A program made the translations under genes and the position numbers. Shown in pieces: positions 1 through 64,000 of a stretch of DNA of 64,000 nucleotides. This DNA comes from Saprospiraceae bacterium. Lineage in GTDB: Bacteria; Bacteroidota; Bacteroidia; Chitinophagales; Saprospiraceae. Numbering within the stretch: the first letter of the stretch is position 1; each line of letters opens with the position of its first letter. The stretch is taken from positions 1-64,000 of the forward strand of contig JALSGS010000008.1 of assembly GCA_026982695.1 (NCBI GenBank). The letters are read 5' to 3'. The notes under the pieces are model-generated. The model was not told the DNA's origin. It made no database searches and saw only the letters and a list, made by a program, of their open reading frames with translations.

Positions 1-60
1 AAGCCCCTCAGCGCCGATGGTACTGCCCTTGAGCGGGTGGGAGAGTAGGTCGCTGCCAGC
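1..60 (+). rRNA. rrf: 5S ribosomal RNA, 3' part
   Basis: The first 60 bases match the 3' half of bacterial 5S rRNA. The conserved GCGCCGATGGTACTGC stretch is followed by GGGAGAGTAGGTCGCTGCC, and the last bases (GCTGCCAGC) are the 3' strand of the closing helix I. The 5' half, and presumably 23S and 16S, lie outside the window. A terminator follows within 20 bases. Confidence 0.88.
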
Positions 61-78
61 TTTTTAAAAGAAATAGAT

Positions 79-119
79 AAAGTCCGTCGGGCATCCTTTT
101 GCTTGACGGACTTTTTTTG
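79..119 (+). terminator. Intrinsic terminator of the rRNA operon
   Basis: A perfect 10-bp inverted repeat (AAAGTCCGTC at 79-88, GACGGACTTT at 105-114) with a 16-base loop runs straight into a T tract. It sits 19 bases after the 5S end, as expected for the end of an rRNA operon. Confidence 0.85.
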
Positions 120-406
120 TTGATGCACTACAAGAATTTAGTATTTGTGGGTGGGTAGGTTGCACTTTACTTGCGTGCATTTAACCTTGATAAAAGGTTA
201 GCTAGTTCTTTTGCTGAACGAGTTTGTACGGAATGTTCGTGATACAGTATTAATAGAAATAGAGTAATAGTGTACATGAAGTGTACACTTTATTGAGTCC
301 TTGTTTTTGCAAAGAGAAGAGTGGATCCATAATATGTTGATAATTAAATTTGTATTTGCCATGCTTAAGGGAAAGCAAGGTATTGCCACTTTTTGAAGGT
401 GCCTTT
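120..406. other. Gene-free gap after the rRNA operon
   Basis: I see no convincing gene or tRNA here. The only structure is an inverted repeat at 269-289 (AGTGTAC, 7-base spacer, GTACACT) and a short AACCTT/AAGGTT hairpin near 183-199. Neither has a T tract suitable for terminating the minus-strand gene that ends at 407. The region is AT-rich compared with the flanking genes. Confidence 0.4.
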
Positions 407-1420
407 TTAAAAGATGGGACAGGCTTTAAACGTAGGGGGCGATTGCACCATGCGATAAATATAACGCACGTACAATTCGGGCCCTCCTTGGCCATGAGTA
501 GCACTAGCGAATGGCGAGGTGTGTATGTCATAGCTCATACCTACTTCCCAAGCATGCCATTGGATTTGTATGAGTGGGGCGATGGCATCGGAGAAGCGCC
601 AAGCTATTCCTACCGAAGTATGGATAGGGGCGGCAGGATTACGAGTGATCCATCTGCGCAGCTGGGCACTAGTTATAAGTGCTTGGTAAGGATCTTGTTT
701 TTGCCTAAAAATGGATACCACAACATCCCAGCTCGGATGTATTTGCCACGTGGGTTTGAGGTATACATGCAGGCGATAAGGTCGTACAAAGGGCTCGGTA
801 GTGAGAAAGGAAGTGAAAAAGCGCATTCTACTAAGGCCTATACTGGCTTCAACTGTCCATGTTGTATTGGGCGATAGCCGGCTGTAGATACCACTTTGCC
901 ATTGTATACCTTGTATGCGTGTATGGGCTACTGGTTCGCTAGGAGCTAAGTTTGGATCAAAGCGGTCACCGTCAAATTGAGTACCTGTGCGCATGTGTTG
1001 CGGATCGATTTGTTGCTGCGTGAAGCCAGCGGATATGCCAATACGCAGATGATAAAGTGGGGTTTGTAGCAAGGAAGCGGCCAGTGCAAGTTGTGCAATG
1101 AGCTGGCCATAGCGCAAGTCGCCTGCTTGATCTTGAGCCAGCAATAGGCCTAGACCCAATGCTCTTTTGTGCTTTTGTGTAAAAGGGTTGGGTAAGTGCG
1201 TGTCGGCACCGAGTGTGAAGGTTTGCCATGGTACAGGTATGGCTCGCCATTGATCGCGCAGTGTGGCGCTAATGCGTACTTGCCCATCAAATGCACCACT
1301 GAAAGCCGGATTGAGCCATAGGGGCTGAGCGCTTACTTGAGTGAAATGGAGGTCTTGTGCTGCAATGTGCACACAGCATGCATAGGTGCAAACGAGCGCT
1401 AATAGAATGTAGCAGCGCAT
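407..1420 (-). CDS. PorP/SprF family type IX secretion membrane protein
   Basis: A 337-residue protein with an N-terminal signal peptide ending near AAQ, followed by the PorP/SprF opening (DLHFTQVSAQPLWLNPAFSG). That opening places it in the outer-membrane barrel family that works with T9SS and gliding proteins. The ATG at 1420 is preferred over the one at 1435 because it gives a normal signal peptide (MRCYILLALV). Many PorP/SprF paralogs are paired with a specific large secreted protein. Here the gene lies directly downstream of the T9SS-sorted M4 peptidase on the same strand, but a terminator separates them, so co-expression is not assured. Its role as an anchor or adaptor for a given cargo is inferred. 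Confidence 0.85.
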   Translation of the reverse strand: MRCYILLALVCTYACCVHIAAQDLHFTQVSAQPLWLNPAFSGAFDGQVRISATLRDQWRAIPVPWQTFTLGADTHLPNPFTQKHKRALGLGLLLAQDQAGDLRYGQLIAQLALAASLLQTPLYHLRIGISAGFTQQQIDPQHMRTGTQFDGDRFDPNLAPSEPVAHTRIQGIQWQSGIYSRLSPNTTWTVEASIGLSRMRFFTSFLTTEPFVRPYRLHVYLKPTWQIHPSWDVVVSIFRQKQDPYQALITSAQLRRWITRNPAAPIHTSVGIAWRFSDAIAPLIQIQWHAWEVGMSYDIHTSPFASATHGQGGPELYVRYIYRMVQSPPTFKACPIF

Positions 1421-1487
1421 ATGTGCAATGTACAAGAACTTTTTGTGTAGGGCTATAGAAATAGGCCTTACTGCGTGTATTTGGCTA

Positions 1488-1530
1488 ACAAAAAAATAGC
1501 CGACAGCACCAAAAATGGGCTGCCGGCTAT
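1488..1530 (-). terminator. Intrinsic terminator after the M4 peptidase gene
   Basis: Arms at 1496-1507 and 1519-1530 form a 12-bp stem with one mismatch (ATAGCCGACAGC against GCTGCCGGCTAT). On the minus strand the hairpin runs into a T tract (A run at about 1490-1496 on the plus strand). It lies 24 bases after the peptidase stop and upstream of the PorP/SprF gene, so it should separate the two transcripts. Confidence 0.75.
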
Positions 1531-1553
1531 GTGTGGGTTTCCAAAATGGCTTT

Positions 1554-4500
1554 TTAATCTGTTACGATGATCTTTTGCGACAATAGTTGTCCTTGTTCAC
1601 CACGGCCTACGAGCAAGTAGATGCCTTTTGGTAAATGTGGTAAGGCTACCTGGGCATGACCTGAAGGCAGATCTCCAAAGGTGTGTACGGTTTTCCCCAT
1701 GGCGTTGATGAGGCGAACCTCTTGCAGGGGAGCTTTGCTGAGAATATTGAGTGTTTGCCCAGCAATAGGGTTGGGATAGACCGTCAGTCCAGTGGCAGGT
1801 GCATCCACCGATACCGTAGGTGAGGTCGTAGTAGGTGGTGCAAGCACCTGAATTGATTGAGCACTACTTCCTGCCATTAGGGCGGCACCTGAAGTGCCGG
1901 TAATGGTTATGGCATCGATATAGACGTGGTCAGCATTGCTGCTGGCATCGCACTGGAAGCGGAAGCGAGCATTGGTTGGGAAATTATAATCGGCATTGCT
2001 CAGCGTGACTGTGGCTACGTAAAAAGTATTGTTGTTGAAGTGTGTTCCACTTACATATGCCGCTACTGTTCGCCAGGTGCTGCCATCGTAGAAGCGCACC
2101 CAGAAGTCTTCACCGCTTTCCATACTATAGGCATAGAAGTAGAACTGGATGTCTAGTTGGTTGAATCCACTTACATCGTAGCTAGCAGAAGTCATTGATG
2201 AGGCTACACCTGAGTTATCGCGTAGGCGAATGGAATAGCTGCCTTCGTAGGATCGGCTGCCCGAATAGCGATAACAGTCGCTACCACCATCGATCCAGCC
2301 ATCCCATCCTGTCTCGAAGTAATGCGCCAAGATTGTGGTGGTTGATCCGCCGCCTCCACCTGTACCTGCGTCGACACAGAAGCTGGTGCTTTCGCTGCTG
2401 GTAAAGCTACCGCCTGAAGCGATAATGGTACTGCCACTGCTGAGTGTGTAAGAGCCGTTGCCGTAGGCACAGCAGATACCGTCGCCATAAGAATCGTAGA
2501 TTGTGAAGGTGTAGTTGCCACTACCCAAGTTGATGTTCTGGTTGACGGTAGCACCTGCCGTGGAATAGGGACCACCTGAGGCCACGGTATTGCCTGCGTC
2601 GTTTTTGATATCCCAAGTGGTTTCGCCGGGATAGTTGTCGAGCGTGATGGACAAGCTGAGGTTGCCACCTACGCAGTTGGTGCCCGAGGATTGCGTGGTG
2701 ACGCTGACTGTAGCAGCTGCTGACTCATTGCCGGCGGCATCTACCGCAGTGACTCCCATTGTGTAAGTCGTATTTGGCGAAAGCCCACTGACAGTGAAGT
2801 TGAGCGCTGTAGTGTTGCCTACGGGGCTGCCATTTACGTAAATGTTGTAGCCAGTGACTCCTACATTGTCGGTAGCGGCTGACCAGCTTAGATCTACGCT
2901 GGAGGTAGTGACGTTAGAGGCTGTGAGGTTGGTGGGTGCGGAAGGTGGTGTGATGTCGGGTGGTGTAGCCGTAGTCACGCTGATGGTAGCGGCAGTCGAC
3001 TCGTTGCCTGCAGCGTCGTAGGCTGTGACGGACATGTTGTAGGTCGTACTGGCTGACAATCCGCTTACCGTGTAGGTAAGGGCCGTGGTATTGCCTACAA
3101 AGCTACCATCTACGTAGATATTGTATCCGGCGACTCCTACATTATCGGTAGCGGCTGACCAGCTTAGATCTACGCTGGAGGTAGTGATGTTGGAGGCTGT
3201 GAGGTTGGTGGGTGCGGAAGGTGGTGTGGTATCGGAGCCTCCACTGCCCATGTCGACACAGAAGTTGGTGCTTTCGCTACTGCCGAAGCTTCCCCCTTGA
3301 ACGATGGTTACTGAGCCGCTAGTAAGCGAATAGGATCCGTTGCCGTAGGCACAGCAGATGCCGTCGCCATAGGAGTCATATATAGTGAAGGTATAGTCAC
3401 CACTAGCCAAATTGAATGTTTGGCTGACCGTGCCACCCTGAGTGTTATAGGGGCCACCGGAGGCGACTACAGTGCCTGAAGCATCTTTGAGGTCCCAAGT
3501 GGTTTCGCTTGGGTAGTTGTCCAGTGTGATATTGAGTACGACAGTATCTGTGACACAGGGTGCAGGAGGCTGGTAGGCATTGCCTACGCCTACGGCATAC
3601 CAAGCATTGGTAGTGGCAATCTCCTCAGGAGATCCTGCACCATACAGGTCGATAGCTGCTTGAATGGCACCTACTCGGGCTGCTGCATAATCGGATGAGG
3701 AAGTAAGGTATACGGTCAAGTTGCGGTAGGCGATTGCTGCGGCTTTATCCATGCCGATGCCTGTAACAGAATAGCTATTGCCCAGGTCATTGGTACCGCT
3801 TTCGCCTACACTTAAGATGTAGAACCATTTGTTTTGCACACCAGAGTTGATGTGTACACCGCCATTGTCTCCTGTGCCGGTATACCAGTAGGTGCCACCG
3901 TAGGTATCGGGATCGGAAAAGGCGTTGGGGTCACTCATGGAGCGCAATGCGCCGCCACTACCGCCAATACCAATTTGATCTCCAACGAGCCAATCAGCAC
4001 TACCTGTAGTGAAGTTCTCTACACTTTCGCCAAATATGTCGGAGAAAGACTCGTTGAGGGCGCCTGATTCGTTTTGGTATATGAGGTTAGCTGAATACTC
4101 GGTTACGCCATGTGTGATTTCGTGTGCGCATATGTCTAAAGCGACCAATGGGCCGTAGTTGGTGCCATCACCGTCGCCGTAGGTCATTCGGGTGCCATCC
4201 CAGAAAGCGTTGACATAGTTGGTGCCATAGTGTACGTACGACCTAAGCACAGCGCCATTGCCGTCGTAGGAATTGCGACCGTGCTTTTGTAGATAGTATG
4301 CATGTACTTGTTCGGCACCCCAATGGGCTTGCACACCTGTGGGATCAGCAGTGAAGTTGGAAGTACTGCTCGTGAAGTCGGTAGCTTGGCTATAATTAGT
4401 GCCATTGTTGAGGTTATAGGTTTCTACGCCATTGCCGCTACTGGTTTGGCGCAGGCGGTAGTAAGAGCCCGTGTAGTCGGCGGTGAAGGAGACATTGCCA

Positions 4501-5144
4501 TTGTAGAGGCTGGTGCCTGTAGCGGGTACATTGGCATGATGTATACGTGGGTTTTCAAACACCACTTTGCCCGATTGGGCGTCTACGAAGACCCAAGCGC
4601 GGTAGAGTGGGTTGCTGGCATAGATGTCGAACTTCCAGGCCAGGCGTGGTGGTGCTTTGCGTTCGTAATCGGGCAAGATGACGAGTTTGCCTTTCGGCAA
4701 ATAGGATTCGTCTTGTTGCCACATCCAGCTTTGGGCTGCCACATGAGCCAGTGCGGCTTGAAGTGCTTGGTCTTTGCCAATAGTGGCCTGTGTGGGAACG
4801 CCTGCCACGTGCGTCATGTTGGTGCTGATGCTTTCTACCTTGCCGTTGCGTTTGTGTAGGGTAAGCGTGACACCTTCTACAGGCAGGCCAGCGTAGTAAA
4901 GCTGATACTTTTCGTGTGAAAAGCCCAATGCGTCGTTCCACTGCTGGATCAGTAGCAGTTCTTCTTGTGGCTGGAGGGTGAAGTAATGACCCAATATTCG
5001 CTCATTGTTGGCGTTTTGAAGGTCATGAGGTACTTCGATGAGCGTGGGGTACTTTTTTGCGTAAAGCGGTTTTTGGGCAAAGCCCGATGGTGCAGCCATG
5101 CAAAAGATGGCAAGCACGCATGCAATGGCATACAAGTGCTTCAT
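1554..5144 (-). CDS. Secreted M4 (thermolysin-type) metallopeptidase with FN3 repeats and T9SS sorting domain
   Basis: A 1196-residue zinc endopeptidase, exported by Sec and then T9SS. Order of parts: signal peptide (1-23, ending GFAQ); propeptide of FTP/PepSY type (about 40-200); M4 catalytic domain (about 205-525) with HEITH at 341-345, third zinc ligand Glu365 in NESFSD, and His431 in GGVHINSG as the likely transition-state residue. A glycine- and cysteine-rich beta module with DGICCAYGNGSYSL follows (about 530-632), then two FN3 domains (about 640-820), a second copy of the DGICC module (about 828-930), a beta-sandwich reminiscent of MAM/jellyroll folds (about 935-1090), and a type A T9SS C-terminal domain starting LTVYPNPIAG (about 1118-1196). 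The FN3 repeats are nearly identical at DNA level. A nutritional or surface protease is the likely role. Confidence 0.93.
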   Translation of the reverse strand: MKHLYAIACVLAIFCMAAPSGFAQKPLYAKKYPTLIEVPHDLQNANNERILGHYFTLQPQEELLLIQQWNDALGFSHEKYQLYYAGLPVEGVTLTLHKRNGKVESISTNMTHVAGVPTQATIGKDQALQAALAHVAAQSWMWQQDESYLPKGKLVILPDYERKAPPRLAWKFDIYASNPLYRAWVFVDAQSGKVVFENPRIHHANVPATGTSLYNGNVSFTADYTGSYYRLRQTSSGNGVETYNLNNGTNYSQATDFTSSTSNFTADPTGVQAHWGAEQVHAYYLQKHGRNSYDGNGAVLRSYVHYGTNYVNAFWDGTRMTYGDGDGTNYGPLVALDICAHEITHGVTEYSANLIYQNESGALNESFSDIFGESVENFTTGSADWLVGDQIGIGGSGGALRSMSDPNAFSDPDTYGGTYWYTGTGDNGGVHINSGVQNKWFYILSVGESGTNDLGNSYSVTGIGMDKAAAIAYRNLTVYLTSSSDYAAARVGAIQAAIDLYGAGSPEEIATTNAWYAVGVGNAYQPPAPCVTDTVVLNITLDNYPSETTWDLKDASGTVVASGGPYNTQGGTVSQTFNLASGDYTFTIYDSYGDGICCAYGNGSYSLTSGSVTIVQGGSFGSSESTNFCVDMGSGGSDTTPPSAPTNLTASNITTSSVDLSWSAATDNVGVAGYNIYVDGSFVGNTTALTYTVSGLSASTTYNMSVTAYDAAGNESTAATISVTTATPPDITPPSAPTNLTASNVTTSSVDLSWSAATDNVGVTGYNIYVNGSPVGNTTALNFTVSGLSPNTTYTMGVTAVDAAGNESAAATVSVTTQSSGTNCVGGNLSLSITLDNYPGETTWDIKNDAGNTVASGGPYSTAGATVNQNINLGSGNYTFTIYDSYGDGICCAYGNGSYTLSSGSTIIASGGSFTSSESTSFCVDAGTGGGGGSTTTILAHYFETGWDGWIDGGSDCYRYSGSRSYEGSYSIRLRDNSGVASSMTSASYDVSGFNQLDIQFYFYAYSMESGEDFWVRFYDGSTWRTVAAYVSGTHFNNNTFYVATVTLSNADYNFPTNARFRFQCDASSNADHVYIDAITITGTSGAALMAGSSAQSIQVLAPPTTTSPTVSVDAPATGLTVYPNPIAGQTLNILSKAPLQEVRLINAMGKTVHTFGDLPSGHAQVALPHLPKGIYLLVGRGEQGQLLSQKIIVTD

Positions 5145-5285
5145 GAGAAATTGCGTTTAGCTAACGAAAAAGAAAAAATGCCGTTATCTGAAATGTCTAT
5201 GCCTACAACTTTAACTTACAACTGGGGCGGGAGATATTTTGAACCTTGTTTGACGGATTTGTTGTCGGGTTTTAGAGGAGCACAC

Positions 5286-5317
5286 CAAAAGTAGTTTGAT
5301 GCTGATATATTGCCAAA
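5286..5317 (-). promoter_or_regulatory. Bacteroidota-type promoter for the M4 peptidase
   Basis: Read on the minus strand, TTTG (5317-5314) is followed after 20 bases by TACTTTTG (5293-5286), matching the Bacteroidota -33/-7 pattern TTTG ... TANNTTTG. Transcription would begin near 5280, leaving a leader of about 135 bases before the ATG at 5144. Confidence 0.6.
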
Positions 5318-5331
5318 TTTTTGGCCAAAAA
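5318..5331. repeat. Perfect 14-bp palindrome in the divergent promoter region
   Basis: TTTTTGGCCAAAAA is fully self-complementary. It abuts the -33 element of the peptidase promoter, so it could be a site for a dimeric regulator. An A/T-rich palindrome of this kind can also occur by chance. Confidence 0.5.
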
Positions 5332-5419
5332 AATGAATTTTGTCATTATAGTGTTTGGTGAATTCTGGTTATTCGGGTTGTTTTATGGGTTTACCAAAAA
5401 ATAGATGGAGAGGGTACTG

Positions 5420-5445
5420 TTGATATGTATGGCATCTTACCTTTG
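5420..5445 (+). promoter_or_regulatory. Possible promoter for the small secreted protein and arginine deiminase
   Basis: TACCTTTG at 5438-5445 matches the -7 element TANNTTTG. A TTG at 5420-5422 lies 15 bases upstream, which is shorter than usual. Transcription would begin about 20 bases before the ATG at 5473. Confidence 0.45.
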
Positions 5446-5472
5446 GTCACCTCAACAAAAGTGCATAGGTAA

Positions 5473-5916
5473 ATGAGCATGAAGTACAGCTTGCTGTTTT
5501 TTTTATGGATGATGAGCCGGGGGCTTTGGTCTCAGCAATATGAATTGAGGCATTACGTGATTTCAGCTGATTCTGTTGTTGAAATCCAGGTTTTACTTTC
5601 TGATTCGGTTGACTATCGATTTTGGCCGGGCAATTATGTGTTGGTAGAGCAACGCATTGCACTTGAACATCCATCGAAGTATTTGTTTGTGCACCTTTTG
5701 AATAAAACGGACCGATATGCATTGGACACCTTGCGCGAGGGCTCACATTTGCGCATTAGCGCCAAGGAAATCGTACGTGAATCATTGCTCGATAAAGATG
5801 GCATTCCTATTGAAGAACAGATCACATATATTATTTATTTGCCGCGTGCATTTAGGCCTCAGTCAGGAGGGATATGGCGTAAGGAAGAGACTAATCCAGA
5901 TATAGAAGAAAACTGA
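5473..5916 (+). CDS. Small secreted protein of unknown function
   Basis: A 147-residue protein with a clear signal peptide (MKYSLLFFLWMMSRGLWSQ, cleaved about residue 21) and a short soluble domain rich in beta-type sequence (YELRHYVISADSVVEIQVLLSD). I do not recognise a family. The ATG at 5479 is an equally good start and gives the same signal peptide. Its stop lies 5 bases before the arginine deiminase start, so the two are almost certainly translated from one message. Whether they are functionally linked cannot be told from sequence. Confidence 0.7.
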   Translation: MSMKYSLLFFLWMMSRGLWSQQYELRHYVISADSVVEIQVLLSDSVDYRFWPGNYVLVEQRIALEHPSKYLFVHLLNKTDRYALDTLREGSHLRISAKEIVRESLLDKDGIPIEEQITYIIYLPRAFRPQSGGIWRKEETNPDIEEN

Positions 5917-5921
5917 AGTAT

Positions 5922-7181
5922 ATGCGTGCTCGAGTACATGTAGACTCTGAAATAGGCCCTTTACGGCGCGTCATTGTGCATCGCCCTGATGGGGGCATTG
6001 CCCGCATCTCACCCCGGCGTGCTGGAGAGTTATTATTCGATGATATTGTGCATTTGCCCCAGATGCAGTCTGAGCACGATGTGTTTCGGCAGGTATTAGA
6101 GGCTTTTGTGGGCCCCAATCAAGTGCTCGAAACCCAACAGTTATTGAGCGAAGCTATCGAGGCGGATGAAGCGACGAAGGCTTGGATGATTGAGCGAGTG
6201 ATTGACTATGAAGAACTACCTTCTGCATATAAACCTCTGCTTGAAGCCCTCGACGCACAGGAGTTAGCCGAGACGCTTATCACGGGTTATCACAAAGAGG
6301 AAGACTTAATTTTGTTTGATCCCATTCCCAATTTCATCTTCACGCGTGACATCGCTGCTGTAGTTAATGATCACGTGATTATCACTCGGGCAGCTAAAGA
6401 GGCGCGCTTTCGCGAGAACTTTCTCACTCGACTCATCTTTTGGTCGCATCCTATATTTAGTGGTCTACGCGAAAAGGGCCGCTTGATCAATCTCAATCAC
6501 GTGGATGAGTTTCCACCGAGTCGGCGCGGGGAGGTGGTGAGCATTGAAGGGGGTGATATCATGATCCTCAACCGGGATTATTTACTTATTGGTTGTTCGG
6601 AGCGCACCAATGCACATGCCATTCATTCGGTAGCGCGTGTGTTGTTTGAGAAAGAGGTCGTTAAGAACGTGGTACAAGTCAATATACCGAAGGATCGCGC
6701 CTACATGCATTTGGATACCATTTTTACGCAGATCCACAGGCACCATGTAGTAGCATTTAAGCCTATCGTATTAGATGGGTTGAGCTCAAATGTGGAAGTG
6801 CTGCGCTTCAATGGCACGTCGAGTTTTTACCATTCGATCCGCGACTTTCTGGTTAATGAGATCAATCCCAATATGGAGTTTATTTTGAGTGGCAACGGTG
6901 TTTCTCCGTATCAGGAGCGCGAACAATGGACGGATGGCTGCAATTTGGTAGCGGTAAAGCCGGGAGTGGCTATTACTTATGACCGCAATCCTTATACTGA
7001 AGAAGCTTTTGAAGCTGCGGGTTATCGAATTCTCCATGCTGTGGACTTTTTGGCTCAATCGGTGGCAGGCCAGATCGACCCTCAAAAGCTGGAGATGACT
7101 ATCATCACGCTGCCTTCGAACGAGCTATCGCGTGCGCGGGGTGGATCGCATTGTATGACTTGCCCCATAGAGCGTTTGTAG
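5922..7181 (+). CDS. arcA: Arginine deiminase family protein
   Basis: A 419-residue cytosolic enzyme of the guanidino-group modifying fold, predicted to hydrolyse arginine to citrulline and ammonia. Family landmarks are visible: FTRD (about residues 139-142), EGGD (about 208-211), MHLDT (about 256-260) supplying the catalytic His, and the C-terminal GGSHCMTCP, where the Cys is the nucleophile. Length is typical. It follows the small secreted protein gene by 5 bases. No ornithine carbamoyltransferase, carbamate kinase or arginine/ornithine antiporter lies beside it, so a complete arginine deiminase operon is not present here. A related amidinohydrolase with a different substrate cannot be excluded. 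Confidence 0.85.
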   Translation: MRARVHVDSEIGPLRRVIVHRPDGGIARISPRRAGELLFDDIVHLPQMQSEHDVFRQVLEAFVGPNQVLETQQLLSEAIEADEATKAWMIERVIDYEELPSAYKPLLEALDAQELAETLITGYHKEEDLILFDPIPNFIFTRDIAAVVNDHVIITRAAKEARFRENFLTRLIFWSHPIFSGLREKGRLINLNHVDEFPPSRRGEVVSIEGGDIMILNRDYLLIGCSERTNAHAIHSVARVLFEKEVVKNVVQVNIPKDRAYMHLDTIFTQIHRHHVVAFKPIVLDGLSSNVEVLRFNGTSSFYHSIRDFLVNEINPNMEFILSGNGVSPYQEREQWTDGCNLVAVKPGVAITYDRNPYTEEAFEAAGYRILHAVDFLAQSVAGQIDPQKLEMTIITLPSNELSRARGGSHCMTCPIERL

Positions 7182-7210
7182 CGACGGCAGCAGGTAGAGC
7201 AAATGAGTTT

Positions 7211-7969
7211 TCACCACTGCATATTGGGGTAGGCTCTTTGCAGAAATTGCATTTCGGCCAGGATATAGCCCAGAAATTCCGTGTGTAGGCCTTGTTTGCC
7301 ACCTCGTTGCATGTAGGTGTCGGTAGGTGGTTGAAGGGTCGCTTCGTCGAGCACTTGTGCCACGTATTGGTGGTAGAGGGGTTCGAGTTTGTGCAGGTCG
7401 GGGCCGATACCTGCTTCTGCCATGAGTTGGTCGATTTCGTCGGTGAGAAAGGCTTCGCTGCTATAGCGCCACAGGGCGTCCAATGCGCGCTGCATGCGAT
7501 TGTGGCTTTCTTCGGTGCCATCGCCCAGGCGCACCATCCATTCAGAGCTATACTTGAGGTGGTATTTGATCTCTTTGAGAGACTTGGCGGCAATGGCTGC
7601 CACGCGCTCGTCGGTAGAGTGTTGCAGTTCGTTGTGCAACAGATAGTTGAATTGGTCGAAGAGGAATTGGCGCACGATGGTGTGTGCCCAGTCTTCGTTG
7701 GGTTGTTCTACGAGCAGGAGGTTGTGAAAGTCTCGGGCGTCGCGCAGGTAGGCCAGTTGGTCTTCATTGCGGCCTTTGCCTTCTACTTCGCCGGCGAGGG
7801 TAAGCCAGTTGCGGGCTTGCCCTATTAGGTCGAGGGCAAGGTTGGTAATGGCTATATCTTGCTCTAGTACAGGGGCATGGCCACACCATTCTGAGAGGCG
7901 TTGGCCGAGGATGAGGGCATTGTCGCCGAGGCGAAGTAGGTATTGGAAAAGCGCTTCTTGCTGCGTCAT
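7211..7969 (-). CDS. paaC: Phenylacetyl-CoA 1,2-epoxidase structural subunit PaaC
   Basis: A 252-residue ferritin-like protein, the non-catalytic partner that pairs with PaaA in the multicomponent oxygenase converting phenylacetyl-CoA to its ring 1,2-epoxide. The N-terminal LGDNALILGQRLSEWCGHAPVLEQDIA and the NELQHSTDERV region are diagnostic of PaaC. It is the last gene of a paaA-paaB-paaC run on the minus strand, starting 17 bases after the paaB stop. Its end converges on arginine deiminase with a 29-base gap, so paaD and paaE do not follow here. Confidence 0.93.
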   Translation of the reverse strand: MTQQEALFQYLLRLGDNALILGQRLSEWCGHAPVLEQDIAITNLALDLIGQARNWLTLAGEVEGKGRNEDQLAYLRDARDFHNLLLVEQPNEDWAHTIVRQFLFDQFNYLLHNELQHSTDERVAAIAAKSLKEIKYHLKYSSEWMVRLGDGTEESHNRMQRALDALWRYSSEAFLTDEIDQLMAEAGIGPDLHKLEPLYHQYVAQVLDEATLQPPTDTYMQRGGKQGLHTEFLGYILAEMQFLQRAYPNMQW

Positions 7970-7986
7970 GACGAGCTTGACTTAGG

Positions 7987-8271
7987 TTAGATATGCTTTA
8001 CTTCGTCGGGGAGATTGTAGAAAGTGGGGTGCCGATAGATCTTGTCTTGGGCGGGTTCAAACAGTGCGTCGGCATCTTCGGGATCTGAAGCTGTGATGTA
8101 TTTGCTTTCTACCACCCAAATGCTCACGCCTTCATTTCGGCGACAATAGACATCTCGGGCGTTTTCAATGGCCATCTGGGCGTCGGCGGCGTGGAGGCTA
8201 CCGGCATGCTTGTGGCTCAACCCGTTCTTTGCTCGGATAAACACTTCCCATAAGGGCCAATCTTTATTCAT
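7987..8271 (-). CDS. paaB: Phenylacetyl-CoA 1,2-epoxidase subunit PaaB
   Basis: A 94-residue subunit needed for activity of the PaaABCE epoxidase; in known complexes it bridges PaaAC dimers. The start MNKDWPLWEVFIRAKNGLSHKHAGSLHA is the canonical PaaB N-terminus. A longer open frame extends upstream to 8409 but that part overlaps paaA and is not PaaB-like, so the ATG at 8271 is used. It lies between paaA (55-base gap) and paaC (17-base gap). Confidence 0.92.
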   Translation of the reverse strand: MNKDWPLWEVFIRAKNGLSHKHAGSLHAADAQMAIENARDVYCRRNEGVSIWVVESKYITASDPEDADALFEPAQDKIYRHPTFYNLPDEVKHI

Positions 8272-8326
8272 CTCGATCGCTTTTTGATCAAAAAATGGTC
8301 TTTGTTCAAAAGACGCCAATATGCAA

Positions 8327-9274
8327 TCAGCTAGCTTTTTGCTGCTGGCGTTGGCGTCGTTTTTCCGCATAGGCCAGTGCGGCTTCGCGCACCCAGGCGC
8401 CTTTCTCATGGGCTTCTCTGCGCGCCTTCATGCGTAGGTGATTACACGGGCCGTTGCCTTTGACTACTCGCCAGAACTCCTCCCAGTCGATTTCGCCAAA
8501 GTCGTAATGGCCGCGTGCTTCGTTCCACTTCAAGTCTGGATCGGGGATGGTCAGGCCCAGGTATTCAGCTTGCGGTACGGTGACGTCGACAAATTGCTGG
8601 CGCAGTTCATCGTTGGTTTTTCGTTTGATCTTCCACTTCATCGATTCGGCGGTGTGCACCGAGTCTTTGTCGCTAGGACCAAACATCATCAGGGCGGGCC
8701 ACCACCAGCGGTTGAGCGCATCTTGAGCCATTTGGCGCTGCACTTCGGTGCCGCGAGCCAACGTCAGCATGATCTCATATCCTTGGCGTTGGTGGAAGCT
8801 TTCTTCTTTGCAAATGCGTACCATAGCGCGGGCATAGGGGCCGTAGGAAGTGCGCGTGAGCATCACCTGATTCATAATGGCGGCACCATCAACCAGCCAG
8901 CCAATGGCGCCTATATCGGCCCAAGTAAGCGTGGGATAGTTGAAGATACTCGAGTATTTGGCCTTGCCGCTGAGCAACTGTTCGATCATTTCTTCTCGGC
9001 TGATGCCTAGAGTTTCCGCAGCTGAATATAGGTAAAGGCCATGCCCGGCTTCATCCTGTACTTTGGCCAAGAGAGCTACCTTGCGCCGCAGCGTGGGCGC
9101 ACGCGTGATCCAGTTGCCTTCAGGCAACATGCCTACTACCTCGCTGTGGGCATGTTGTGAAATTTGCCGGATGAGGTTGCGGCGGTAGCGCTCAGGCATC
9201 CAGTCTTTGGGCTCGATTTTGATTTCTGCATCTATCTTCTCTTGGAATCGCTTTTCGAGCTCTTCTCTGCTCAT
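8327..9274 (-). CDS. paaA: Phenylacetyl-CoA 1,2-epoxidase catalytic subunit PaaA
   Basis: A 315-residue ferritin-like di-iron oxygenase subunit that performs ring epoxidation of phenylacetyl-CoA. Carboxylate/His iron ligands fit the motifs QDEAGHG (about residues 73-79) and [11 protein letters not shown] (about 156-166). The family's conserved SKYSSIF-type stretch appears as [11 protein letters not shown], and the C-terminal [17 protein letters not shown] is characteristic. First gene of the paaABC run. A TetR-type operator sits about 100 bases upstream. This is an aerobic hybrid pathway enzyme, so the organism is expected to use oxygen. Confidence 0.94.
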
Positions 9275-9374
9275 GATGGCATCGTTTTTATGCTAAGGGA
9301 CAAAGTGGTGCGCGTGCCCCAGTAGGGTTGTAGCTGATAATAGCTATTTGCAAAAATACGATTTTTTTCAAAAA

Positions 9375-9390
9375 ACGAACAGTCGTTCGT
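9375..9390. promoter_or_regulatory. TetR-type (PaaR-like) operator upstream of paaABC
   Basis: ACGAAC-AGTC-GTTCGT is a perfect 6-bp inverted repeat with a 4-base spacer, just upstream of paaA on the AT-rich side. The inner 14 bases CGAACAGTCGTTCG agree at all but one fixed position with the site CNAACGNNCGTTNG that I recall for the phenylacetyl-CoA-responsive TetR repressor PaaR of Thermus. The regulator gene is not adjacent. Repression of paaABC lifted by phenylacetyl-CoA is inferred. Confidence 0.6.
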
Positions 9391-9554
9391 GTGTTTGCGA
9401 GGGCACTAATTAGACGAGCAGCGTGGATATCTAAAACCCAGTGAGCTTCTGGATGAGTAGGTCTGAGAGCCTTTTCTGGCAGGTATGGATAGACTTTCCA
9501 GCTGGGGTGCTGTCTCGTTCAAGTTGGCATTGGGTTATAAGTGGCGCCCTTTTA

Positions 9555-9695
9555 ATGATGCAAGTGGGTGTGGAGAGTCGGCTATGTGCAAGTTGTGGAC
9601 CAGATGATGGAAACGAGCCTAATGCGCACAGTGTGTGCGTAGCTTGTAATTTTGTTGCCAAGAGGGACGCTGATGTGATTTTTGTCAATGCATGA
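9555..9695 (+). pseudogene. Probable remnant of a TnpB-type (IS200/IS605) zinc ribbon
   Basis: One reading frame carries CASCG, then 12 residues, then CVACNF and DADVIFVNA before a stop. The layout CxxCG ... CxxC(G/N)F ... ADVxxxxN is that of the C-terminal zinc ribbon and RuvC-III Asp segment of IS200/IS605 TnpB accessory proteins. The spacing between the Cys pairs is slightly short, one conserved Gly is Asn, and the stop falls immediately after the NA residues. Nothing upstream in frame resembles the TnpB catalytic core, and paaA leaves room for only a fragment. If real this is a decayed element. Chance similarity of a short Cys-rich frame is the alternative. Confidence 0.35.
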
Positions 9696-9857
9696 TAGAT
9701 GTGGTGGCACTATATCATTTGGCGAAAGCTGGAGGAAGGAGCAAAGTATTTGGCTAAATAAGGGACGGTAGAATGGGGTTTTACGAGGGTCAGTAGCAGA
9801 TTGCAGGGGGACGGTTACAGATTGTCGAAAGGGCTGTGCAGGTGTACAGAAGGTTGC

Positions 9858-9865
9858 TACATTTG
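9858..9865 (+). promoter_or_regulatory. Possible -7 element for gapA
   Basis: TACATTTG matches TANNTTTG. It would start transcription about 100 bases before the gapA ATG. No well-spaced -33 TTTG is evident, so support is modest. Confidence 0.3.
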
Positions 9866-9977
9866 CATTGCGTGATCTGTGTCACACTGGAAGTGGAAGA
9901 AGATGTAGTGCGGATAGAGAGATTGACGCATCCCAATAATTGCCATTTTCCTAACCAAAGTAAAACCTACAAAGTCC

Positions 9978-11453
9978 ATGTCGCACGAAGAATTATTGCT
10001 TCGCCAAGAAGCCAATGCCTCGTTGGCACACTGGCGCGAACAAGAAAAAACGGCACTTGAGCTGCTTACGATCACGGGAGAGTTGCGCTTTGATCGTTCG
10101 ATTGAGTTGGTGCTGTTTCGCCGGCAGATTTATGATGCGCGCCCGAGCGAGATTTTACAAAATCTCCAGATTGCGAAGAATTATACGGATCGGCTGCCAT
10201 CCATCGATGCGGTTTTGTCCTTGGCATATGCTATACGCGAGTTAGATGGTTTGGCACCTTGTAAGCTCGATTTGGGACGTTTGGCTTTGGAGTGGCAAGA
10301 AGAGGCAAAGGGATATAGCTCTTTTGACGATTTTGTTGCTGACAAGCTGCGAGCTTTTCGCTATACACAGATGCCTTATGAGGCATCGCGCGATGTAGTG
10401 CTTTACGGTTTTGGTCGCATTGGGCGCTTATTGGCACGTCGTATCATTAGTCAGACGGGCAAGGGCGAGCAATTGCGGCTCAAGGCCATTGTATTGCGTG
10501 CAAAGATGGAAGATCGCTATGCGGAGGCTGTTAAGCGAGCTTCGCTATTGCGTTCTGACAGCATTCACGGCGATTTTCACGGAGTGATTAAGGTGGCGTC
10601 AGATGGCAGTCAGCTTATTGTAAATGGCAATAGCATTAGGCTCATTTATGCTGCTGCGCCTGAAGAGATCAATTATCACCATTATGGCATTCAGGATGCC
10701 ATTGTGATTGACAATACGGGAGTATGGCGCGACGCATCAGGGTTGAGCCGTCATTTGCGGCCTGGGGTGGCGCATGTCATTTTGACGGCGCCGGGCAAGG
10801 GCATACCCAATGTGGTATACGGCGTCAATCACGAATCGATCGATTTGGACAAAACGCCAATACTTAGTGCGGCTTCATGTACGACCAATGCCATTGTGCC
10901 GGCATTGAAAGTATTGCACGAAGCATTTGGCATTGAGAAGGGGCATGTGGAGACCATTCATGCCTATACCAATGACCAGAACTTGTTGGACAACTTTCAT
11001 AAAAAGCCGCGGCGTGGACGTGGGGCGCCCATTAATATGGTGCTGACTACAACGGGTGCTGCCAAGGCTGTAGCCAAAGCGCTGCCCGAGTTGGAGGGCA
11101 AACTGACGGGTAATGCGGTGCGCGTACCTGTACCAGATGTGTCGTTGGCCATTCTCAATTTACATTTGCAGCAGCCTGCTACGGTAGCTGCTGTCAATGA
11201 AGTGTTAAAGGTGGCTTCGCTACGTGGCCCTCTTATGGAGCAGATTCACTATTCGACTTCGGAAGAGTTTGTCTCGAGCAATGCTATTGGCATGACGACC
11301 TGCTCGGTAGTAGATGCGCCTTCAACCATTGTATCGGCTGATGGTCGGCAAGCTACGGTGTACTTGTGGTATGACAACGAATACGGTTATTCGTGTCAGG
11401 TAGTGCGTTTGGCCAAGTGTGTGGCGCGGGTACGTCGATATGTGTACTATTGA
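9978..11453 (+). CDS. gap: Glyceraldehyde-3-phosphate dehydrogenase, long form with N-terminal extension
   Basis: A 491-residue NAD(P)-dependent enzyme interconverting glyceraldehyde 3-phosphate and 1,3-bisphosphoglycerate. The first ~135 residues are an extra helical domain absent from the standard ~335-residue enzyme. The dehydrogenase follows, with nucleotide-binding GFGRIGR (144-150), catalytic Cys301 in SAASCTTNAI, and WYDNEYGYSCQV near the end. This long class is found in many Bacteroidota and some Gammaproteobacteria, often next to a standard gapA elsewhere in the genome. The function of the extension is not known to me. It stands alone, followed by two hairpins. Confidence 0.9.
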   Translation: MSHEELLLRQEANASLAHWREQEKTALELLTITGELRFDRSIELVLFRRQIYDARPSEILQNLQIAKNYTDRLPSIDAVLSLAYAIRELDGLAPCKLDLGRLALEWQEEAKGYSSFDDFVADKLRAFRYTQMPYEASRDVVLYGFGRIGRLLARRIISQTGKGEQLRLKAIVLRAKMEDRYAEAVKRASLLRSDSIHGDFHGVIKVASDGSQLIVNGNSIRLIYAAAPEEINYHHYGIQDAIVIDNTGVWRDASGLSRHLRPGVAHVILTAPGKGIPNVVYGVNHESIDLDKTPILSAASCTTNAIVPALKVLHEAFGIEKGHVETIHAYTNDQNLLDNFHKKPRRGRGAPINMVLTTTGAAKAVAKALPELEGKLTGNAVRVPVPDVSLAILNLHLQQPATVAAVNEVLKVASLRGPLMEQIHYSTSEEFVSSNAIGMTTCSVVDAPSTIVSADGRQATVYLWYDNEYGYSCQVVRLAKCVARVRRYVYY

Positions 11454-11471
11454 TTCCAATAAGCCATGAGG

Positions 11472-11488
11472 GCCTCTGGCTCAGAGGC
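11472..11488 (+). repeat. Hairpin directly after gap
   Basis: GCCTCTG, 3-base loop, CAGAGGC: a perfect 7-bp stem 19 bases after the gap stop, with only a weak T run behind it. It may protect the message 3' end or act with the stronger terminator just downstream. Confidence 0.55.
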
Positions 11489-11507
11489 ATTTTGTGGAGA
11501 GTGCAAT

Positions 11508-11550
11508 AAAATGGGGCAACCTGTACAGAGGCTGTCCCATTTTTTTTTTT
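11508..11550 (+). terminator. Intrinsic terminator of gap
   Basis: AAAATGGGGCA (11508-11518) pairs with TGTCCCATTTT (11533-11543) as an 11-bp stem with one G-T wobble, running into a long T tract to 11550. It insulates gap from the KAP NTPase gene. Confidence 0.85.
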
Positions 11551-11603
11551 ATAAGGTAGAGGTAAAAAGGGTTGGTGGGATTTTCATACTGTTGACATTC
11601 AGC

Positions 11604-11611
11604 TATATTTG
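11604..11611 (+). promoter_or_regulatory. Possible -7 element for the KAP NTPase gene
   Basis: TATATTTG fits TANNTTTG. The expected start of transcription (about 11618) lies too close to the TTG at 11624 for that to be a comfortable start codon, and supports the ATG at 11645. Confidence 0.4.
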
Positions 11612-11644
11612 AAGTGATGTGGGTTGTGCGAAGCATCGGAATGT

Positions 11645-13711
11645 ATGAAAACACCACCTATACATACGGAAGCGACGCTGCAGAACTTTATCCAGGCACG
11701 GGGAGAAGAGCTCATCGATGCATGGCAATTGGCCCAAGAAGTACTGTTGTTGCTTCCGGATCAGCGGGGAGAATGGAGTAGGGCGCTTGGAGGAGATTTG
11801 CCCACACGTGGGCGCCGCCGTCAGCCCGTAACTGCGTGGGCAGAGGAAGTACGTGCATGGGCTCGCAGTAGAAATGTACCACTTCTAGATGCAGCCTTGT
11901 TTGTGTTGGCTTTGGGCCAGATAGAGGCGGCCTTAGGTGAGTGGATGAAGAAGGTGGGCTTAGAAGAGTATTTAATTCGATTAGTGGGCATACCACTGGA
12001 GTCGGATAGTCCGCCTCATTCAGTGCTACAGACACAGCAAGCACAGCAACTATCTGTTGAGGATAAGCGTACAGGCCAGCCTCCATTGGAAGATGCTGAG
12101 GAACAGGTATTATCTCGAATAGATTATCCGGTATTTCATTCGGATAGGCCCACTGTGCAAGATCACTTGTTTCGGAAGGGATATGCACGAGCTTGGGCCT
12201 TGTGGTTGCGCCGCATTTGGGAACAAGATAATAGCCTGCCTGCTTCGGCTACAACGGATCAGTGGCCACAAAAGAGTTTCATGGTGCATTTGGATGGGCC
12301 GTGGGGGTCGGGCAAGACTTCGCTGCTACTGCAACTGGAAAGGCAACTGGCAGCGTGTCCTGTGCGGATAGGTGGTGGTCATCGCTCTTGGTTAGTGGTG
12401 TGGTTCAATGGTTGGCGACATCGGCATTTACAGCCTGTTTGGTGGCCACTGTGGAATCGGACTTATCGCAGCTTGTTGGCTCATCAGGCTGGCTGGCGCA
12501 AGTGGATGTTTTGGATTAAGGAGTGGTGGTGGCGCTTGCGCGTCAATGGCTTTTTTCGCACGCCTGTAGTCATTGGGCTTTTTGCTTTGGGACTTATAGG
12601 TCTTGGAGTCGTGCTATTGAGCAATGTGGCCCCTACCCAGGCATTGGCCACCCTTTCGGAGCAGGCGGGAAGCATTTTGGCTTTTTTAGGCTTGGCGGGT
12701 TCGATAGGCTCAGCAGCGCTCAACATGTTACGGGCACTATTTTCAGGCCAGGCGGCCGAGCGATTCGTGCGGGTAGGAGCTGATCCTATGGAACAGATTC
12801 GTCGGCATTTTTGCGATATGGTGACTTTTGTCAAAAGGCCCATCTTGGTATGTATCGACGATCTGGATCGTTGCCAGCCGAACTATGTAGTGGGCTTGCT
12901 CGAGCACATACAGACGCTTTTTTCGCATGCGGCGGTGCAGTATGTGGTGGCTGCTGATCGTCGTTGGCTTTACGAGTGTTTTGAGCAAGAATATGCGGCG
13001 TTCAAGCATTGCATTAGGGAGCCGGGCCGGCCTACGGGATATCTCTTTTTGGAAAAGATCTTTCAGATGGGGTTGGTGGTGCCATCGATGAATGACTTTC
13101 AGCGGCAGGTGTTTTTGGAGATATTGTATGGGCAGGGAGATAGCGTTTCAACTGATGAGCTGGAGCAATTGGCTGCACGCGTGGAGGCCGAATTTGAGGG
13201 GGTGACTTCCACTGAAGCGCTGATTACTCAGTTGGAAAAGGTGCCTGACCAGGCCAATATGCTTATACAACAGCTACGCCGACAAGCAGCGGTGCAACAA
13301 TTGGCCAGGCAGGAGGTGCACACTTCGATCGAGCATTTTTTGATGCCTTTTGCTTCATTGCTTGAGCCGAATCCTCGTGCAATCAAACGCTTGGTCAATG
13401 CTTATAGCGTCGGGCTGGCATTGGCATTGCTGTCCGACGAATCGGTGCTGGCTGATGTGATGCGCCGCAAGCGCTTTGCACTTTGGACAATTTTGCAGTT
13501 GCGCTGGCCCTTGCTGGCCAATTATCTGCGCGAAGCGCCTGAAACAATTGATCAATGGCGCGATGCACAACAAGTACAACCTTCTTGGCCAGAAGAAGTA
13601 CGTGTGCTACTGGCCGACAAGGAGGTGCAGCGCGTGCTCAATGGTGAGGCGGATGAGGTTGATGTGACCTTGACTACCGATTCCGTATGCCTGTTTGATA
13701 CCATTGGTTGA
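11645..13711 (+). CDS. KAP-family P-loop NTPase with membrane insertion
   Basis: A 688-residue protein of the KAP family (named after Kidins220/ARMS and PifA). Walker A is GPWGSGKT at 218-225. Walker B is ILVCIDDLDRC at 400-410, with Asp405/Asp406 and the family-typical Asp408. Between them lie two hydrophobic segments (about 302-325 and 340-361), the inserted transmembrane hairpin expected of KAP NTPases, so the enzyme should sit on the inner membrane. FNGWRH fits the conserved W-rich KAP segment. Residues 1-200 form an N-terminal region that I cannot assign; the C-terminal third is helical. The ATG at 11645 is used rather than a TTG at 11624. Bacterial KAP proteins such as F-plasmid PifA exclude phages, but many have no known role. 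It is monocistronic between gap and metH. Confidence 0.85.
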   Translation: MKTPPIHTEATLQNFIQARGEELIDAWQLAQEVLLLLPDQRGEWSRALGGDLPTRGRRRQPVTAWAEEVRAWARSRNVPLLDAALFVLALGQIEAALGEWMKKVGLEEYLIRLVGIPLESDSPPHSVLQTQQAQQLSVEDKRTGQPPLEDAEEQVLSRIDYPVFHSDRPTVQDHLFRKGYARAWALWLRRIWEQDNSLPASATTDQWPQKSFMVHLDGPWGSGKTSLLLQLERQLAACPVRIGGGHRSWLVVWFNGWRHRHLQPVWWPLWNRTYRSLLAHQAGWRKWMFWIKEWWWRLRVNGFFRTPVVIGLFALGLIGLGVVLLSNVAPTQALATLSEQAGSILAFLGLAGSIGSAALNMLRALFSGQAAERFVRVGADPMEQIRRHFCDMVTFVKRPILVCIDDLDRCQPNYVVGLLEHIQTLFSHAAVQYVVAADRRWLYECFEQEYAAFKHCIREPGRPTGYLFLEKIFQMGLVVPSMNDFQRQVFLEILYGQGDSVSTDELEQLAARVEAEFEGVTSTEALITQLEKVPDQANMLIQQLRRQAAVQQLARQEVHTSIEHFLMPFASLLEPNPRAIKRLVNAYSVGLALALLSDESVLADVMRRKRFALWTILQLRWPLLANYLREAPETIDQWRDAQQVQPSWPEEVRVLLADKEVQRVLNGEADEVDVTLTTDSVCLFDTIG

Positions 13712-13760
13712 AAGGTGGAAGATCTACTCTTTCTTTAGTCTTTTTGCACAACCACTTGCC

Positions 13761-13768
13761 TACCTTTG
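13761..13768 (+). promoter_or_regulatory. -7 element for the metH cluster
   Basis: TACCTTTG matches TANNTTTG exactly. A TTTTTG at 13741-13746 could serve as -33, although the 14-base gap is short. Transcription would begin near 13775, giving a leader of about 110 bases with no recognisable B12-box, so no cobalamin riboswitch is called. Confidence 0.45.
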
Positions 13769-13887
13769 TGTTTCGTTTGCACTGACAATCGTTCATTTTT
13801 CTATTAACCGAAAGCTCGTCACTATTGGCAGCGGCGCTAAGGCATTTTCTTGACTATCATTTGCCAGGGCAAAAACTACATAGCATT

Positions 13888-16800
13888 ATGGCTGATCGCC
13901 TACACACACTTGACCAAATCGTACAGCGGCGCATTTTGGTGCTCGATGGAGCGATGGGATCGCTTATTCAGCAGTACAAGCTTGCAGAAGAGGATTATCG
14001 GGCAGAGCGTTTTGCACAATGGCCACATCCCGTAAAGGGCAATAATGATTTGCTGAGCATCACGTGTCCTGATATCATAGAAGAAATTCACCACAAGTAT
14101 TTAGAAGCTGGTGCCGATATTATTGAGACCAACACGTTTAATGCCAACCGCATCTCTCAAGCTGATTACGGCATGGAGTCGTTGGCCTATGAGCTCAACC
14201 TAGCAGCTGCCCAAGCGGCACGTCGGGCAGCCGATGCATGGACAGCGCGTACCCCTGACAAGCCGCGCTTTGTAGCTGGTGCTATTGGCCCGACCAATAA
14301 GACCCTTTCGCTTTCGCCCGATGTAAATGATCCTGGCTATCGGGAGGTGACTTTCGACCAAGTGCAGGAAGCTTATTACGAACAGGTATGTGGTTTGGTG
14401 GATGGCGGTGTAGATATATTGCTCATCGAGACGATTTTCGATACGCTCAATGCCAAAGCGGCCATTTTTGCCATTGAGCGTTTGTTCGAAGCACGAGCTA
14501 TGCGCTTGCCCGTCATGATTTCGGGTACGATCACAGATGCTAGTGGGCGTACGTTAAGTGGGCAGACGGTAGAGGCCTTCTGGATCTCGGTGATGCACGC
14601 ACGGCCCTTTAGTGTGGGGCTGAATTGTGCGCTGGGTGCCAAGGAGATGCGGCCTCATGTGGAGGCACTGTCGCAAATTGCCGATACTTGGGTACACGCC
14701 TATCCCAATGCGGGTTTGCCCAACGAGTTTGGCGGTTATGACCAGACGCCTGAGGAAATGCGCCGATACATGCGCGATTTTGCACAGAGTGGATTTGTCA
14801 ACATCGTGGGTGGGTGTTGTGGTACTACGCCGGCACATATTCGTCTGATGGCTGAAGCTGTATCGGGTTTGCCGCCACGGCAGCGCAAGCAGCGTCCACA
14901 TTACACCATGCTCAGTGGTTTGGAACCACTTATCATTCGACCCGAGAGCAATTTTGTCAATATAGGCGAGCGCACCAACGTGACGGGCTCTCGCCGTTTT
15001 GCACGCCTGATTCGAGAAGGCAATTACGAAGCGGCACTGGAGGTGGCGCGCCAGCAGGTAGAGGGAGGTGCCCAGATTTTGGATGTGAATATGGATGAAG
15101 GCATGCTTGACAGTGCAGCCGCCATGACCACCTTCCTCAAACTGCTGATGGGTGAGCCCGATATTGCTCGCTTACCCATTATGATCGACTCGTCGAAGTG
15201 GGAAGTGATTGAGGCTGGTCTGAAGTGCGTGCAGGGCAAGAGCATTGTCAATTCTATTTCGCTCAAAGAGGGTGAGGCATCGTTTCTTGAGCAGGCGCGT
15301 TTAGCACGCAAGTATGGTGCGGCGGTAGTCGTCATGGCTTTTGACGAGGAGGGGCAGGCCGACACCGTGGACCGCAAGGTAGATATATGCATACGGGCGT
15401 ACCAATTGCTCACTGAGCAGGTGGGCTTTCCGCCTGAAGATATCATTTTCGACCCCAATATTTTTGCGGTAGCCACTGGTATTGAGGCCCATAACGACTA
15501 TGCCATAGCGTTTATCGAGGCTACGCGGCGCATCAAGCAGTTGTGCCCGCATGCCAAGGTGAGTGGGGGAGTGAGCAACTTGTCGTTCAGCTTTCGAGGC
15601 AATAATGTAGTGCGCGAAGCGATGCATTCGGCTTTCTTGTACCACGCTATTCAAGCAGGTATGGACATGGGCATTGTCAATGCGGGGATGATCGAAGTGT
15701 ATGAAGATATTCCCAGGGAGCTACTCGAGTTGGTAGAAGACGTGTTGTTTAACCGCCGGCCCGATGCTACGGAGCGCTTAGTAGTGTATGCCGAACGCAT
15801 CAAGGAGCAAGGTGGTGGCAAAAAGCGCGCGCGCGACTTGAGCTGGCGCCAGCAGCCCGTAGAAAAGCGACTCGAATATGCATTGATCAAAGGCATTGAC
15901 GAATACATCGAGGTAGATGTAGAAGAAGCGCGCCAGAAGTTGGCCTCTCCTTTGCAAGTCATCGAGGGCCCTTTGATGGATGGCATGAATGTGGTAGGAG
16001 ATTTGTTTGGCAGTGGCAAGATGTTTTTGCCACAAGTGGTAAAAAGTGCACGCGTAATGAAAAAAGCAGTGGCATGGCTTACGCCCTACATCGAAGCGGA
16101 GAAAGCCGCTGCTGGCGATACGCGGCCTAAGGGCAAGGTACTGTTGGCCACCGTCAAGGGCGATGTGCACGACATAGGCAAAAACATCGTGGGTGTGGTG
16201 CTGGGCTGCAACAACTACGAAATAGTGGATTTAGGTGTCATGGTGCCTGCCGAAAAAATTCTGGAAGCGGTGCGTGTACACAAAGTGGACATCATTGGCT
16301 TGAGTGGGCTGATCACGCCTTCGCTCGACGAGATGGTACATGTAGCCCGAGAAATGGAGCGCCAGGGCTTCTCCTTGCCCTTGCTCATTGGGGGAGCGAC
16401 GACCAGTAAAGCGCATACTGCTGTAAAGATCGATCCAGAATACTCTGGTCCAGTGATACACGTACTCGATGCTTCGCGCAGTGTGACTGTAGTGAGCTCA
16501 TTGCTGGGTGAAGATGAGGAGGCGCGTCAGCGCTTCTTAGAAGCTAATGCGGCTGATTTGGAGCGCGTGCGCCACGAGCGTCGCGCACGCCAGTCGGTGC
16601 GTACCTATTTGAACTTGGCCCAGGCGCGTGCCAATCGTTTTCAACCCGATTGGTCCAGCTATGAACCACCCAAGCCGCTGAAGCCGGGCATCCACGTGTT
16701 TGCGTCTTATAGTCTGGAAGAGTTAGTACCTTATATCGACTGGACGCCCTTCTTTCTCAGTTGGGAAATGCGCGGTCGCTATCCGCAAATTCTCGACAGT

Positions 16801-17610
16801 AAAAAATATGGGGCACAGGCACGCCAATTATTCGATGATGCGCAGGAGTTGTTGAGCCGCATTGTTTCGGAAGGTTGGCTACAAGCTAAGGCTGTATTGG
16901 GCTTGTTCCCTGCCCAGTCAGTAGATGTAGATGATGTGCAGCTCTATGCCGATGAGGCCCGTACCGAACCGCTGGCTCGCCTTCATTTTTTGCGGCAGCA
17001 GGTAAAGAAAACGGCAGGCTCCCCCAATCTCTGCTTGGCCGATTTTGTCGCTCCTGTTGACAGTGGCAAGGCCGATTATCTGGGGGCATTTGCGCTAACG
17101 ACGGGCATAGGTATTGAAGCACACGTGCGGCGTTTTGAGCAAGCACATGATGATTATCGTGCCCTTTTGCTCAAAGCGCTGGCCGATCGCCTCGCAGAGG
17201 CATTTGCCGAAAGGCTGCATCAGCGCGTGCGACAGGAATTTTGGGGCTATGCCCCCGACGAGCAACTGAGCAATGAAGAGCTGATAACCGAAAAATATCG
17301 GGGTATCCGGCCTGCACCTGGCTATCCGGCTTGTCCGGACCATACCGAAAAGGCTACACTGTGGCGTTTGCTCGATGTAGCGCACAATGCGCAAATTCGG
17401 CTTACCGAACACTTTGCCATGTGGCCAGCTGCCTCGGTGAGTGGTTGGTATTTTGCTCACCCGCAATCGAAATACTTTGCTGTGAAGGGGATAGGGCCTG
17501 ATCAAGTAGCTGATTACGCACGGCGTAAAGGCATGCCAGTGGAGGAGGTGGAGCGCTGGCTTTCACCTGTGTTGCACTACGAGCCCACACAAGTGGTTAA
17601 GCAGCGTTGA
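13888..17610 (+). CDS. metH: Cobalamin-dependent methionine synthase
   Basis: A 1240-residue modular enzyme that moves the methyl group of 5-methyltetrahydrofolate to homocysteine via methylcobalamin. All four modules are visible: homocysteine-binding barrel with zinc Cys residues in NCALG and GGCCGTTP; pterin-binding domain (starting around [16 protein letters not shown]); cobalamin domain with DVHDIGKN at about 759, where the His is the lower cobalt ligand; and the reactivation domain with [15 protein letters not shown] at about 1138. Length is full. The ATG at 13888 opens with [12 protein letters not shown] as in relatives; an in-frame TTG at 13825 adds 21 unlikely residues. It leads a plus-strand cluster with a phosphatase gene and rsgA. 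Confidence 0.96.
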
Positions 17611-17697
17611 GTGCCTGTGGCTCGATTATCAAAGAAGATGACTGTACCTTGTGGTATGGGGGTAGGGCTAATCTGTCACCAGAAAACCGAAAGCCGC

Positions 17698-18165
17698 ATG
17701 AAAATTCTCATGGTTTGTTTAGGCAACATCTGTCGTTCGCCTTTAGCCGAAGGCATTCTCAAGGCGAAAGCCGCAGCCTATGGCCTGGACTGGCAGGTGG
17801 ATTCTGCAGGTACGAGCTCTTGGCATGTAGGAGAATTGCCCGACAAGCGTAGTATCGCCACAGCTCGCCAACACGGTATTGACATTACGGACCAACGCGC
17901 TCGGCAGTTGCGCCCTGCCGATCTGGATACCTATGATCTGATCTTGGCCATGGATCGCAACAATTTGCGCGATATATTGCGCTTGGCGCAAAATGAACGG
18001 CAGCGCCAGAAGGTACGCCTTGTCATGGAGTTTGTCGATCCCAATCAGCCTTCGGATGTGCCCGATCCATATTGGGATGACGACGGCTTTGAGCAGGTGT
18101 ACCAAATGCTGGAGCAGGCTGCTGAGGGTATCATTGCAGCATATGGTGCCGTACCCAAAACGTAA
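17698..18165 (+). CDS. Low-molecular-weight protein-tyrosine phosphatase
   Basis: A 155-residue cytosolic phosphatase. The P-loop CLGNICRSP lies at residues 7-15 (MKILMVCLGNICRSPLAEG), with Cys7 as nucleophile and Arg13 in the CX5R loop. The general-acid Asp lies in DVPDPYWDD. The start at 17698 places the P-loop at the usual position; an upstream extension from 17611 is not family-like. It follows metH by about 90 bases on the same strand. Substrates are unknown; members act on tyrosine-phosphorylated proteins or, in some cases, arsenate. Confidence 0.9.
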   Translation: MKILMVCLGNICRSPLAEGILKAKAAAYGLDWQVDSAGTSSWHVGELPDKRSIATARQHGIDITDQRARQLRPADLDTYDLILAMDRNNLRDILRLAQNERQRQKVRLVMEFVDPNQPSDVPDPYWDDDGFEQVYQMLEQAAEGIIAAYGAVPKT

Positions 18166-18222
18166 GTGATTGCTTGTTTGCTGCGTGTGTGGCAAATGGC
18201 GTACAATTAAAGTTGAAAGATT

Positions 18223-19167
18223 TTGGAAAAGGGAATTGTAGTCAAATCCACAGGCAGTTGGTACGACGTGCGTTTGGCCGATGGCCAACGCCTGGCCTGC
18301 CGCATTCGGGGCAAGTTTCGTTTGGGCAAGATGAAGTTGACCAACCCTGTGGCTGTAGGCGACGAGGTGATGGTAGTGCGTGAAGCCGATGGCAAGGGCC
18401 TCATCAAACAGATCTTGTCGCGGCGCAACTACGTGGCACGACAGAGCCCGCGCAAGCGCACTGAACTGCACCTCTTGGCTGCCAATATTGATCAGGCCGT
18501 ACTGATCGTGACGGTGAAATACCCCAATCTCAAGCAGGGATTTATCGATCGCTTTTTGTTGATGACTGAGCCATTCGATATTCCCACTATTATCGTGTTC
18601 AACAAGGTCGATCTGTACGACGAAGGCGACATGGCTGTGTTTGCCTATTTGCACGACATTTATACAAGCATAGGATATCAGGTACTACTCACTTCAGCTA
18701 CACAACAACGCGGTACGGATGCATTTGCTGAGGTACTTAAGGACAAAATGACGCTGCTGAGTGGCCAGTCAGGGGTAGGTAAAAGTTCCTTGGTCAATGC
18801 CATTCAGCCACATTTGCATTTGCGCACGGGCGAATTGTCGGGCTATACGGGCAAGGGTAAGCATACGACAACTTTTGCAGAAATGTTCGAGTTGGATTTT
18901 GGCGGTTTTATTATCGATACACCTGGGATCAAGACACTGTCTTTTAACTATTTAGATCCATTGGATGTAGCACACAACTTCCGCGAATTTTTTGCCCTTT
19001 CGGAAAGCTGCCGATTTGGTGGCAAATGCCTGCATCGCGATGAACCGGGTTGTGCAGTCAAAGAAGGCGTGGAGTTGGGCGTCGTCAGTGAACTGCGCTA
19101 TTTCAATTATTTGGCCATCCTCGATGAAATAGCGGAACAAAAGCACTGGGAACGCCCAAAAGTATAG
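18223..19167 (+). CDS. rsgA: Ribosome small-subunit biogenesis GTPase RsgA
   Basis: A 314-residue circularly permuted GTPase that checks late 30S subunit assembly. The order is N-terminal OB fold (about 1-75), G4 NKVD near residue 127, then G1 GQSGVGKSS from about 182, G3 DTPG, and a C-terminal zinc knuckle (CRFGGKCLHRDEPGC). The start is TTG: it opens the expected N-terminus EKGIVVKSTGSWYDV, and the next in-frame ATG would delete the OB fold. It lies 58 bases after the phosphatase gene and ends 9 bases from a convergent TPR gene. Confidence 0.94.
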   Translation: MEKGIVVKSTGSWYDVRLADGQRLACRIRGKFRLGKMKLTNPVAVGDEVMVVREADGKGLIKQILSRRNYVARQSPRKRTELHLLAANIDQAVLIVTVKYPNLKQGFIDRFLLMTEPFDIPTIIVFNKVDLYDEGDMAVFAYLHDIYTSIGYQVLLTSATQQRGTDAFAEVLKDKMTLLSGQSGVGKSSLVNAIQPHLHLRTGELSGYTGKGKHTTTFAEMFELDFGGFIIDTPGIKTLSFNYLDPLDVAHNFREFFALSESCRFGGKCLHRDEPGCAVKEGVELGVVSELRYFNYLAILDEIAEQKHWERPKV

Positions 19168-19175
19168 CGTTGCTG

Positions 19176-20741
19176 CTATTCCTTTAGCCTGTTAAGGCCA
19201 GCTTTAGCATGTTGATATAGGCCAAGTCGGTGCTCTTGGGGGCGTATGCTGAGGCATAGTTCGAAGTGGGCACGTGCTCGCGGTGCATCTCCCATTTGTT
19301 CGTAGATATGGCCCATCTCGAGTGCAGCGCGGCAAGCAAAGTACCAGGGGGCATCGCGCCCTTGCGCAATAGTACGCCTGAAGTAGTAAAGGGCTTCGTC
19401 ATGGAGGCCCAACTCTTGGTAAACGCGCCCCATTCGGTAGAGATATTCGATATGGTCGCGGTGGGTGGGCATGGCTTTGGGGTCCATGTCGAGCAGTAGG
19501 TCGAGTGCGCGTTGGTAATAGCCCCCATCGAATAGCAGACGAGCTTTGAGTAATGGAACCCACGGCACTTCTCCGGCTTTAGCAGCTCGCCAGGCACTCA
19601 GATCCGTGTCGGCCTGTTTTTGCCCTTCTGCCAAGATGCGTTGCATGTGGTAGTCAAAAAGATGGCGTGGCCCGTGAATGAGGTAGTGCCATGCGAGTTT
19701 CTGGTGTGCTTCTTTAATGAAGTTTCGGCCTTGGAAGGTGGCCAGATAGTTTTTAAAGTGCACATCGGCAATGGGGCTGAGTTTGTGCAACAGGGCGTTT
19801 CCCAACATGAATTCGAAATAGGGGAAAGGATAATATTGAGGTCCTCGAGGGCGCTGTTGCAGGATGCGTATGGCTTCATCGTTGTGGCCCGTGCGCATGG
19901 CTACATTGGCCCATACGAAGGCTGCTAAAGGATGTTGTTTGGGCTTGAGATTGCTGCGTTGGATGACGGCCCAGGCTGTTCTTCTGTCGTTGCCCAGATG
20001 GAGCAACAGATAGGTATAAAGTACATATACCTCTTGGGCATAGATGAAGTCGGGGTTTTGTTGGCTGTATCGCACGACCTGTTCCAGCTCATTTTTTCCC
20101 TGTGCATAGCTGCCTTCCATATTGGTGAGCCACTCTACAGCCCACTGAAAGCCTTCGGGCACAGTACCTACTGCCGCGTGTAGGATAGCCAAATCTTTTT
20201 TTGTGGGGGCAAAGTTGGGAAACAACTGGTCGTTGGTGACCAATAATTTGAAAGCTTTGTTGATGTCGAGAAAAGCCGAGGCGTATTCTTCAAATTTGAA
20301 CTTGACTAAAGCCCATTGTAGGCGTATGTCGGCTAGGAGGAATCGTTGCCATGGAGAGTGTTCGTCGCCGGCTTCGATAGCAGCTATGCGCGTGTTGTAG
20401 TTGGGTTTGAGGCGTGCGTACTCATCAGCTCGTTCGTCGATGTAGATTTTGAGAAAGTCCAGGTAGTTTTCAATGTGGTGTACGATGAGGTTGCCGGGTT
20501 CTTCGCTTCGCAAGCGATTGCACAAATGGCGCCCTTCTCTGAAGCGCAGCTCCAACACTGTATGATAAGCTTGACGTGCTAAGGGGCTCCATTTGAAATA
20601 GCCCATATCGGCCGAAGGTGTGGTATGGGTAGGGGCGTGCCACCATAGTTCGTTAGTGGAAGAATGGGCTTGTAGTGGTGTGCCAATAGACCAAAGGCAG
20701 ATGATGAGTGTGCAATGTAGTAATTGGTGGTGGTAATGCAT
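19176..20741 (-). CDS. Secreted TPR-repeat protein
   Basis: A 521-residue protein with a signal peptide (MHYHHQLLHCTLIICLWSIGTPLQA) and helical repeats throughout. The C-terminal part contains readable TPR units (YLYRMGRVYQELGLHDEALYYFRRTI and EMGHIYEQMGDAPRARAHFELCL). The ATG at 20741 is chosen because it begins a proper signal peptide; the ATGs at 20783 and 20768 add a poor leader. It is likely a periplasmic protein-interaction scaffold of unknown partner. A terminator separates it from the upstream zinc-ribbon gene. Confidence 0.8.
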   Translation of the reverse strand: MHYHHQLLHCTLIICLWSIGTPLQAHSSTNELWWHAPTHTTPSADMGYFKWSPLARQAYHTVLELRFREGRHLCNRLRSEEPGNLIVHHIENYLDFLKIYIDERADEYARLKPNYNTRIAAIEAGDEHSPWQRFLLADIRLQWALVKFKFEEYASAFLDINKAFKLLVTNDQLFPNFAPTKKDLAILHAAVGTVPEGFQWAVEWLTNMEGSYAQGKNELEQVVRYSQQNPDFIYAQEVYVLYTYLLLHLGNDRRTAWAVIQRSNLKPKQHPLAAFVWANVAMRTGHNDEAIRILQQRPRGPQYYPFPYFEFMLGNALLHKLSPIADVHFKNYLATFQGRNFIKEAHQKLAWHYLIHGPRHLFDYHMQRILAEGQKQADTDLSAWRAAKAGEVPWVPLLKARLLFDGGYYQRALDLLLDMDPKAMPTHRDHIEYLYRMGRVYQELGLHDEALYYFRRTIAQGRDAPWYFACRAALEMGHIYEQMGDAPRARAHFELCLSIRPQEHRLGLYQHAKAGLNRLKE

Positions 20742-20788
20742 ATAAGTCTGGGTTGTGGCGAAAGACATGTGCAAGAAATGCAATGTGT

Positions 20789-20840
20789 GGAAAAAACAAA
20801 AGCCCTGCCACCAAGGCTGTTGGATTGGCGACAGGGACGT
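20789..20840 (-). terminator. Intrinsic terminator of the Nif3-like/zinc-ribbon operon
   Basis: On the minus strand CCCTG ... CAGGG (20836-20832 with 20807-20803) with further partial pairing forms a hairpin that runs into CTTTTGTTTTTT. It lies between the zinc-ribbon gene stop (20894) and the TPR gene start. Confidence 0.55.
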
Positions 20841-20893
20841 GCTTTTGTGGACAGAAGAATGGACTTGCTCGTTTGAGCGACTATTTGTCGTTT

Positions 20894-21706
20894 TTACTTT
20901 TTAGTAGCTCGTTTGCGGGTTTTTCGCTTGGGGGCCACTTCTTCTTTTTGTGGTGCAGGAGGCTCTTCCCCTACATAAAGGATGTTGTCATCTACTAGGA
21001 TGCGCCCACAGTGCTCGCAGGTAATGATTTCGGTGCGCAAGGTGAGCTCTAGTTGTGTCTGGGGCGGGATGGTATTGTGGCAGCCTCCACATGCATCTCG
21101 TTCTACCATGACTACGGCCAAACCATTTCGGTAGTTAGCTCGGATTTTGTCGTAGGAACGCAGCCAGCGCGGGTCGATTTCTTTGCGAGCTTTTTCCGAT
21201 TGGCGTTTGAGTTTCTTTTCCTCCTTTTCGTTCTTGGCAGTGACTTCTTCGAGTTCTTTTTGTTTTACCTCTAAGTCGTGTTTTTTAGCCTCCAGGCGTT
21301 GTTTGGTGTTTTCGAGCAGCTCTTGACGCGCTTCGAGTTGCTGTGTGGCATCTCGTATGCGCTTTTCTGCCAATTGGATTTCGAGGCGTTGTAGCTCGAT
21401 TTCTTTCATCAGGGCCTCGTATTCCCGGTTGTTTTTTACTTCATCGAGTTGCTTGTTATAGCGCTCGATAAGGGCCTCTGCTTCTTTGATCTTAGAGCGA
21501 TGCATTGAGATACTGTCTTCGATGTCTTCGATTTGGCGCTCTAAGCGTTGGATGCGCGTTTTGAGACCAGAGATTTCGTCTTCCAGGTCTTTGACTTCGA
21601 TAGGCAGTTCGCCTTTAAGAATTTGGATTTCGTCGAGTTTGGAGTCGATGAGCTGGAGCTGATAGAGCGCTTTGAGCTTTTCCGCAATGGTTTTTTCCTT
21701 GGCCAT
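20894..21706 (-). CDS. Coiled-coil protein with C4-type zinc ribbon
   Basis: A 270-residue cytosolic protein. Residues ~10-185 are a long charged coiled coil. Then comes a zinc ribbon with CGGC (in ACGGCHNTIPPQ) and CEHC (in ITCEHCGRILV), and a Lys/Arg-rich tail. This is the architecture of the widespread CT398/zf-RING_7 family. Its role is not settled; nucleic-acid or flagellar/secretion functions have been suggested for relatives. It starts 32 bases after the Nif3-like gene, a pairing that recurs in many bacteria. Confidence 0.88.
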   Translation of the reverse strand: MAKEKTIAEKLKALYQLQLIDSKLDEIQILKGELPIEVKDLEDEISGLKTRIQRLERQIEDIEDSISMHRSKIKEAEALIERYNKQLDEVKNNREYEALMKEIELQRLEIQLAEKRIRDATQQLEARQELLENTKQRLEAKKHDLEVKQKELEEVTAKNEKEEKKLKRQSEKARKEIDPRWLRSYDKIRANYRNGLAVVMVERDACGGCHNTIPPQTQLELTLRTEIITCEHCGRILVDDNILYVGEEPPAPQKEEVAPKRKTRKRATKK

Positions 21707-21738
21707 ACAGTTGTGTTGCCGTTTTTAAATAAAAAAAT

Positions 21739-22737
21739 TCAGCACCAGTAGTTTATGGGATTGGTGCACAACTCTGTGGAACGAACCGCAAAATTAGAAA
21801 ATTTTTGCGAGATGTTTTCTACCAGTAGCGCTATAGTAAACTGCTCGCTTTCATAGTGTCCGATATCGGCAATGACAATTTGATTGTCGGCATCGAAGAA
21901 CTCGTGGTATTTGTAGTCGGCTGTGATGAAGAATTGTGCTCCGACAGCGATGGCGTGGGATAATAAAAAGCCACCGGCGCCCCCACATAGGGCGATGCGC
22001 TGGACGGGGCGCCCCAATAAGGTAGTGTGTCGAATGCAACCGGTGTGCATCTTTCCCTTGAGTAGGTCGAGAAAGTCGGATTCTCTCATGGGCTCGGGTA
22101 GTTCACCTACTAGGCCCGAACCTACTTGTGTGGCGGGTAGGGCGTCGGTTTGCTGGCTCCATATCTGACCATTGTGCGTGCGCATAAGTGTACGCACATG
22201 GTTTTCGCTGCCCGAAGGGTAACGCACTTGCCAATGCAAACCATCGGCGTAGACATGGACGTCGGCTTGGGCTGTAAGTGCTTCGCGCAGCGAATCGCTG
22301 GGTGGGGCTTGGAAGTGGAAAGTTGCCACTTTCATTACTTGTTTGGGCGCTAAAATACGGCAGTTGATCAAGCCCAGCCGTTGAGCAATGCGTTGATTGA
22401 CACCCTGCTGTAAGACGTTGTCCAAGTTGGTGTGGATGGCGTAAATGGCGATGTCGTGTTTGATTGCCTTAATTACGGTGCGAGCCACGTAATGTGTAGG
22501 AGTGAGGCGCTTGAGTCCTTTGAAGATAATGGGGTGGTGGGATACGATGAGGTTGCAGTTGTGCTCAATGGCTTCGTCGACTACGGCTTCGGTAGTGTCT
22601 AGGCAGCACAGCACACCTCGTACTTCTTGCTTTGCGTGCCCTACAAGAAGGCCTGTGTTGTCGTAACTCTCTTGATATTGTGGAGGGGCTATGTGTGCCA
22701 GATGGTCGATTATGTCTTGAACTGTGATAGTGGGCAT
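21739..22737 (-). CDS. Nif3-like dinuclear metal centre protein (DUF34)
   Basis: A 332-residue member of the Nif3/YbgI/YqfO family, cytosolic and usually hexameric. The start MPTITVQDIIDHLAHIAPP and NTGLLVG are typical. Metal ligands appear in SHHPIIFKGL, HTNLDN and, near the end, FITADYKYHEF and HYESEQFT. The protein has the long form with a PII-like insertion in the middle. The ATG at 22737 is used; upstream residues are not family-like. The biochemical function is debated; links to GTP cyclohydrolase and NAD metabolism are proposed for relatives. Confidence 0.92.
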   Translation of the reverse strand: MPTITVQDIIDHLAHIAPPQYQESYDNTGLLVGHAKQEVRGVLCCLDTTEAVVDEAIEHNCNLIVSHHPIIFKGLKRLTPTHYVARTVIKAIKHDIAIYAIHTNLDNVLQQGVNQRIAQRLGLINCRILAPKQVMKVATFHFQAPPSDSLREALTAQADVHVYADGLHWQVRYPSGSENHVRTLMRTHNGQIWSQQTDALPATQVGSGLVGELPEPMRESDFLDLLKGKMHTGCIRHTTLLGRPVQRIALCGGAGGFLLSHAIAVGAQFFITADYKYHEFFDADNQIVIADIGHYESEQFTIALLVENISQKFSNFAVRSTELCTNPINYWC

Positions 22738-22883
22738 AGCTTGCTTTTTAGGTATGTAATTGGATAGTGTGATATATGTTTTTTGAAAAACACCATAAAC
22801 ATGAGTGCACAAGGTATGGAACGGCCTGGGCCATCTGCAAAGTAATGCAATGTTGTGTGACTGAAGGGCTATGCGTGAATCTG

Positions 22884-22891
22884 TACCTTTG
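22884..22891 (+). promoter_or_regulatory. -7 element that fixes the start of the small membrane protein gene
   Basis: TACCTTTG matches TANNTTTG. It lies inside the longer open frame that begins at 22871, so that start would precede transcription. The next ATG (22907) is the right distance downstream and begins the hydrophobic segment. Confidence 0.5.
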
Positions 22892-22906
22892 TCAAAATTT
22901 GAAGAT

Positions 22907-23074
22907 ATGAAGTTGATTTTTTGGGCTATTGTGCTTTATCTAGCTTGGATATTCTATTTGCGCCCTCGCCTGACAAGTGGGGCTTCGTCTTCTGATAATC
23001 CTTCAGACTCTTCTACCGATCCGCATGTCATTGACATCGATTACGAGGAGGTGGATGATGATCCAAAGGAGTAA
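22907..23074 (+). CDS. Small single-pass membrane protein
   Basis: A 55-residue protein with one hydrophobic N-terminal helix (MKLIFWAIVLYLAWIFYL), a basic stop (RPRL), a Ser/Asp-rich linker and an acidic tail with IDIDYEEVDDD. The layout recalls small Bacteroidota membrane proteins such as DUF4834, but I cannot confirm the family. It has its own promoter-like sequence and stands alone. Confidence 0.65.
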   Translation: MKLIFWAIVLYLAWIFYLRPRLTSGASSSDNPSDSSTDPHVIDIDYEEVDDDPKE

Positions 23075-23220
23075 ATAAGTGCTCCAACATGTCTGGCTAT
23101 TTTGCTGTATTGAGGCTCAATGCAGTTGCTGACGGTTCACTCTCGGTACGTGTAGTTGTGTCTTTTCCATAGCAGCTTTTCCCTTTATCGGTTGAGATGT
23201 GATTTTGGTCGCAAATCGCG

Positions 23221-23238
23221 CGGAAACTTCGGAAACTT
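23221..23238 (+). repeat. Tandem 9-bp direct repeat upstream of the tetR-efflux operon
   Basis: CGGAAACTT occurs twice back to back. Direct half-sites at this spacing could be a binding site for a regulator placed about 190 bases upstream of the operon. Confidence 0.4.
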
Positions 23239-23355
23239 TTACACCTGTTTTAGTTTTCTTTGGGTATGGTTTATATCTTTGCCTTTAAGCAGTGATTCTG
23301 TTTTTTTAAGGGGGTGTGTAGTTTGATTAAGTGTTTTTTATTGGTTCTGATTTAA

Positions 23356-23383
23356 TTTGCTGCAGGCGGATTTTGTAATTTTG
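23356..23383 (+). promoter_or_regulatory. Probable promoter of the efflux operon
   Basis: TTTG at 23356-23359, 16 bases, then TAATTTTG at 23376-23383. The predicted start of transcription (about 23390) is 36 bases before the TetR-family gene. An upstream TATCTTTG at 23274 is a second candidate. Confidence 0.45.
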
Positions 23384-23425
23384 TTTCGTTTTATTGAGTT
23401 TTTTAGATTTTTATTTTTCATTATA

Positions 23426-24055
23426 ATGGAGTTAAAACAATCCATTTTGGCGAAAGCCGAGCAATTGTTCAAGAAGTATGGCATCAAGAGTGTGACGATG
23501 GACGACTTGGCGCGTGCATTGGGCATTTCGAAGAAGACGCTCTATCAGCACGTGCCCAATAAAGCTGAGTTGATTCACGAGATACTTTCCAACTATACTT
23601 GTTCGGAGAAAGATGCGTTGGATCAGATTCGCCAGCAGGCGCGCGATGCGGTAGAAGAGATGTTGCACATTGCTCGTTTTGTGGTAGAGATGTTGCGCGA
23701 CATGTCGGATACGGTTTTGTACGATCTTCAGAAGTATTACCGACAGAGCTGGGAGATGATTCAAAGGCTTCACAAAGAGCACATCTATGAGGTGATACGC
23801 AGCAATTTGGTTCGAGGACAACAGGAGGGGTTATATCGCGAGGATATAGACCCATCGATCATTGCGCGCTTGTATGTGAGCAAGACGCTGCATGTGGTGG
23901 ACGAGGATCTGTTTCCCAAAGGACAATTTCGCAAAGAAGAGGTAGTACGTCAGCATATTCTGTACCACATTAGGGGGGTGTCTTCTGAGGCGGGCTTGCG
24001 TAGACTATCGCTTTATTTGCATGCTCAAACCTCTAAAAACCAAAATGAATCATGA
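23426..24055 (+). CDS. TetR/AcrR-family transcriptional regulator
   Basis: A 209-residue one-component regulator. The N-terminal helix-turn-helix is clear (about 20-46: GIKSVTMDDLARALGISKKTLYQHVPNK), followed by an all-helical ligand domain. The ATG at 23426 is chosen; the frame from 23357 adds a hydrophobic run encoded by the promoter region. Its stop overlaps the TolC gene start by 4 bases, so it is the first gene of the efflux operon and most likely autoregulates it. The inducer is unknown. Confidence 0.92.
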   Translation: MELKQSILAKAEQLFKKYGIKSVTMDDLARALGISKKTLYQHVPNKAELIHEILSNYTCSEKDALDQIRQQARDAVEEMLHIARFVVEMLRDMSDTVLYDLQKYYRQSWEMIQRLHKEHIYEVIRSNLVRGQQEGLYREDIDPSIIARLYVSKTLHVVDEDLFPKGQFRKEEVVRQHILYHIRGVSSEAGLRRLSLYLHAQTSKNQNES

Positions 24056-25395
24056 TGTGTCATACACTTGGGCGACGAGTAGTCTTAGGTTTGTTCTGTC
24101 TTGTGGGCATAGAGGCAGGGCTGTCATCGCAGCCTCAGCTTATGAGTTTGAAGCAGGCCATTGAGTATGCTTTAGCACACAATTACAAGTTGGCACGTGC
24201 GCGCATGGATGTACAAGATGCGCGCTATCAGGTGATAGAAACTCGCGCTATTGGACTTCCCCAGCTCAGTGGTGGGTTAGACTACAAGTACTACATTGAA
24301 TTGCCCACTTCGTTAGTACCAGCCAAGTTTTTTGACCCTGCAGCACCTGAAGGCACTTTTGCCGAGTTGCAGTTTGGCACTAAGCACAATTTCACTTTTA
24401 ATGGGCAGCTCAGCACTTTGATCTTCGACGGCTCCTACTTAGTGGGGTTGCAGGCAGCACGCAAGTACGCGGTTTTGGCAGCTCAGCAGTACGTAGTGGC
24501 GCAAGAGGAAGTGCGCAATGCCGTGCGCGAAGCTTACTTGCCCGCACTGATCGTGCGGCGCAATGTGGCTATTGCGGACAAAAATATCGCTACACTTCAG
24601 CAACTCCTTCAGGAGACGCGTGCCATGTACGCCGAGGGTTTTGTCGAGCGCCTTGACGTAGATCGACTCGAGCTGTCGTTGGCTCAGCTAATGAGCCAGC
24701 GAGCTCATCTTGTGCGCCAGCTGGAAACGGCGCTGAACTTTTTAAAATTCCAGATGGGCTATCCACTGGATCAGCCACTCGACATAGCCGATGACATAGA
24801 AACGTTGTTGGCTGAGGGGATGCCGGAGGCATGGCTGAGCAAGACGTTTGATTTGCAGCAACGACCCGACTATCAGGTTTTGCAGACCAATCTGGCGCTT
24901 AACGAGCTAAATGTGCGGCGCTATCAGGCGGGTTATTTGCCATCGCTGGCAGCTTTTGGCTCGTATCAGCAGCAGTTGCAGGGCAACAAGCTTTCGGATG
25001 GAGCGTGGTTTCCCGTAGCCGTGGTAGGTGCACAGCTCAACGTGCCCATTTTCGATGGCTTGTCGAAGTGGGCTAAGATTCAGCGGGCTAAGCTCGATGT
25101 GCTGCAAGCACGTAGCCAGCTGGACGAGTTGGCACAAGCTATCCAGCTGGAGGTAGCCAATGCACGTACCAACTATCTCAATGCTCGCGATCGGGTGACT
25201 ACCAGCCATGCCAATATGGAGTTGGCTGAGCGCATTTACGATACTACGCGCATCAAGTATCGCGAGGGGGTAGGATCGAGTTTAGAGCTGACCCAAGCCG
25301 AGCAGTCGCTCTACCAGGCACAGCAAGCCTATACGCAGGCTTTATACGATATGCTCGTGGCCAAGATGGCGCTGATGAAGGCATTGGGCAAATAA
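24052..25395 (+). CDS. TolC-family outer-membrane efflux protein
   Basis: A 447-residue protein with a signal peptide (cleaved near LSSQ) and the two-fold repeated helical barrel pattern of outer-membrane factors (LKQAIEYALAHNYKLARARMDVQDARYQV; later YREGVGSSLELTQAEQSLYQAQQAY). It forms the outer-membrane exit duct for the adaptor and RND pump encoded next. Translationally coupled to the TetR gene. A second ATG directly follows the first and could equally be used. Confidence 0.93.
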   Translation: MMCHTLGRRVVLGLFCLVGIEAGLSSQPQLMSLKQAIEYALAHNYKLARARMDVQDARYQVIETRAIGLPQLSGGLDYKYYIELPTSLVPAKFFDPAAPEGTFAELQFGTKHNFTFNGQLSTLIFDGSYLVGLQAARKYAVLAAQQYVVAQEEVRNAVREAYLPALIVRRNVAIADKNIATLQQLLQETRAMYAEGFVERLDVDRLELSLAQLMSQRAHLVRQLETALNFLKFQMGYPLDQPLDIADDIETLLAEGMPEAWLSKTFDLQQRPDYQVLQTNLALNELNVRRYQAGYLPSLAAFGSYQQQLQGNKLSDGAWFPVAVVGAQLNVPIFDGLSKWAKIQRAKLDVLQARSQLDELAQAIQLEVANARTNYLNARDRVTTSHANMELAERIYDTTRIKYREGVGSSLELTQAEQSLYQAQQAYTQALYDMLVAKMALMKALGK

Positions 25396-25487
25396 TCATT
25401 ACTATAATAGGCTTGGTAATGATAGGTGGTGTGTATCGCCTTTTGTTTGTCAGTGAAGAATTCAAATCCGTTCAATCCAAAAAAGCC

Positions 25488-26675
25488 ATGAAAAATCTAC
25501 TGGGACTGCTCGTTGTTGCAATTGTAGGTGGGATGTCTTGTGGGCAGTCGGCTGAATCGGGGCGTAGTGACGAGCTACAGCATCTCGAGGAAAAAAAGGC
25601 ATTACTGATGCAAAAACGCACTGCTTTGCGTGCGCTTGAACAAGAAATTGCTCAGCTTGAACGAGAGCTAGCCGAAGCACTTCCATCAGCGGCGGCTGGA
25701 GTTGTTACGCCCGTATCGGTGGTGCGCTTGCAGCCTACAGACTTCCAGCATTTTGTCGAGGTGCAAGGCGTTATCGTCTCAGATGAGATAGTGAAAGTGT
25801 CGCCTGAGGTAGGTGGGCGACTCATCGAGCTCGAGGTAGAAGAAGGCGACATGGTGCGCAAAGGGCAGCTTTTGGCACGCATCGACGTGACGCAGTTGCG
25901 CAAGCAGCTCGAGGAGTTAGAGACGGCCTTGCAGCTGGCCACCGAAGTGTATGAGCGCCAAAAACGACTGTGGGATCAGCAGATCGGCTCGGAGATTCAG
26001 TATCTGCAGGCTAAGAACAACAAAGAGCGCTTGGAAAAGAGTATCGAAACTTTACAGGTGCAATTGAACAAAGCACAAGTGTATGCGCCAATTTCTGGCG
26101 AGGTCGATCGGCTTTTTACTCGGGTTGGGGAACTGGTTAGTCCCGGCATGCCCTTGCTTCAGATCATGGATATTCGGCACGTCAAGGTGACAGCTGATGT
26201 GCCGGAAAACTACCTCAAAGCAGTACGCAAGGGACAGCGCGTGCAGGTACGTGTTCCTGCTCTTGAACAGACTTTTGTCGCACCTATTGCACGCACGGGC
26301 AATGTTATAGATCCTTCCAATCGCACTTTCCCTATCGAGATCCCACTGCATAACAGCGATGGTAGCTTGAAGCCCAACCTATTAGCTGTTGTCTATATAA
26401 ATGACTTTACGAAAAAAGATGCCGTGGTTGTGCCCCTCTCATTGGTACAACAAGACTTGAGTGGACAGTGGTACGTATTTGTGGCAGAAGAAGGGCCGGA
26501 AGGTGCCGTAGCGCGCAAGATGTTCGTGTCGTTGGGCGATAGTTATGAGGGGCAGGTCGTGATCACGCAAGGGCTCAAAGGCAACGAGCTACTTATCAGC
26601 GATGGGGCGCGCAGCCTGGCCGATAACCAACCCATTCAAATTGTAAAGGATCAAAGTACACAAAACAATGGCTGA
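25488..26675 (+). CDS. RND efflux periplasmic adaptor (HlyD/AcrA type) lipoprotein
   Basis: A 395-residue membrane-fusion protein. The N-terminus MKNLLGLLVVAIVGGMSCG ends in a lipobox with Cys18, so it is lipid-anchored. Parts in order: a short coiled coil (about 25-60), the lipoyl/barrel-sandwich hybrid split by the hairpin (VSPEVGGRLIELEVEEGD and QVYAPISGEVDRL), a beta-barrel domain, and a membrane-proximal domain. The ATG at 25488 is needed for the lipobox. The end overlaps the pump gene by 8 bases. Confidence 0.93.
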   Translation: MKNLLGLLVVAIVGGMSCGQSAESGRSDELQHLEEKKALLMQKRTALRALEQEIAQLERELAEALPSAAAGVVTPVSVVRLQPTDFQHFVEVQGVIVSDEIVKVSPEVGGRLIELEVEEGDMVRKGQLLARIDVTQLRKQLEELETALQLATEVYERQKRLWDQQIGSEIQYLQAKNNKERLEKSIETLQVQLNKAQVYAPISGEVDRLFTRVGELVSPGMPLLQIMDIRHVKVTADVPENYLKAVRKGQRVQVRVPALEQTFVAPIARTGNVIDPSNRTFPIEIPLHNSDGSLKPNLLAVVYINDFTKKDAVVVPLSLVQQDLSGQWYVFVAEEGPEGAVARKMFVSLGDSYEGQVVITQGLKGNELLISDGARSLADNQPIQIVKDQSTQNNG

Positions 26676-29600
26676 AGATAAAAGCACGTCAAACGGCAGC
26701 ACACAGAAGCGCATCGAGAAAGGTTTGCGTCAGTTTGGGCTGACTTCCTTGGCTGTAGACAATGCAACAAGTGTGTTTTTGCTCACTGCCATGATTTTCA
26801 TCTTTGGTGTGATGAGCTATGAGCGCATGCCCAAAGAGTCGTTTCCGGAAGTGCCTTGGCCCAAGGTGTACATCAATACAGTGTACTTTGGCAATTCGGC
26901 TTCCGATATTGAAAACCTCGTGACGCGCCCTATTGAAAAGCAATTACAATCGGTCAACGAGATTAAGACTATTACCTCCAGTTCGTTGCAGGACTACTCG
27001 CTTATTGTGGCCGAATTTGAAGCTGATGTAGATCTGGATGAGGCCGTGCGCAAGGTGAAAGATGCCGTAGACAAGGCCAAACCCGATCTGCCCGACGACT
27101 TGACCCAAGAGCCAGAGGTGCTCGACATCAATCTCTCGGAGATTCCCATCATGAGTGTCAACGTAGCAGGCGACTTGCCACCTGAAGAGTTGGTGCATTA
27201 TGCCGAGTACTTGCAAGACAAGATTGAAGAGCTACCCGAAATCTCCGAGGTGGTCATGAAAGGCAACCGCGACAAAGAGGTACGCATAGATGTGGATTTG
27301 CACAAGATGCAGTCGCTAAAGGTGAGCTTTCGCGATATTGCCAATGCCATCCAGCAAGAAAATCTCAACATGTCGGGTGGTGAGGTAGTTGCTCATGGCT
27401 ATCGACGTACGGTGCGCGTGGTGGGCGAGTTTCAGGACATAAGGGAAATTGAAAACCTCGTAGTGAAGAGCGAACGGCAGCGCCCCATCTTTCTCAAGGA
27501 AATTGCCGAGGTGTCGTTCGACTATGCCGAGCGCAAGAGCATTGCCCGTGTCAATCGCCTGCCTGTGATTTCACTGGACGTCATCAAGCGCTCGGGAGAA
27601 AACTTGCTGTCGGCAGCTGACAAGATTAAGCAGATCATTGCTCAAGCCCAAGCTGAGATATTGCCCCCTGAGGTGGAAGTCACAGTGTTTAACGATCAGA
27701 GCATCCGCACGCGCAAGATGGTGTCCAACTTGGAGAACTCCATCATCTCGGGGATGATTTTGGTCGTCTTAGTACTGCTTTTTTTTCTGGGCATCCGCAA
27801 TGCACTTTTTGTCGGGCTGGCCATTCCGCTTAGTATGCTTATGGGTATCATGCTCACCAATTTGTTGGGCTACACGCTCAATATGGTAATTCTCTTCTCA
27901 CTCATATTGGCATTGGGTATGTTGGTGGACAATGCTATTGTGGTGGTGGAGAATGTCTATCGATACTGCCAATTGGGCTATTCGGGTTGGGCAGCAGCTA
28001 AGTACGGTACAGGTGAGGTGGCTGTGCCGATCATCACCTCGACGGCTACTACTTTAATGGCCTTTTTGCCCATGGCTTTCTGGCCCGGACTAATGGGCAG
28101 CTTCATGAAATACTTGCCCATTACGCTGATCGTGGTGTTGACTTCTTCTCTTTTTGTGGCCTTGGTCATCAACCCCGTGTTTACTTCCAAACTGATGAAG
28201 GTAGACGAGCCGGCCAAAGAGTTGACTACACGGCAGCGCCGGCGCCGCAATGTCTTGATCGCAGTAGGAGCAATGGGACTGGCTTCATTGGGCTTTCACG
28301 CTTTAGGAGTATTGTGGATGCGCCATGTACTGTGGATTGTCATGGCTGTTACTTTGCTCAACTTTTTCGTATTGCGGCCACTTACCTTTGGCTTTCAGCG
28401 CTTCGTCTTGCCAGCTTTGGAGCGCGCATACGATTGGTTCATTCGGTTTGCTTTGCGCAAATACAACCCTGTATTTTTCTTCTTCAGTACTGTTGGCTTG
28501 TTGGTAGTAGCACTTGTGCTTTTGGCTGCCACTCCCCCCAAAGTGACGCTCTTTGCTAACCCTGACCCGTTGTACGTCAATGCATTCATCGAGCTGCCCA
28601 TTGGTACAGATATCGAGGCGACTAACGAGCGCGTCAAGGAAGTAGAGTCGCGCATCATGCAGACCATTAGGCCTTATCGCGACGTGGTGGAAAGCGTATT
28701 GACTCAGATTGGCAAAAACACCTCTGATCCCAATGCGGGGCCCGATTTCAGCGCTTCGCCTCACAAGGCGCGTATCACAGTGGCTTTTGTGCCCGATGAT
28801 CAGCGCCATGGCATCTCTACTTCTGAAATCATGGAAGCTATACGAGCCAACTTGCGCGGTATGCCAGGTGTGGAAATCGTGGTGGACAAAAACCAGGTGG
28901 GCCCGCCCACGGGAAAGCCTATCAATATCGAACTAAAAGGAGAAGACATCGAAACGCTGGCTCGTCTGTCAGATGACTTGGTCAAGTTTATCGAGCGCAA
29001 ACACATTCCAGGTATTGAGGAGCTCAAGACCGATTTGGTGTTGGGCAAACCGGAATTAGTTGTGCATATCGATCGCGGGGCAGCTCGCCGTTACCAGATC
29101 TCTACTTATCAGATTGCAGATGCCATTCGCACGGCAATTTTTGGCAAAGAGGTATCTCAATTCAAGTTGGGCGAAGAAGAATATCCCATACAACTGCGCC
29201 TAAGCGAAGCCTATCGGCATAATATCGACGATATACTCAACCAGAAAATTACGTTTCGCAATCCGGCCAATGGGCGCATCGTACAAGTACCAATCTCTGC
29301 TGTAGTCAGTTTTGAGTACTCTACTACTTTCAATTCTATCAATCGCAAGGATCAAGAACGCGTAGTAACCATTTATTCAAATGTGTTGAAAGGCTATAAT
29401 GCCAATGAAATCGTACAAGAGCTGGATAGTTATCTGAAGCGCTATCCTTTCCCAGAGGGGTATGGCTATGAGTTTACGGGCGAACAACAACGTCAGGCCG
29501 AGGAAATGGAGTTTTTGTCCATGGCTTTGGCTATAGCTCTTTTCGGCATTCTGATCATCTTGGTGGCACAGTTTAATAGCATTTCTGCCCCTGTCATCAT

Positions 29601-30177
29601 TATGTTTTCAGTGCTATTTAGTACCATTGGCGTCTTTCTCGGCTATATACTTAGCGGGATGGATGTGCAGATCGTCATGACTGGAGTGGGGATCATTTCT
29701 TTGGCAGGTATTGTAGTCAACAATGCTATTGTTCTCATCGATTATACCAACTTGACCATTAGACGCAGGCTTAAAGCGGCAGGGCTAGATCGGCCTGAGC
29801 AATTGCCTTTTCGCAAGATCAAGGAAGCCATTGTAGAAGGCGGCGCTACGCGCTTGCGGCCTGTATTGCTGACAGCCATTACAACGGTTTTGGGGTTAGT
29901 ACCACTGGCTTATGGCATCAATTTCAACTTTTTTACATTCGTCTCTCAGTTAGATCCTCAATTTTTTATGGGGGGAGATAGTGCTGCTTTCTGGGGTACT
30001 ATGGCCTGGACGGTGATCTATGGCTTGACCTTTAGCACCTTTCTCACGCTGGTAGTAGTACCCGTAATGTATTGGTTGGCATATCGTTTAAAGGTGGGGC
30101 TAAAGCGTCGTTTGGGGCTAATTGATGCTGACAGTGTGCAAAAAGCATCCCATCAGTTGGAAGAAATACCCTATTGA
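26668..30177 (+). CDS. RND-family efflux pump permease
   Basis: A 1169-residue inner-membrane transporter of the AcrB/MexB superfamily (HAE-type). The N-terminal helix, two large periplasmic loops and the paired blocks of transmembrane helices are present, with motif LILALGMLVDNAIVVVEN and the second-half counterpart ISLAGIVVNNAIVLIDY. It is about 120 residues longer than AcrB. Most of the excess is an extra positively charged loop and hydrophobic hairpin between the two halves (about 510-590, RQRRRRNVLIAVGAMG). Proton coupling is expected. Substrates may be drugs, metals, bile-like detergents or fatty acids. Last gene of the tetR-tolC-hlyD-RND operon. Confidence 0.94.
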   Translation: MAEDKSTSNGSTQKRIEKGLRQFGLTSLAVDNATSVFLLTAMIFIFGVMSYERMPKESFPEVPWPKVYINTVYFGNSASDIENLVTRPIEKQLQSVNEIKTITSSSLQDYSLIVAEFEADVDLDEAVRKVKDAVDKAKPDLPDDLTQEPEVLDINLSEIPIMSVNVAGDLPPEELVHYAEYLQDKIEELPEISEVVMKGNRDKEVRIDVDLHKMQSLKVSFRDIANAIQQENLNMSGGEVVAHGYRRTVRVVGEFQDIREIENLVVKSERQRPIFLKEIAEVSFDYAERKSIARVNRLPVISLDVIKRSGENLLSAADKIKQIIAQAQAEILPPEVEVTVFNDQSIRTRKMVSNLENSIISGMILVVLVLLFFLGIRNALFVGLAIPLSMLMGIMLTNLLGYTLNMVILFSLILALGMLVDNAIVVVENVYRYCQLGYSGWAAAKYGTGEVAVPIITSTATTLMAFLPMAFWPGLMGSFMKYLPITLIVVLTSSLFVALVINPVFTSKLMKVDEPAKELTTRQRRRRNVLIAVGAMGLASLGFHALGVLWMRHVLWIVMAVTLLNFFVLRPLTFGFQRFVLPALERAYDWFIRFALRKYNPVFFFFSTVGLLVVALVLLAATPPKVTLFANPDPLYVNAFIELPIGTDIEATNERVKEVESRIMQTIRPYRDVVESVLTQIGKNTSDPNAGPDFSASPHKARITVAFVPDDQRHGISTSEIMEAIRANLRGMPGVEIVVDKNQVGPPTGKPINIELKGEDIETLARLSDDLVKFIERKHIPGIEELKTDLVLGKPELVVHIDRGAARRYQISTYQIADAIRTAIFGKEVSQFKLGEEEYPIQLRLSEAYRHNIDDILNQKITFRNPANGRIVQVPISAVVSFEYSTTFNSINRKDQERVVTIYSNVLKGYNANEIVQELDSYLKRYPFPEGYGYEFTGEQQRQAEEMEFLSMALAIALFGILIILVAQFNSISAPVIIMFSVLFSTIGVFLGYILSGMDVQIVMTGVGIISLAGIVVNNAIVLIDYTNLTIRRRLKAAGLDRPEQLPFRKIKEAIVEGGATRLRPVLLTAITTVLGLVPLAYGINFNFFTFVSQLDPQFFMGGDSAAFWGTMAWTVIYGLTFSTFLTLVVVPVMYWLAYRLKVGLKRRLGLIDADSVQKASHQLEEIPY

Positions 30178-30305
30178 TCGAGGCCTGTGGTAGGGACTGT
30201 AGTGGCGGGTGGGCGGGCACATTGTGTTTGTTTTTCTGCAAAAGGAATAGGGGTGCAGGCAGCTAATTCTTTATCTTGGGGGCAAAGCGAAAAACAAGCA
30301 TACAG

Positions 30306-31757
30306 ATGCGTTCGGACAAGTACATTAAAAACTACATCGATGGTGCATTGGTGCCACCTCAGTGTGGCAAATATCTCGACAATATCAATCCAGCTACTGG
30401 GAAAGTCTATGCCCATCTGCCCGATTCAGGTCCTGAGGATGTAGAGCAGGCTGTAGTAGCAGCTAAAAAAGCATTCACTGAGTGGTCGCGTTGTGGGGTA
30501 GAGCGTCGTTTTCGCATGCTCAGCCGCATTGCTGACATTATTGAACAGAATCTCGGTGAATTTGCCCGGGCCGAGAGTATCGATACAGGCAAACCATTGG
30601 CCATGTCGCGTAGTGTGGACATTCCGCGTGCACAGGCCAATTTTCGCTTTTTCGCTACGGGTATTTTGCATTTTGCTTCCGAAGCGCATCCCGTAGAGGG
30701 GCGGGCCGTCAACTATACTTTGCGCCAGCCATTGGGTGTGGTGGGTTGCATCTCGCCGTGGAACTTGCCCCTTTACTTGTTCACCTGGAAAATTGCTCCG
30801 GCATTGGCAGCGGGCAATTGCGTGGTGGCTAAGCCCTCTGAACTGACACCTATGACGGCCTATATGTTGGCCAAAGCTTGCATGGAGGCAGGCTTGCCCA
30901 AAGGAGTACTCAATATCGTACATGGTTTGGGGCCCAAAGTGGGGCAAGCCATTGTGTCACATGCGGATGTGAGAGCTATTTCTTTTACCGGTGGCACGCG
31001 CACGGGCGAGACTATTGCCCGAACGGCTGCGCCTATGTTCAAGAAGCTGTCTTTGGAGTTGGGGGGCAAAAACCCAAATATCATTTTTGCCGATTGTGAC
31101 TTCGATCAGATGATGGTAGATACGCTTCGATCGTCATTTTCCAATAATGGCCAGATCTGTCTATGTGGCTCGCGTATCTATGTGGAGCGGCCACTCTACG
31201 AGCGCTTTCGCGAGGAGTTGGTCAAGCGCACCCAGTTTCTGAAAGTGGGCGATCCTTTTTCTAAGGTTACCGATCTAGGTGCTTTGGTATCGAAAGCTCA
31301 TATGGACAAAGTGCTCAGCTACATCCAGTTGGCGGAGATGGAGGGAGGTAAAATCTTATGTGGTGGCAAGCGCTTAGAGTTGGATGGCGACCTGGCAGGC
31401 GGTTACTTCGTGCGCCCTACCGTGATTGAGGGCCTGCCTTTGACATGCCGTACTAACCAAGAGGAAATTTTTGGGCCTGTAGTGACGATTCAACCCTTTG
31501 ATACGGAAGAAGAAGTGCTGGAGTTAGCCAATGGCACCCCCTATGGCTTGTCCGCTACCTTGTGGACACAAGACATCAGTCGGGCACACCGCGTAGCTGA
31601 ACGGCTGCACTTTGGCATCGTGTGGATCAACTGTTGGATGGAACGCGATTTGCGCACGCCCTTTGGTGGTGTGAAGTCGTCGGGTGTTGGACGAGAAGGA
31701 GGCTGGGAAGCGCTTCGTTTTTTCACCGAGCCAAAGAATGTATGTGTGAGGTATTAA
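30306..31757 (+). CDS. Aldehyde dehydrogenase, 2-hydroxymuconic/2-aminomuconic semialdehyde type
   Basis: A 483-residue NAD-dependent dehydrogenase. Catalytic Cys285 lies in NNGQICLCGSR and the general base Glu251 in LSLELGGKNPN; the cofactor motif FTGGTRTG is at 227-234. The N-terminus YIKNYIDG and overall pattern match the muconic-semialdehyde branch, which oxidises ring-cleavage products in catechol meta-cleavage or the kynurenine pathway. No neighbouring ring-cleavage genes are present, so the exact substrate is inferred from similarity only. Start at 30306. It ends 22 bases from the convergent lpxD-type gene. Confidence 0.85.
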   Translation: MRSDKYIKNYIDGALVPPQCGKYLDNINPATGKVYAHLPDSGPEDVEQAVVAAKKAFTEWSRCGVERRFRMLSRIADIIEQNLGEFARAESIDTGKPLAMSRSVDIPRAQANFRFFATGILHFASEAHPVEGRAVNYTLRQPLGVVGCISPWNLPLYLFTWKIAPALAAGNCVVAKPSELTPMTAYMLAKACMEAGLPKGVLNIVHGLGPKVGQAIVSHADVRAISFTGGTRTGETIARTAAPMFKKLSLELGGKNPNIIFADCDFDQMMVDTLRSSFSNNGQICLCGSRIYVERPLYERFREELVKRTQFLKVGDPFSKVTDLGALVSKAHMDKVLSYIQLAEMEGGKILCGGKRLELDGDLAGGYFVRPTVIEGLPLTCRTNQEEIFGPVVTIQPFDTEEEVLELANGTPYGLSATLWTQDISRAHRVAERLHFGIVWINCWMERDLRTPFGGVKSSGVGREGGWEALRFFTEPKNVCVRY

Positions 31758-31779
31758 AGCGTGGGTGGAGGTGTGTGAC

Positions 31780-32709
31780 TCATCGGCGTTTTTTCATCCA
31801 TCGAGGGAGTTGGCGTAGTGCTGCCAGTTGTCGTTGTACTTGGCGGATGTCATCGGCGGGATAGCCAAATACTACTTTGCCGTCGGGTATGTCTTTGGAT
31901 ACACCTGATTTGGCCCCTATGAGTACTCTTCGGCCTATGTGCAAATTTTGCGCAATCCCTGCTTGGCCGTATACGACCGTGTGATCGCCAATGGTAGTGT
32001 TGCCACTCACACCTGCTTGTCCAGCAATCAGGCAATGCCGACCAATGACCACATCGTGCCCTATGTGTACCTGGCTGTCGAGTTTGCTGCCCTGTCCAAT
32101 GATGGTATCGCCTGACACGCCTTTGTTAATCGTACAACCAGCACCGATTTCTACATCGTCTTCGATGAGCACACGGCCACAAGACCACCACTTCAGATAG
32201 CCCGTTTCTGTGCGCTTATAATAGAAGGCGTCGGTGCCGATGAGTGCGCCTGCATGGATGCGCACGCGTGCACCTATGTGCACATAGCTGTGAATGATGG
32301 CACCTGCCTGAATGTAGGTCTTGGGGCCAATCACTACTTCATGCCCAATCACCACTTGGGGCTCAATAATGGCGCTGGGGTGAATCTTTGCCGACTCGCT
32401 AATGGCTTGGGTCAGTGGCATAAAAGGTCTAAAGTGACGTGCCAATTTGTTAAAAGCCGTAAAGGGTTGGTCACATACCAATACTGTTTTGCCTTGGGGC
32501 GGGTCGATTGGTTTGTTGAGAATGATGACTGAAGCTTCAGAAGCAAGGGCTTTTTGAAAGTACTTGGGCAGATCTGAGAAGGTGATATCGCCAGGAGTGA
32601 CTTTGTGTATTTCGTTGAGCCCAGTAGCAAATAAGTGTGCATCGCCGATGAGGGTAGCCCCAATCATGCGTGCAATTTCGCTTACAGGGACAGGTTGTGG
32701 AAATTTCAT
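31780..32709 (-). CDS. lpxD: LpxD-type UDP-3-O-acylglucosamine N-acyltransferase
   Basis: A 309-residue left-handed beta-helix acyltransferase. The N-terminal LpxD domain (MKFPQPVPVSEIARMIGATLIGDA ... GDITFSD) is followed by hexapeptide repeats (for example IEDDVEIGAGCTINKG, LIAGQAGVSGNTTIGDH) and a short helical tail. LpxD adds the second hydroxyacyl chain in lipid A synthesis. Bacteroidota often carry two LpxD-like genes, the main one in an lpx cluster; none of that cluster is here, so this may be the second paralog with a somewhat different acyl acceptor. The ATG at 32709 begins the domain. Confidence 0.85.
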   Translation of the reverse strand: MKFPQPVPVSEIARMIGATLIGDAHLFATGLNEIHKVTPGDITFSDLPKYFQKALASEASVIILNKPIDPPQGKTVLVCDQPFTAFNKLARHFRPFMPLTQAISESAKIHPSAIIEPQVVIGHEVVIGPKTYIQAGAIIHSYVHIGARVRIHAGALIGTDAFYYKRTETGYLKWWSCGRVLIEDDVEIGAGCTINKGVSGDTIIGQGSKLDSQVHIGHDVVIGRHCLIAGQAGVSGNTTIGDHTVVYGQAGIAQNLHIGRRVLIGAKSGVSKDIPDGKVVFGYPADDIRQVQRQLAALRQLPRWMKKRR

Positions 32710-32742
32710 TGGCTGGAAGGTATGAGTGTGTATAAGATGTCC

Positions 32743-32750
32743 CAAAGATA
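32743..32750 (-). promoter_or_regulatory. -7 element for the lpxD-type gene
   Basis: On the minus strand TATCTTTG, an exact TANNTTTG match, about 35 bases before the ATG at 32709. No clear -33 at the usual distance. Confidence 0.4.
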
Positions 32751-32861
32751 GTTGGGCTGTGGCAATTCTTGGGCTGGGCGTTGCGTTGAGGTTTGGATTG
32801 TTTTTGACTGATAGCCGCCCGTAGCGTTTAGGTATGGTGGTATTCTAAAGTAGAATGGCCC

Positions 32862-32869
32862 TATCTTTG
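32862..32869 (+). promoter_or_regulatory. -7 element for the SPOR-like protein gene
   Basis: TATCTTTG matches TANNTTTG and lies 60 bases before the ATG at 32929. Its position supports that start over the frame start at 32887. Confidence 0.4.
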
Positions 32870-32928
32870 GACAACGCCTTGCATAGATGCACGGATGTCA
32901 TTGGTATTTGTACTTGAAAATAAACTCT

Positions 32929-34647
32929 ATGAGAAAGATCGCATTTTTTTGCTTTTTGCTTTGGTGGATGGGGGGTAACCGCGTGTCGGCCCAGGTAGTC
33001 TCTGATGAGCAGTACGTTTATACCATCCACTTGGGTACTTTTCCCGAAGTATTGCCCCAAGATTTTGCATCATTGCGCACTTTGGGTTTTGTCTACAGCC
33101 AACCCATTGGGCGTATGGTCGATGTGTTCATGGGTGGATGGAACGATGAGGCTGCTGCGCGAAAGTTAATACCTACACTACAGAATATGGGCTTCAATGC
33201 CTCGGTACGCAAGTTGCCTGTGACACAGGGAAAGCCAGTACGCGTCATACAATTGGAAGCCAGGCGTAGCACAGCACCTATAGCGTGGGAAAAATACTTT
33301 GTAGCGGAGTCGTTGCACGTACTTATAGCCAATGATATAGTCAAGATTTTGTCGGGTCCTTATGAGAGTGAAGCTGCACTCAATGCAGATTTGCAACGTT
33401 TTCGAGCAAGTGGTTTTCCGAAAGCTTTTCCAAAAACGGTAAACAGCGCAATGCTACACGAGGTGACTGGCTTTGAGACAGGGGGAGTCAAGCGCCCAGC
33501 TTTTCGCATTGACTTGGCGCATCCCAAGCGCATTGCCTCAGAAGCCGAACCCGTTACCTATGACCAACCTGAGTCAGTGCGTTTGGCCAGCAAAGGAGGA
33601 GCGCATGCAGTAACACCACAAGAACAGGGCAATGCGATAATACCACAACCAGAGGTGCGTAGCAATGTACGGCGTAGCTCAGCACGCCATCTGCAAGAGA
33701 TACTCAAAACTTTGGGGTATCTTTCTTCGGGTATCGATGGTTATTATGGCAATATGACAGCTGCGGCTTTTGCCAAAGCTTGGGCCGAACATCGGCAAGT
33801 GAACAAGTACAAAGTACTGGCTAATAGCCCGCTTTTCTCTCAAAAGACACAGTCTGTAATCCTTCCCTTGCAACGTGCTATAGATGAGCTGATGAGTGAA
33901 CCAGAGGCTGCTTTGTCCGTATTGGCCACTGCTACTCGCCCTGAGGCCAAGGCATGGCGTGCCTATTACTTGTTTATGCGCCAGGGGCCTTCGCCCCAGG
34001 TAGACCAGCTCATGAATGAGGCTATTCGCGCTGCTTTTGTCGATGCAGATCCGAAGCGTTTCCCCATGTTCGACTTTAGGGCACGATATACTTATCCGGA
34101 TCTGGAGCAGTTACTGCGTCACTTGTTTTACGTGCAAGTGGCTGCGCCTAAAGACCCTTTGGGGTTGCCATGTTGGTTATTTCAGCGTCATGGAAAACTG
34201 ATGAATCAAATATTGAGCGAGCCTGTCGCTCAGCGCAATAAGTGGATCTTGTCGCCTTGTAGTGATACATATGATTGGGAGTACATACGCGTGTTGCGCG
34301 TAGTAATGGAAGACATGTCTGCGGGGCAAGAACCATCTTGGCAGGAAGTACAGGGGGCCGAATCGAGGTGGCTGCAACTCATGTGGCTGCCCCAGCTGAT
34401 CGATGTAGAAGAGGCACAAAAAGCTGTAGCGTGGGCCGAGCGTCTGCAGCAGAGTGTGAGCGGGTGGAAATTGCGTGATCCGTTGTTGGCCCACATCGGT
34501 GTGGCTTGGCAGTTGGCTTGGTTTCAATCTTTTATTCTGCTTGAAGATTACTTCATGGATCAGGGTTTTAAGCCTACTGAAGCACGGGCTCTGGCAGCAG
34601 CAACCCTCCAAGCCTTGGCCCAACCGTGGATGAAGCGATTTATTTGA
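32929..34647 (+). CDS. Secreted protein with SPOR-like repeats and a peptidoglycan-binding-like domain
   Basis: A 572-residue exported protein (signal peptide MRKIAFFCFLLWWMGGNRVSAQ). Two SPOR-like stretches follow: YVYTIHLGTF ... GGWNDEAAARKLIPTLQNMGFNASV (about 28-100) and a weaker copy ending GPYESEAALNADLQRFRASGF (about 130-170). After a low-complexity linker comes a PG_binding_1-like helix set (LQEILKTLGYLSSGIDGYYGNMTAAAFAKAW, about 262-292). The last 270 residues are helical and unassigned. The combination suggests a cell-wall or division-site protein. The SPOR assignment rests on pattern only. Start chosen for the signal peptide. Confidence 0.7.
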   Translation: MRKIAFFCFLLWWMGGNRVSAQVVSDEQYVYTIHLGTFPEVLPQDFASLRTLGFVYSQPIGRMVDVFMGGWNDEAAARKLIPTLQNMGFNASVRKLPVTQGKPVRVIQLEARRSTAPIAWEKYFVAESLHVLIANDIVKILSGPYESEAALNADLQRFRASGFPKAFPKTVNSAMLHEVTGFETGGVKRPAFRIDLAHPKRIASEAEPVTYDQPESVRLASKGGAHAVTPQEQGNAIIPQPEVRSNVRRSSARHLQEILKTLGYLSSGIDGYYGNMTAAAFAKAWAEHRQVNKYKVLANSPLFSQKTQSVILPLQRAIDELMSEPEAALSVLATATRPEAKAWRAYYLFMRQGPSPQVDQLMNEAIRAAFVDADPKRFPMFDFRARYTYPDLEQLLRHLFYVQVAAPKDPLGLPCWLFQRHGKLMNQILSEPVAQRNKWILSPCSDTYDWEYIRVLRVVMEDMSAGQEPSWQEVQGAESRWLQLMWLPQLIDVEEAQKAVAWAERLQQSVSGWKLRDPLLAHIGVAWQLAWFQSFILLEDYFMDQGFKPTEARALAAATLQALAQPWMKRFI

Positions 34648-34675
34648 GGTGCACTTACACGTGGTGCCGCTCAGC

Positions 34676-35725
34676 TCATTGCTCGCTATGTGCTTGTGTC
34701 TCTATGAAAGCGCGTAGGTCTTCTACTTGCTGATGGCTCATCTTTTCAAGTGTAAAGTTGGGCATATAGGCTCGTTTGCCAGGAATAGGCTCCGTGCCCC
34801 ACCGAATTACTTGGTAGATCGAGTAGCGCGTGTAACGTGCAATGTGTTTGGACAAAAAGGAGAAAGTGCGCAGATCGTAGTCGAGTGCAAAAAAGGAGAA
34901 GCGTTTATCCCAGTGACAGTGCAAGCAACTTTGCTGGTAGATGAGCCGACCGCGTTGTGGGTTGCCTGGAGGTACAGCATATCCTTGGCGGCGGTCATCG
35001 GGGGGTGGTACAAAGGTGGCTGGTGAAGCTTGCAAGTAGTGCGATTTGATCAGCTCAATGGTGGCACCTGAGGGGCGGCCTTGGGCCAGTGCGCCTTCTA
35101 CCTCTTGCCATTCGTGGGGGGTGAGTTGCAGATCCCCCATTTTGAGTTGCAATGTCCAAAAATAGGCCAATACCGATTCGAGCTCCCATGGTGCGAGGTG
35201 CCTTCCCTGAGAGCAGGCAATGGCACATAACTGAATAGCTTCGCGCAAATCGTAGCGTGCCCTGTATACCAGGTCACCGTATTTCTTTTCATAGTCACCA
35301 TTGTAAAATGAGGTACGATTGACTACACCGTACATTGTAGTGCCAGGTAAAAAGGGAATGCCTTGTGCGGCACAATAGTCTAGGCGAGCTTCGGGGTCAG
35401 CTACAGATAGATCTGGGTCTTCGCGGACCATGTTGTGGCAAGAGGTGCATACAAAGTGAGGGCTCTGTTTAGTAGTGCGTTGGCCATCGGGGCCAGTGGT
35501 AGTACCGTAATGTACAATATCGTAACCGCGTACTACGCTAACCCCCCGCAACTTGAAATTGGGTTTGTGGGGTAGCGGCGGATCACCCAATCGTTCCAAA
35601 ACCTCTGCTACGGGAGTATCTGGATGTAAAGAATACTCCGAATCAGAAACTGTAGGCCGAAAGGCTGAAGCGCCAAGTAGTATAATGGACAATATGACGA
35701 GTACTGCGTAGAGCCACGAGCGCAT
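34676..35725 (-). CDS. Membrane-anchored diheme c-type cytochrome
   Basis: A 349-residue protein with an uncleaved-looking N-terminal helix (MRSWLYAVLVILSIILLGASAF) and two heme-binding motifs, CTSCH at 93-97 and CLHCH at 267-271. A conserved-looking LCAIACSQGRHLAPWELES segment lies between them. The C-terminal MPNFTLEKMSHQQVEDLRAFI is the usual second-half cytochrome c helix with a distal Met. Expected location is the periplasmic face of the inner membrane. It is the third gene of a minus-strand operon with a DUF5777 barrel and a heme lipoprotein (28-base gap). Confidence 0.85.
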   Translation of the reverse strand: MRSWLYAVLVILSIILLGASAFRPTVSDSEYSLHPDTPVAEVLERLGDPPLPHKPNFKLRGVSVVRGYDIVHYGTTTGPDGQRTTKQSPHFVCTSCHNMVREDPDLSVADPEARLDYCAAQGIPFLPGTTMYGVVNRTSFYNGDYEKKYGDLVYRARYDLREAIQLCAIACSQGRHLAPWELESVLAYFWTLQLKMGDLQLTPHEWQEVEGALAQGRPSGATIELIKSHYLQASPATFVPPPDDRRQGYAVPPGNPQRGRLIYQQSCLHCHWDKRFSFFALDYDLRTFSFLSKHIARYTRYSIYQVIRWGTEPIPGKRAYMPNFTLEKMSHQQVEDLRAFIETQAHSEQ

Positions 35726-35753
35726 GGTGTAGCAATTTGTTCTCTATCGTACG

Positions 35754-36635
35754 TTACAGGTTGAATAAGCGCGAGATCGTAAAGCCCAAGCGAAATTCAC
35801 CCTGACGCCAACTTTGCGTAGTTTCAGGTATAAAGTCCGTTTCTACAATACCTGCTGAATTGGTTAAGTTGATTTGGAAGACATGTCCTCCCGTCTCTAC
35901 TTCGATACCTACACCAATGGGGAGATAGTAATTAGGTGCATCGGGATGTTTGACAGTTTGCAACGGGCTTTGATTGCCGTTGAGCGGTAGTTGTACATCC
36001 ATAATAAAGGATAGCATCTTAGTAAGTTGGATATGAGTTGCTAAGCCACTCGCAAAAATGGTATTGTCGTCATAGTGAGGTACCAGATTGCGATGTACAG
36101 TAGAAAGGGTAAGTTGTAGGCCAATGTATTCGGAGAGTTTGTGAGCGATGAGCAGCTGGCCACTAAATGCCAAGCGGTGTGAAAACTGAGGAAAGCTACT
36201 TACAGCACCTGAGCCTTCTACCTGCGACATGGTGGACAATGATCCGAGTGCAGTAGCTGCGATAGTAAAGGGCATAGTAGGGCGTTGTTGTGCCAGACGT
36301 GCTTTGAAGTTGAGATTGAGTAATTGGCGTCGATCACCAGCACCTTTTGTGCGATATAGCCCTAACATGAAATTTTCAGATACGCCATAGTCGAATCCAA
36401 AAAGTACATCAGCAGCATTCTCTAGGCCATAAAATGTAGGCCAACCCCCAGCATCGCCCAGCATGTCACCAAAGCGGTGTACGATGCGTATGTCGAGGCG
36501 GCGTGGTGCAAGCATCTCTACTGACTGCGTGTTGATGATGCGCGTGTCGTGAAAAGTGCGCACAACTCTTTCTCGGCTTTGTGCCCACGCGCCTAATGCA
36601 CACCATAGCAAGCAGTAGGTGAGTAAATGTCTCAT
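35754..36635 (-). CDS. DUF5777 family outer-membrane beta-barrel protein
   Basis: A 293-residue protein with a signal peptide (MRHLLTYCLLWCALGAWAQ) and alternating beta-strand sequence to a C-terminal aromatic-containing strand (FRLGFTISRLFNL). It fits the Bacteroidota family DUF5777, which has the look of an outer-membrane barrel. It starts 9 bases after the heme lipoprotein gene and is followed by the diheme cytochrome. That setting suggests a role in envelope electron transfer, but no function has been shown to my knowledge. Confidence 0.82.
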   Translation of the reverse strand: MRHLLTYCLLWCALGAWAQSRERVVRTFHDTRIINTQSVEMLAPRRLDIRIVHRFGDMLGDAGGWPTFYGLENAADVLFGFDYGVSENFMLGLYRTKGAGDRRQLLNLNFKARLAQQRPTMPFTIAATALGSLSTMSQVEGSGAVSSFPQFSHRLAFSGQLLIAHKLSEYIGLQLTLSTVHRNLVPHYDDNTIFASGLATHIQLTKMLSFIMDVQLPLNGNQSPLQTVKHPDAPNYYLPIGVGIEVETGGHVFQINLTNSAGIVETDFIPETTQSWRQGEFRLGFTISRLFNL

Positions 36636-36644
36636 CGTAGCAAT

Positions 36645-37016
36645 TTATTGTTTTGGGAAGCCAGCATTGATCCAACATTCAATGAGTAGCAGTTCTTCCT
36701 CAGTGAGCGGTTCCGATCCTTGTGGTGGCATGTCGCGTTGATCCAAGGTGCGTTTTTTGAATCGCCCATTGTCCAAACGTGGCAGCATACTTTCGTATGT
36801 GGTAAAGTCGCCAGCACTGGAGCCAGCAGAGTGACAACCAGGTATGGCACATTTGCTGTCAATGATGGGCTTGATGGTGCCTATGTATACGGGCATGAGT
36901 GTATCGCACGCACTATTGACTTGTGGCTCAGGTAGCTTGTCTTTTGTGCAGGATGAAAAGAGGACGGTGAATATCACCCCACTAGTGAAAAAAAATTCCA
37001 AGGCGCGAAGAGTCAT
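36645..37016 (-). CDS. Heme-binding lipoprotein with CX4CH motif
   Basis: A 123-residue protein with a lipobox (VLFSSC, Cys23), followed by IKPIIDSKCAIPGCHSAG. The motif CAIPGCH has four residues between the cysteines instead of the standard two, as in several Bacteroidota/planctomycete-type cytochrome domains. The MPP in DQRDMPPQGSEPLTEEELLLIECWI supplies the likely second heme ligand Met. It should be a small monoheme cytochrome anchored in the envelope. First gene of the three-gene operon. Confidence 0.8.
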   Translation of the reverse strand: MTLRALEFFFTSGVIFTVLFSSCTKDKLPEPQVNSACDTLMPVYIGTIKPIIDSKCAIPGCHSAGSSAGDFTTYESMLPRLDNGRFKKRTLDQRDMPPQGSEPLTEEELLLIECWINAGFPKQ

Positions 37017-37382
37017 TCAGCGTCTGTTTGTTTTAAGTAGTGATTTATTAGATCGAAGCTAATGCGAAAATAACTATTGCCAATCTTATTATTGGATTGT
37101 AACAGCCTTTTATGCATTGGCGGCCATTTGGCTACCTGTAGTAACAGTGTAAGTTTTTTTAGCGTATGAGGTTAATGCAATGGAGTGCTCCGTTTTGAAG
37201 ACATTTGTAATGAGAATGACACAATGAATAGCCTGAGAATTGCCAAAATCCGTGCCACGCATCAGGCGTAAACAATACACAATATGAGATGCATAATGTT
37301 ATCTATGGATTAAATTCATTAGCCTTTGCATACTTACTGTTAAGTAGATAAGGCAATAAAGTGCCTTAAAAATCAACTTTTT
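37017..37382. other. AT-rich gap upstream of the DUF6930-like gene
   Basis: No gene visible in about 370 AT-rich bases between two divergent units. Close to the right edge is an inverted repeat AAGGCA-ATAAAG-TGCCTT (37350-37367), 15 bases before the GTG start at 37383. An exact TANNTTTG is not found; TTAGCCTTTG near 37320-37328 has one base too many. Confidence 0.4.
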
Positions 37383-38432
37383 GTGAAATTTACTGTAGCC
37401 AACAAGCAGCTTTGGAAATCACTTTTTTCCGAAACTGAGGCGTTGTTGAAGGTATACAGCACGCAGCAGCGAGTTATAGGCGAATTGCCACCCGTTCGTG
37501 TGTGCCATCCGTTGCTAAATGAAGACTGGTACCTCTATTTCTTTGTACAAGAGCAAGCAATGTCATTGCATTGGTTGCCAGGGCGCACTGCACTGCACAC
37601 GTTGGCACGTCTTTGGGCTGCAAAAGGATCGGCCGACATCCAGATAGCTACGGCTTTTTTACATCATTACCAGCTTGTTTGGGGCGAGAAATTGCCCTCA
37701 GTACCTATTTTTGAACAGGTGTTGACGTATTTGTCGTTAGGAGATCGATGGGAAAAGGGTAAGGTATTGTTGGTCCATCAGCAGGGCCCTTATACGCATT
37801 TGCCCGTGTCGGATGAGGCTTTGCGCCAGATGCATGTGGCCGTTTTGGGTATGCGTGCCCTGATGTGCGGGCAAGTAGAGCAAGAGGCTGATGGGTGGGC
37901 AGATATGCGAGATGAGGAGCTGCTCGCGTTGTCTTTTGATGACGAGTCACATATTTGGCACGTAGATAAAGAAATACTGGACGTATTTGATAGCGATATT
38001 GCTTATGGCGTGGTCGATGAGTTGAGTGACGAGCAAAAACGGCGTTTGAGCAACTTGAGTCGAAAGGATGAGGTGGCGGCATTGGTTTTGCGCACGACGC
38101 CTCTGTTGATGACAGAAGCAGGGCGTGTGGCGTTCCATGTGGCTGCTGCGATTACTTGGGCCGACGATGGACGTCCGCATCTGATTGCGCTTTATCAGCC
38201 TCAGCAAGTATATGACAATGAACTGCTCGAGCAGTTGGTCGGTATGTTCGAACAACAGGGATGGATGCCTCACGTTATAGTAGTTGATACGCGATTGGCT
38301 GCTGAAATGGCGTGGCCATTGCGGGAGGTGGGAGTGCGCATATATGTAGTAGAAGAAGAGAAAGAAGCCGTCTTTCAGGTGTTGGGCCAGTGGCTCGGTC
38401 ACACTGTGGCACGGGCCATGCATAGCGCATAG
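37383..38432 (+). CDS. Uncharacterised protein (DUF7309/DUF6930-like)
   Basis: A 349-residue cytosolic protein without signal or membrane segments. The start is GTG; no ATG lies nearby in frame. The N-terminal LWKSLFSETEALLKVY and the C-terminal layout (HVAAAITWADDGRPHLIALYQPQQVYDNELLEQLVGMFEQQGW ...) recall the DUF7309 and DUF6930 pair found in proteins of unknown function. I am not certain of this match. It is monocistronic, convergent with glgA. Confidence 0.65.
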   Translation: MKFTVANKQLWKSLFSETEALLKVYSTQQRVIGELPPVRVCHPLLNEDWYLYFFVQEQAMSLHWLPGRTALHTLARLWAAKGSADIQIATAFLHHYQLVWGEKLPSVPIFEQVLTYLSLGDRWEKGKVLLVHQQGPYTHLPVSDEALRQMHVAVLGMRALMCGQVEQEADGWADMRDEELLALSFDDESHIWHVDKEILDVFDSDIAYGVVDELSDEQKRRLSNLSRKDEVAALVLRTTPLLMTEAGRVAFHVAAAITWADDGRPHLIALYQPQQVYDNELLEQLVGMFEQQGWMPHVIVVDTRLAAEMAWPLREVGVRIYVVEEEKEAVFQVLGQWLGHTVARAMHSA

Positions 38433-38471
38433 CGTGCCACAGCCCTATAGAGGAATGCGGTAGAGTAATTA

Positions 38472-39920
38472 TTAATGAATGAGCGAATCATATAGCTGAG
38501 CGTACGTACGGGCTGAGCGCTCCCAAGAAAAATCGACTTTCATGTCGTAGTTGCGCGTTTTGCGAAAGCGCTTTTGGTCTTGGTAGAGTTGTAGTGCACG
38601 CCACACAGCAGCTGTAGCATCTGTCAAGTCGAAATGAGTGAACTGAATGCCTCGCGCGCCGGGCAAAGGGCGCGTGTCGGCATAGTCAACGACGGTATCG
38701 CGCAGGCCACCTACTGCACGCACGATGGGAACTGTACCGTAGCGTGCTGCGTACATTTGGTTAAGCCCACAGGGTTCTACACGTGAGGGCATGATGAGCA
38801 GGTCTGAGCCGGCATATAGTTGATGTGCCAGGGCTTCGTTGTATTCGAGGGCAGCATCGAATCGGCCCTTGAAATGGTGCATTATCTGGCGCAATGCCTG
38901 CTCGATGGCAGCGTCGCCCGACCCCAATATCAACCACGACAAGGGAAAGCCGCTGCCCAGCGTCCGGCCGATGAGGTCGGGTAGTAGGTCAGCTCCTTTC
39001 TCTCGAGCCAGCCTGCCGATGTAGGTCACTACAGGTAGCTGGGGCTCAAAGCGAAAGCGTTGGGCTAGCGCCAGCTTGTTTTCGTCCTTGTATTTCTGGA
39101 TGGCATGGCCTTTTAGATTGTAAAAGATGTGCCGATCGGTGCGAGGGTTCCACACTTCTGTATCGATACCGTTGAGGATGCCATGGGCTTTGGGCCATTC
39201 GTGGCGGATGAGCCACTCTAAGCCGTTGCTGTGCTCGCGTAGTTCTTCGAGGTAGCCAGGTGATACAGTAGTAAATGCCCAGCAACACTTGATGGCTGCT
39301 GCCAGCGGATTGATGGCGTGATTCCAATCGAGCAATTCTCGTGCTTCGGCATCGAACCATGGCAATAGATGTATTAGGTCCCAGCTAAAAGCACCGTGAT
39401 ATGCCCCATTGTGGATGGTGAATACCGTGCGTATGTCTGCCAAGTTGCGATATTCTGGGCAGTGTTTGACCATAAAAGGTATCAGCCCTGTGTGGTGATC
39501 GTGGCAGTGTAGTAACTGTGGCTTGTAGGCCATGCCTTGTACCCATTGCAAGGCAGCTTGTTGAAACACTAGGTGGCGCACTACTTCATCGCTCCAACCT
39601 CGGCCTGTATCGTCTAGGTAGATACTCGAGCGGTCGAAAAGGCCAGGAATGTGTGCCACAAAAAGGGGAAAAGCAGTAGGGTCGTTTTCGACATATTCGA
39701 TGCAATAGGCATAGTATCGCTCGTGGAGGCGTACTTTGCCAGACCACACGACCTGTGTGGGATGTGTGTCGAGCCAGTGCGTGCGATGCTTGGGTATGAG
39801 TACCGCAGCATCCCATCCGATGCGGTTCAGATATTTGGGCAAGGCGCCTACCACGTCGCCCATGCCTCCTGCCTTAGCAGCCGGATAGCATTCCATGCTT
39901 AGATGCAGTACTGTAGCCAT
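38472..39920 (-). CDS. glgA: Glycogen synthase (GT5 family)
   Basis: A 482-residue glucosyltransferase that extends alpha-1,4-glucan. The nucleotide-sugar motif KAGGMGDV is at 16-23, a variant of KTGGL. The C-terminal GT-B signature PSRVEPCGLNQMYAARYGTVPIVRAVGGLRDTV carries the conserved Glu and Arg. The ATG at 39920 gives the correct N-terminus MATVLHLSMECYPAAKAGG. No branching enzyme or glgC is adjacent. Bacteroidota GlgA may use ADP- or UDP-glucose; the sequence does not decide. Confidence 0.9.
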   Translation of the reverse strand: MATVLHLSMECYPAAKAGGMGDVVGALPKYLNRIGWDAAVLIPKHRTHWLDTHPTQVVWSGKVRLHERYYAYCIEYVENDPTAFPLFVAHIPGLFDRSSIYLDDTGRGWSDEVVRHLVFQQAALQWVQGMAYKPQLLHCHDHHTGLIPFMVKHCPEYRNLADIRTVFTIHNGAYHGAFSWDLIHLLPWFDAEARELLDWNHAINPLAAAIKCCWAFTTVSPGYLEELREHSNGLEWLIRHEWPKAHGILNGIDTEVWNPRTDRHIFYNLKGHAIQKYKDENKLALAQRFRFEPQLPVVTYIGRLAREKGADLLPDLIGRTLGSGFPLSWLILGSGDAAIEQALRQIMHHFKGRFDAALEYNEALAHQLYAGSDLLIMPSRVEPCGLNQMYAARYGTVPIVRAVGGLRDTVVDYADTRPLPGARGIQFTHFDLTDATAAVWRALQLYQDQKRFRKTRNYDMKVDFSWERSARTYAQLYDSLIH

Positions 39921-40020
39921 GTGTAGGTACTTGAAATAGTGTGGCCATTGGAGATGATCGAACTTTTGATTTGTCTGGAGTGTACCCAAAATAACCGTGC
40001 CTCGTCAGTGAGGTAAGGAT

Positions 40021-40028
40021 TAACTTTG
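40021..40028 (+). promoter_or_regulatory. -7 element for the small T9SS cargo gene
   Basis: TAACTTTG matches TANNTTTG, 23 bases before the ATG at 40052. No good -33 seen. Confidence 0.4.
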
Positions 40029-40051
40029 CAAAGAACCTAAAAAGAAATCGA

Positions 40052-40777
40052 ATGCATCGAACTTTACCCCTCTTTTGCCTAATACCTCTTTGGGCTACAG
40101 CCCAAATCCAGCTCGAGTTGCATCCCGATTCGTTTGAAGGCAGTTTTCAAGTAGACCTTTCCGACAACTGGGCTGAGCCTATAGCCCATATACAAGTCGT
40201 GAACCAGTCAGGGCAAATGGTCAATCTGCGATGGGTATTTGAGCCCCAGTCGGCACCACCAGAATGGGAATATCGCATTTGCGACATCAATCAGTGTTAT
40301 AATACTGGTGTGATTTCCAATGTCAACCTCGATACAGGGGCACCTAACAAACCTGTGGCATTGATGCCCGGAGATTCTTCTTTGCTTGATCTGCACATTT
40401 TGCCCCGAGGGGTAGCAGGTGAAGGTGTGTTTCGCATTTACCTGGCCGACATGAGTGCGCCTACCCAGTACATCGATACGGCAGTGTATTACGTCTCGAT
40501 AGACGGTCTTACCGCTACTACTGATATTACCTCCTCACCAATACGTGTGTGGCCCAACCCTGCTGATGCGTGGTTTACCCTTTCGGAAAACCGCCTTGTT
40601 CAATACATTTATGTGTACAATTTGTTGGGAGGTGAAGTAGCTCGATTTGCTTATGGTGCGGACCGCTATTACGACATCAGTGCGTTGCCTTCGGGGATGT
40701 ATTTTGTCGTTCTTGCGGACAAGAAGGGGCAGCTGTTGCGCACCATTCGCTTGAATAAGCGATTGGCTCGCCCATAA
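40052..40777 (+). CDS. Small secreted protein with T9SS sorting domain
   Basis: A 241-residue exported protein: signal peptide MHRTLPLFCLIPLWATAQ; a beta-sandwich middle (about 20-150) with two cysteines in CDINQCYNTG; and a type A T9SS C-terminal domain from IRVWPNPADAWFTLSE to the end (SALPSGMYFVVL). The middle part is not recognised; it may be a small adhesin or a cell-surface accessory protein. Single gene. Confidence 0.85.
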   Translation: MHRTLPLFCLIPLWATAQIQLELHPDSFEGSFQVDLSDNWAEPIAHIQVVNQSGQMVNLRWVFEPQSAPPEWEYRICDINQCYNTGVISNVNLDTGAPNKPVALMPGDSSLLDLHILPRGVAGEGVFRIYLADMSAPTQYIDTAVYYVSIDGLTATTDITSSPIRVWPNPADAWFTLSENRLVQYIYVYNLLGGEVARFAYGADRYYDISALPSGMYFVVLADKKGQLLRTIRLNKRLARP

Positions 40778-40847
40778 AGAAGTAAATCTTCATTGGGATA
40801 TAAGAGACTAAAATCATGAGTGGCCGTGTTGGTGCTTTTGCAAACAA

Positions 40848-41753
40848 TTAGGTAGCTCTATTGTCAGAGGTGTGGCGTTTTTTGCGCACTTGCTCTTCGA
40901 GCCAATGAATGATGGCACCAGCAATGTCTACTTGAGTGACTTGTTCTATGCCTTCGAGGCCTGGCGAAGCGTTGACTTCCATGATGAGTGGCCCACGATT
41001 GCTATGTACCAAATCTACTCCTGCTACGCTGGTGCCCAAGATTTGCGCAGCGCGAGTAGCCAGCTTTTTCTCTTCGGGCTTCAATGCTACAGAATGACCG
41101 GTGCCCCCTAAATGGAGGTTGCTGCGGAACTCGCCCAAGGCGGCTTGCCGCCGCATGGCAGCTACTACCTGCTGGCCTACAACCAATGCTCTATAATCGG
41201 TACCATGCGCTTCTTCGATGTATTCTTGGAGTAGAAATGGTTGTGCAGTTGCGCGAAAGCTTTCCACGATGGCACGCAGCATTTGCATGTTTTCCACACG
41301 TATTACACCCAACCCATGGGTGCTTTCTATGAGCTTGACGATCAGTGGCCAACCACCTAAGGCTTTTACCGCAAAAGGTAGCTGGTCGACACTGTGGATG
41401 GCCCAGGTACGGGGTACTGGCAGGCCTTGCGCTGCCAACAACTGTAGGGCAATGAGCTTGTCTCGCGCGCGTAGCAAGGCATCGGCACGTACAGTGGTAC
41501 AGGCCCCCATCAACTCGAAATGCCGTATTACGGCAGCGCCTTCACGCGTCACGGAGGCGCCAATACGAGGAATGAGCGCATCGACCTGCGTGATTTCATC
41601 GCCCAAATGGTTGACGTACCACTTCGGGCCGATGATCAAGTCACAGTGCATGTGGTCGAGTATCCGTACGCGATGGCCTCTGCGATAGCACGCATTGATG
41701 AGGCTTTGAGTAGAATACAGGTAGGCACCTCGAGATAAGATGACAATTTGCAT
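40848..41753 (-). CDS. rimK: RimK-family ATP-grasp alpha-L-glutamate ligase
   Basis: A 301-residue ATP-grasp enzyme. N-terminal MQIVILSRGAYLYSTQSLINACYRRGH, central ARDKLIALQLLAAQGLPVPRT and VKLIESTHGLGV, then LQEYIEEAHGTDYRALVVG and C-terminal IMEVNASPGLEGIE are all RimK signatures. E. coli RimK adds glutamates to ribosomal protein S6 and can make poly-glutamate; the target here is inferred. It lies 16 bases after a DUF389 membrane protein gene, with acyP before that, and is probably co-transcribed. Confidence 0.92.
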   Translation of the reverse strand: MQIVILSRGAYLYSTQSLINACYRRGHRVRILDHMHCDLIIGPKWYVNHLGDEITQVDALIPRIGASVTREGAAVIRHFELMGACTTVRADALLRARDKLIALQLLAAQGLPVPRTWAIHSVDQLPFAVKALGGWPLIVKLIESTHGLGVIRVENMQMLRAIVESFRATAQPFLLQEYIEEAHGTDYRALVVGQQVVAAMRRQAALGEFRSNLHLGGTGHSVALKPEEKKLATRAAQILGTSVAGVDLVHSNRGPLIMEVNASPGLEGIEQVTQVDIAGAIIHWLEEQVRKKRHTSDNRAT

Positions 41754-41769
41754 GATATGGAGTTGTGCA

Positions 41770-43182
41770 TTATTGTGTCACCAGCTGGATGTGTGGGGTG
41801 CCAGTACGTACTTTGAGCCAGTTTTCGAGTCGTTGTACGTCTGAAGTGGCTTGAGGTTTTTTAAAGGTAGCATAAAATAACAGTACAGTATCGCGTTGCA
41901 TCGAGTCCAGTTCGATCTGGATGGTACGTGCCATCGACAAGCGGTGTAGGTCGGGCACTATGGCACGTGCTTCTTGGGCTATTTGATCGGTAGGCAGCTG
42001 TTGGGTGCTGAGTTGTGCAAGTAGTTGTCTGAGGCTGTCAATTTCGCGTTCTTTTTGCAAAAGTGCAGCTTCTGTTTTTTGGTAAAACTCTTCAAGCAAG
42101 CTGGTACGCAAACTCTGGTTTAGGGCTTGGAGTGTACTGGGCTCGAGGCTGTCGCGCGTGTTCCACTGTTGTACAATTAGCAAAGCATTTTCCAACCCGT
42201 AATAGGGCATCTTTCTCTTTGCTTGGATCAGTTGTGCTGAATCGAGGGCTTCGCCCAACATAGCGACTTCAATACGGGGTGGCTGTGCATTCCAGATGTA
42301 CTTTTGCTGTATGGTGAGCACACCAGGCTGTTGCAGCTCATTTTGCACGAACGTGCGGGCATTGCGTTCAAATACACTGGCACGCACTATCCGGATAGCA
42401 GTAGGCACACTGGGAATCATTGTCAATATGGCTACGAGCACCACAAAGCGCCGTACGCGCAGCGCGCGTTGGGCATCCACGTATTCCTTGAGGTGAAAAC
42501 CCAGTGCGCGTACAATAAGCCAAGTGGCGACACTGATGAATACGCTGTTGATGAAAAACAGATAAAATGCGCCGAAAAAATAGCGCCATTGAGCAGTAGC
42601 TAAGCCATAGCCTGCGGTGCACAGCGGAGGCATAAGTGCTGTGGCAATAGCTACTCCAGGGATAGCATTCGACTTTTCACGGCGCGAACCTGCTACGATA
42701 CCTGCCAACCCGCCAAAAAAGGCAATGAGCACATCCCACAAAGTGGGCTGCGTGCGCGACAACAACTCCGATTGTGCTTCTTGTAAGGGCGTGATAAAGA
42801 AATATAGGGCTGAGGTGAGCACGCTGATCAGTATAGCTACACTTAAGTTTTTGAGCGACTTAACGATGAGCTCTTGATCAAAGATACCCATGCCTAAACC
42901 CATGCCCATGATGGGCCCCATGAGTGGTGAGATCAGCATGGCCCCAATGACTACCGGCGTCGAGTTGACGTTTAACCCTATCGAACAGACCATGATGGCG
43001 AACATCAAGATCCATAGGTTAGCCCCGCGAAACTCCACACTCCGCTCGATCTCTTCTATGGTTTTGTGTTCGTTGGCGCGGTCTTCTTGCAAGTTGAAGC
43101 GGTCGCGCAAAAAAGCGCGTAGCGCATGTGCCAAGCTTTGAGGGCTTTGCGGCGTGTCGGTGGGTGTGTGCAATTGGGGCAT
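41770..43182 (-). CDS. DUF389 family membrane protein
   Basis: A 470-residue integral membrane protein. Residues ~50-240 hold the DUF389 core with about six helices and the signature VVIGAMLISPLMGPIMGMGLG, plus AIATALMPPLCTAGYGL. The rest is a soluble C-terminal domain with a coiled-coil stretch (KEREIDSLRQLLAQL). Function of DUF389 is unknown; the conserved small-residue motif suggests a channel or transporter. The ATG at 43182 is used (an in-frame TTG lies at 43188). It starts 8 bases after the acyP stop. Confidence 0.88.
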   Translation of the reverse strand: MPQLHTPTDTPQSPQSLAHALRAFLRDRFNLQEDRANEHKTIEEIERSVEFRGANLWILMFAIMVCSIGLNVNSTPVVIGAMLISPLMGPIMGMGLGMGIFDQELIVKSLKNLSVAILISVLTSALYFFITPLQEAQSELLSRTQPTLWDVLIAFFGGLAGIVAGSRREKSNAIPGVAIATALMPPLCTAGYGLATAQWRYFFGAFYLFFINSVFISVATWLIVRALGFHLKEYVDAQRALRVRRFVVLVAILTMIPSVPTAIRIVRASVFERNARTFVQNELQQPGVLTIQQKYIWNAQPPRIEVAMLGEALDSAQLIQAKRKMPYYGLENALLIVQQWNTRDSLEPSTLQALNQSLRTSLLEEFYQKTEAALLQKEREIDSLRQLLAQLSTQQLPTDQIAQEARAIVPDLHRLSMARTIQIELDSMQRDTVLLFYATFKKPQATSDVQRLENWLKVRTGTPHIQLVTQ

Positions 43183-43190
43183 AAGCAAAG

Positions 43191-43472
43191 TTATCTTCTC
43201 ACTTTGAAGTGGGTAAAGCCCTTTACAGGGCCTTCTTTCACATCTACGCGGCTTACTTGAGCCAAAGGCGGCCCTTCATGGCACCAACTCACTAGTGCAT
43301 CGAGTTGCTTTTTGGGGCCTTCTGCCTCGATGTACACGCTGCCATCAGCCATGTTTTGCACAAAACCAGTAAGGCCTAAGCTGCGCGCCTGAGCTTGAGT
43401 GCTGGCTCGGTACCATACCCCTTGTACTTTGCCGTATACACAGATGTCGTAGTGCTTCTTTTCCGAACTCAT
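43191..43472 (-). CDS. acyP: Acylphosphatase
   Basis: A 93-residue cytosolic enzyme hydrolysing carboxyl-phosphate bonds such as those in acetyl phosphate or 1,3-bisphosphoglycerate. The fold signature is intact: VYGKVQGVWYRASTQAQARSLGLTGFVQNMADGSV, with Arg22 and Asn40 as the phosphate-binding and water-orienting residues. The ATG at 43472 gives the normal length; the frame from 43541 overlaps the promoter region. First gene of an acyP-DUF389-rimK unit. Confidence 0.92.
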   Translation of the reverse strand: MSSEKKHYDICVYGKVQGVWYRASTQAQARSLGLTGFVQNMADGSVYIEAEGPKKQLDALVSWCHEGPPLAQVSRVDVKEGPVKGFTHFKVRR

Positions 43473-43514
43473 AGCGGTCGTGCTTTTACCAGCAAAGGGG
43501 CGGTTATAGTGCCC

Positions 43515-43546
43515 TTTGCCTAAAGGCAAATGGTGGCCCAAATATA
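43515..43546 (-). promoter_or_regulatory. -7 element and adjoining inverted repeat before acyP
   Basis: On the minus strand TATATTTG (43546-43539) fits TANNTTTG. Directly downstream of it is a 16-base near-palindrome TTTGCCT-AA-AGGCAAA (43515-43530) at the expected start of transcription. It could be an operator or a 5' hairpin in the acyP-DUF389-rimK message. Confidence 0.45.
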
Positions 43547-43676
43547 TGATGCGGGGGCGGATGATGCGGATACATGGGAGCTACTCGGCTGTCGTAAAGG
43601 GTAGGACAATTTTTCGGTGGACCATTATGTGGCTTTCGCCAAATTTGACACCTTGTTAGCCAAAACCCACCTGATC

Positions 43677-45941
43677 ATGAAGTATCTCGACTTATGGTCA
43701 CAGCTTACTGAAACGGAGAAGATTTGCCTACTTACAGGGCGTGACTTTTGGACTACCCATTCGGTTGAGCGCTTAGGCATTCCGTCCATTTGGCTTGCCG
43801 ATGGGCCTCACGGTGTGCGCAAAGCTACCAGCACAGCCGAAACGGGTATAGGTACCAGCTTGCCGGCTACCTGCTTTCCCACAGCAGCGACATTGAGCTG
43901 TACGTGGGATGAAGCTTTAGTCGAACGCGTGGGCCGGGCTATTGGGCGAGAGTGTCGTCACCAAGGCGTACATGTCTTATTGGGCCCAGGACTCAACCTC
44001 AAACGCCATCCGTTAGGAGGGCGCAACTTCGAATACTACTCAGAGGATCCTTTGCTTAGTGGCAAACTGGCAGCGGCTTTTATTCGGGGGGTGCAAACAC
44101 AAGGCGTGGCAGCCTGTGCCAAGCACTTTGCTGTAAATAATCAGGAAACTGACCGCATGCGCATTGATGCACTTGTCGCAGCACGCCCACTTCGCGAGCT
44201 ATACCTACGGCAGTTTGAAATCGCGTTGCGCGAGGGCCGCCCCCAGTGTGTCATGGCGTCTTATAATCGCCTCAATGGCATTTTCTGTTCTGAGCATCGG
44301 TGGCTATTGCGTGAGCTGCTATACGATGAGTGGGGCTTCGATGGGGTAGTGATTTCCGATTGGGGTGCAGTCAATGACCGTGCTGCTGCCTTGTGTGCTG
44401 GACTCACACTTGAAATGCCCGGCAATGGTGGCACAAGCGATCGAGTACTGCAGCAGGCTTTGCACAAAGGCGATATTAGGCAAAGTGACATAGATAATGC
44501 AGCAGTGCAGTTATTGCGCTTGGTGTTGCAGCTACACGATGCGGCTGCCCAGCCTTTAGTGGCCGACTATGAGGCACATCACGAATTGGCCATAGCGGCT
44601 GCTGTGCAGAGCCTGGTGTTGCTCAAAAATGAGGATGGGATTTTGCCCCTGTCGCCTGGGCTTCGGGTAGCTGTGATTGGGCAGTTTGCTCAATATCCTC
44701 GCTTTCAAGGAGGTGGCAGTTCTCAAGTAGTGCCCACGCACTTGACCAACCTTTGGGATGCATTACATGGCTACTTGCCTGGCGAACAATTGCACTATGC
44801 AGTTGGTTACGAGATTTCAGGGCAAATTGATGAAGCACAGATCAATGAGGCCCAGCGCATAGCCCGACGAGTAGATGTGGCGGTGTTGTGTGTGGGACTG
44901 CCTGATAGCTATGAATCGGAGGGCTTTGATCGCACGCATTTGCATTTGCCACCTGGCCACGATGCCTTAGTGCGTGCTGTGGCTGCAGTACAGCCTCGTA
45001 CAGTTGTAGTACTTACTAGTGGTGCGCCGGTCGTGTTGCCCTGGATCGAACAAGTGCCCGCTGTACTGTGGGCTGGCTTGGCGGGGCAAGGGGCAGGAGA
45101 AGCTATGGCTCGTGTGTTGTGTGGACAGGTGAGCCCTTCGGGCAAACTGACGGAGACCTGGCCCCAGCGCCTTGAAGATACACCTGCCTACCACTGTTGG
45201 CCTGGCGATGGCTGGCGCGTGCACTATGGTGAAGGACTCTTTGTCGGATACCGTTGGTATGATATGCGCCAAATCGAACCACTGTTTCCCTTCGGCCATG
45301 GCCTCAGCTATGCGAATTTTGCATATTTATCGCTAAGTGGTCCCGACCAATTGCCTGCCACCCTTGAGGGTGCTTGCTGGCACTTGCGTCTGCGCAACAC
45401 AGGTATGTATCCTGCGACCGAAATTGTGCAATTATATGTACACCCTCCTGAAGGACCAGTGCGCAGGCCGAAGCAAGAGTTGGCAGCATGGGCACGGGTA
45501 TCGCTCGAGCCAGGACAAGAACAAGTGGTCACTTTAGTGGCTGAGCCAACAGCTTTTCAGCACTGGGATCCTGCCCGCCAGGCTTGGGTGACCTGTGGCG
45601 GGTGCTATGAGCTGCGTGTGGGAGCTTCTTCGCGTGATATTCGCCTGCGGCACACCATTGAGGTAGAGACGCCTGTATTGCCTCCTCGGCTCGATCGCTT
45701 CTCACCTATACGAGAATGGTTGTCGTTGCCTGAAGCAAAGCAAGTGCTTGAACCACTTGTCGAAGCCCTCGCTAACAAAATGGCAGGACCACAAGCCCCA
45801 GCCAAAGGCATTGCGTTCATGCGCGCGGTGTTGTACGATTTGCCGCTACACAAACTGGTGGGCTTCACTAGCGGGCACTTTTCATTTGAAATGATTGAAA
45901 CATTGCTCAATGCTGCCAAACAAAGATGGGCCAACTCATAA
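43677..45941 (+). CDS. Glycoside hydrolase family 3 beta-glucosidase-type enzyme
   Basis: A 754-residue GH3 enzyme removing beta-linked glucose or related sugars. Visible parts: the N-terminal barrel with LADGPHGVRK, GPGLNLKRHPLGGRNFEYYSEDP and KHFAVNNQE; the nucleophile Asp228 in VISDWGAV; the second domain with AVIGQFA; and a C-terminal FN3-like domain (LRLRNTGMYPATEIVQLYV). The ATG at 43677 starts MKYLDLWSQLTETEK. No signal peptide is seen, so it is probably cytosolic. No sugar transporter or other hydrolase lies beside it, so the natural substrate is open. Confidence 0.92.
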   Translation: MKYLDLWSQLTETEKICLLTGRDFWTTHSVERLGIPSIWLADGPHGVRKATSTAETGIGTSLPATCFPTAATLSCTWDEALVERVGRAIGRECRHQGVHVLLGPGLNLKRHPLGGRNFEYYSEDPLLSGKLAAAFIRGVQTQGVAACAKHFAVNNQETDRMRIDALVAARPLRELYLRQFEIALREGRPQCVMASYNRLNGIFCSEHRWLLRELLYDEWGFDGVVISDWGAVNDRAAALCAGLTLEMPGNGGTSDRVLQQALHKGDIRQSDIDNAAVQLLRLVLQLHDAAAQPLVADYEAHHELAIAAAVQSLVLLKNEDGILPLSPGLRVAVIGQFAQYPRFQGGGSSQVVPTHLTNLWDALHGYLPGEQLHYAVGYEISGQIDEAQINEAQRIARRVDVAVLCVGLPDSYESEGFDRTHLHLPPGHDALVRAVAAVQPRTVVVLTSGAPVVLPWIEQVPAVLWAGLAGQGAGEAMARVLCGQVSPSGKLTETWPQRLEDTPAYHCWPGDGWRVHYGEGLFVGYRWYDMRQIEPLFPFGHGLSYANFAYLSLSGPDQLPATLEGACWHLRLRNTGMYPATEIVQLYVHPPEGPVRRPKQELAAWARVSLEPGQEQVVTLVAEPTAFQHWDPARQAWVTCGGCYELRVGASSRDIRLRHTIEVETPVLPPRLDRFSPIREWLSLPEAKQVLEPLVEALANKMAGPQAPAKGIAFMRAVLYDLPLHKLVGFTSGHFSFEMIETLLNAAKQRWANS

Positions 45942-46045
45942 ATCGCTTGGAAGTATCAGCTCAACAGTACTATCCGAAACAACCCTCGCCTTATGCGTGC
46001 CTCCCATTTGCGAAGCATCCTTAAGATAATTGCATGGCATCTCAT

Positions 46046-46068
46046 GGCTACCTCTCGTGGCCTTTTTT
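46046..46068 (+). terminator. Weak terminator after the GH3 gene
   Basis: GGCTA, 7-base loop, TGGCC (one G-T wobble) followed by TTTTTTG. A 5-bp stem only, about 105 bases after the GH3 stop. Confidence 0.4.
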
Positions 46069-46289
46069 GTTTTCAGCAGTACAGACTGCTAAGAGGTCTT
46101 CCTGTAATCGTCTGTTGTCGCTAGCTTAGCGTTGTTGCTCAAAATTGGCTTGTATTGCGCACGGACGCACTTGGCCAGAGCTTTGCTCTCGGTACTATTT
46201 GCCTGCACTTTGGTCTCGAAAAATAGGATGTAAGGGACAAACCAAAAGATATCTGTAGCAGCGCAATGGGCTTTCCGTCGGTCGTAGGC

Positions 46290-46297
46290 TATCTTTG
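46290..46297 (+). promoter_or_regulatory. -7 element for thiL
   Basis: TATCTTTG matches TANNTTTG and lies 27 bases before the ATG at 46324. No clear -33. Confidence 0.42.
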
Positions 46298-46323
46298 CCC
46301 TTCGGCAAAAGAAACCCGAACCC

Positions 46324-47409
46324 ATGAGTGAACAAAAAGATCCATCACAGCCCAAGCGCACTGATATTAACAAATTGGGCGAGTTTGGCCTCATTGACCA
46401 TTTATTGAGCCGTTTTACACCCAAGCTACCTAGCACCATCAAGGGGCCAGGCGATGACGCAGCAGTCATCGATAATCGCAACGCCATGACCGTCATCAGC
46501 ACTGATATGTTGGTGGAGGGCATTCACTTCGACCTAATGTATACCCCCCTAAAGCATCTGGGATACAAGTCGGTCGTAGTCAATCTCTCTGATATTTATG
46601 CAATGAATGCTACACCACGCCAGATCACTGTGTCCATTGCTTTGTCTAATCGCTTTAGTGTGGAAGCTGTCGATGAGCTCTATGCAGGTATTCGGACTGC
46701 TTGCGAGGCCTATGGCGTCGATCTAGTCGGTGGCGACACTTCTGCTTCATATAAGGGGCTGATTATCAGTATTACCTCGGTGGGTGTAGCCCAATCCGAT
46801 CAAATTGTTTATCGCAGTGGAGCTCGTGTGGGTGATCTGATCTGCATCACGGGCGATGTGGGTGCAGCTTATTTAGGCCTTCAGATTTTGGAGCGAGAAA
46901 AGCGCTTGTGGTTGGAAAACCCCGACATTCAACCCGATCTTGAAGATCAACGATATCTGATCGGACGGCAACTCAAGCCAGAAGCGCGAAAAGACATCAT
47001 TGAGCTTTTTGCTAAAGCTGCATTGGTACCTACAGCTATGATTGACATCTCGGATGGAGTTGCTTCTGACTTAATGCACATCTGCAAACAATCGGGCGTG
47101 GGTGCCATTCTGGAAGAATCCGGCTTGCCCATCCATCACGAGACGAAAATGATGGCACTAAAATTTCGCATAGATCCCACTACCTGTGCACTCAATGGTG
47201 GCGAAGATTACGAGCTATTGTTTACCATCCGGCCTGAAGATGTCGATAAGGTCAAGTACTTACCCGATATCTACATCTCTGGCGAGATTGTGCCTGCTGC
47301 TGATGGCGTTAAGTTGCATACCAATGGGGGGAGGTTACATCAACTCAAGGCGCAAGGCTGGCGTCACTTTGGGGTTCAGCCCCAGAGTGATACCACACAG
47401 GATGTATGA
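46324..47409 (+). CDS. thiL: Thiamine-monophosphate kinase
   Basis: A 361-residue enzyme of the PurM/ThiL fold that phosphorylates thiamine monophosphate to thiamine pyrophosphate, the last step of B1 synthesis. Signatures: NKLGEFGLIDHL near the start, KGPGDDAAVID with metal-binding Asp residues, STDMLVEGIHFD, LVGGDTSAS, and MIDISDGVASDL. Typical length with a short N-terminal extension. Starts a plus-strand run with DUF4199 (21-base gap), an M28 peptidase-like gene and ypdA. Confidence 0.94.
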   Translation: MSEQKDPSQPKRTDINKLGEFGLIDHLLSRFTPKLPSTIKGPGDDAAVIDNRNAMTVISTDMLVEGIHFDLMYTPLKHLGYKSVVVNLSDIYAMNATPRQITVSIALSNRFSVEAVDELYAGIRTACEAYGVDLVGGDTSASYKGLIISITSVGVAQSDQIVYRSGARVGDLICITGDVGAAYLGLQILEREKRLWLENPDIQPDLEDQRYLIGRQLKPEARKDIIELFAKAALVPTAMIDISDGVASDLMHICKQSGVGAILEESGLPIHHETKMMALKFRIDPTTCALNGGEDYELLFTIRPEDVDKVKYLPDIYISGEIVPAADGVKLHTNGGRLHQLKAQGWRHFGVQPQSDTTQDV

Positions 47410-47429
47410 GTTGAAAACGAAAATGCGTC

Positions 47430-47912
47430 ATGAGCAAATTGCAAACAGAGATCAAATGGGGGGTAGTGTGGGCTACAGCTATCTTTCTGCTACTTTGCTT
47501 TGAATACTTTGCTGGTTTGCAAGAGTTACCGTACCTCGACTGGGGCATGTGGGTAGATCTGTTGGGTGACGTTGCTTTACCCGCGCTGGCAGTTGGATTG
47601 GGCTTGCGCCAAAAACGCGATCAAGATTGGGAAGGCTCGATGAGCTGGCGTCAGGGGTTTATCTCGGGATTGTACATGACGCTTGTGGCTTTGCCCTTAT
47701 CTTTGGCCTACATCTGGGCTTTTGTCGAGATTGTCAATCCCAATTACTTCGCGGTGCTTGTCGACTTTAGCGTAGCTACAGGACAAAGCACGCAGGATGC
47801 TGCTCAGGCTTACTTCAACCTGCGTACTTATCTGTTTCAAACTGCATTGAATGTAGTGGCGTTTGGAGTAGTACTTTCTGCTGTTTTTTCCTTATTGCTT
47901 AAAACCAAATGA
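47430..47912 (+). CDS. DUF4199 family membrane protein
   Basis: A 160-residue protein with four hydrophobic helices (about 10-28, 38-55, 75-100, 132-155) and the DUF4199 arrangement common in Bacteroidota, including MSWRQGFISGLYMTLVALPLS. Function unknown. It overlaps the next gene by 4 bases (ATGA), so the two are translationally coupled. Confidence 0.82.
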   Translation: MSKLQTEIKWGVVWATAIFLLLCFEYFAGLQELPYLDWGMWVDLLGDVALPALAVGLGLRQKRDQDWEGSMSWRQGFISGLYMTLVALPLSLAYIWAFVEIVNPNYFAVLVDFSVATGQSTQDAAQAYFNLRTYLFQTALNVVAFGVVLSAVFSLLLKTK

Positions 47913-48919
47913 ATTACAGTTTGATGAAATGCTTGTGGAAAGGATGGCTTTTTAGCCTGAGCTTGATGGTGATTGGCTTTTCTTGTACGCAGGAAGAAGC
48001 CCAAAAACCCGAGGTACAACCTGCGCGTACCGTGTCCGTGCCTTCGTTTAACCAAGATTCAGCCTATGCCTTTGTAGCAGCACAAGTGGCTTTTGGCCCG
48101 CGTGTGCCCAATACAGCAGCACATCGACAATGCAGAGACTGGCTGGCTGCTAAGCTCGAATCCTATGGCGCTCAGGTAGTGTTGCAAGACTTTACTGCTA
48201 CGGCCTATACAGGGCAGCAGCTCCAGTGTACCAATATCATTGGCAGCTTCAACCCCAAAGCTACTAAACGCATCCTCCTGGCTGCCCACTGGGACACGCG
48301 CTTTATCTCAGATCAAGAGCACGATATTTCCAAGCAAAAGTTACCGGTATTAGGAGCTGATGATGGTGCCAGCGGCGTAGCCGTGCTGCTCGAAATTGCA
48401 CGACAACTTTCCTTGCATCCTCTTGATATAGGGGTGGATATCATCTTTTTCGATGCAGAAGATCAGGGCGAGGATAGCGGCATGAGTGCCGAGACTTGGT
48501 GCCTGGGCTCGCAATATTGGGCTCGCAATCCACATGTGGCAGGTTACAAGCCCAAATACGGTATCTTGCTCGATATGGTAGGGGCTAAAGGTGCCCGATT
48601 TGCCAAAGAAGCCGCTTCCATGTCTTTTGCACCTTGGTTGGTCAACAAGGTGTGGAAACTGGCCCAACAAATGGGCTATGGCCAGTTTTTTGTGGATGCC
48701 GCCACGAGTGGTGTGACAGACGACCACTTCTTCGTAGCTACTATAGCTCGCATCCCCATGATCGATATTATCAACAAACCAGCCGATTCGCCTACTGGTT
48801 TCGGTACCCATTGGCATACACAAGCCGACAATCTCGACATTATCAGCAAGCGTACGCTCAAGGCGGTAGGCCAGGTGATTACTGCTGTGACTTATCGCGA
48901 AAACAACGGCACCTTTTAA
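47909..48919 (+). CDS. M28 family lipoprotein, glutaminyl-peptide cyclotransferase type
   Basis: A 336-residue envelope lipoprotein (lipobox IGFSC, Cys26) with the M28 zinc-hydrolase fold. Metal ligands: HWDTR (His), GADDGASG (Asp), EDQGED (Glu), and His in THWHTQADN. The pattern of FFDAEDQGED, with a long insertion and GPRVPNT near the start, matches the glutaminyl cyclase branch, which forms N-terminal pyroglutamate. Secreted Bacteroidota proteins often carry pyroglutamate after signal-peptide cleavage before Gln, which fits the -Q N-termini of several exported proteins here. Aminopeptidase activity is the alternative. Confidence 0.87.
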   Translation: MNYSLMKCLWKGWLFSLSLMVIGFSCTQEEAQKPEVQPARTVSVPSFNQDSAYAFVAAQVAFGPRVPNTAAHRQCRDWLAAKLESYGAQVVLQDFTATAYTGQQLQCTNIIGSFNPKATKRILLAAHWDTRFISDQEHDISKQKLPVLGADDGASGVAVLLEIARQLSLHPLDIGVDIIFFDAEDQGEDSGMSAETWCLGSQYWARNPHVAGYKPKYGILLDMVGAKGARFAKEAASMSFAPWLVNKVWKLAQQMGYGQFFVDAATSGVTDDHFFVATIARIPMIDIINKPADSPTGFGTHWHTQADNLDIISKRTLKAVGQVITAVTYRENNGTF

Positions 48920-48932
48920 TTCTTCTTAGGCC

Positions 48933-49985
48933 ATGACACAACAAGCAACGTCTATCAAAGATCTCATCATTATTGGGGCAGGGCCTTCGGGCCTGTGTTG
49001 TGCCATCGAAGCGGCGCGTTACGGCTTGGACTATTTGGTCATAGAAAAAGGCGTATTGGTCAACTCCATCTATCATTTTCCCACCAATATGACTTTTTTC
49101 AGCACTTCCGATAAGCTCGAGATTGGCCAAGTGCCCTTCATTGCCCATGGCGACAAGCCCACGCGGCGCGAGGCTTTGGAATATTATCGGCGCATTGCTG
49201 AGTTTTGGCAGTTGCACATTAAGCTCTACGAGTGCGTCGTACAGCTTACTGCTGAAGGCGAATCACACCGGATATATGTCGTGGAAACAGACAAAGCGCG
49301 CTACCGCACGCGCCATGTCGTGGTGGCTACAGGGTTCTACGACCAGCCTAACTTCATGGACGTACCTGGTGAAGATCTGCCTAAGGTGCGCCACTACTAC
49401 GACGAAGCACATCCCTATATCGGCCAAAAGGTGCTAGTGGTAGGCGCTGCCAACTCGGCCTGCGATGTGGCTTTAGAAACCTGGTACAAGGGTGCTGAGG
49501 TGACGATGGCCATTCGCGGTGCTGGCATATACCCTAAGGTCAAGTACTGGATTCGCCCCAATATTGAGAATCGCATCAAGGAGGGCAGTATTAAGGCTTA
49601 TTTTCACACTACAGTCGAAGTGATCAAACCCAAGTCGGTCGTGTTGCGCACGCCTCAAGGCTTACTCGAAATCGAAAACGATTGGGTGCTGGCCATGACG
49701 GGCTATCGGCCCAACTACGATTTTTTGTGCAAGCTGGGCATCGCCATTAGGCAAGACGAGGCACGCACACCAGTATTTGACCCAGCTACTTTTGAGAGCA
49801 ACTTGCCAGGAGTGTACTTGGCAGGAGTGGTACAGGCTGGTCTCAACACGAGCAAGCTCTTCATCGAGAACACGCGCCATCATGGCGAGGTGATCGTCCG
49901 ACACATACTCAGTAAGCAAAAAGGCCTTTCGCCTGAGGTAGCACCGCGATCAACAGCTGTTCCTCACAAGCGTGAGCAGGCATAA
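48933..49985 (+). CDS. ypdA: YpdA-type bacillithiol disulfide reductase
   Basis: A 350-residue FAD- and NADPH-binding protein: first dinucleotide fold LIIIGAGPSGLCCAIEAARYG (about 10-30), second VLVVGAANSACDVALE, and the typical NSIYHFPTNMTFFSTSDKLEIG and MTGYRPNYDFL segments. YpdA reduces oxidised bacillithiol, so its presence implies that this cell makes that thiol. It starts 13 bases after the M28 gene and ends 16 bases from convergent fahA. Confidence 0.92.
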   Translation: MTQQATSIKDLIIIGAGPSGLCCAIEAARYGLDYLVIEKGVLVNSIYHFPTNMTFFSTSDKLEIGQVPFIAHGDKPTRREALEYYRRIAEFWQLHIKLYECVVQLTAEGESHRIYVVETDKARYRTRHVVVATGFYDQPNFMDVPGEDLPKVRHYYDEAHPYIGQKVLVVGAANSACDVALETWYKGAEVTMAIRGAGIYPKVKYWIRPNIENRIKEGSIKAYFHTTVEVIKPKSVVLRTPQGLLEIENDWVLAMTGYRPNYDFLCKLGIAIRQDEARTPVFDPATFESNLPGVYLAGVVQAGLNTSKLFIENTRHHGEVIVRHILSKQKGLSPEVAPRSTAVPHKREQA

Positions 49986-50001
49986 TTGCACCGAAACCTG
50001 T

Positions 50002-51270
50002 TTAGGTAGCTGGCAACACTTGTCCTTTGGCTTCGCCAAAGCCGATGCGTATGCCCTGAGGATGCGTGCACCAGCCTCGCATGATCACCGTATCGCCATC
50101 GAGTAGGAACTTGCGCTCGCTGCCATCCGAGAGCTTGAGTGGTTGCGTGCCACGCCACGTCAGCTCCAGCATTGAGCCATAGGCGTCGGGTGTGGGCCCA
50201 CTGATAGTGCCTGAAGCGCATAGGTCACCTACACGCATGTTGCATCCATTGATCGTGTGGTGGGCTAGCTGCTGGCACATGTTCCAATACATGTATTTGA
50301 AGTTGGACAGGCATACCCGTGTAGGGGTACCACCTTCGGGTTGAATATCGACTTGCAAATGGATGTCGAAATTGTGTGCGCCGCTACAGCGCAAATAGGC
50401 TAGGGGCTCGGGCTCCTGTGGTGGCCCAGCTACGCGAAAAGGCTCCAGTGCATCTAGCGTAACGACCCAGGGCGAAATGGTGCTGGCAAAACTCTTGCCC
50501 AGGAAAGGCCCTAAAGGCACGTATTCCCATTTTTGTATGTCGCGAGCCGACCAGTCATTGAACAATACCAGTCCGAAGATGTAATCTTCTGCTTCACTTA
50601 CCGGTATGGGTTGGCCCAATTTGTTTTCCTTGCACAGCACGAAAGCCATTTCCAGTTCGAAATCGAGCAGGCGAGATGGTCCGAACTGGGGTTGTGTGGC
50701 TCCTTGGGATAAGTATTGCCCGTGAGGGCGCCGTACGGGCGTGCCCGACACGACGATGCTACTGGCACGGCCGTGATAGCCTACTGGTAGCCATTTCCAG
50801 TTGGGCATGAGCGCGTTTTCTTTACCGCGAAACATAGTGCCCACATTGGTGGCATGCTCGAGGCTAGAATAGAAGTCGGTATAGTCACCTACTTGTATGG
50901 GCAGCAGTAGCTCGGCTTGATCCATGGGGATGAGGAAATGATTGGCATGGGCACGCACGCCTTCTTGTGTGTCGCGCAGTAACTCGCTGAGGCGGTTGCG
51001 CACGCCACGTGCCGTGTGGCGTCCTAATGCCATAAAAGGATTGAGCCATCGTTGGCGAAAGATATCTTTGGGCAGTTGGAGCTCGTCGAAATAACCCAAG
51101 TCAGCCAATACGGCCAGATCGACTACGTACGCTCCAATAGCAGTGGCTATACGCGCTTCGGGGTTGGCAGCGGTGCGAAACACGCCAAAGGGCAAGTTCT
51201 GTATAGGGAAATCGCTCCCTGCTGCTACGGGTACCCAAGAGCGCAAAGTGGGGTCGTTGGCTGCAATCAT
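50002..51270 (-). CDS. fahA: Fumarylacetoacetase
   Basis: A 422-residue enzyme that cleaves fumarylacetoacetate to fumarate and acetoacetate, the last step of tyrosine/homogentisate breakdown. The N-terminal SH3-like domain (SDFPIQNLPFGVFR) and the C-terminal FAH fold with DFELEMAFV, FNDWSARDIQKWEYVPLGPFLGKSF and GTISGP are clear. The ATG at 51270 is chosen over a TTG at 51297. Homogentisate dioxygenase and HPPD genes are not adjacent. A DUF7009 gene lies 43 bases upstream on the same strand. Confidence 0.94.
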   Translation of the reverse strand: MIAANDPTLRSWVPVAAGSDFPIQNLPFGVFRTAANPEARIATAIGAYVVDLAVLADLGYFDELQLPKDIFRQRWLNPFMALGRHTARGVRNRLSELLRDTQEGVRAHANHFLIPMDQAELLLPIQVGDYTDFYSSLEHATNVGTMFRGKENALMPNWKWLPVGYHGRASSIVVSGTPVRRPHGQYLSQGATQPQFGPSRLLDFELEMAFVLCKENKLGQPIPVSEAEDYIFGLVLFNDWSARDIQKWEYVPLGPFLGKSFASTISPWVVTLDALEPFRVAGPPQEPEPLAYLRCSGAHNFDIHLQVDIQPEGGTPTRVCLSNFKYMYWNMCQQLAHHTINGCNMRVGDLCASGTISGPTPDAYGSMLELTWRGTQPLKLSDGSERKFLLDGDTVIMRGWCTHPQGIRIGFGEAKGQVLPAT

Positions 51271-51313
51271 CGCTTTGAGTTTACAGTTGGTATTCAATGA
51301 CTTGAAGTGTCGC

Positions 51314-51694
51314 TTAACACTTCATATCACCTTCGGCAGGATGAGGAAAGCTATCGCTTTCGTCTTCTCCAGGTCTATTGGCCAAGCACTTGAAATCTTT
51401 CTCTACAAGTATGTGCAGATGTGCGCCTTGTGGTAGCGGCTGCGCGTGTTCCATTCCGACTTGTTCGGTATGGGCCCATTGTGCCACTTGTTGTACCGGT
51501 ACCACTACTTCTATGATGTGATCGGCAAAAGAGGCATGCATATGCCCAGCTTGTGACTGCGCGCGCAATCGGTAAATCAAGTGACTTTCGCCAAATGATA
51601 CTCGGTCTTCTACGATGCCCGTCTGGGCCAGCTGTTGCACCTCGCGTTGTTTGAGGCGCAAGCGGATGGAATTGCCTTGAATGCGCAGCTTCAT
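51314..51694 (-). CDS. DUF7009 family small protein
   Basis: A 126-residue protein starting MKLRIQGNSIRLRLKQREV, an opening shared by a small Bacteroidota family annotated DUF7009. The middle is beta-rich and the C-terminus acidic, ending GDMKC. No catalytic motif is seen. It may be the first gene of a two-gene unit with fahA; a functional link is not established. Confidence 0.75.
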   Translation of the reverse strand: MKLRIQGNSIRLRLKQREVQQLAQTGIVEDRVSFGESHLIYRLRAQSQAGHMHASFADHIIEVVVPVQQVAQWAHTEQVGMEHAQPLPQGAHLHILVEKDFKCLANRPGEDESDSFPHPAEGDMKC

Positions 51695-51795
51695 AGCTAG
51701 CGTATTTTGCCGATGAATTGCACGTACATTAACCGAATCGGGTAACCCTCAGCTCAATAAGTCTTTGGGGCTACCCGGATGAACAGTATGTGAGA

Positions 51796-52764
51796 TCAGT
51801 TCTGTTGTGCCTTGAAACGCTTGATAGCTTCAATGAGGCGCGGTACTACCTCGAAGGCATCGCCTACTACCCCATAATCAGCTGCTTTGAAGAAGGGCGC
51901 TTCGGGGTCTTTGTTGATAACGACAATTACCTTCGAGTTGTTGACACCGGCCAAGTGCTGGATTGCTCCTGAAATGCCAATCGCAATGTATAGATTAGGA
52001 CGGATGGCAATGCCCGTTTGTCCCACATGCTCATGATGGGGGCGCCAACCTGCGTCTGCCACAGGGCGCGAGCAAGCCGTAGCAGCACCCAACACTTTTG
52101 CCAACTCTTCGATCATACCCCAATTTTCGGGGCCTTTGAGCCCTCGTCCGCCCGAGACGACGATCTCTGCTTCGGGTAGAGGTACTTGGCCTTCCACGCG
52201 TTGTACTTCGACTACTTGTACACGGGGTGCAGGTACCTCTATAGACAACTGTTCTACTGGCGCTTCACCACCCACTTCTTCAGGGCGGACGGCGTTGCCC
52301 ATTACGGAAATTACCTTTTTTTCAGTCTTAATGGCAAAAGTTGCATATGCTTTGCCTGAAAAGACGGGCTTGACTACATGCAGCTCATTTCCTTCAAGTG
52401 AGGGAACTTGACTTGCACCCGAAACCGAACCCGCACCCAAACGGATGGCCACACGCCCAGCGATCGATTTTCCCGTAGAGGTGTGGCTCATAATTACCAC
52501 GCTAGCACCAGTCTTTTCAGCAGCTTGTGCAATGGCTGCTGCCCAGCTTTGACTGTCGAAGCTGGCTAAGTGGTCATGTGTTACGTGCCACACTTTTTGA
52601 GCACCGTATCGGCCCAACTGCGCGAGATTGTCGGCAGGGCCTAATACCAAGGCATGACATGCGGTACCGAGGAGTTCAGCCGTTTGGCGGCCATAGGTGA
52701 GCGCTTCAAAGGCGGCTTTTTTAAATTGGCCTTGAGTCGCTTCTGCAAATACCAAAACTGACAT
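51796..52764 (-). CDS. etfA: Electron transfer flavoprotein, alpha subunit
   Basis: A 322-residue subunit carrying FAD. The C-terminal FAD domain shows the ETF-alpha signature [30 protein letters not shown] and ADYGVVGD. The heterodimer collects electrons from acyl-CoA and other flavin dehydrogenases and passes them to ETF-quinone oxidoreductase. It follows etfB by 61 bases on the minus strand, in the usual order etfB-etfA. Confidence 0.95.
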
Positions 52765-52825
52765 GGCATATCTTTTTTCGGAAGGTTTTTCAAAACAAAA
52801 TAGAAATCAATGCAGCACAGTGCAT

Positions 52826-53566
52826 TTAAATAACTTTAGCCTCTTCGTGTAGCAAGCGCACTAGCTCGTCTATGTGTTCAGGCTCGATGAGCTTGACGCC
52901 TTTTTTCTTTGGTGGCAACGCGTACTGTACCACTGACACGGGGTCATCTACTGCTACAGGCTCAACGACTTTGAGCGGTTTGCGCTTGGCCATCATGATG
53001 CCGCGCATGTTGGGGATGCGTTGCTCAGCCATTCCTTTGGCTGCACTGACCACGAAGGGCGTGGCAACTTTCACAATCTCTACGCCGCCTTCAATGTCGC
53101 GGTGAAGGGTAGCTGTATTGCCTTCCATATCGAGCTTGCTGGCCCAAGCTACAAAGGGCAGATCGAGTAGCTCCGCCAACATGGCAGGTACTTCCGAGCC
53201 GTTGTAGTCGATCGTTTCTTTTCCACAAAAGATGAGGTCATAGTTTTCGTTTTTGGCGAAAGCCGCAATCTGATGAGCGACAAACCAAGCACTAGTGGGC
53301 TCAGCATCGATGCGGACGGCCTCGTGGGCGCCAATCGCTAAGGCCTTGCGAATGATTTGATCGTTGCTGGAGGGCCCTACATTGATGACCGTGACGCTAC
53401 CTCCTTGAGCTTCGACCAGTTCGAGTGCGCGTACCAAGGCGTACCATTCGTCATATGGATTCATGATGTATTTCATGCCCGATGTGTCGAGCTGTTTGCC
53501 GTCGGGGGTTAGTTGAATTTTGGCTTCCGTATCGGGAGTCTTGCTGATGCATACCAGAAGTTTCAT
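52826..53566 (-). CDS. etfB: Electron transfer flavoprotein, beta subunit
   Basis: A 246-residue AMP-binding subunit, N-terminus MKLLVCISKTPDTEAKIQL, with MNPYDEWYALVRALEL and FCGKETIDYNGSEVPAMLAELLDLP, all family features. Two adjacent ATG codons (53569, 53566) are possible; the second gives the conserved MK start. An upstream extension to 53635 is not family-like. A CAAACATA (TATGTTTG on the minus strand) at 53633-53640 could be its -7 element. Confidence 0.94.
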   Translation of the reverse strand: MKLLVCISKTPDTEAKIQLTPDGKQLDTSGMKYIMNPYDEWYALVRALELVEAQGGSVTVINVGPSSNDQIIRKALAIGAHEAVRIDAEPTSAWFVAHQIAAFAKNENYDLIFCGKETIDYNGSEVPAMLAELLDLPFVAWASKLDMEGNTATLHRDIEGGVEIVKVATPFVVSAAKGMAEQRIPNMRGIMMAKRKPLKVVEPVAVDDPVSVVQYALPPKKKGVKLIEPEHIDELVRLLHEEAKVI

Positions 53567-53632
53567 CATGCATGGTTTTAATGTGAATAAACGACTTGAA
53601 AGCCCACTGAAGTCTCTGCTATCAGGGGTGTG

Positions 53633-53640
53633 CAAACATA
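53633..53640 (-). promoter_or_regulatory. Possible -7 element of etfBA
   Basis: TATGTTTG on the minus strand fits TANNTTTG, about 65 bases before the etfB start. No well-placed -33. Confidence 0.35.
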
Positions 53641-53762
53641 GGCAAAAAGAAGCAGAGGTAGAAAGTGTTGGCGAATTTTCGCTAATGTGTGAATCCCAAT
53701 TGGAACGCTTACCTTGGCGGGGCTCAATTTACTTGCACAGATTGCTCAGATGGGCAGAATAA

Positions 53763-54373
53763 ATGTCATACAGGCTATTGTGTTTGGATCTTAGCGGCAT
53801 GTTGATCGACTGGCATCCGGAGTGTTTGTATCGCAAGTTGTTTGGCGACGAGCGGCAAATGCGTTGGTTTTTATCTCATGTGTGTACTACTGCCTGGAAT
53901 GAACAGCAGGATGCTGGGCGCCTATTTGCTGAGGGCACTCGCTTGCTCGTGCAGCGATTTCCCGAGTGGGCACTTATGATTCAGGCCTATTGCAAGTGCT
54001 GGGAAGAAGTGTTGGCAGGCCCTATCGAGCCTTCAATAGCTTTTTTGCACAAGCTGAAAAAGAGAGGTTATCCGCGTTTGTTGGTACTGGCCAACTGGTC
54101 AGCCGAGACGTTTCCCATTGTGCGGCAGCGCTTCGACTTCTTAGATTGGTTTGAAGGCATCGTGGTGAGTGGCGAGGAAGGCACGCGTAAGCCTTTCCCG
54201 AAATTTATCGGCGCCTGCTGGTAGGCTATAACCTGCGGCCGGCCCGTAGTTTGTTCATTGACGACAATCTGCGCAATGTGGAAGCTGCCCGTAAGTTGAG
54301 GTTTCAGGTTTTGCACTTTACTGGGCCCCAGGTGTGGGCTCAAGTAGAGGCAGTGCTAGGATCGTTGGCATGA
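53763..54373 (+). pseudogene. HAD-family phosphatase, frameshifted
   Basis: Frame one starts MSYRLLCLDLSGMLIDWHPE (nucleophile Asp9 of HAD motif I) and continues through LLVLANWSAETF (motif II) and GEEGTRKP (motif III Lys), then reads out of family and stops at 54224. Shifting by one base just after AAGCCT (54189-54194) restores PEIYRRLLVGYNLRPARSLFIDDNLRNVEAARKL, the expected motif IV (IDDN) and tail, ending at TGA 54371-54373. A single missing base in the codon for the usual Asp of KPD explains the break. Together the two frames give about 203 residues, the normal size of HAD-IA phosphatases. Either a recent inactivating mutation or a sequence error. Confidence 0.8.
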
Positions 54374-54442
54374 GTACAGGTTTTGCCAAAAGGCCACAGA
54401 TGTGGGAATAATTACCTTAACTGAAAAATATTGTGTTGTATT

Positions 54443-55696
54443 ATGAAACAGACAATGCTTGTTGGAGTATGCTGTCTTGTATGGATGGCTGTTGGCTGGA
54501 GCCAAAATGCAGCTAAAATGGATGAATTGCGTTTGCGCACTTTGGCCGACAAACTGGCGCATAAATACATCATCGTGGATGGGCACGTGGACTTGCCCTA
54601 TCGGCTGAGGATGCACGATTTTCGCCTCGAAGGCGAGTACTTAAATCTTCCCATACAGACAGATGAAGGCGATTTCGACTATGTGCGTGCCCAAAAAGGG
54701 GGGCTGGATGCGCCTTTTATGTCTATCTATTTGCCCTCGCGCTTGCAGCGAGAGCCAGGTGCTTCCAAACGATTGGCAGACTCGCTCATCCAAATGGTAG
54801 AAGGCATAGTAGCAGCACACCCCGACAAGTTTGCCCTGGCCTATTCGCCTGCTGAGGTGCGTGGCAATTTCAAAAAGGGACTTATCTCCTTGCCCATGGG
54901 CATGGAAAATGGCTCAGGCATCGAAGACGATTTGCGCAATGTGGCCTATTTTCACCGGCGCGGCATTCGCTACATTACCCTCACGCATGCCAAAGATAAT
55001 CTCATTTGTGATTCGAGCTATGATACGACCCGTACATGGAACGGCTTGAGCCCCTTTGGTCGTGAGGTAGTGCGCGAAATGAATCGAGTGGGGATTATGG
55101 TCGATATTTCGCATGTGTCGGACAGTGCTTTCTGGCAAGTGATGGAAGTGTCGCAGGCCCCTTGTATTGCCTCGCATTCTTCTTGTAGGGCTTTTACACC
55201 TGGTTTTGAGCGCAATATGAATGACGACATGATCCGCGCCTTGGCGCAAAACGGCGGAATAATCATGATCAATTTCGGCTCTACTTTCCTCGATGGCCAA
55301 GTGGCGCACAATCGCGATCAGATGCGCGCCGAGTTGGGGCGCCAGCTCGATAGCCTCGGCCTCAAGTGGGACGATGAAGCGGCCAAACCTTACATCCAAG
55401 CTTATGTAGATGCACATCGCGACGAACTGTATGCCGATGTGCAGCGCGTAGCCGATCACATCGACCATGTAGTGCAACTCGTAGGAATCGACCACGTGGG
55501 CTTGGGGTCCGACTTCGACGGCGTAGGGGACTCTCTGCCTATAGGTCTCAAAGATGTATCCGATTATCCCAACCTTATCTATGTATTGCTACAGCGCGGT
55601 TACAGCAAAAGAGATATTGAGAAAATTTGTGGGGCTAATCTCTTGCGCGTATGGCGTGAGGTGGAACGCACAGCTGAAAGAATGGGTAGCCGATGA
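54443..55696 (+). CDS. Membrane dipeptidase (M19 family), exported
   Basis: A 417-residue zinc dipeptidase of the renal dipeptidase family. Signal peptide MKQTMLVGVCCLVWMAVGWSQ. Zinc-binding features: DGHVDLPYRL (HxD), GMENG with the bridging Glu, DISHVSDSAFW, and SHSSCRAF; near the end GLGSDFDGV carries the acidic ligand. The ATG at 54443 is used; a TTG at 54431 is in frame. It probably cleaves dipeptides in the periplasm. Single gene after the broken HAD gene. Confidence 0.93.
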   Translation: MKQTMLVGVCCLVWMAVGWSQNAAKMDELRLRTLADKLAHKYIIVDGHVDLPYRLRMHDFRLEGEYLNLPIQTDEGDFDYVRAQKGGLDAPFMSIYLPSRLQREPGASKRLADSLIQMVEGIVAAHPDKFALAYSPAEVRGNFKKGLISLPMGMENGSGIEDDLRNVAYFHRRGIRYITLTHAKDNLICDSSYDTTRTWNGLSPFGREVVREMNRVGIMVDISHVSDSAFWQVMEVSQAPCIASHSSCRAFTPGFERNMNDDMIRALAQNGGIIMINFGSTFLDGQVAHNRDQMRAELGRQLDSLGLKWDDEAAKPYIQAYVDAHRDELYADVQRVADHIDHVVQLVGIDHVGLGSDFDGVGDSLPIGLKDVSDYPNLIYVLLQRGYSKRDIEKICGANLLRVWREVERTAERMGSR

Positions 55697-55741
55697 GGGC
55701 GAGAAGATCCAATAGGTGTGATTTAACTGCATATCTGCAAA

Positions 55742-55774
55742 TTGCGAAAGTGTAACCGATGTTCATTACCTTTG
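55742..55774 (+). promoter_or_regulatory. Promoter of the thioredoxin-like protein gene
   Basis: TTG at 55742-55744, 22 bases, then TACCTTTG at 55767-55774, close to the Bacteroidota pattern. Transcription would begin near 55781, about 75 bases before the ATG at 55857. Confidence 0.5.
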
Positions 55775-55856
55775 TATTGAGGATGAGGTGTTTTGATCTT
55801 CTTTGTGCGATTGAGTATTTTCGGCTAGTCAAATCACTCACTCAAAAGAAGGACTC

Positions 55857-56480
55857 ATGTTTCGACTGTTTGGACTCTTTGCCCTGTTGGCCTTTGTGGG
55901 CGCTTTTGCCATCTCTTCCAATCAGAAGCTCAAACATCGATTAGATCAAGGTCTGAAAGTAGGTGATACTGCCCCTGACTTTCGCCTCAAAGGTGTAGAT
56001 GGCCAATATCACTCGCTGGCTGATTTTTCCGATGCTCATGGCTTTATCGTGACTTTTACCTGCAATACTTGTCCTTATGCCCGCATGTACGAGGATCGAC
56101 TCATCGCATTGCACCAACGAATGGCGCCTAAAGGTTGGCCAGTAATTGCCATTAATCCTAACGACCCCGCTGTACAACCTGGCGATAGCTTTGAAGAGAT
56201 GAAAAAGCGGGCACGCGAAAAAGCTTACCCCTTCCTCTATTTGTTCGATGAAGGACAAAAAGTGTATCCCCAATATGGCGCCGAACGCACTCCACACGTG
56301 TTTTTACTCGATGCCCAACGCGTAGTGCGCTATATTGGTGCCATTGACGACAGCCCCCGAAACCCAGAAGCCATTACACGCCAATATGTAGTCGAAGCCA
56401 TTGAGGCTATTGAAGTAGGGCGCCGACCCGATCCCGAGTTCACACGTGCCATTGGCTGTACGATCAAGACTGCTGACTAA
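55857..56480 (+). CDS. Membrane-anchored or exported thioredoxin-like protein (AhpC/TSA-Redoxin type)
   Basis: A 207-residue protein with an N-terminal hydrophobic segment (MFRLFGLFALLAFVGAFAI) and a thioredoxin fold: VGDTAPDFRLKGVDG, then TFTCNTCPYARMYEDRL with Cys69 and Cys72, and the cis-Pro region ERTPHVFLLD. It resembles thioredoxin-like proteins annotated as redoxin-domain family with a CxxC motif. It is likely a periplasmic disulfide reductase or peroxiredoxin-like protein. Single gene with its own promoter. Confidence 0.87.
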   Translation: MFRLFGLFALLAFVGAFAISSNQKLKHRLDQGLKVGDTAPDFRLKGVDGQYHSLADFSDAHGFIVTFTCNTCPYARMYEDRLIALHQRMAPKGWPVIAINPNDPAVQPGDSFEEMKKRAREKAYPFLYLFDEGQKVYPQYGAERTPHVFLLDAQRVVRYIGAIDDSPRNPEAITRQYVVEAIEAIEVGRRPDPEFTRAIGCTIKTAD

Positions 56481-56618
56481 AGTGGATAGTCAAACAGATA
56501 GCCATTAATAGATGACGCGATAGAGTGCTTGTATATCAGCCTCTTGTGGCGTGACTGATAGCTGGCAAAAGATTGTAATCAAATTGTTGTGCCGCTAAAA
56601 AATTGGTGGAATTTGTCG

Positions 56619-56654
56619 TTTGGGTAGCAAAATTCGGCGCCTGCTTTATATTTG
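56619..56654 (+). promoter_or_regulatory. Promoter of the susC-susD operon
   Basis: TTTG at 56619-56622, 24 bases, then TATATTTG at 56647-56654, an exact -7 match. A second TTTG sits at 56612-56615. Transcription would start near 56661. Confidence 0.5.
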
Positions 56655-56685
56655 CAGCTGCTGTTAAGGAAAGGTGAAGAAGGGT

Positions 56686-56742
56686 ATGAAGCAGCGAATC
56701 GAAATCTTGAGCGTTATGGTACCGGCACCCCATATGCCTTAA
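56686..56742 (+). CDS. Possible leader peptide of the susC operon (18 codons)
   Basis: Just after the predicted transcription start, ATG AAG CAG CGA begins a short frame encoding MKQRIEILSVMVPAPHMP and a TAA. The preceding AAGGTGAAGAAGGGT is purine-rich, as is suitable for initiation. If translated it would be a leader peptide affecting downstream expression. Short frames of this size also occur by chance. Confidence 0.25.
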   Translation: MKQRIEILSVMVPAPHMP

Positions 56743-56890
56743 ACGACATGTGTGTGGAATCCCCGATAAACCTTTCGATTAGTTACTCCGCTTGGACAAG
56801 GCTTTGGATGTAATTAGCAGTAAAAAGTTAATGCCATCATTGATTTTTGTTTGGCAATTTTCCCAGTTCACTTATTAAAATTGGATTCGT

Positions 56891-59800
56891 ATGAAAAAAC
56901 TCTCAATGGTTGTGATGCTGGTGCTATTTGGCATCGGGACGATGCTGGCCCAGCGCACCGTGACGGGTAAGGTCACCGATGTGAACGGTGAGCCGCTCAT
57001 CGGTGCCAGTATCCTGGTGAAGGGTACATCTACGGGTACCGTTACTGACTTAGATGGTAGCTTCTCGTTAGAAGTGCCCGAGGGCGCCAACACTCTGGTG
57101 GTGAGCTACACGGGCTATGCTACCAAAGAAGTAGAGCTTGGCGCTTCAAACGTAGTGGACATCCAACTGGAGCCCTACGCTGAAGAGCTCAGTGAAGTAG
57201 TCGTGACGGGTTTGGGTATCCGAAAGGAGAAAAAAGCTCTGGGTTATGGTGTCTCTACGATCTCTACCGATCTGGTAACCAACCGCCCACAGGCTGACAT
57301 CGGTCGTATCTTGCGCGGTAAGGCTACCGGTGTGGACATTACCCAGACTTCAGGTCTGGCTGGTTCGGGTACCAACATTATCATTCGCGGTTACTCTTCG
57401 ATTACGGGTAGTAACCAGCCACTCTTTATCGTGGACGGTGTGCCCTTCGATGCATCCACTAATGCGGACCGCAATTTCGTTCAGGGTGGTGCCACGGCTT
57501 CGAGTCGTTTCCTCGACTTAGACCCTAACAACATCGCAGAGATTAGCATTCTGAAAGGTTTGAGTGCTACAGTGCTGTATGGAGAGGCAGGTCGCAACGG
57601 GGTGATTCTCATTACCACTAAGAACGGCCAAGGCTTGGGTTCTGATGAAGGCTTTGAAGTCACATTGAATCAAACGGTACACTTTACCGAAATCGCCAAC
57701 TTACCCAGATATCAGAACACTTATGGCAACGGCTTTTCGGGCAACTTCGGTTGGTTCTTCTCGAACTGGGGCCCGGCTTTCACCGTGCGCGGTAGCAATG
57801 GTATTGCCGAAGACGGTACGATAGAGCACCCCTATGATCAGCCACAGTACTGGGATGACTTCCCCGAGTTCCGCGGTGTGCGCTATCCCTACAAGCCTTA
57901 TCCCTCTGTAGAGAACTTCTTCGATACGGGGATGGGTACCAACACTTCGGTGCGTATTGCCAAGAATTTGGGCAATAACACCTCTATGAGTGCTACCTAT
58001 ACCTACTTTACTGATGAAGGCTTTACCCCACGTGATGCACAAGGCAATAAGACCAACTTCCTTCAAAAGCACAACTTCGGTCTGGGTGCTCAGACTAAGC
58101 TGAATAATGGTCTAAACTTGCGCGCTACGTTCAACTACATTCAGAACGATCGCGTGACGCCTCCTGCAGCAGTTGGTTTTGGTTCAAACCCTGCTGGTGC
58201 TTCGCTCTTTGCCAACCTGATCTACACTCCACGTAGCATCGATCTGCTGAATTTGCCGTATGAGAGCCCCATCGATGGCTCGATGGTATACTACCGCCGT
58301 GGTTCGGCTATCCAGAACCCATTGTGGACGCTTAACCACGCACGCGACAAGGAAGCTATTCGTCGCTTCTTTACGACTTTGGAAGCTTCCTATGAGTTGG
58401 CTCCTTGGTTGACGGCTCTGTATCGCGTAGGTATTGACCAATACACGCAGCAGCAACGTCGCGAAATCGACAAAGGCGGATCTCAAGTGCCCAATGGTGA
58501 GCTGACTACTTCAACGCGCTTAAATCGCATTACTGACCAGGTGTTCAACTTGATGTATGAAACGCAGTTGAACGACAACTTCTCTATCGACGGTGTGGTT
58601 GGCTTCAATATTCGCAGTGAAGGCCGCGATTTCCAGATGACGCAGAGCACCAACCAGTTCATCTTTGGCTTGCTGACACATGACAACTTCATCGATCATG
58701 TCAGTAGCTCTGCTCAGAGCCGTGAGAACACCCTAGGCCTTTACGGGACCGCTACAATCGGTTACAAGAGCTTCTTCTATGTAAACTTGCAGGCGCGCAA
58801 CGACTGGACCTCGACGCTCGAACAGGCTAACCGTTCGATTTTCTACCCTTCGGGTAGTATCGCGTTCATTCCCACTGAAGCAATTCCTAGTTTGCAAGGC
58901 AACGAGTTGCTCAACTACTTGAAACTGCGTGTAGGTTACGGTACGTCGGCAGGTTATCCCGATCCTTATCAGACGCGCAGTATTCTAGCTGCTTCGACCA
59001 ATGTGTTTATAACACCCGGTGGTCAAACACTGAATACGCACTCGGTAAGCAACCGTTTGGGTAACCCCAACCTCACGCCTGAATTGCACAAGGAGACGGA
59101 ATTCGGTCTGGAGGGTCGCTTCCTCAAAAACCGCGTAGGTGTTGATCTGTCGCTGTATCAAAAGATATCGACAGATTTGATCATCGACTTGGATTTGGAT
59201 CCCGCCACGGGCTATACCAACACGACGGTGAACGCCGCTGAGGTAGAAAACAAGGGGGTTGAACTGGAACTGAACCTCGTTCCGGTCAAGAGCAATAACT
59301 TCACTTGGGACATTCGCCTCAACTATACCAGCTATCAGAATACTGTAAATCGCATCTTCGAAGGTGTAGACCGTGTACTGATCGCTGGTTTCTCGAACTT
59401 AGGCAACTTTGCCATTCCGGGTGAACCTTATGGCGTAATTCTCGGTATCCCTTACGAGCGTCTCAATGGCGAGCGCTTGGTAGGTGCTGATGGCAACTAC
59501 GTGCCGGCTGGCGACTTGGCGCCCATTGGCAATCCCATTCCCAACTATACCGCTAACTGGATCAACACCATCACTTGGAAGAACCTCTCGTTCGACTTCC
59601 AGTGGATGTACATAGATGGTGGCGATATCTACTCGATTCAGACAGCTACCATGTTGGCTCGTGGTAATACGATCGATACAGACTTCGACCGCTTCTTGCC
59701 TGTGATCTTGCCAGGTGTAAAGGCCGATGGTACGCCTAACGACATTCAAGCTTATATCGGTGACGTGTCGTTCCGTGCATACTTCTTCGCTGACGAAGGT

Positions 59801-60067
59801 GCGATCTTCGATGGTACCGTGATCCGCCTGCGTGAAGTAGGCCTTTCGTACGACCTGCCGTCGTCCTTGCTCGAGAACACGCCCTTCGGCTCGGCTTCGT
59901 TCCGCCTATACGGTGAAAACCTCTTCTTCAAGGCGCCGAACTTCCCCGAAGGTGTGAACTACGATCCCGATGTAGTAAGTACGGGTGTGGGCAACGGTCG
60001 CGGCATGGAGTTCGTGACAGGTCCTACGGCACGTAAGTACGGCGTCAACTTGAGCCTCACCTTCTAA
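56891..60067 (+). CDS. SusC/RagA-family TonB-linked outer-membrane receptor
   Basis: A 1058-residue TonB-dependent transporter. Signal peptide ending MLAQ; carboxypeptidase-D-like regulatory domain (RTVTGKVTDVNGEPLIGASILVKGTSTGTVTDLDGSFSL); TonB-box region EELSEVVVTGLGI; plug domain with ILRGKATGVDITQTSG and IIIRGYSSITGSNQPLFIVDGVPFD; then a beta barrel ending NLSLTF with a terminal Phe. It imports large substrates with its SusD partner. The susD gene follows after 61 bases. No carbohydrate-active enzyme is in the operon, so the ligand could be peptide, glycan or other. Confidence 0.96.
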   Translation: MKKLSMVVMLVLFGIGTMLAQRTVTGKVTDVNGEPLIGASILVKGTSTGTVTDLDGSFSLEVPEGANTLVVSYTGYATKEVELGASNVVDIQLEPYAEELSEVVVTGLGIRKEKKALGYGVSTISTDLVTNRPQADIGRILRGKATGVDITQTSGLAGSGTNIIIRGYSSITGSNQPLFIVDGVPFDASTNADRNFVQGGATASSRFLDLDPNNIAEISILKGLSATVLYGEAGRNGVILITTKNGQGLGSDEGFEVTLNQTVHFTEIANLPRYQNTYGNGFSGNFGWFFSNWGPAFTVRGSNGIAEDGTIEHPYDQPQYWDDFPEFRGVRYPYKPYPSVENFFDTGMGTNTSVRIAKNLGNNTSMSATYTYFTDEGFTPRDAQGNKTNFLQKHNFGLGAQTKLNNGLNLRATFNYIQNDRVTPPAAVGFGSNPAGASLFANLIYTPRSIDLLNLPYESPIDGSMVYYRRGSAIQNPLWTLNHARDKEAIRRFFTTLEASYELAPWLTALYRVGIDQYTQQQRREIDKGGSQVPNGELTTSTRLNRITDQVFNLMYETQLNDNFSIDGVVGFNIRSEGRDFQMTQSTNQFIFGLLTHDNFIDHVSSSAQSRENTLGLYGTATIGYKSFFYVNLQARNDWTSTLEQANRSIFYPSGSIAFIPTEAIPSLQGNELLNYLKLRVGYGTSAGYPDPYQTRSILAASTNVFITPGGQTLNTHSVSNRLGNPNLTPELHKETEFGLEGRFLKNRVGVDLSLYQKISTDLIIDLDLDPATGYTNTTVNAAEVENKGVELELNLVPVKSNNFTWDIRLNYTSYQNTVNRIFEGVDRVLIAGFSNLGNFAIPGEPYGVILGIPYERLNGERLVGADGNYVPAGDLAPIGNPIPNYTANWINTITWKNLSFDFQWMYIDGGDIYSIQTATMLARGNTIDTDFDRFLPVILPGVKADGTPNDIQAYIGDVSFRAYFFADEGAIFDGTVIRLREVGLSYDLPSSLLENTPFGSASFRLYGENLFFKAPNFPEGVNYDPDVVSTGVGNGRGMEFVTGPTARKYGVNLSLTF

Positions 60068-60099
60068 TGCAGTTCCGTGTGGAGTCTGAATAGAGTAGA

Positions 60100-60117
60100 T
60101 TTCAATAAAAATTGAAA
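60100..60117 (+). promoter_or_regulatory. Hairpin between susC and susD
   Basis: TTTCAAT-AAAA-ATTGAAA is a perfect 7-bp inverted repeat that ends 11 bases before the susD ATG. In RNA it could limit ribosome access or stabilise the susC end, affecting relative amounts. Weak A/U pairs. Confidence 0.4.
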
Positions 60118-60128
60118 AATAGACAATT

Positions 60129-61856
60129 ATGAAATTTTCAAATAAATTGTGGATCCTAGTCCTGGTGCTAGGGGTGGCGTCATGTAATATGACCGACCTC
60201 AACCTACAGGACAACCCCAACGCGGTTTCGCCCGACAAGGCAAACCCCAATGATTTGTTCAACAATATCCAGTTGAATGTAGCCAACTTTTTCCAAGGCA
60301 CATGGGGTTTTGCAGGTGGTGTGACTCGTATGCGCCATTGGGGTGGTGGCTTTACCTATAATGACGCTTTCCGTGCTACCAATTTTGATGGCTTATGGAC
60401 CACTGCCTATGCCAATATTTTCCCCGATGTGGATGCGTTGGTGACCATTGCTAACGAGCGTGGCTTAGACGTACACGCTGGCATGGCCAAGATCTTGAAG
60501 GCCTATGTGATGATTGTTTTGGTGGACCTATTCGGCGATGTGCCTTACAGCGAAGCCGGTCAGGGCACTGATGTAATCAGCCCCAATGCGGACCCCGGTG
60601 CTGAAGTATATGCGGCTGCTGAGGCTTTGCTCGATGAAGCCATTGCCCAGCTGGAGGCTACTGAAGCGGCACCACCCACTAACGATCTGTTTTATGGCGG
60701 CGACGTGGCCAAGTGGATCACTGCAGCCAAAACGCTGAAGCTGCGTATGGCGGTAACCACGCGTTTGGTAGATGGCCAAGCTGCTGATAAAATCAACAAG
60801 TTGGTTGCTGACGGTGATTTGATTGATGAAAGTAGCGAAGATTTCCAGTTTGCTTACAGCACCAACCGCAACAATCCAGATAGCCGCCATCCATTCTACA
60901 CAAACTCGTACGAGTCGAACGACGGTACCTACATGGCTAACTACTACATGTGGTTGTTGGCTTATGAGAAGCTCGACAGCAACGGCGACCCTGTAACTGA
61001 TCCGCGCATCCGCTGGTATTTCTATCGCCAAGTAAGCGATGCATTTGCACAAGAGCAAAACGTATACTCGTGTATTTTCAGCGAGTTGCCTGATCAGACC
61101 AAGAAGCCGGATCACTACATCCAGGTAGATCCGCGTTTGCCTTACTGCGTGCTGGAGATGGGATATTACGGTCGGGATCACCTGAACGGCTCGGGTATTC
61201 CACCTGATGGTCCGATCCGCACCGTATATGGCTTGTACCCAGGTGGTGGCATGTTCGATGACAACCAGTTCACCTACACCCAGCAGCAGGGTACGCTCGG
61301 TGCGCGTGGTGCAGGCATTGCTCCCATATTGTTGGCTTCGTACGTAGACTTTATGCGTGCAGAAGCTGCACTGACATTAGGCACCAACGACGATGCGCGT
61401 GCATTGCTCGAAAGTGGTATCCGCAAGTCGATGGCCAAGGTCATGAGCTTTACTTCGCCGCAGTTTTCGCAAACTATTCAGATTGGCCCCAACACGGGCA
61501 CTGTAGAAGATCTGTTGGTAGCTCCAGCTATGGCCAAGGTCGATGACTACGTAGCTTATGTATTAGATCAGTGGGATAATGCTGCTGATGATACCGAGCG
61601 CCTCAATATTCTGATGAAGGAATACCTCATCGCGCTTTGGGGTAACGGTATTGAAGCATATAACGCATTCCGCCGTACGGGTATGCCGCTTAAGATTCAG
61701 CCGACCATTGAGCCGGCTTCATTCCAGCCCGATGGCTCGCTGTTTACCTACTCGGCACTGTATCCTTCTGTATACGTCAACCGTAACCAGAATGCGGTGC
61801 AGAAGACCGTTACCGATCGCGTATGGTGGGATGACGGTTCTGTGAAACTGTATTGA
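60129..61856 (+). CDS. SusD/RagB-family lipoprotein (SusD-like 2)
   Basis: A 575-residue surface lipoprotein: lipobox LGVASC with Cys19, then CNMTDLNLQDNPNAVSP, an opening characteristic of the SusD-like 2 family. Helical TPR-like segments frame the ligand face (for example AEALLDEAIAQLEATEAAPP). It acts as a lid on the SusC barrel and captures substrate. SusD-like 2 partners are common in peptide- or unknown-ligand SusCD systems. Confidence 0.94.
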   Translation: MKFSNKLWILVLVLGVASCNMTDLNLQDNPNAVSPDKANPNDLFNNIQLNVANFFQGTWGFAGGVTRMRHWGGGFTYNDAFRATNFDGLWTTAYANIFPDVDALVTIANERGLDVHAGMAKILKAYVMIVLVDLFGDVPYSEAGQGTDVISPNADPGAEVYAAAEALLDEAIAQLEATEAAPPTNDLFYGGDVAKWITAAKTLKLRMAVTTRLVDGQAADKINKLVADGDLIDESSEDFQFAYSTNRNNPDSRHPFYTNSYESNDGTYMANYYMWLLAYEKLDSNGDPVTDPRIRWYFYRQVSDAFAQEQNVYSCIFSELPDQTKKPDHYIQVDPRLPYCVLEMGYYGRDHLNGSGIPPDGPIRTVYGLYPGGGMFDDNQFTYTQQQGTLGARGAGIAPILLASYVDFMRAEAALTLGTNDDARALLESGIRKSMAKVMSFTSPQFSQTIQIGPNTGTVEDLLVAPAMAKVDDYVAYVLDQWDNAADDTERLNILMKEYLIALWGNGIEAYNAFRRTGMPLKIQPTIEPASFQPDGSLFTYSALYPSVYVNRNQNAVQKTVTDRVWWDDGSVKLY

Positions 61857-61862
61857 TGAGTG

Positions 61863-61908
61863 ACAAGGTAATCGGATTGCCCCTTGAGGGCAGTCTGCTC
61901 CACCTTGT
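61863..61908 (+). promoter_or_regulatory. Nested RNA hairpin between susD and the third gene
   Basis: ACAAGGT (61863-61869) pairs with ACCTTGT (61902-61908), enclosing TGCCC-CTTGA-GGGCA (61878-61892). No T tract follows, so it is not an intrinsic terminator. It may stop decay or modulate expression of the downstream lipoprotein. Confidence 0.45.
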
Positions 61909-61961
61909 AATTTCCATCTACAGTGGATTTTGTATCAACCATTTCAAAAAAGATTTCAACC

Positions 61962-62906
61962 ATGTTGAAAAAGCTTTCATTTTTTTCCATAACATTGGCG
62001 GCCCTGCTGATCTCGTCGTGTGCCGATCCGAATAAAAGTCCGATCCTGACGTTCGACATTGTGGGCAAGGGCGCCTATCCGCGTTTGGTAGAAGAGACAC
62101 CACGCGAGCTTGATTTGGCCAACTTAGGCTCGGCTGCTTACTCCTATTCTGTAGAGTTGGTGGACCTCGAGAAAGGTGCCTTGGTCTCTCAATATGATTT
62201 GGATGTGACTTACATCGATAACAATCCCGATAACGGGGACAACTCGGCAGGCCCTATGCGTCTGCGCTCGATCAGCTCGGCAGATTTTGCGACTAACGCC
62301 AATGGCTTCAAGCAGGTAGATGTCACGGTGACCTTGCAAGAGCTGCTTAGCTTGTTTGGCCTGGACGCTGCTGATCTGAAGGCCAACGATCAATTCTACT
62401 TCTTCACGACGCTGACGATGAATGATGGTCGTTCCTTCTCAGCCGACAACTCTTCGGCTGCGGTGAATGGCCCAGCTTTCCAGGCCCATTTCGAATGGGT
62501 ACTAAAAGCTACCTGTCCATTGCCTGACGACATCTTTGTAGGTGCTTATATGTTGACCTATGATCCACCTATTACGGATGGCTTTGGTTCGTCGCTGCGC
62601 GAAGAGGTAGTGACCTTGCGCACGGTAGCGGGCTCGTCTACGCAGCGCGCGTTCGATGCTTGTTACTTGGAGCAGTATGGTTGCTTTGACGTAACGGTGA
62701 AAATTGACTTCGTCTGTGATCAGGTCGTATTGCTGACTACCGATACGGGTGTAGGTTGTGGCAACAACATCATCTTCCGCCCGGGTGCAGGCAATCCTAT
62801 CGACATCACAGATCCCACCGCCACGATTGTCGTGGAATACATGGAGGCTACCGGCGACTGCGGTTTGGGCTCTCCAGCCCGTCGTATGGTGCTGACGCCT
62901 CAGTAA
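61962..62906 (+). CDS. Lipoprotein of unknown function in the susCD operon
   Basis: A 314-residue lipoprotein with lipobox LLISSC (Cys20) and mainly beta-type sequence in two parts: about 25-185 (FDIVGKGAYPRLVEETPRELDLANLGSAAYSYSV) and about 190-314, starting TCPLPDDIFVGAYMLTYDPP. Cysteines in the second part (CYLEQYGCF, VGCGNN, GDCGLG) may form disulfides. The ATG at 61962 gives the lipobox; the frame start at 61923 does not. It most likely is an accessory surface ligand-binding protein of the SusCD transporter. I do not recognise a named family. Confidence 0.82.
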   Translation: MLKKLSFFSITLAALLISSCADPNKSPILTFDIVGKGAYPRLVEETPRELDLANLGSAAYSYSVELVDLEKGALVSQYDLDVTYIDNNPDNGDNSAGPMRLRSISSADFATNANGFKQVDVTVTLQELLSLFGLDAADLKANDQFYFFTTLTMNDGRSFSADNSSAAVNGPAFQAHFEWVLKATCPLPDDIFVGAYMLTYDPPITDGFGSSLREEVVTLRTVAGSSTQRAFDACYLEQYGCFDVTVKIDFVCDQVVLLTTDTGVGCGNNIIFRPGAGNPIDITDPTATIVVEYMEATGDCGLGSPARRMVLTPQ

Positions 62907-62946
62907 GGAGCTATTCCATCTGGCAATTTCGCATTTGTGAGAATAC

Positions 62947-62984
62947 AACCGCCTGTGTCGATCCACGACACAGGCGGTTTTTTT
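62947..62984 (+). terminator. Strong intrinsic terminator of the susCD operon
   Basis: A perfect 14-bp stem (AACCGCCTGTGTCG at 62947-62960 with CGACACAGGCGGTT at 62966-62979), a 5-base loop and an immediate T tract. It closes the susC-susD-lipoprotein operon. Confidence 0.92.
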
Positions 62985-63075
62985 ATGGGACTTTAAGCCC
63001 GTTTTGGGAAGATAGTTTTTGGAAAAAGGGAGTGTGTTTGTGAAAATTTGGCTTTTAATCACTCCGATAATCGCT

Positions 63076-63117
63076 AACTTGGTTTGAAAGCCAAGTTGCT
63101 TATTGAAAATTTTTCAA
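63076..63117. repeat. Two inverted repeats upstream of rpoD
   Basis: AACTTGG, 8-base loop, CCAAGTT (63076-63097), then TTGAAAA-T-TTTTCAA (63103-63117). Both are 7-bp perfect arms, 140-180 bases ahead of the sigma factor ATG. Possible operator or RNA hairpin. Confidence 0.4.
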
Positions 63118-63252
63118 AAAGTCAAGAGTAGTAGAAAAAATGGCAACTTTTTTGAGTGCTAAGGCGTACTAAGCTAAGGCCATGCTTCGTGTCTATCATT
63201 TATCTGCAAGGCTATAACTCCAAATTGTCCAAATAGCAAAAACCGGATGCCC

Positions 63253-64000
63253 ATGCGTCAATTGAAAATTACCAACAAAATTACCTCTAGAGAAAGCCTT
63301 GCTCTGGAAAAGTATCTCAACGATATTGGGAAGATCGATATGCTCACGGCAGAGGAAGAGGCTGAGCTGGCTCGTCGGATCAGAGAGGGGGACCAGGAAG
63401 CGCTCGATCGGTTGACAAAGGCCAACTTGCGCTTTGTCGTTTCGGTGGCCAAGCAGTATCAAAATCAAGGGCTTTCACTCAGCGACCTGATCAATGAAGG
63501 CAATGTGGGGTTGATGAAAGCAGCCCGTCGTTTTGACGAAACGAAAGGATTTAAATTCATCTCCTATGCAGTATGGTGGATCCGTCAGTCCATTTTGCAG
63601 GCCATTGTGGAATATTCGCGCATTGTGCGTCTGCCACTCAATAAGGTAGGCTCTTACAACAAGGTCAATCAGGCCTTTCAGTCTTTTGTACAAGAATTTG
63701 AGCGCGAGCCTACACTCGATGAATTGGCTGAGCTGCTCGACATGACGCCGCGCGAGGTAGCCAATGTATTGAAAGGCGGGGGGCGCCATCAATCAGTTGA
63801 TGCACCACTTAGTGGCGAAGACGGTGATGCAACCCTGCTGGACCTCATCGCTAGCGATGAGTCGGCCTTACCCGATGAAGGGTTAATGGCCGAATCGCTC
63901 AAAAAGGAACTTCAAGAAAACCTCAGCATGCTCACGCCCCGCGAGCGCGAAGTCCTCTCTGCTTATTACGGTCTCAATGGTCAAAAACCACTCACCTTGG
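63253..64000 (+). CDS. rpoD: Primary sigma factor RpoD (sigma-70), 5' part
   Basis: The frame opens [26 protein letters not shown], the usual N-terminus of the short Bacteroidota primary sigma factor, and runs off the right edge after 249 codons. Region 2 is intact: [33 protein letters not shown], then [17 protein letters not shown]. Region 3 ([24 protein letters not shown]) follows, and region 4 begins ([19 protein letters not shown]). Regulon: housekeeping genes with the TANNTTTG promoters seen throughout this window. The final ~35-40 residues lie outside. Confidence 0.95.

What the first reader, a model, noticed from the sequence alone, without database searches (positions are those of the whole stretch)
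11645..13711. Stand-alone KAP NTPase with an unassigned N-terminal domain
The sequence shows Walker A (218-225), Walker B (400-410) and two membrane helices inserted between them, the KAP layout. Known bacterial KAP protein PifA excludes phages, and the family is thought to include defence NTPases. This one is monocistronic, between two housekeeping genes (gap and metH), and its first ~200 residues match no domain I can name. It could be a single-gene membrane defence or signalling NTPase, or a household protein with no defence role.
Basis: partly seen in the sequence, partly recalled or inferred. Interest (0 to 1): 0.6.

Follow-up and report, generated by a model that had tools for sequence, protein, structure and literature searches.

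The report
Membrane KAP ATPase with swappable N-terminus
A bacterium carries a lone gene for a membrane-embedded ATPase of a family that includes anti-phage proteins; its front end is an unrecognised, fast-changing domain, and relatives in other bacteria carry front ends that look unrelated in the same place, which fits an infection sensor but does not prove one.

Summary
Window 11645-13711 encodes a 688-residue KAP NTPase with Walker A at 218-225, Walker B at 400-410 and two predicted membrane helices between them. Residues 1-160 match no Pfam family above cut-off. Residues 430-688 are no mystery: the rest of the KAP domain plus a conserved tail.

The gene belongs to a rare KAP clade whose N-termini fall into six groups without detectable mutual similarity, among them EVE-like (once behind a peptidoglycan-binding domain) and macro-like ones. 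N-termini are less conserved than the core in 15 of 15 within-lineage pairs. Presence is patchy: the own genome and its one genus mate among 80 family genomes, both beside metH; in a second family 6 of 77, five beside one gene that is present without KAP in 8 of 8 related genomes. The closest solved fold to the core is RdrA of the RADAR defence system.

Best reading: a single-gene, membrane-anchored, STAND/AAA+-like receptor NTPase with an exchangeable input domain, probably anti-phage. No defence island surrounds it and nothing was tested functionally, so defence is inferred. New variant of a known kind.

The parts
11645..13711 (+). KAP NTPase gene, 688 aa plus stop
11660..11992 (+). N-terminal domain, residues about 6-116, no known family; so far recognised only in L003 (same genus) and, through L003, in L103 (genome G489)
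   Evidence: helical in two low-confidence models
11993..12124 (+). Low-confidence, probably disordered linker, residues 117-160
   Evidence: pLDDT under 50 in both models; disorder is inferred
12296..12319 (+). Walker A, GPWGSGKT, residues 218-225
   Evidence: W220, G221, G223, K224 invariant in 10 sequences
12566..12622 (+). Predicted membrane helix 1, residues 308-326
   Evidence: mean hydropathy 2.67
12674..12730 (+). Predicted membrane helix 2, residues 344-362
   Evidence: mean hydropathy 1.77
12842..12874 (+). Walker B, ILVCIDDLDRC, residues 400-410
   Evidence: D405, D406, D408, R409, C410 invariant in 10 sequences
13370..13390 (+). NPRAIKR motif, residues 576-582, near the end of the KAP match (P577, R578, R582 invariant); a sensor-2-like role is recalled, not tested
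11472..11488 (+). Terminator-like stem between gap and KAP (consensus match only)
   Evidence: 4 found in the region, 2.8 expected
13825..17610 (+). metH neighbour; KAP-metH-PTP-RsgA order kept in the same-genus locus L003 (gene names by reading)

Best explanation
The gene encodes a one-protein, inner-membrane receptor NTPase of the KAP family. Shown: KAP motifs, two predicted membrane helices between the Walker motifs, a conserved C-terminal part, and an extra N-terminal domain (helical in low-confidence models) in a position that other lineages of the clade fill with domains showing no similarity to it. Inferred: the N-terminus is the input module. It senses an infection or stress cue, or docks a sensor or effector partner. 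That releases ATP-dependent assembly of the STAND/AAA+-like core, as in the ring-forming RdrA. The membrane helices are brought together, the inner membrane becomes leaky or a partner is recruited, and phage growth stops together with the cell or its energy supply, in the manner recalled for PifA. In the window's genus and in f43 it is an accessory chromosomal gene kept at fixed places and often absent.
For: KAP domain and motifs. Clade: 14 members, support 99/98; 16 members, 95/96, with PifA and two other KAPs outside. N-terminal differences: PG_binding_1 5e-17 plus EVE 23.6 bits (cut-off 23) in L105; an EVE-like stretch of L125/L126 found from L105 by BLAST (E about 2e-8); macro-like in L004 (18.3 bits, below cut-off 22); another type shared by L007 and L104 (E=5e-18). 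Window N-terminus against five other lineages' N-termini: z -1.2 to 0.4. Two Rhizobium leguminosarum paralogues, 98.3% identical over 810 residues, differ by an N-terminal module. Core more conserved than N-terminus in 15 of 15 within-lineage pairs (narrowest 54% against 46%). Window to L003: core 67%, N-terminus 28%, metH 86%, RsgA 89%, PTP 75%. Patchy: strong match in 2 of 80 own-family genomes, own one included, 6 of 77 of f43; 8 of 8 KAP-less genomes of two f43 genera have the neighbouring gene without KAP. Fold: all six Foldseek matches at E<=0.001 are RdrA; RdrA Z 17.0, 234 residues, rmsd 4.0, next family Z 13.3. Published: Tmn is a KAP defence protein (PMC11846954, passages); KAP can replace STAND NTPases in EAD systems (PMC8195603, passages). 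Another genome of the same family joins EAD11 to a KAP protein (27.1 bits, cut-off 26).
Against: No functional test. Among ten neighbouring proteins PADLOC gives only two marginal hits (E about 8e-6) to one of them. No match in phage records and only distant KAPs in viral contigs. Both known genus members carry it beside metH, as expected of a vertically inherited gene. N-terminal models are poor (mean pLDDT 49.6, no residue at 70 or more). Low N-terminal conservation can also mean weak constraint, and the compared stretch includes the linker. Lack of detectable similarity does not prove that N-termini are unrelated. The EVE hit is barely over cut-off, the macro hit below it, and the Rhizobium EVE-like stretch is not called by Pfam. 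The Rhizobium proteins join the clade on a long stem with a long-branch warning. RdrA's Foldseek TM-scores are low (0.19-0.25) and only a third of the model aligns. In qatABCD the KAP protein QatA is largely dispensable for defence (PMC12424860, passages), so KAP membership does not imply a defence role.
Confidence: 0.45

Rival explanations
1. Accessory household or stress gene: a membrane NTPase that helps membrane or metabolic homeostasis in a few lineages, vertically inherited beside metH and rsgA, with a poorly constrained N-terminal region. No role in conflict.
For: Window and genus mate keep KAP-metH-PTP-RsgA; five f43 genomes keep KAP beside the same gene; no defence island, no phage match; in the closest f43 pair the KAP core diverges about as much as its neighbours (L036-L038: core 77%, neighbouring metallo-beta-lactamase-like gene 72%, NadA-like 85%).
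Against: Not found in most relatives; neighbouring gene present without KAP in 8 of 8; dissimilar N-termini in different lineages; in the other f43 comparisons to L036 the KAP core (54-58%) is less conserved than that neighbour (69-74%) or NadA (80-91%).
Confidence: 0.3
2. Adaptor-type system: the N-terminus is not the sensor but an effector-docking domain like the EADs, and the killing effector is a separate protein elsewhere in the genome carrying the same domain.
For: The EAD principle is published for NTPases including KAP (PMC8195603, passages); an EAD11-KAP fusion exists in the same family; the window N-terminus is small, terminal and helical in weak models.
Against: EADs come in multiple copies per genome (PMC8195603); the N-terminal profile A7 finds only this copy in the own genome and nothing in 246 further genomes (limited sensitivity for a short, divergent domain). 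No similarity of A7 to the EAD11-bearing region; no Pfam EAD match.
Confidence: 0.15
3. The N-terminus only places or regulates the protein, and sensing is done by the KAP core or C-terminal part, as would have to be the case for PifA, whose Walker A begins at residue 53.
For: PifA of plasmid F has almost no N-terminal extension and is the KAP protein known to exclude phage (recalled).
Against: In relatives the slot holds matches to ligand-binding families (EVE, macro-like, PG_binding_1), more like input than placement.
Confidence: 0.1

Closest known systems
KAP NTPase family (PF07693; Aravind et al. 2004, recalled, paper not held)
   Same: Walker A and B, two membrane helices between them, DDLDRC Walker B, NPRxxKR region
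   Different: Belongs to a distinct clade with an added N-terminal domain
PDC-S20 (PADLOC candidate defence model; the reading 'single-gene phage defence candidate' is recalled)
   Same: Best PADLOC hit, 55.5 bits, E=1.8e-15, best stretch 396-448
   Different: Profile of 464 positions, shorter than this protein; no curated cut-off is given, and the match may only reflect the shared KAP domain
PifA of plasmid F (phage T7 exclusion, recalled)
   Same: KAP NTPase; PADLOC PifA profile matches at 53.5 bits
   Different: No N-terminal domain (Walker A at residue 53), outside the clade on a very long branch; plasmid-borne beside pifC
Tmn (KAP NTPase defence system, PMC11846954, passages)
   Same: KAP NTPase with two membrane domains that acts against phages
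   Different: No Tmn sequence was compared here; its mechanism is unknown too
QatA of qatABCD
   Same: KAP NTPase; NCBIfam QatA aligns over 209-593
   Different: 73 bits against an equivalog cut-off of 600; neighbours are gap and metH, not qatBCD
EAD-NTPase counter-invader systems (PMC8195603)
   Same: Small domain fused N-terminally to an NTPase, KAP among them
   Different: No EAD match and no second copy found
RdrA of RADAR
   Same: Closest solved fold to residues about 165-498 (Z 17.0), ring-forming NTPase
   Different: Pairs with a deaminase (recalled); about 12% identity, about a third of the model aligned

Membership tests
KAP NTPase family | Significant match to PF07693 | tested here: met
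   89.5 bits, cut-off 20
KAP NTPase family | Two membrane helices between Walker A and Walker B | tested here: met
   Hydrophobic segments 308-326 and 344-362 between 225 and 400; the second is moderate
KAP NTPase family | NTP hydrolysis | not testable with these tools
   Catalytic motifs intact by sequence only
PifA | Groups with PifA among KAPs | tested here: not met
   PifA outside the clade (99/98, 95/96), on a very long branch, so its exact place is unsure
PifA | Excludes phage T7 | not testable with these tools
   needs a phage test
QatA / Qat system | NCBIfam equivalog score of 600 bits | tested here: not met
   73.1 bits
QatA / Qat system | Operon with qatB, qatC, qatD | tested here: not met
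   Neighbours are gap, metH, PTP, RsgA; no Qat hit in ten nearby proteins at E<=1e-5
Tmn | Sequence clustering with Tmn | not tested
   No Tmn sequence was fetched; no model of that name among the eight PADLOC hits
EAD-NTPase system | N-terminal domain matches a known EAD | tested here: inconclusive
   No Pfam EAD match; hhalign to an EAD11-bearing protein shows none; only three divergent sequences in the profile
EAD-NTPase system | Further copies of the domain in the genome | tested here: inconclusive
   Only the one copy found in the own genome, with limited sensitivity
RdrA / RADAR | Fold of the NTPase core | tested here: inconclusive
   Best fold match, Z 17.0, but other AAA+ and STAND NTPases follow at Z 10.9-13.3; a shared fold is not membership
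RdrA / RADAR | Adjacent rdrB deaminase gene | tested here: not met
   Adjacent ORFs read as gap and metH and give no PADLOC hit at E<=1e-5

The most novel reading that the evidence does not exclude
A clade of single-gene, membrane-embedded NTPase immune receptors in which one conserved KAP motor is fitted with interchangeable N-terminal input domains (EVE-like readers of modified bases, macro-like, peptidoglycan-binding, and several unnamed ones, the window's among them), so that different cues are wired to one membrane-damaging output. It would be a membrane counterpart of the modular NLR/Avs receptors.
Probability: 0.35. Interest if true: 0.65.

Novelty: new variant of a known kind. Interest (0 to 1): 0.45.

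Why it matters
KAP NTPases occur in several phage-defence settings (PifA, recalled; Tmn; the Qat operon), but how they sense phage is unknown. A natural series of proteins with one motor and different N-termini, including two plasmid paralogues that are nearly identical apart from an N-terminal module, makes 'which part senses, which part kills' directly testable by deletion and exchange of domains in laboratory strains.

Tried and rejected
Considered and set aside. (1) N-terminus as a known household domain: best Pfam hit COX15-CtaA is noise (13.7 bits, cut-off 29.9); PDB sequence hits are noise (E 0.39 or worse). (2) DmmA-like_N at 491-539: 14.8-17.2 bits, cut-off 33, chance. (3) Membership of Qat: far under cut-off. 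(4) Cargo of a mobile element: no phage match; plasmid matches in 14 of 72,556 records, 24-40% identical over 11-63% of the query; viral contigs 19-34%; N-terminal profile finds nothing in viral contigs. Against a flat rejection: the Rhizobium proteins L125/L126, from a conjugative plasmid, fall inside the clade in the second tree, and the near-identical L127 copy lies near an IS481 transposase gene, so parts of the clade are plasmid-borne. (5) EAD identity of the N-terminus. (6) Similarity of the window N-terminus to that of L104: none. (7) Fold search for the N-terminus: not run, because no residue of the separate model reaches pLDDT 70 and the full model is worse there. (8) PDB sequence search with the core profile: best E=0.038, not credible. 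(9) dN/dS was not computed.

Limits and rows dropped. Gene names outside the KAP and Pfam-scanned proteins (gap, metH, PTP, RsgA, NadA, NadC, metallo-beta-lactamase-like, serine hydrolase, VOC, SnoaL, methyltransferase) rest on reading and recall, not on family searches. The window-L103 N-terminal link is transitive through L003 (L003-L103 E=1e-15, L003-window E=1e-9; window-L103 not found directly, z 1.9). Two weak cross-group N-terminal BLAST hits exist: L103-L105 E=0.14 and L104-L126 E=0.035. L103 is a 5,974-base contig of a bin with 7% contamination, so its host may be misassigned. Calling the L007/L104 N-terminus helical in my notes was a reading, not a prediction. In the first tree 9 of 12 candidate outgroups were dropped because my script did not read them in frame or a motif was missing; in the second, two of the remaining three plus PifA were used; both trees carry long-branch warnings, and the second names L005/L006 with L125/L126. 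The six-sequence phylum search had 24 of 394 genomes at E<=1e-10; I counted only those over 300 bits. In the phylum searches only the best 3 to 5 first-look candidates per genome were scored, so absences are 'not found'. The N-terminal search in held loci missed L003, probably because my greedy ORF choice dropped it. For the metH neighbourhood I took 20 of the 51 other genomes with a metH match, about 5 kb upstream and 3 kb downstream. For the empty-site check I took the 8 KAP-less genomes of genera g123 and g140 listed. Papers: passages only of PMC9122126 (nothing on KAP or Tmn there), PMC11846954, PMC10907252, PMC8195603, PMC12424860, PMC10853773; in the main text of PMC7641849 and PMC7159879 'KAP' had no occurrence; Aravind et al. 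2004 not held. I found no paper describing this clade or an EVE-KAP fusion, by search listings 21, 55, 56, 64, 72, 73, 100 and the passages above only. PifA's membrane mechanism, RdrA's deaminase partner and the EVE/macro ligands are recalled.

Full report
WHAT IS THERE. The ORF at 11645-13711 encodes 688 residues. It matches KAP_NTPase at E=3e-25; Walker A is at 218, Walker B at 400, and the two strongest hydrophobic segments lie between them at 308-326 and 344-362. The AlphaFold model from six sequences has mean pLDDT 63.4: mostly 75-92 over the NTPase core and C-terminal helices, weak over the membrane hairpin, and under 50 over nearly all of residues 1-170. Residues 1-160 match no Pfam family above cut-off. 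Folded with its one close homologue this region gives seven predicted helices of four or more residues at mean pLDDT 49.6.

WHERE IT SITS. The window is the first 64,000 bases of contig C8 (95,636 bases) of a 3.84 Mb assembly with one copy of the gene. The only same-genus genome found is G001, whose contig appears to be the Saprospiraceae MAG contig WFYJ01000266.1 (same contig number, length and match; L002/L003). There the order KAP-metH-PTP-RsgA is the same, but the ORF upstream reads as a methyltransferase instead of gap. Identities to the window are metH 86%, RsgA 89%, PTP 75%, KAP 57%; within KAP, 67% in the core and 28% in the N-terminus. In 20 of 20 other family members examined neither KAP, PTP nor RsgA was found beside metH. 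Of ten window proteins scanned, PADLOC gives only two marginal matches (LmuB and JetC, E about 8e-6) to the protein at 20894-21706, so there is no sign of a defence island. On the gene itself the PADLOC hits are PDC-S20 (55.5 bits), PifA (53.5), QatA (49.8) and weaker ones.

HOW IT IS DISTRIBUTED. With a core profile of 11 sequences, the own family has matches over 600 bits in 2 of 80 genomes, the own one and its genus mate; the next best is 111 bits and 5 of 80 pass E<=1e-5. KAP domains of any kind are in 12 of 80. In the own phylum a six-sequence profile matched 24 of 394 genomes at E<=1e-10, but over 300 bits only the own genome and five others, all in one family, f43. In f43, 6 of 77 match at E<=1e-30. 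In the phylum of the Phycisphaeraceae relative, 1 of 294, the centre itself; in that of the Marinicaulis relative, 3 of 398 including the centre. In f43 five genomes hold KAP beside the same metallo-beta-lactamase-like gene near nadA: directly after it in four, and on its other side behind a small ORF in L035. All 8 KAP-less genomes of the two genera examined have the metallo-beta-lactamase-like and serine-hydrolase-like genes in that stretch without KAP; a NadA-like gene was in 7 of the 8 stretches fetched. So in f43 the gene is accessory and gained or lost without wrecking its surroundings. No match was found in 50,697 phage records. Plasmid matches to the window protein are 24-40% identical over part of it, in 14 of 72,556 records; the Rhizobium ones put in the second tree belong to the clade there.

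THE N-TERMINUS IS AN EXCHANGEABLE SLOT. The cores form one clade (99/98 with 14 members; 95/96 with 16), with PifA and two or three other KAPs outside; long branches make exact joins uncertain, that of the Rhizobium proteins most of all. Within the clade N-termini fall into six groups by BLAST at E<=1 and by shuffling: (a) window, L003, L103; (b) the five f43 proteins; (c) EVE-like in L105 (Pfam EVE just over cut-off, behind PG_binding_1 at 5e-17) and in the Rhizobium proteins L125/L126, found from L105 (E about 2e-8) though not by Pfam; (d) a type shared by L007 and L104, with a weak hint (E=0.035) that the module prepended in L126 is related; (e) Hahella L005/L006; (f) L004, with a sub-threshold macro match. 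The only other cross-group hit is L103-L105 at E=0.14. The window N-terminus aligned to those of L036, L104, L105, L006 and L004 scores no better than shuffled sequence (z -1.2 to 0.4). On one Rhizobium leguminosarum plasmid two copies are 98.3% identical over 810 residues, yet one carries about 200 more residues at the N-terminus. In 15 of 15 within-lineage pairs the N-terminus is less conserved than the core, from 54% against 46% to 77% against 38% and 67% against 28%.

WHAT IT WORKS LIKE. Among solved structures Foldseek's six matches at E<=0.001 are all RdrA of the RADAR system, though with low whole-chain TM-scores (0.19-0.25). Re-alignment of the top chains puts RdrA first (Z 17.0, 234 residues, rmsd 4.0), then ORC/Cdc6 (13.3), BrxC (11.5), a plant NLR (11.2) and Avs3 (10.9). 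This places the core among AAA+/STAND-like NTPases and says nothing certain about function. Published KAP links that I read as passages: Tmn is a KAP NTPase with two membrane domains that inhibits several phages by an unknown mechanism (PMC11846954); QatA is a KAP NTPase but largely dispensable for Qat defence (PMC12424860); KAP ATPases can replace STAND NTPases in systems with EADs fused N-terminally (PMC8195603). Another genome of the same family has an EAD11-KAP fusion just over cut-off; by its 111 bits to the core profile it seems outside the clade, but it was not put in a tree. The window N-terminus shows no EAD similarity and no second copy, with limited sensitivity.

JUDGEMENT. Most likely the protein is a membrane-anchored receptor NTPase: N-terminal input, ATP-driven assembly, membrane output. 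Only the anatomy, the differing N-termini and the distribution are shown; sensing, assembly, membrane damage and phage defence are inferred. I put 0.45 on the defence-receptor reading, 0.30 on an accessory household role, 0.15 on an adaptor system with an effector elsewhere and 0.10 on a merely placing or regulating N-terminus. [quoted passage not shown] it is not QatA, does not group with PifA, and Tmn was not tested. Distance from known kinds: a new variant.

Noticed in passing
L125:3483-6056 and L126:3560-6736 (Rhizobium leguminosarum plasmid NZ_CP018229): Two KAP paralogues 98.3% identical over 810 residues that differ by an extra N-terminal module of about 200 residues in one of them.
   Followed up: partly
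L125:877-1500 and 6557-7192; L127:5080-9133: A RelA/SpoT-domain gene lies upstream of the EVE-like KAP gene and a peptidoglycan-binding-domain gene downstream; on the related plasmid L127 a His-Xaa-Ser (hxs) cluster follows.
   Followed up: no
L127:2015-4580 (NZ_CP016290): The near-identical KAP gene is annotated as two overlapping P-loop NTPase genes, which looks like a broken copy.
   Followed up: no
L134:4921-7425 (genome G1205, same family as the window): KAP NTPase with an N-terminal EAD11 domain, 27.1 bits against a cut-off of 26.
   Followed up: partly
L105:6326-13282 (genome G935): The EVE/PG_binding KAP gene lies among a PhoD-like phosphatase gene, an amidase/peptidoglycan-binding gene and a further gene with a weak, sub-threshold peptidoglycan-binding match.
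   Followed up: no
L039:8300-9210 (f43 KAP N-terminus): Weak, sub-threshold match of an f43 N-terminus to RexA, the phage lambda sensor of the Rex system (15.6 bits, cut-off 25).
   Followed up: no
window 13825-19167: The metH-PTP-RsgA gene order is shared with the same-genus genome but was not found beside metH in 20 of 20 other family members examined.
   Followed up: partly
window 12834-12807 and 13151-13123, minus strand: Two sigma-70-like consensus matches (10 of 12) inside the KAP gene on the opposite strand; 5 promoter-like sites found in the region, 1.8 expected. Probably of no meaning in this lineage.
   Followed up: no
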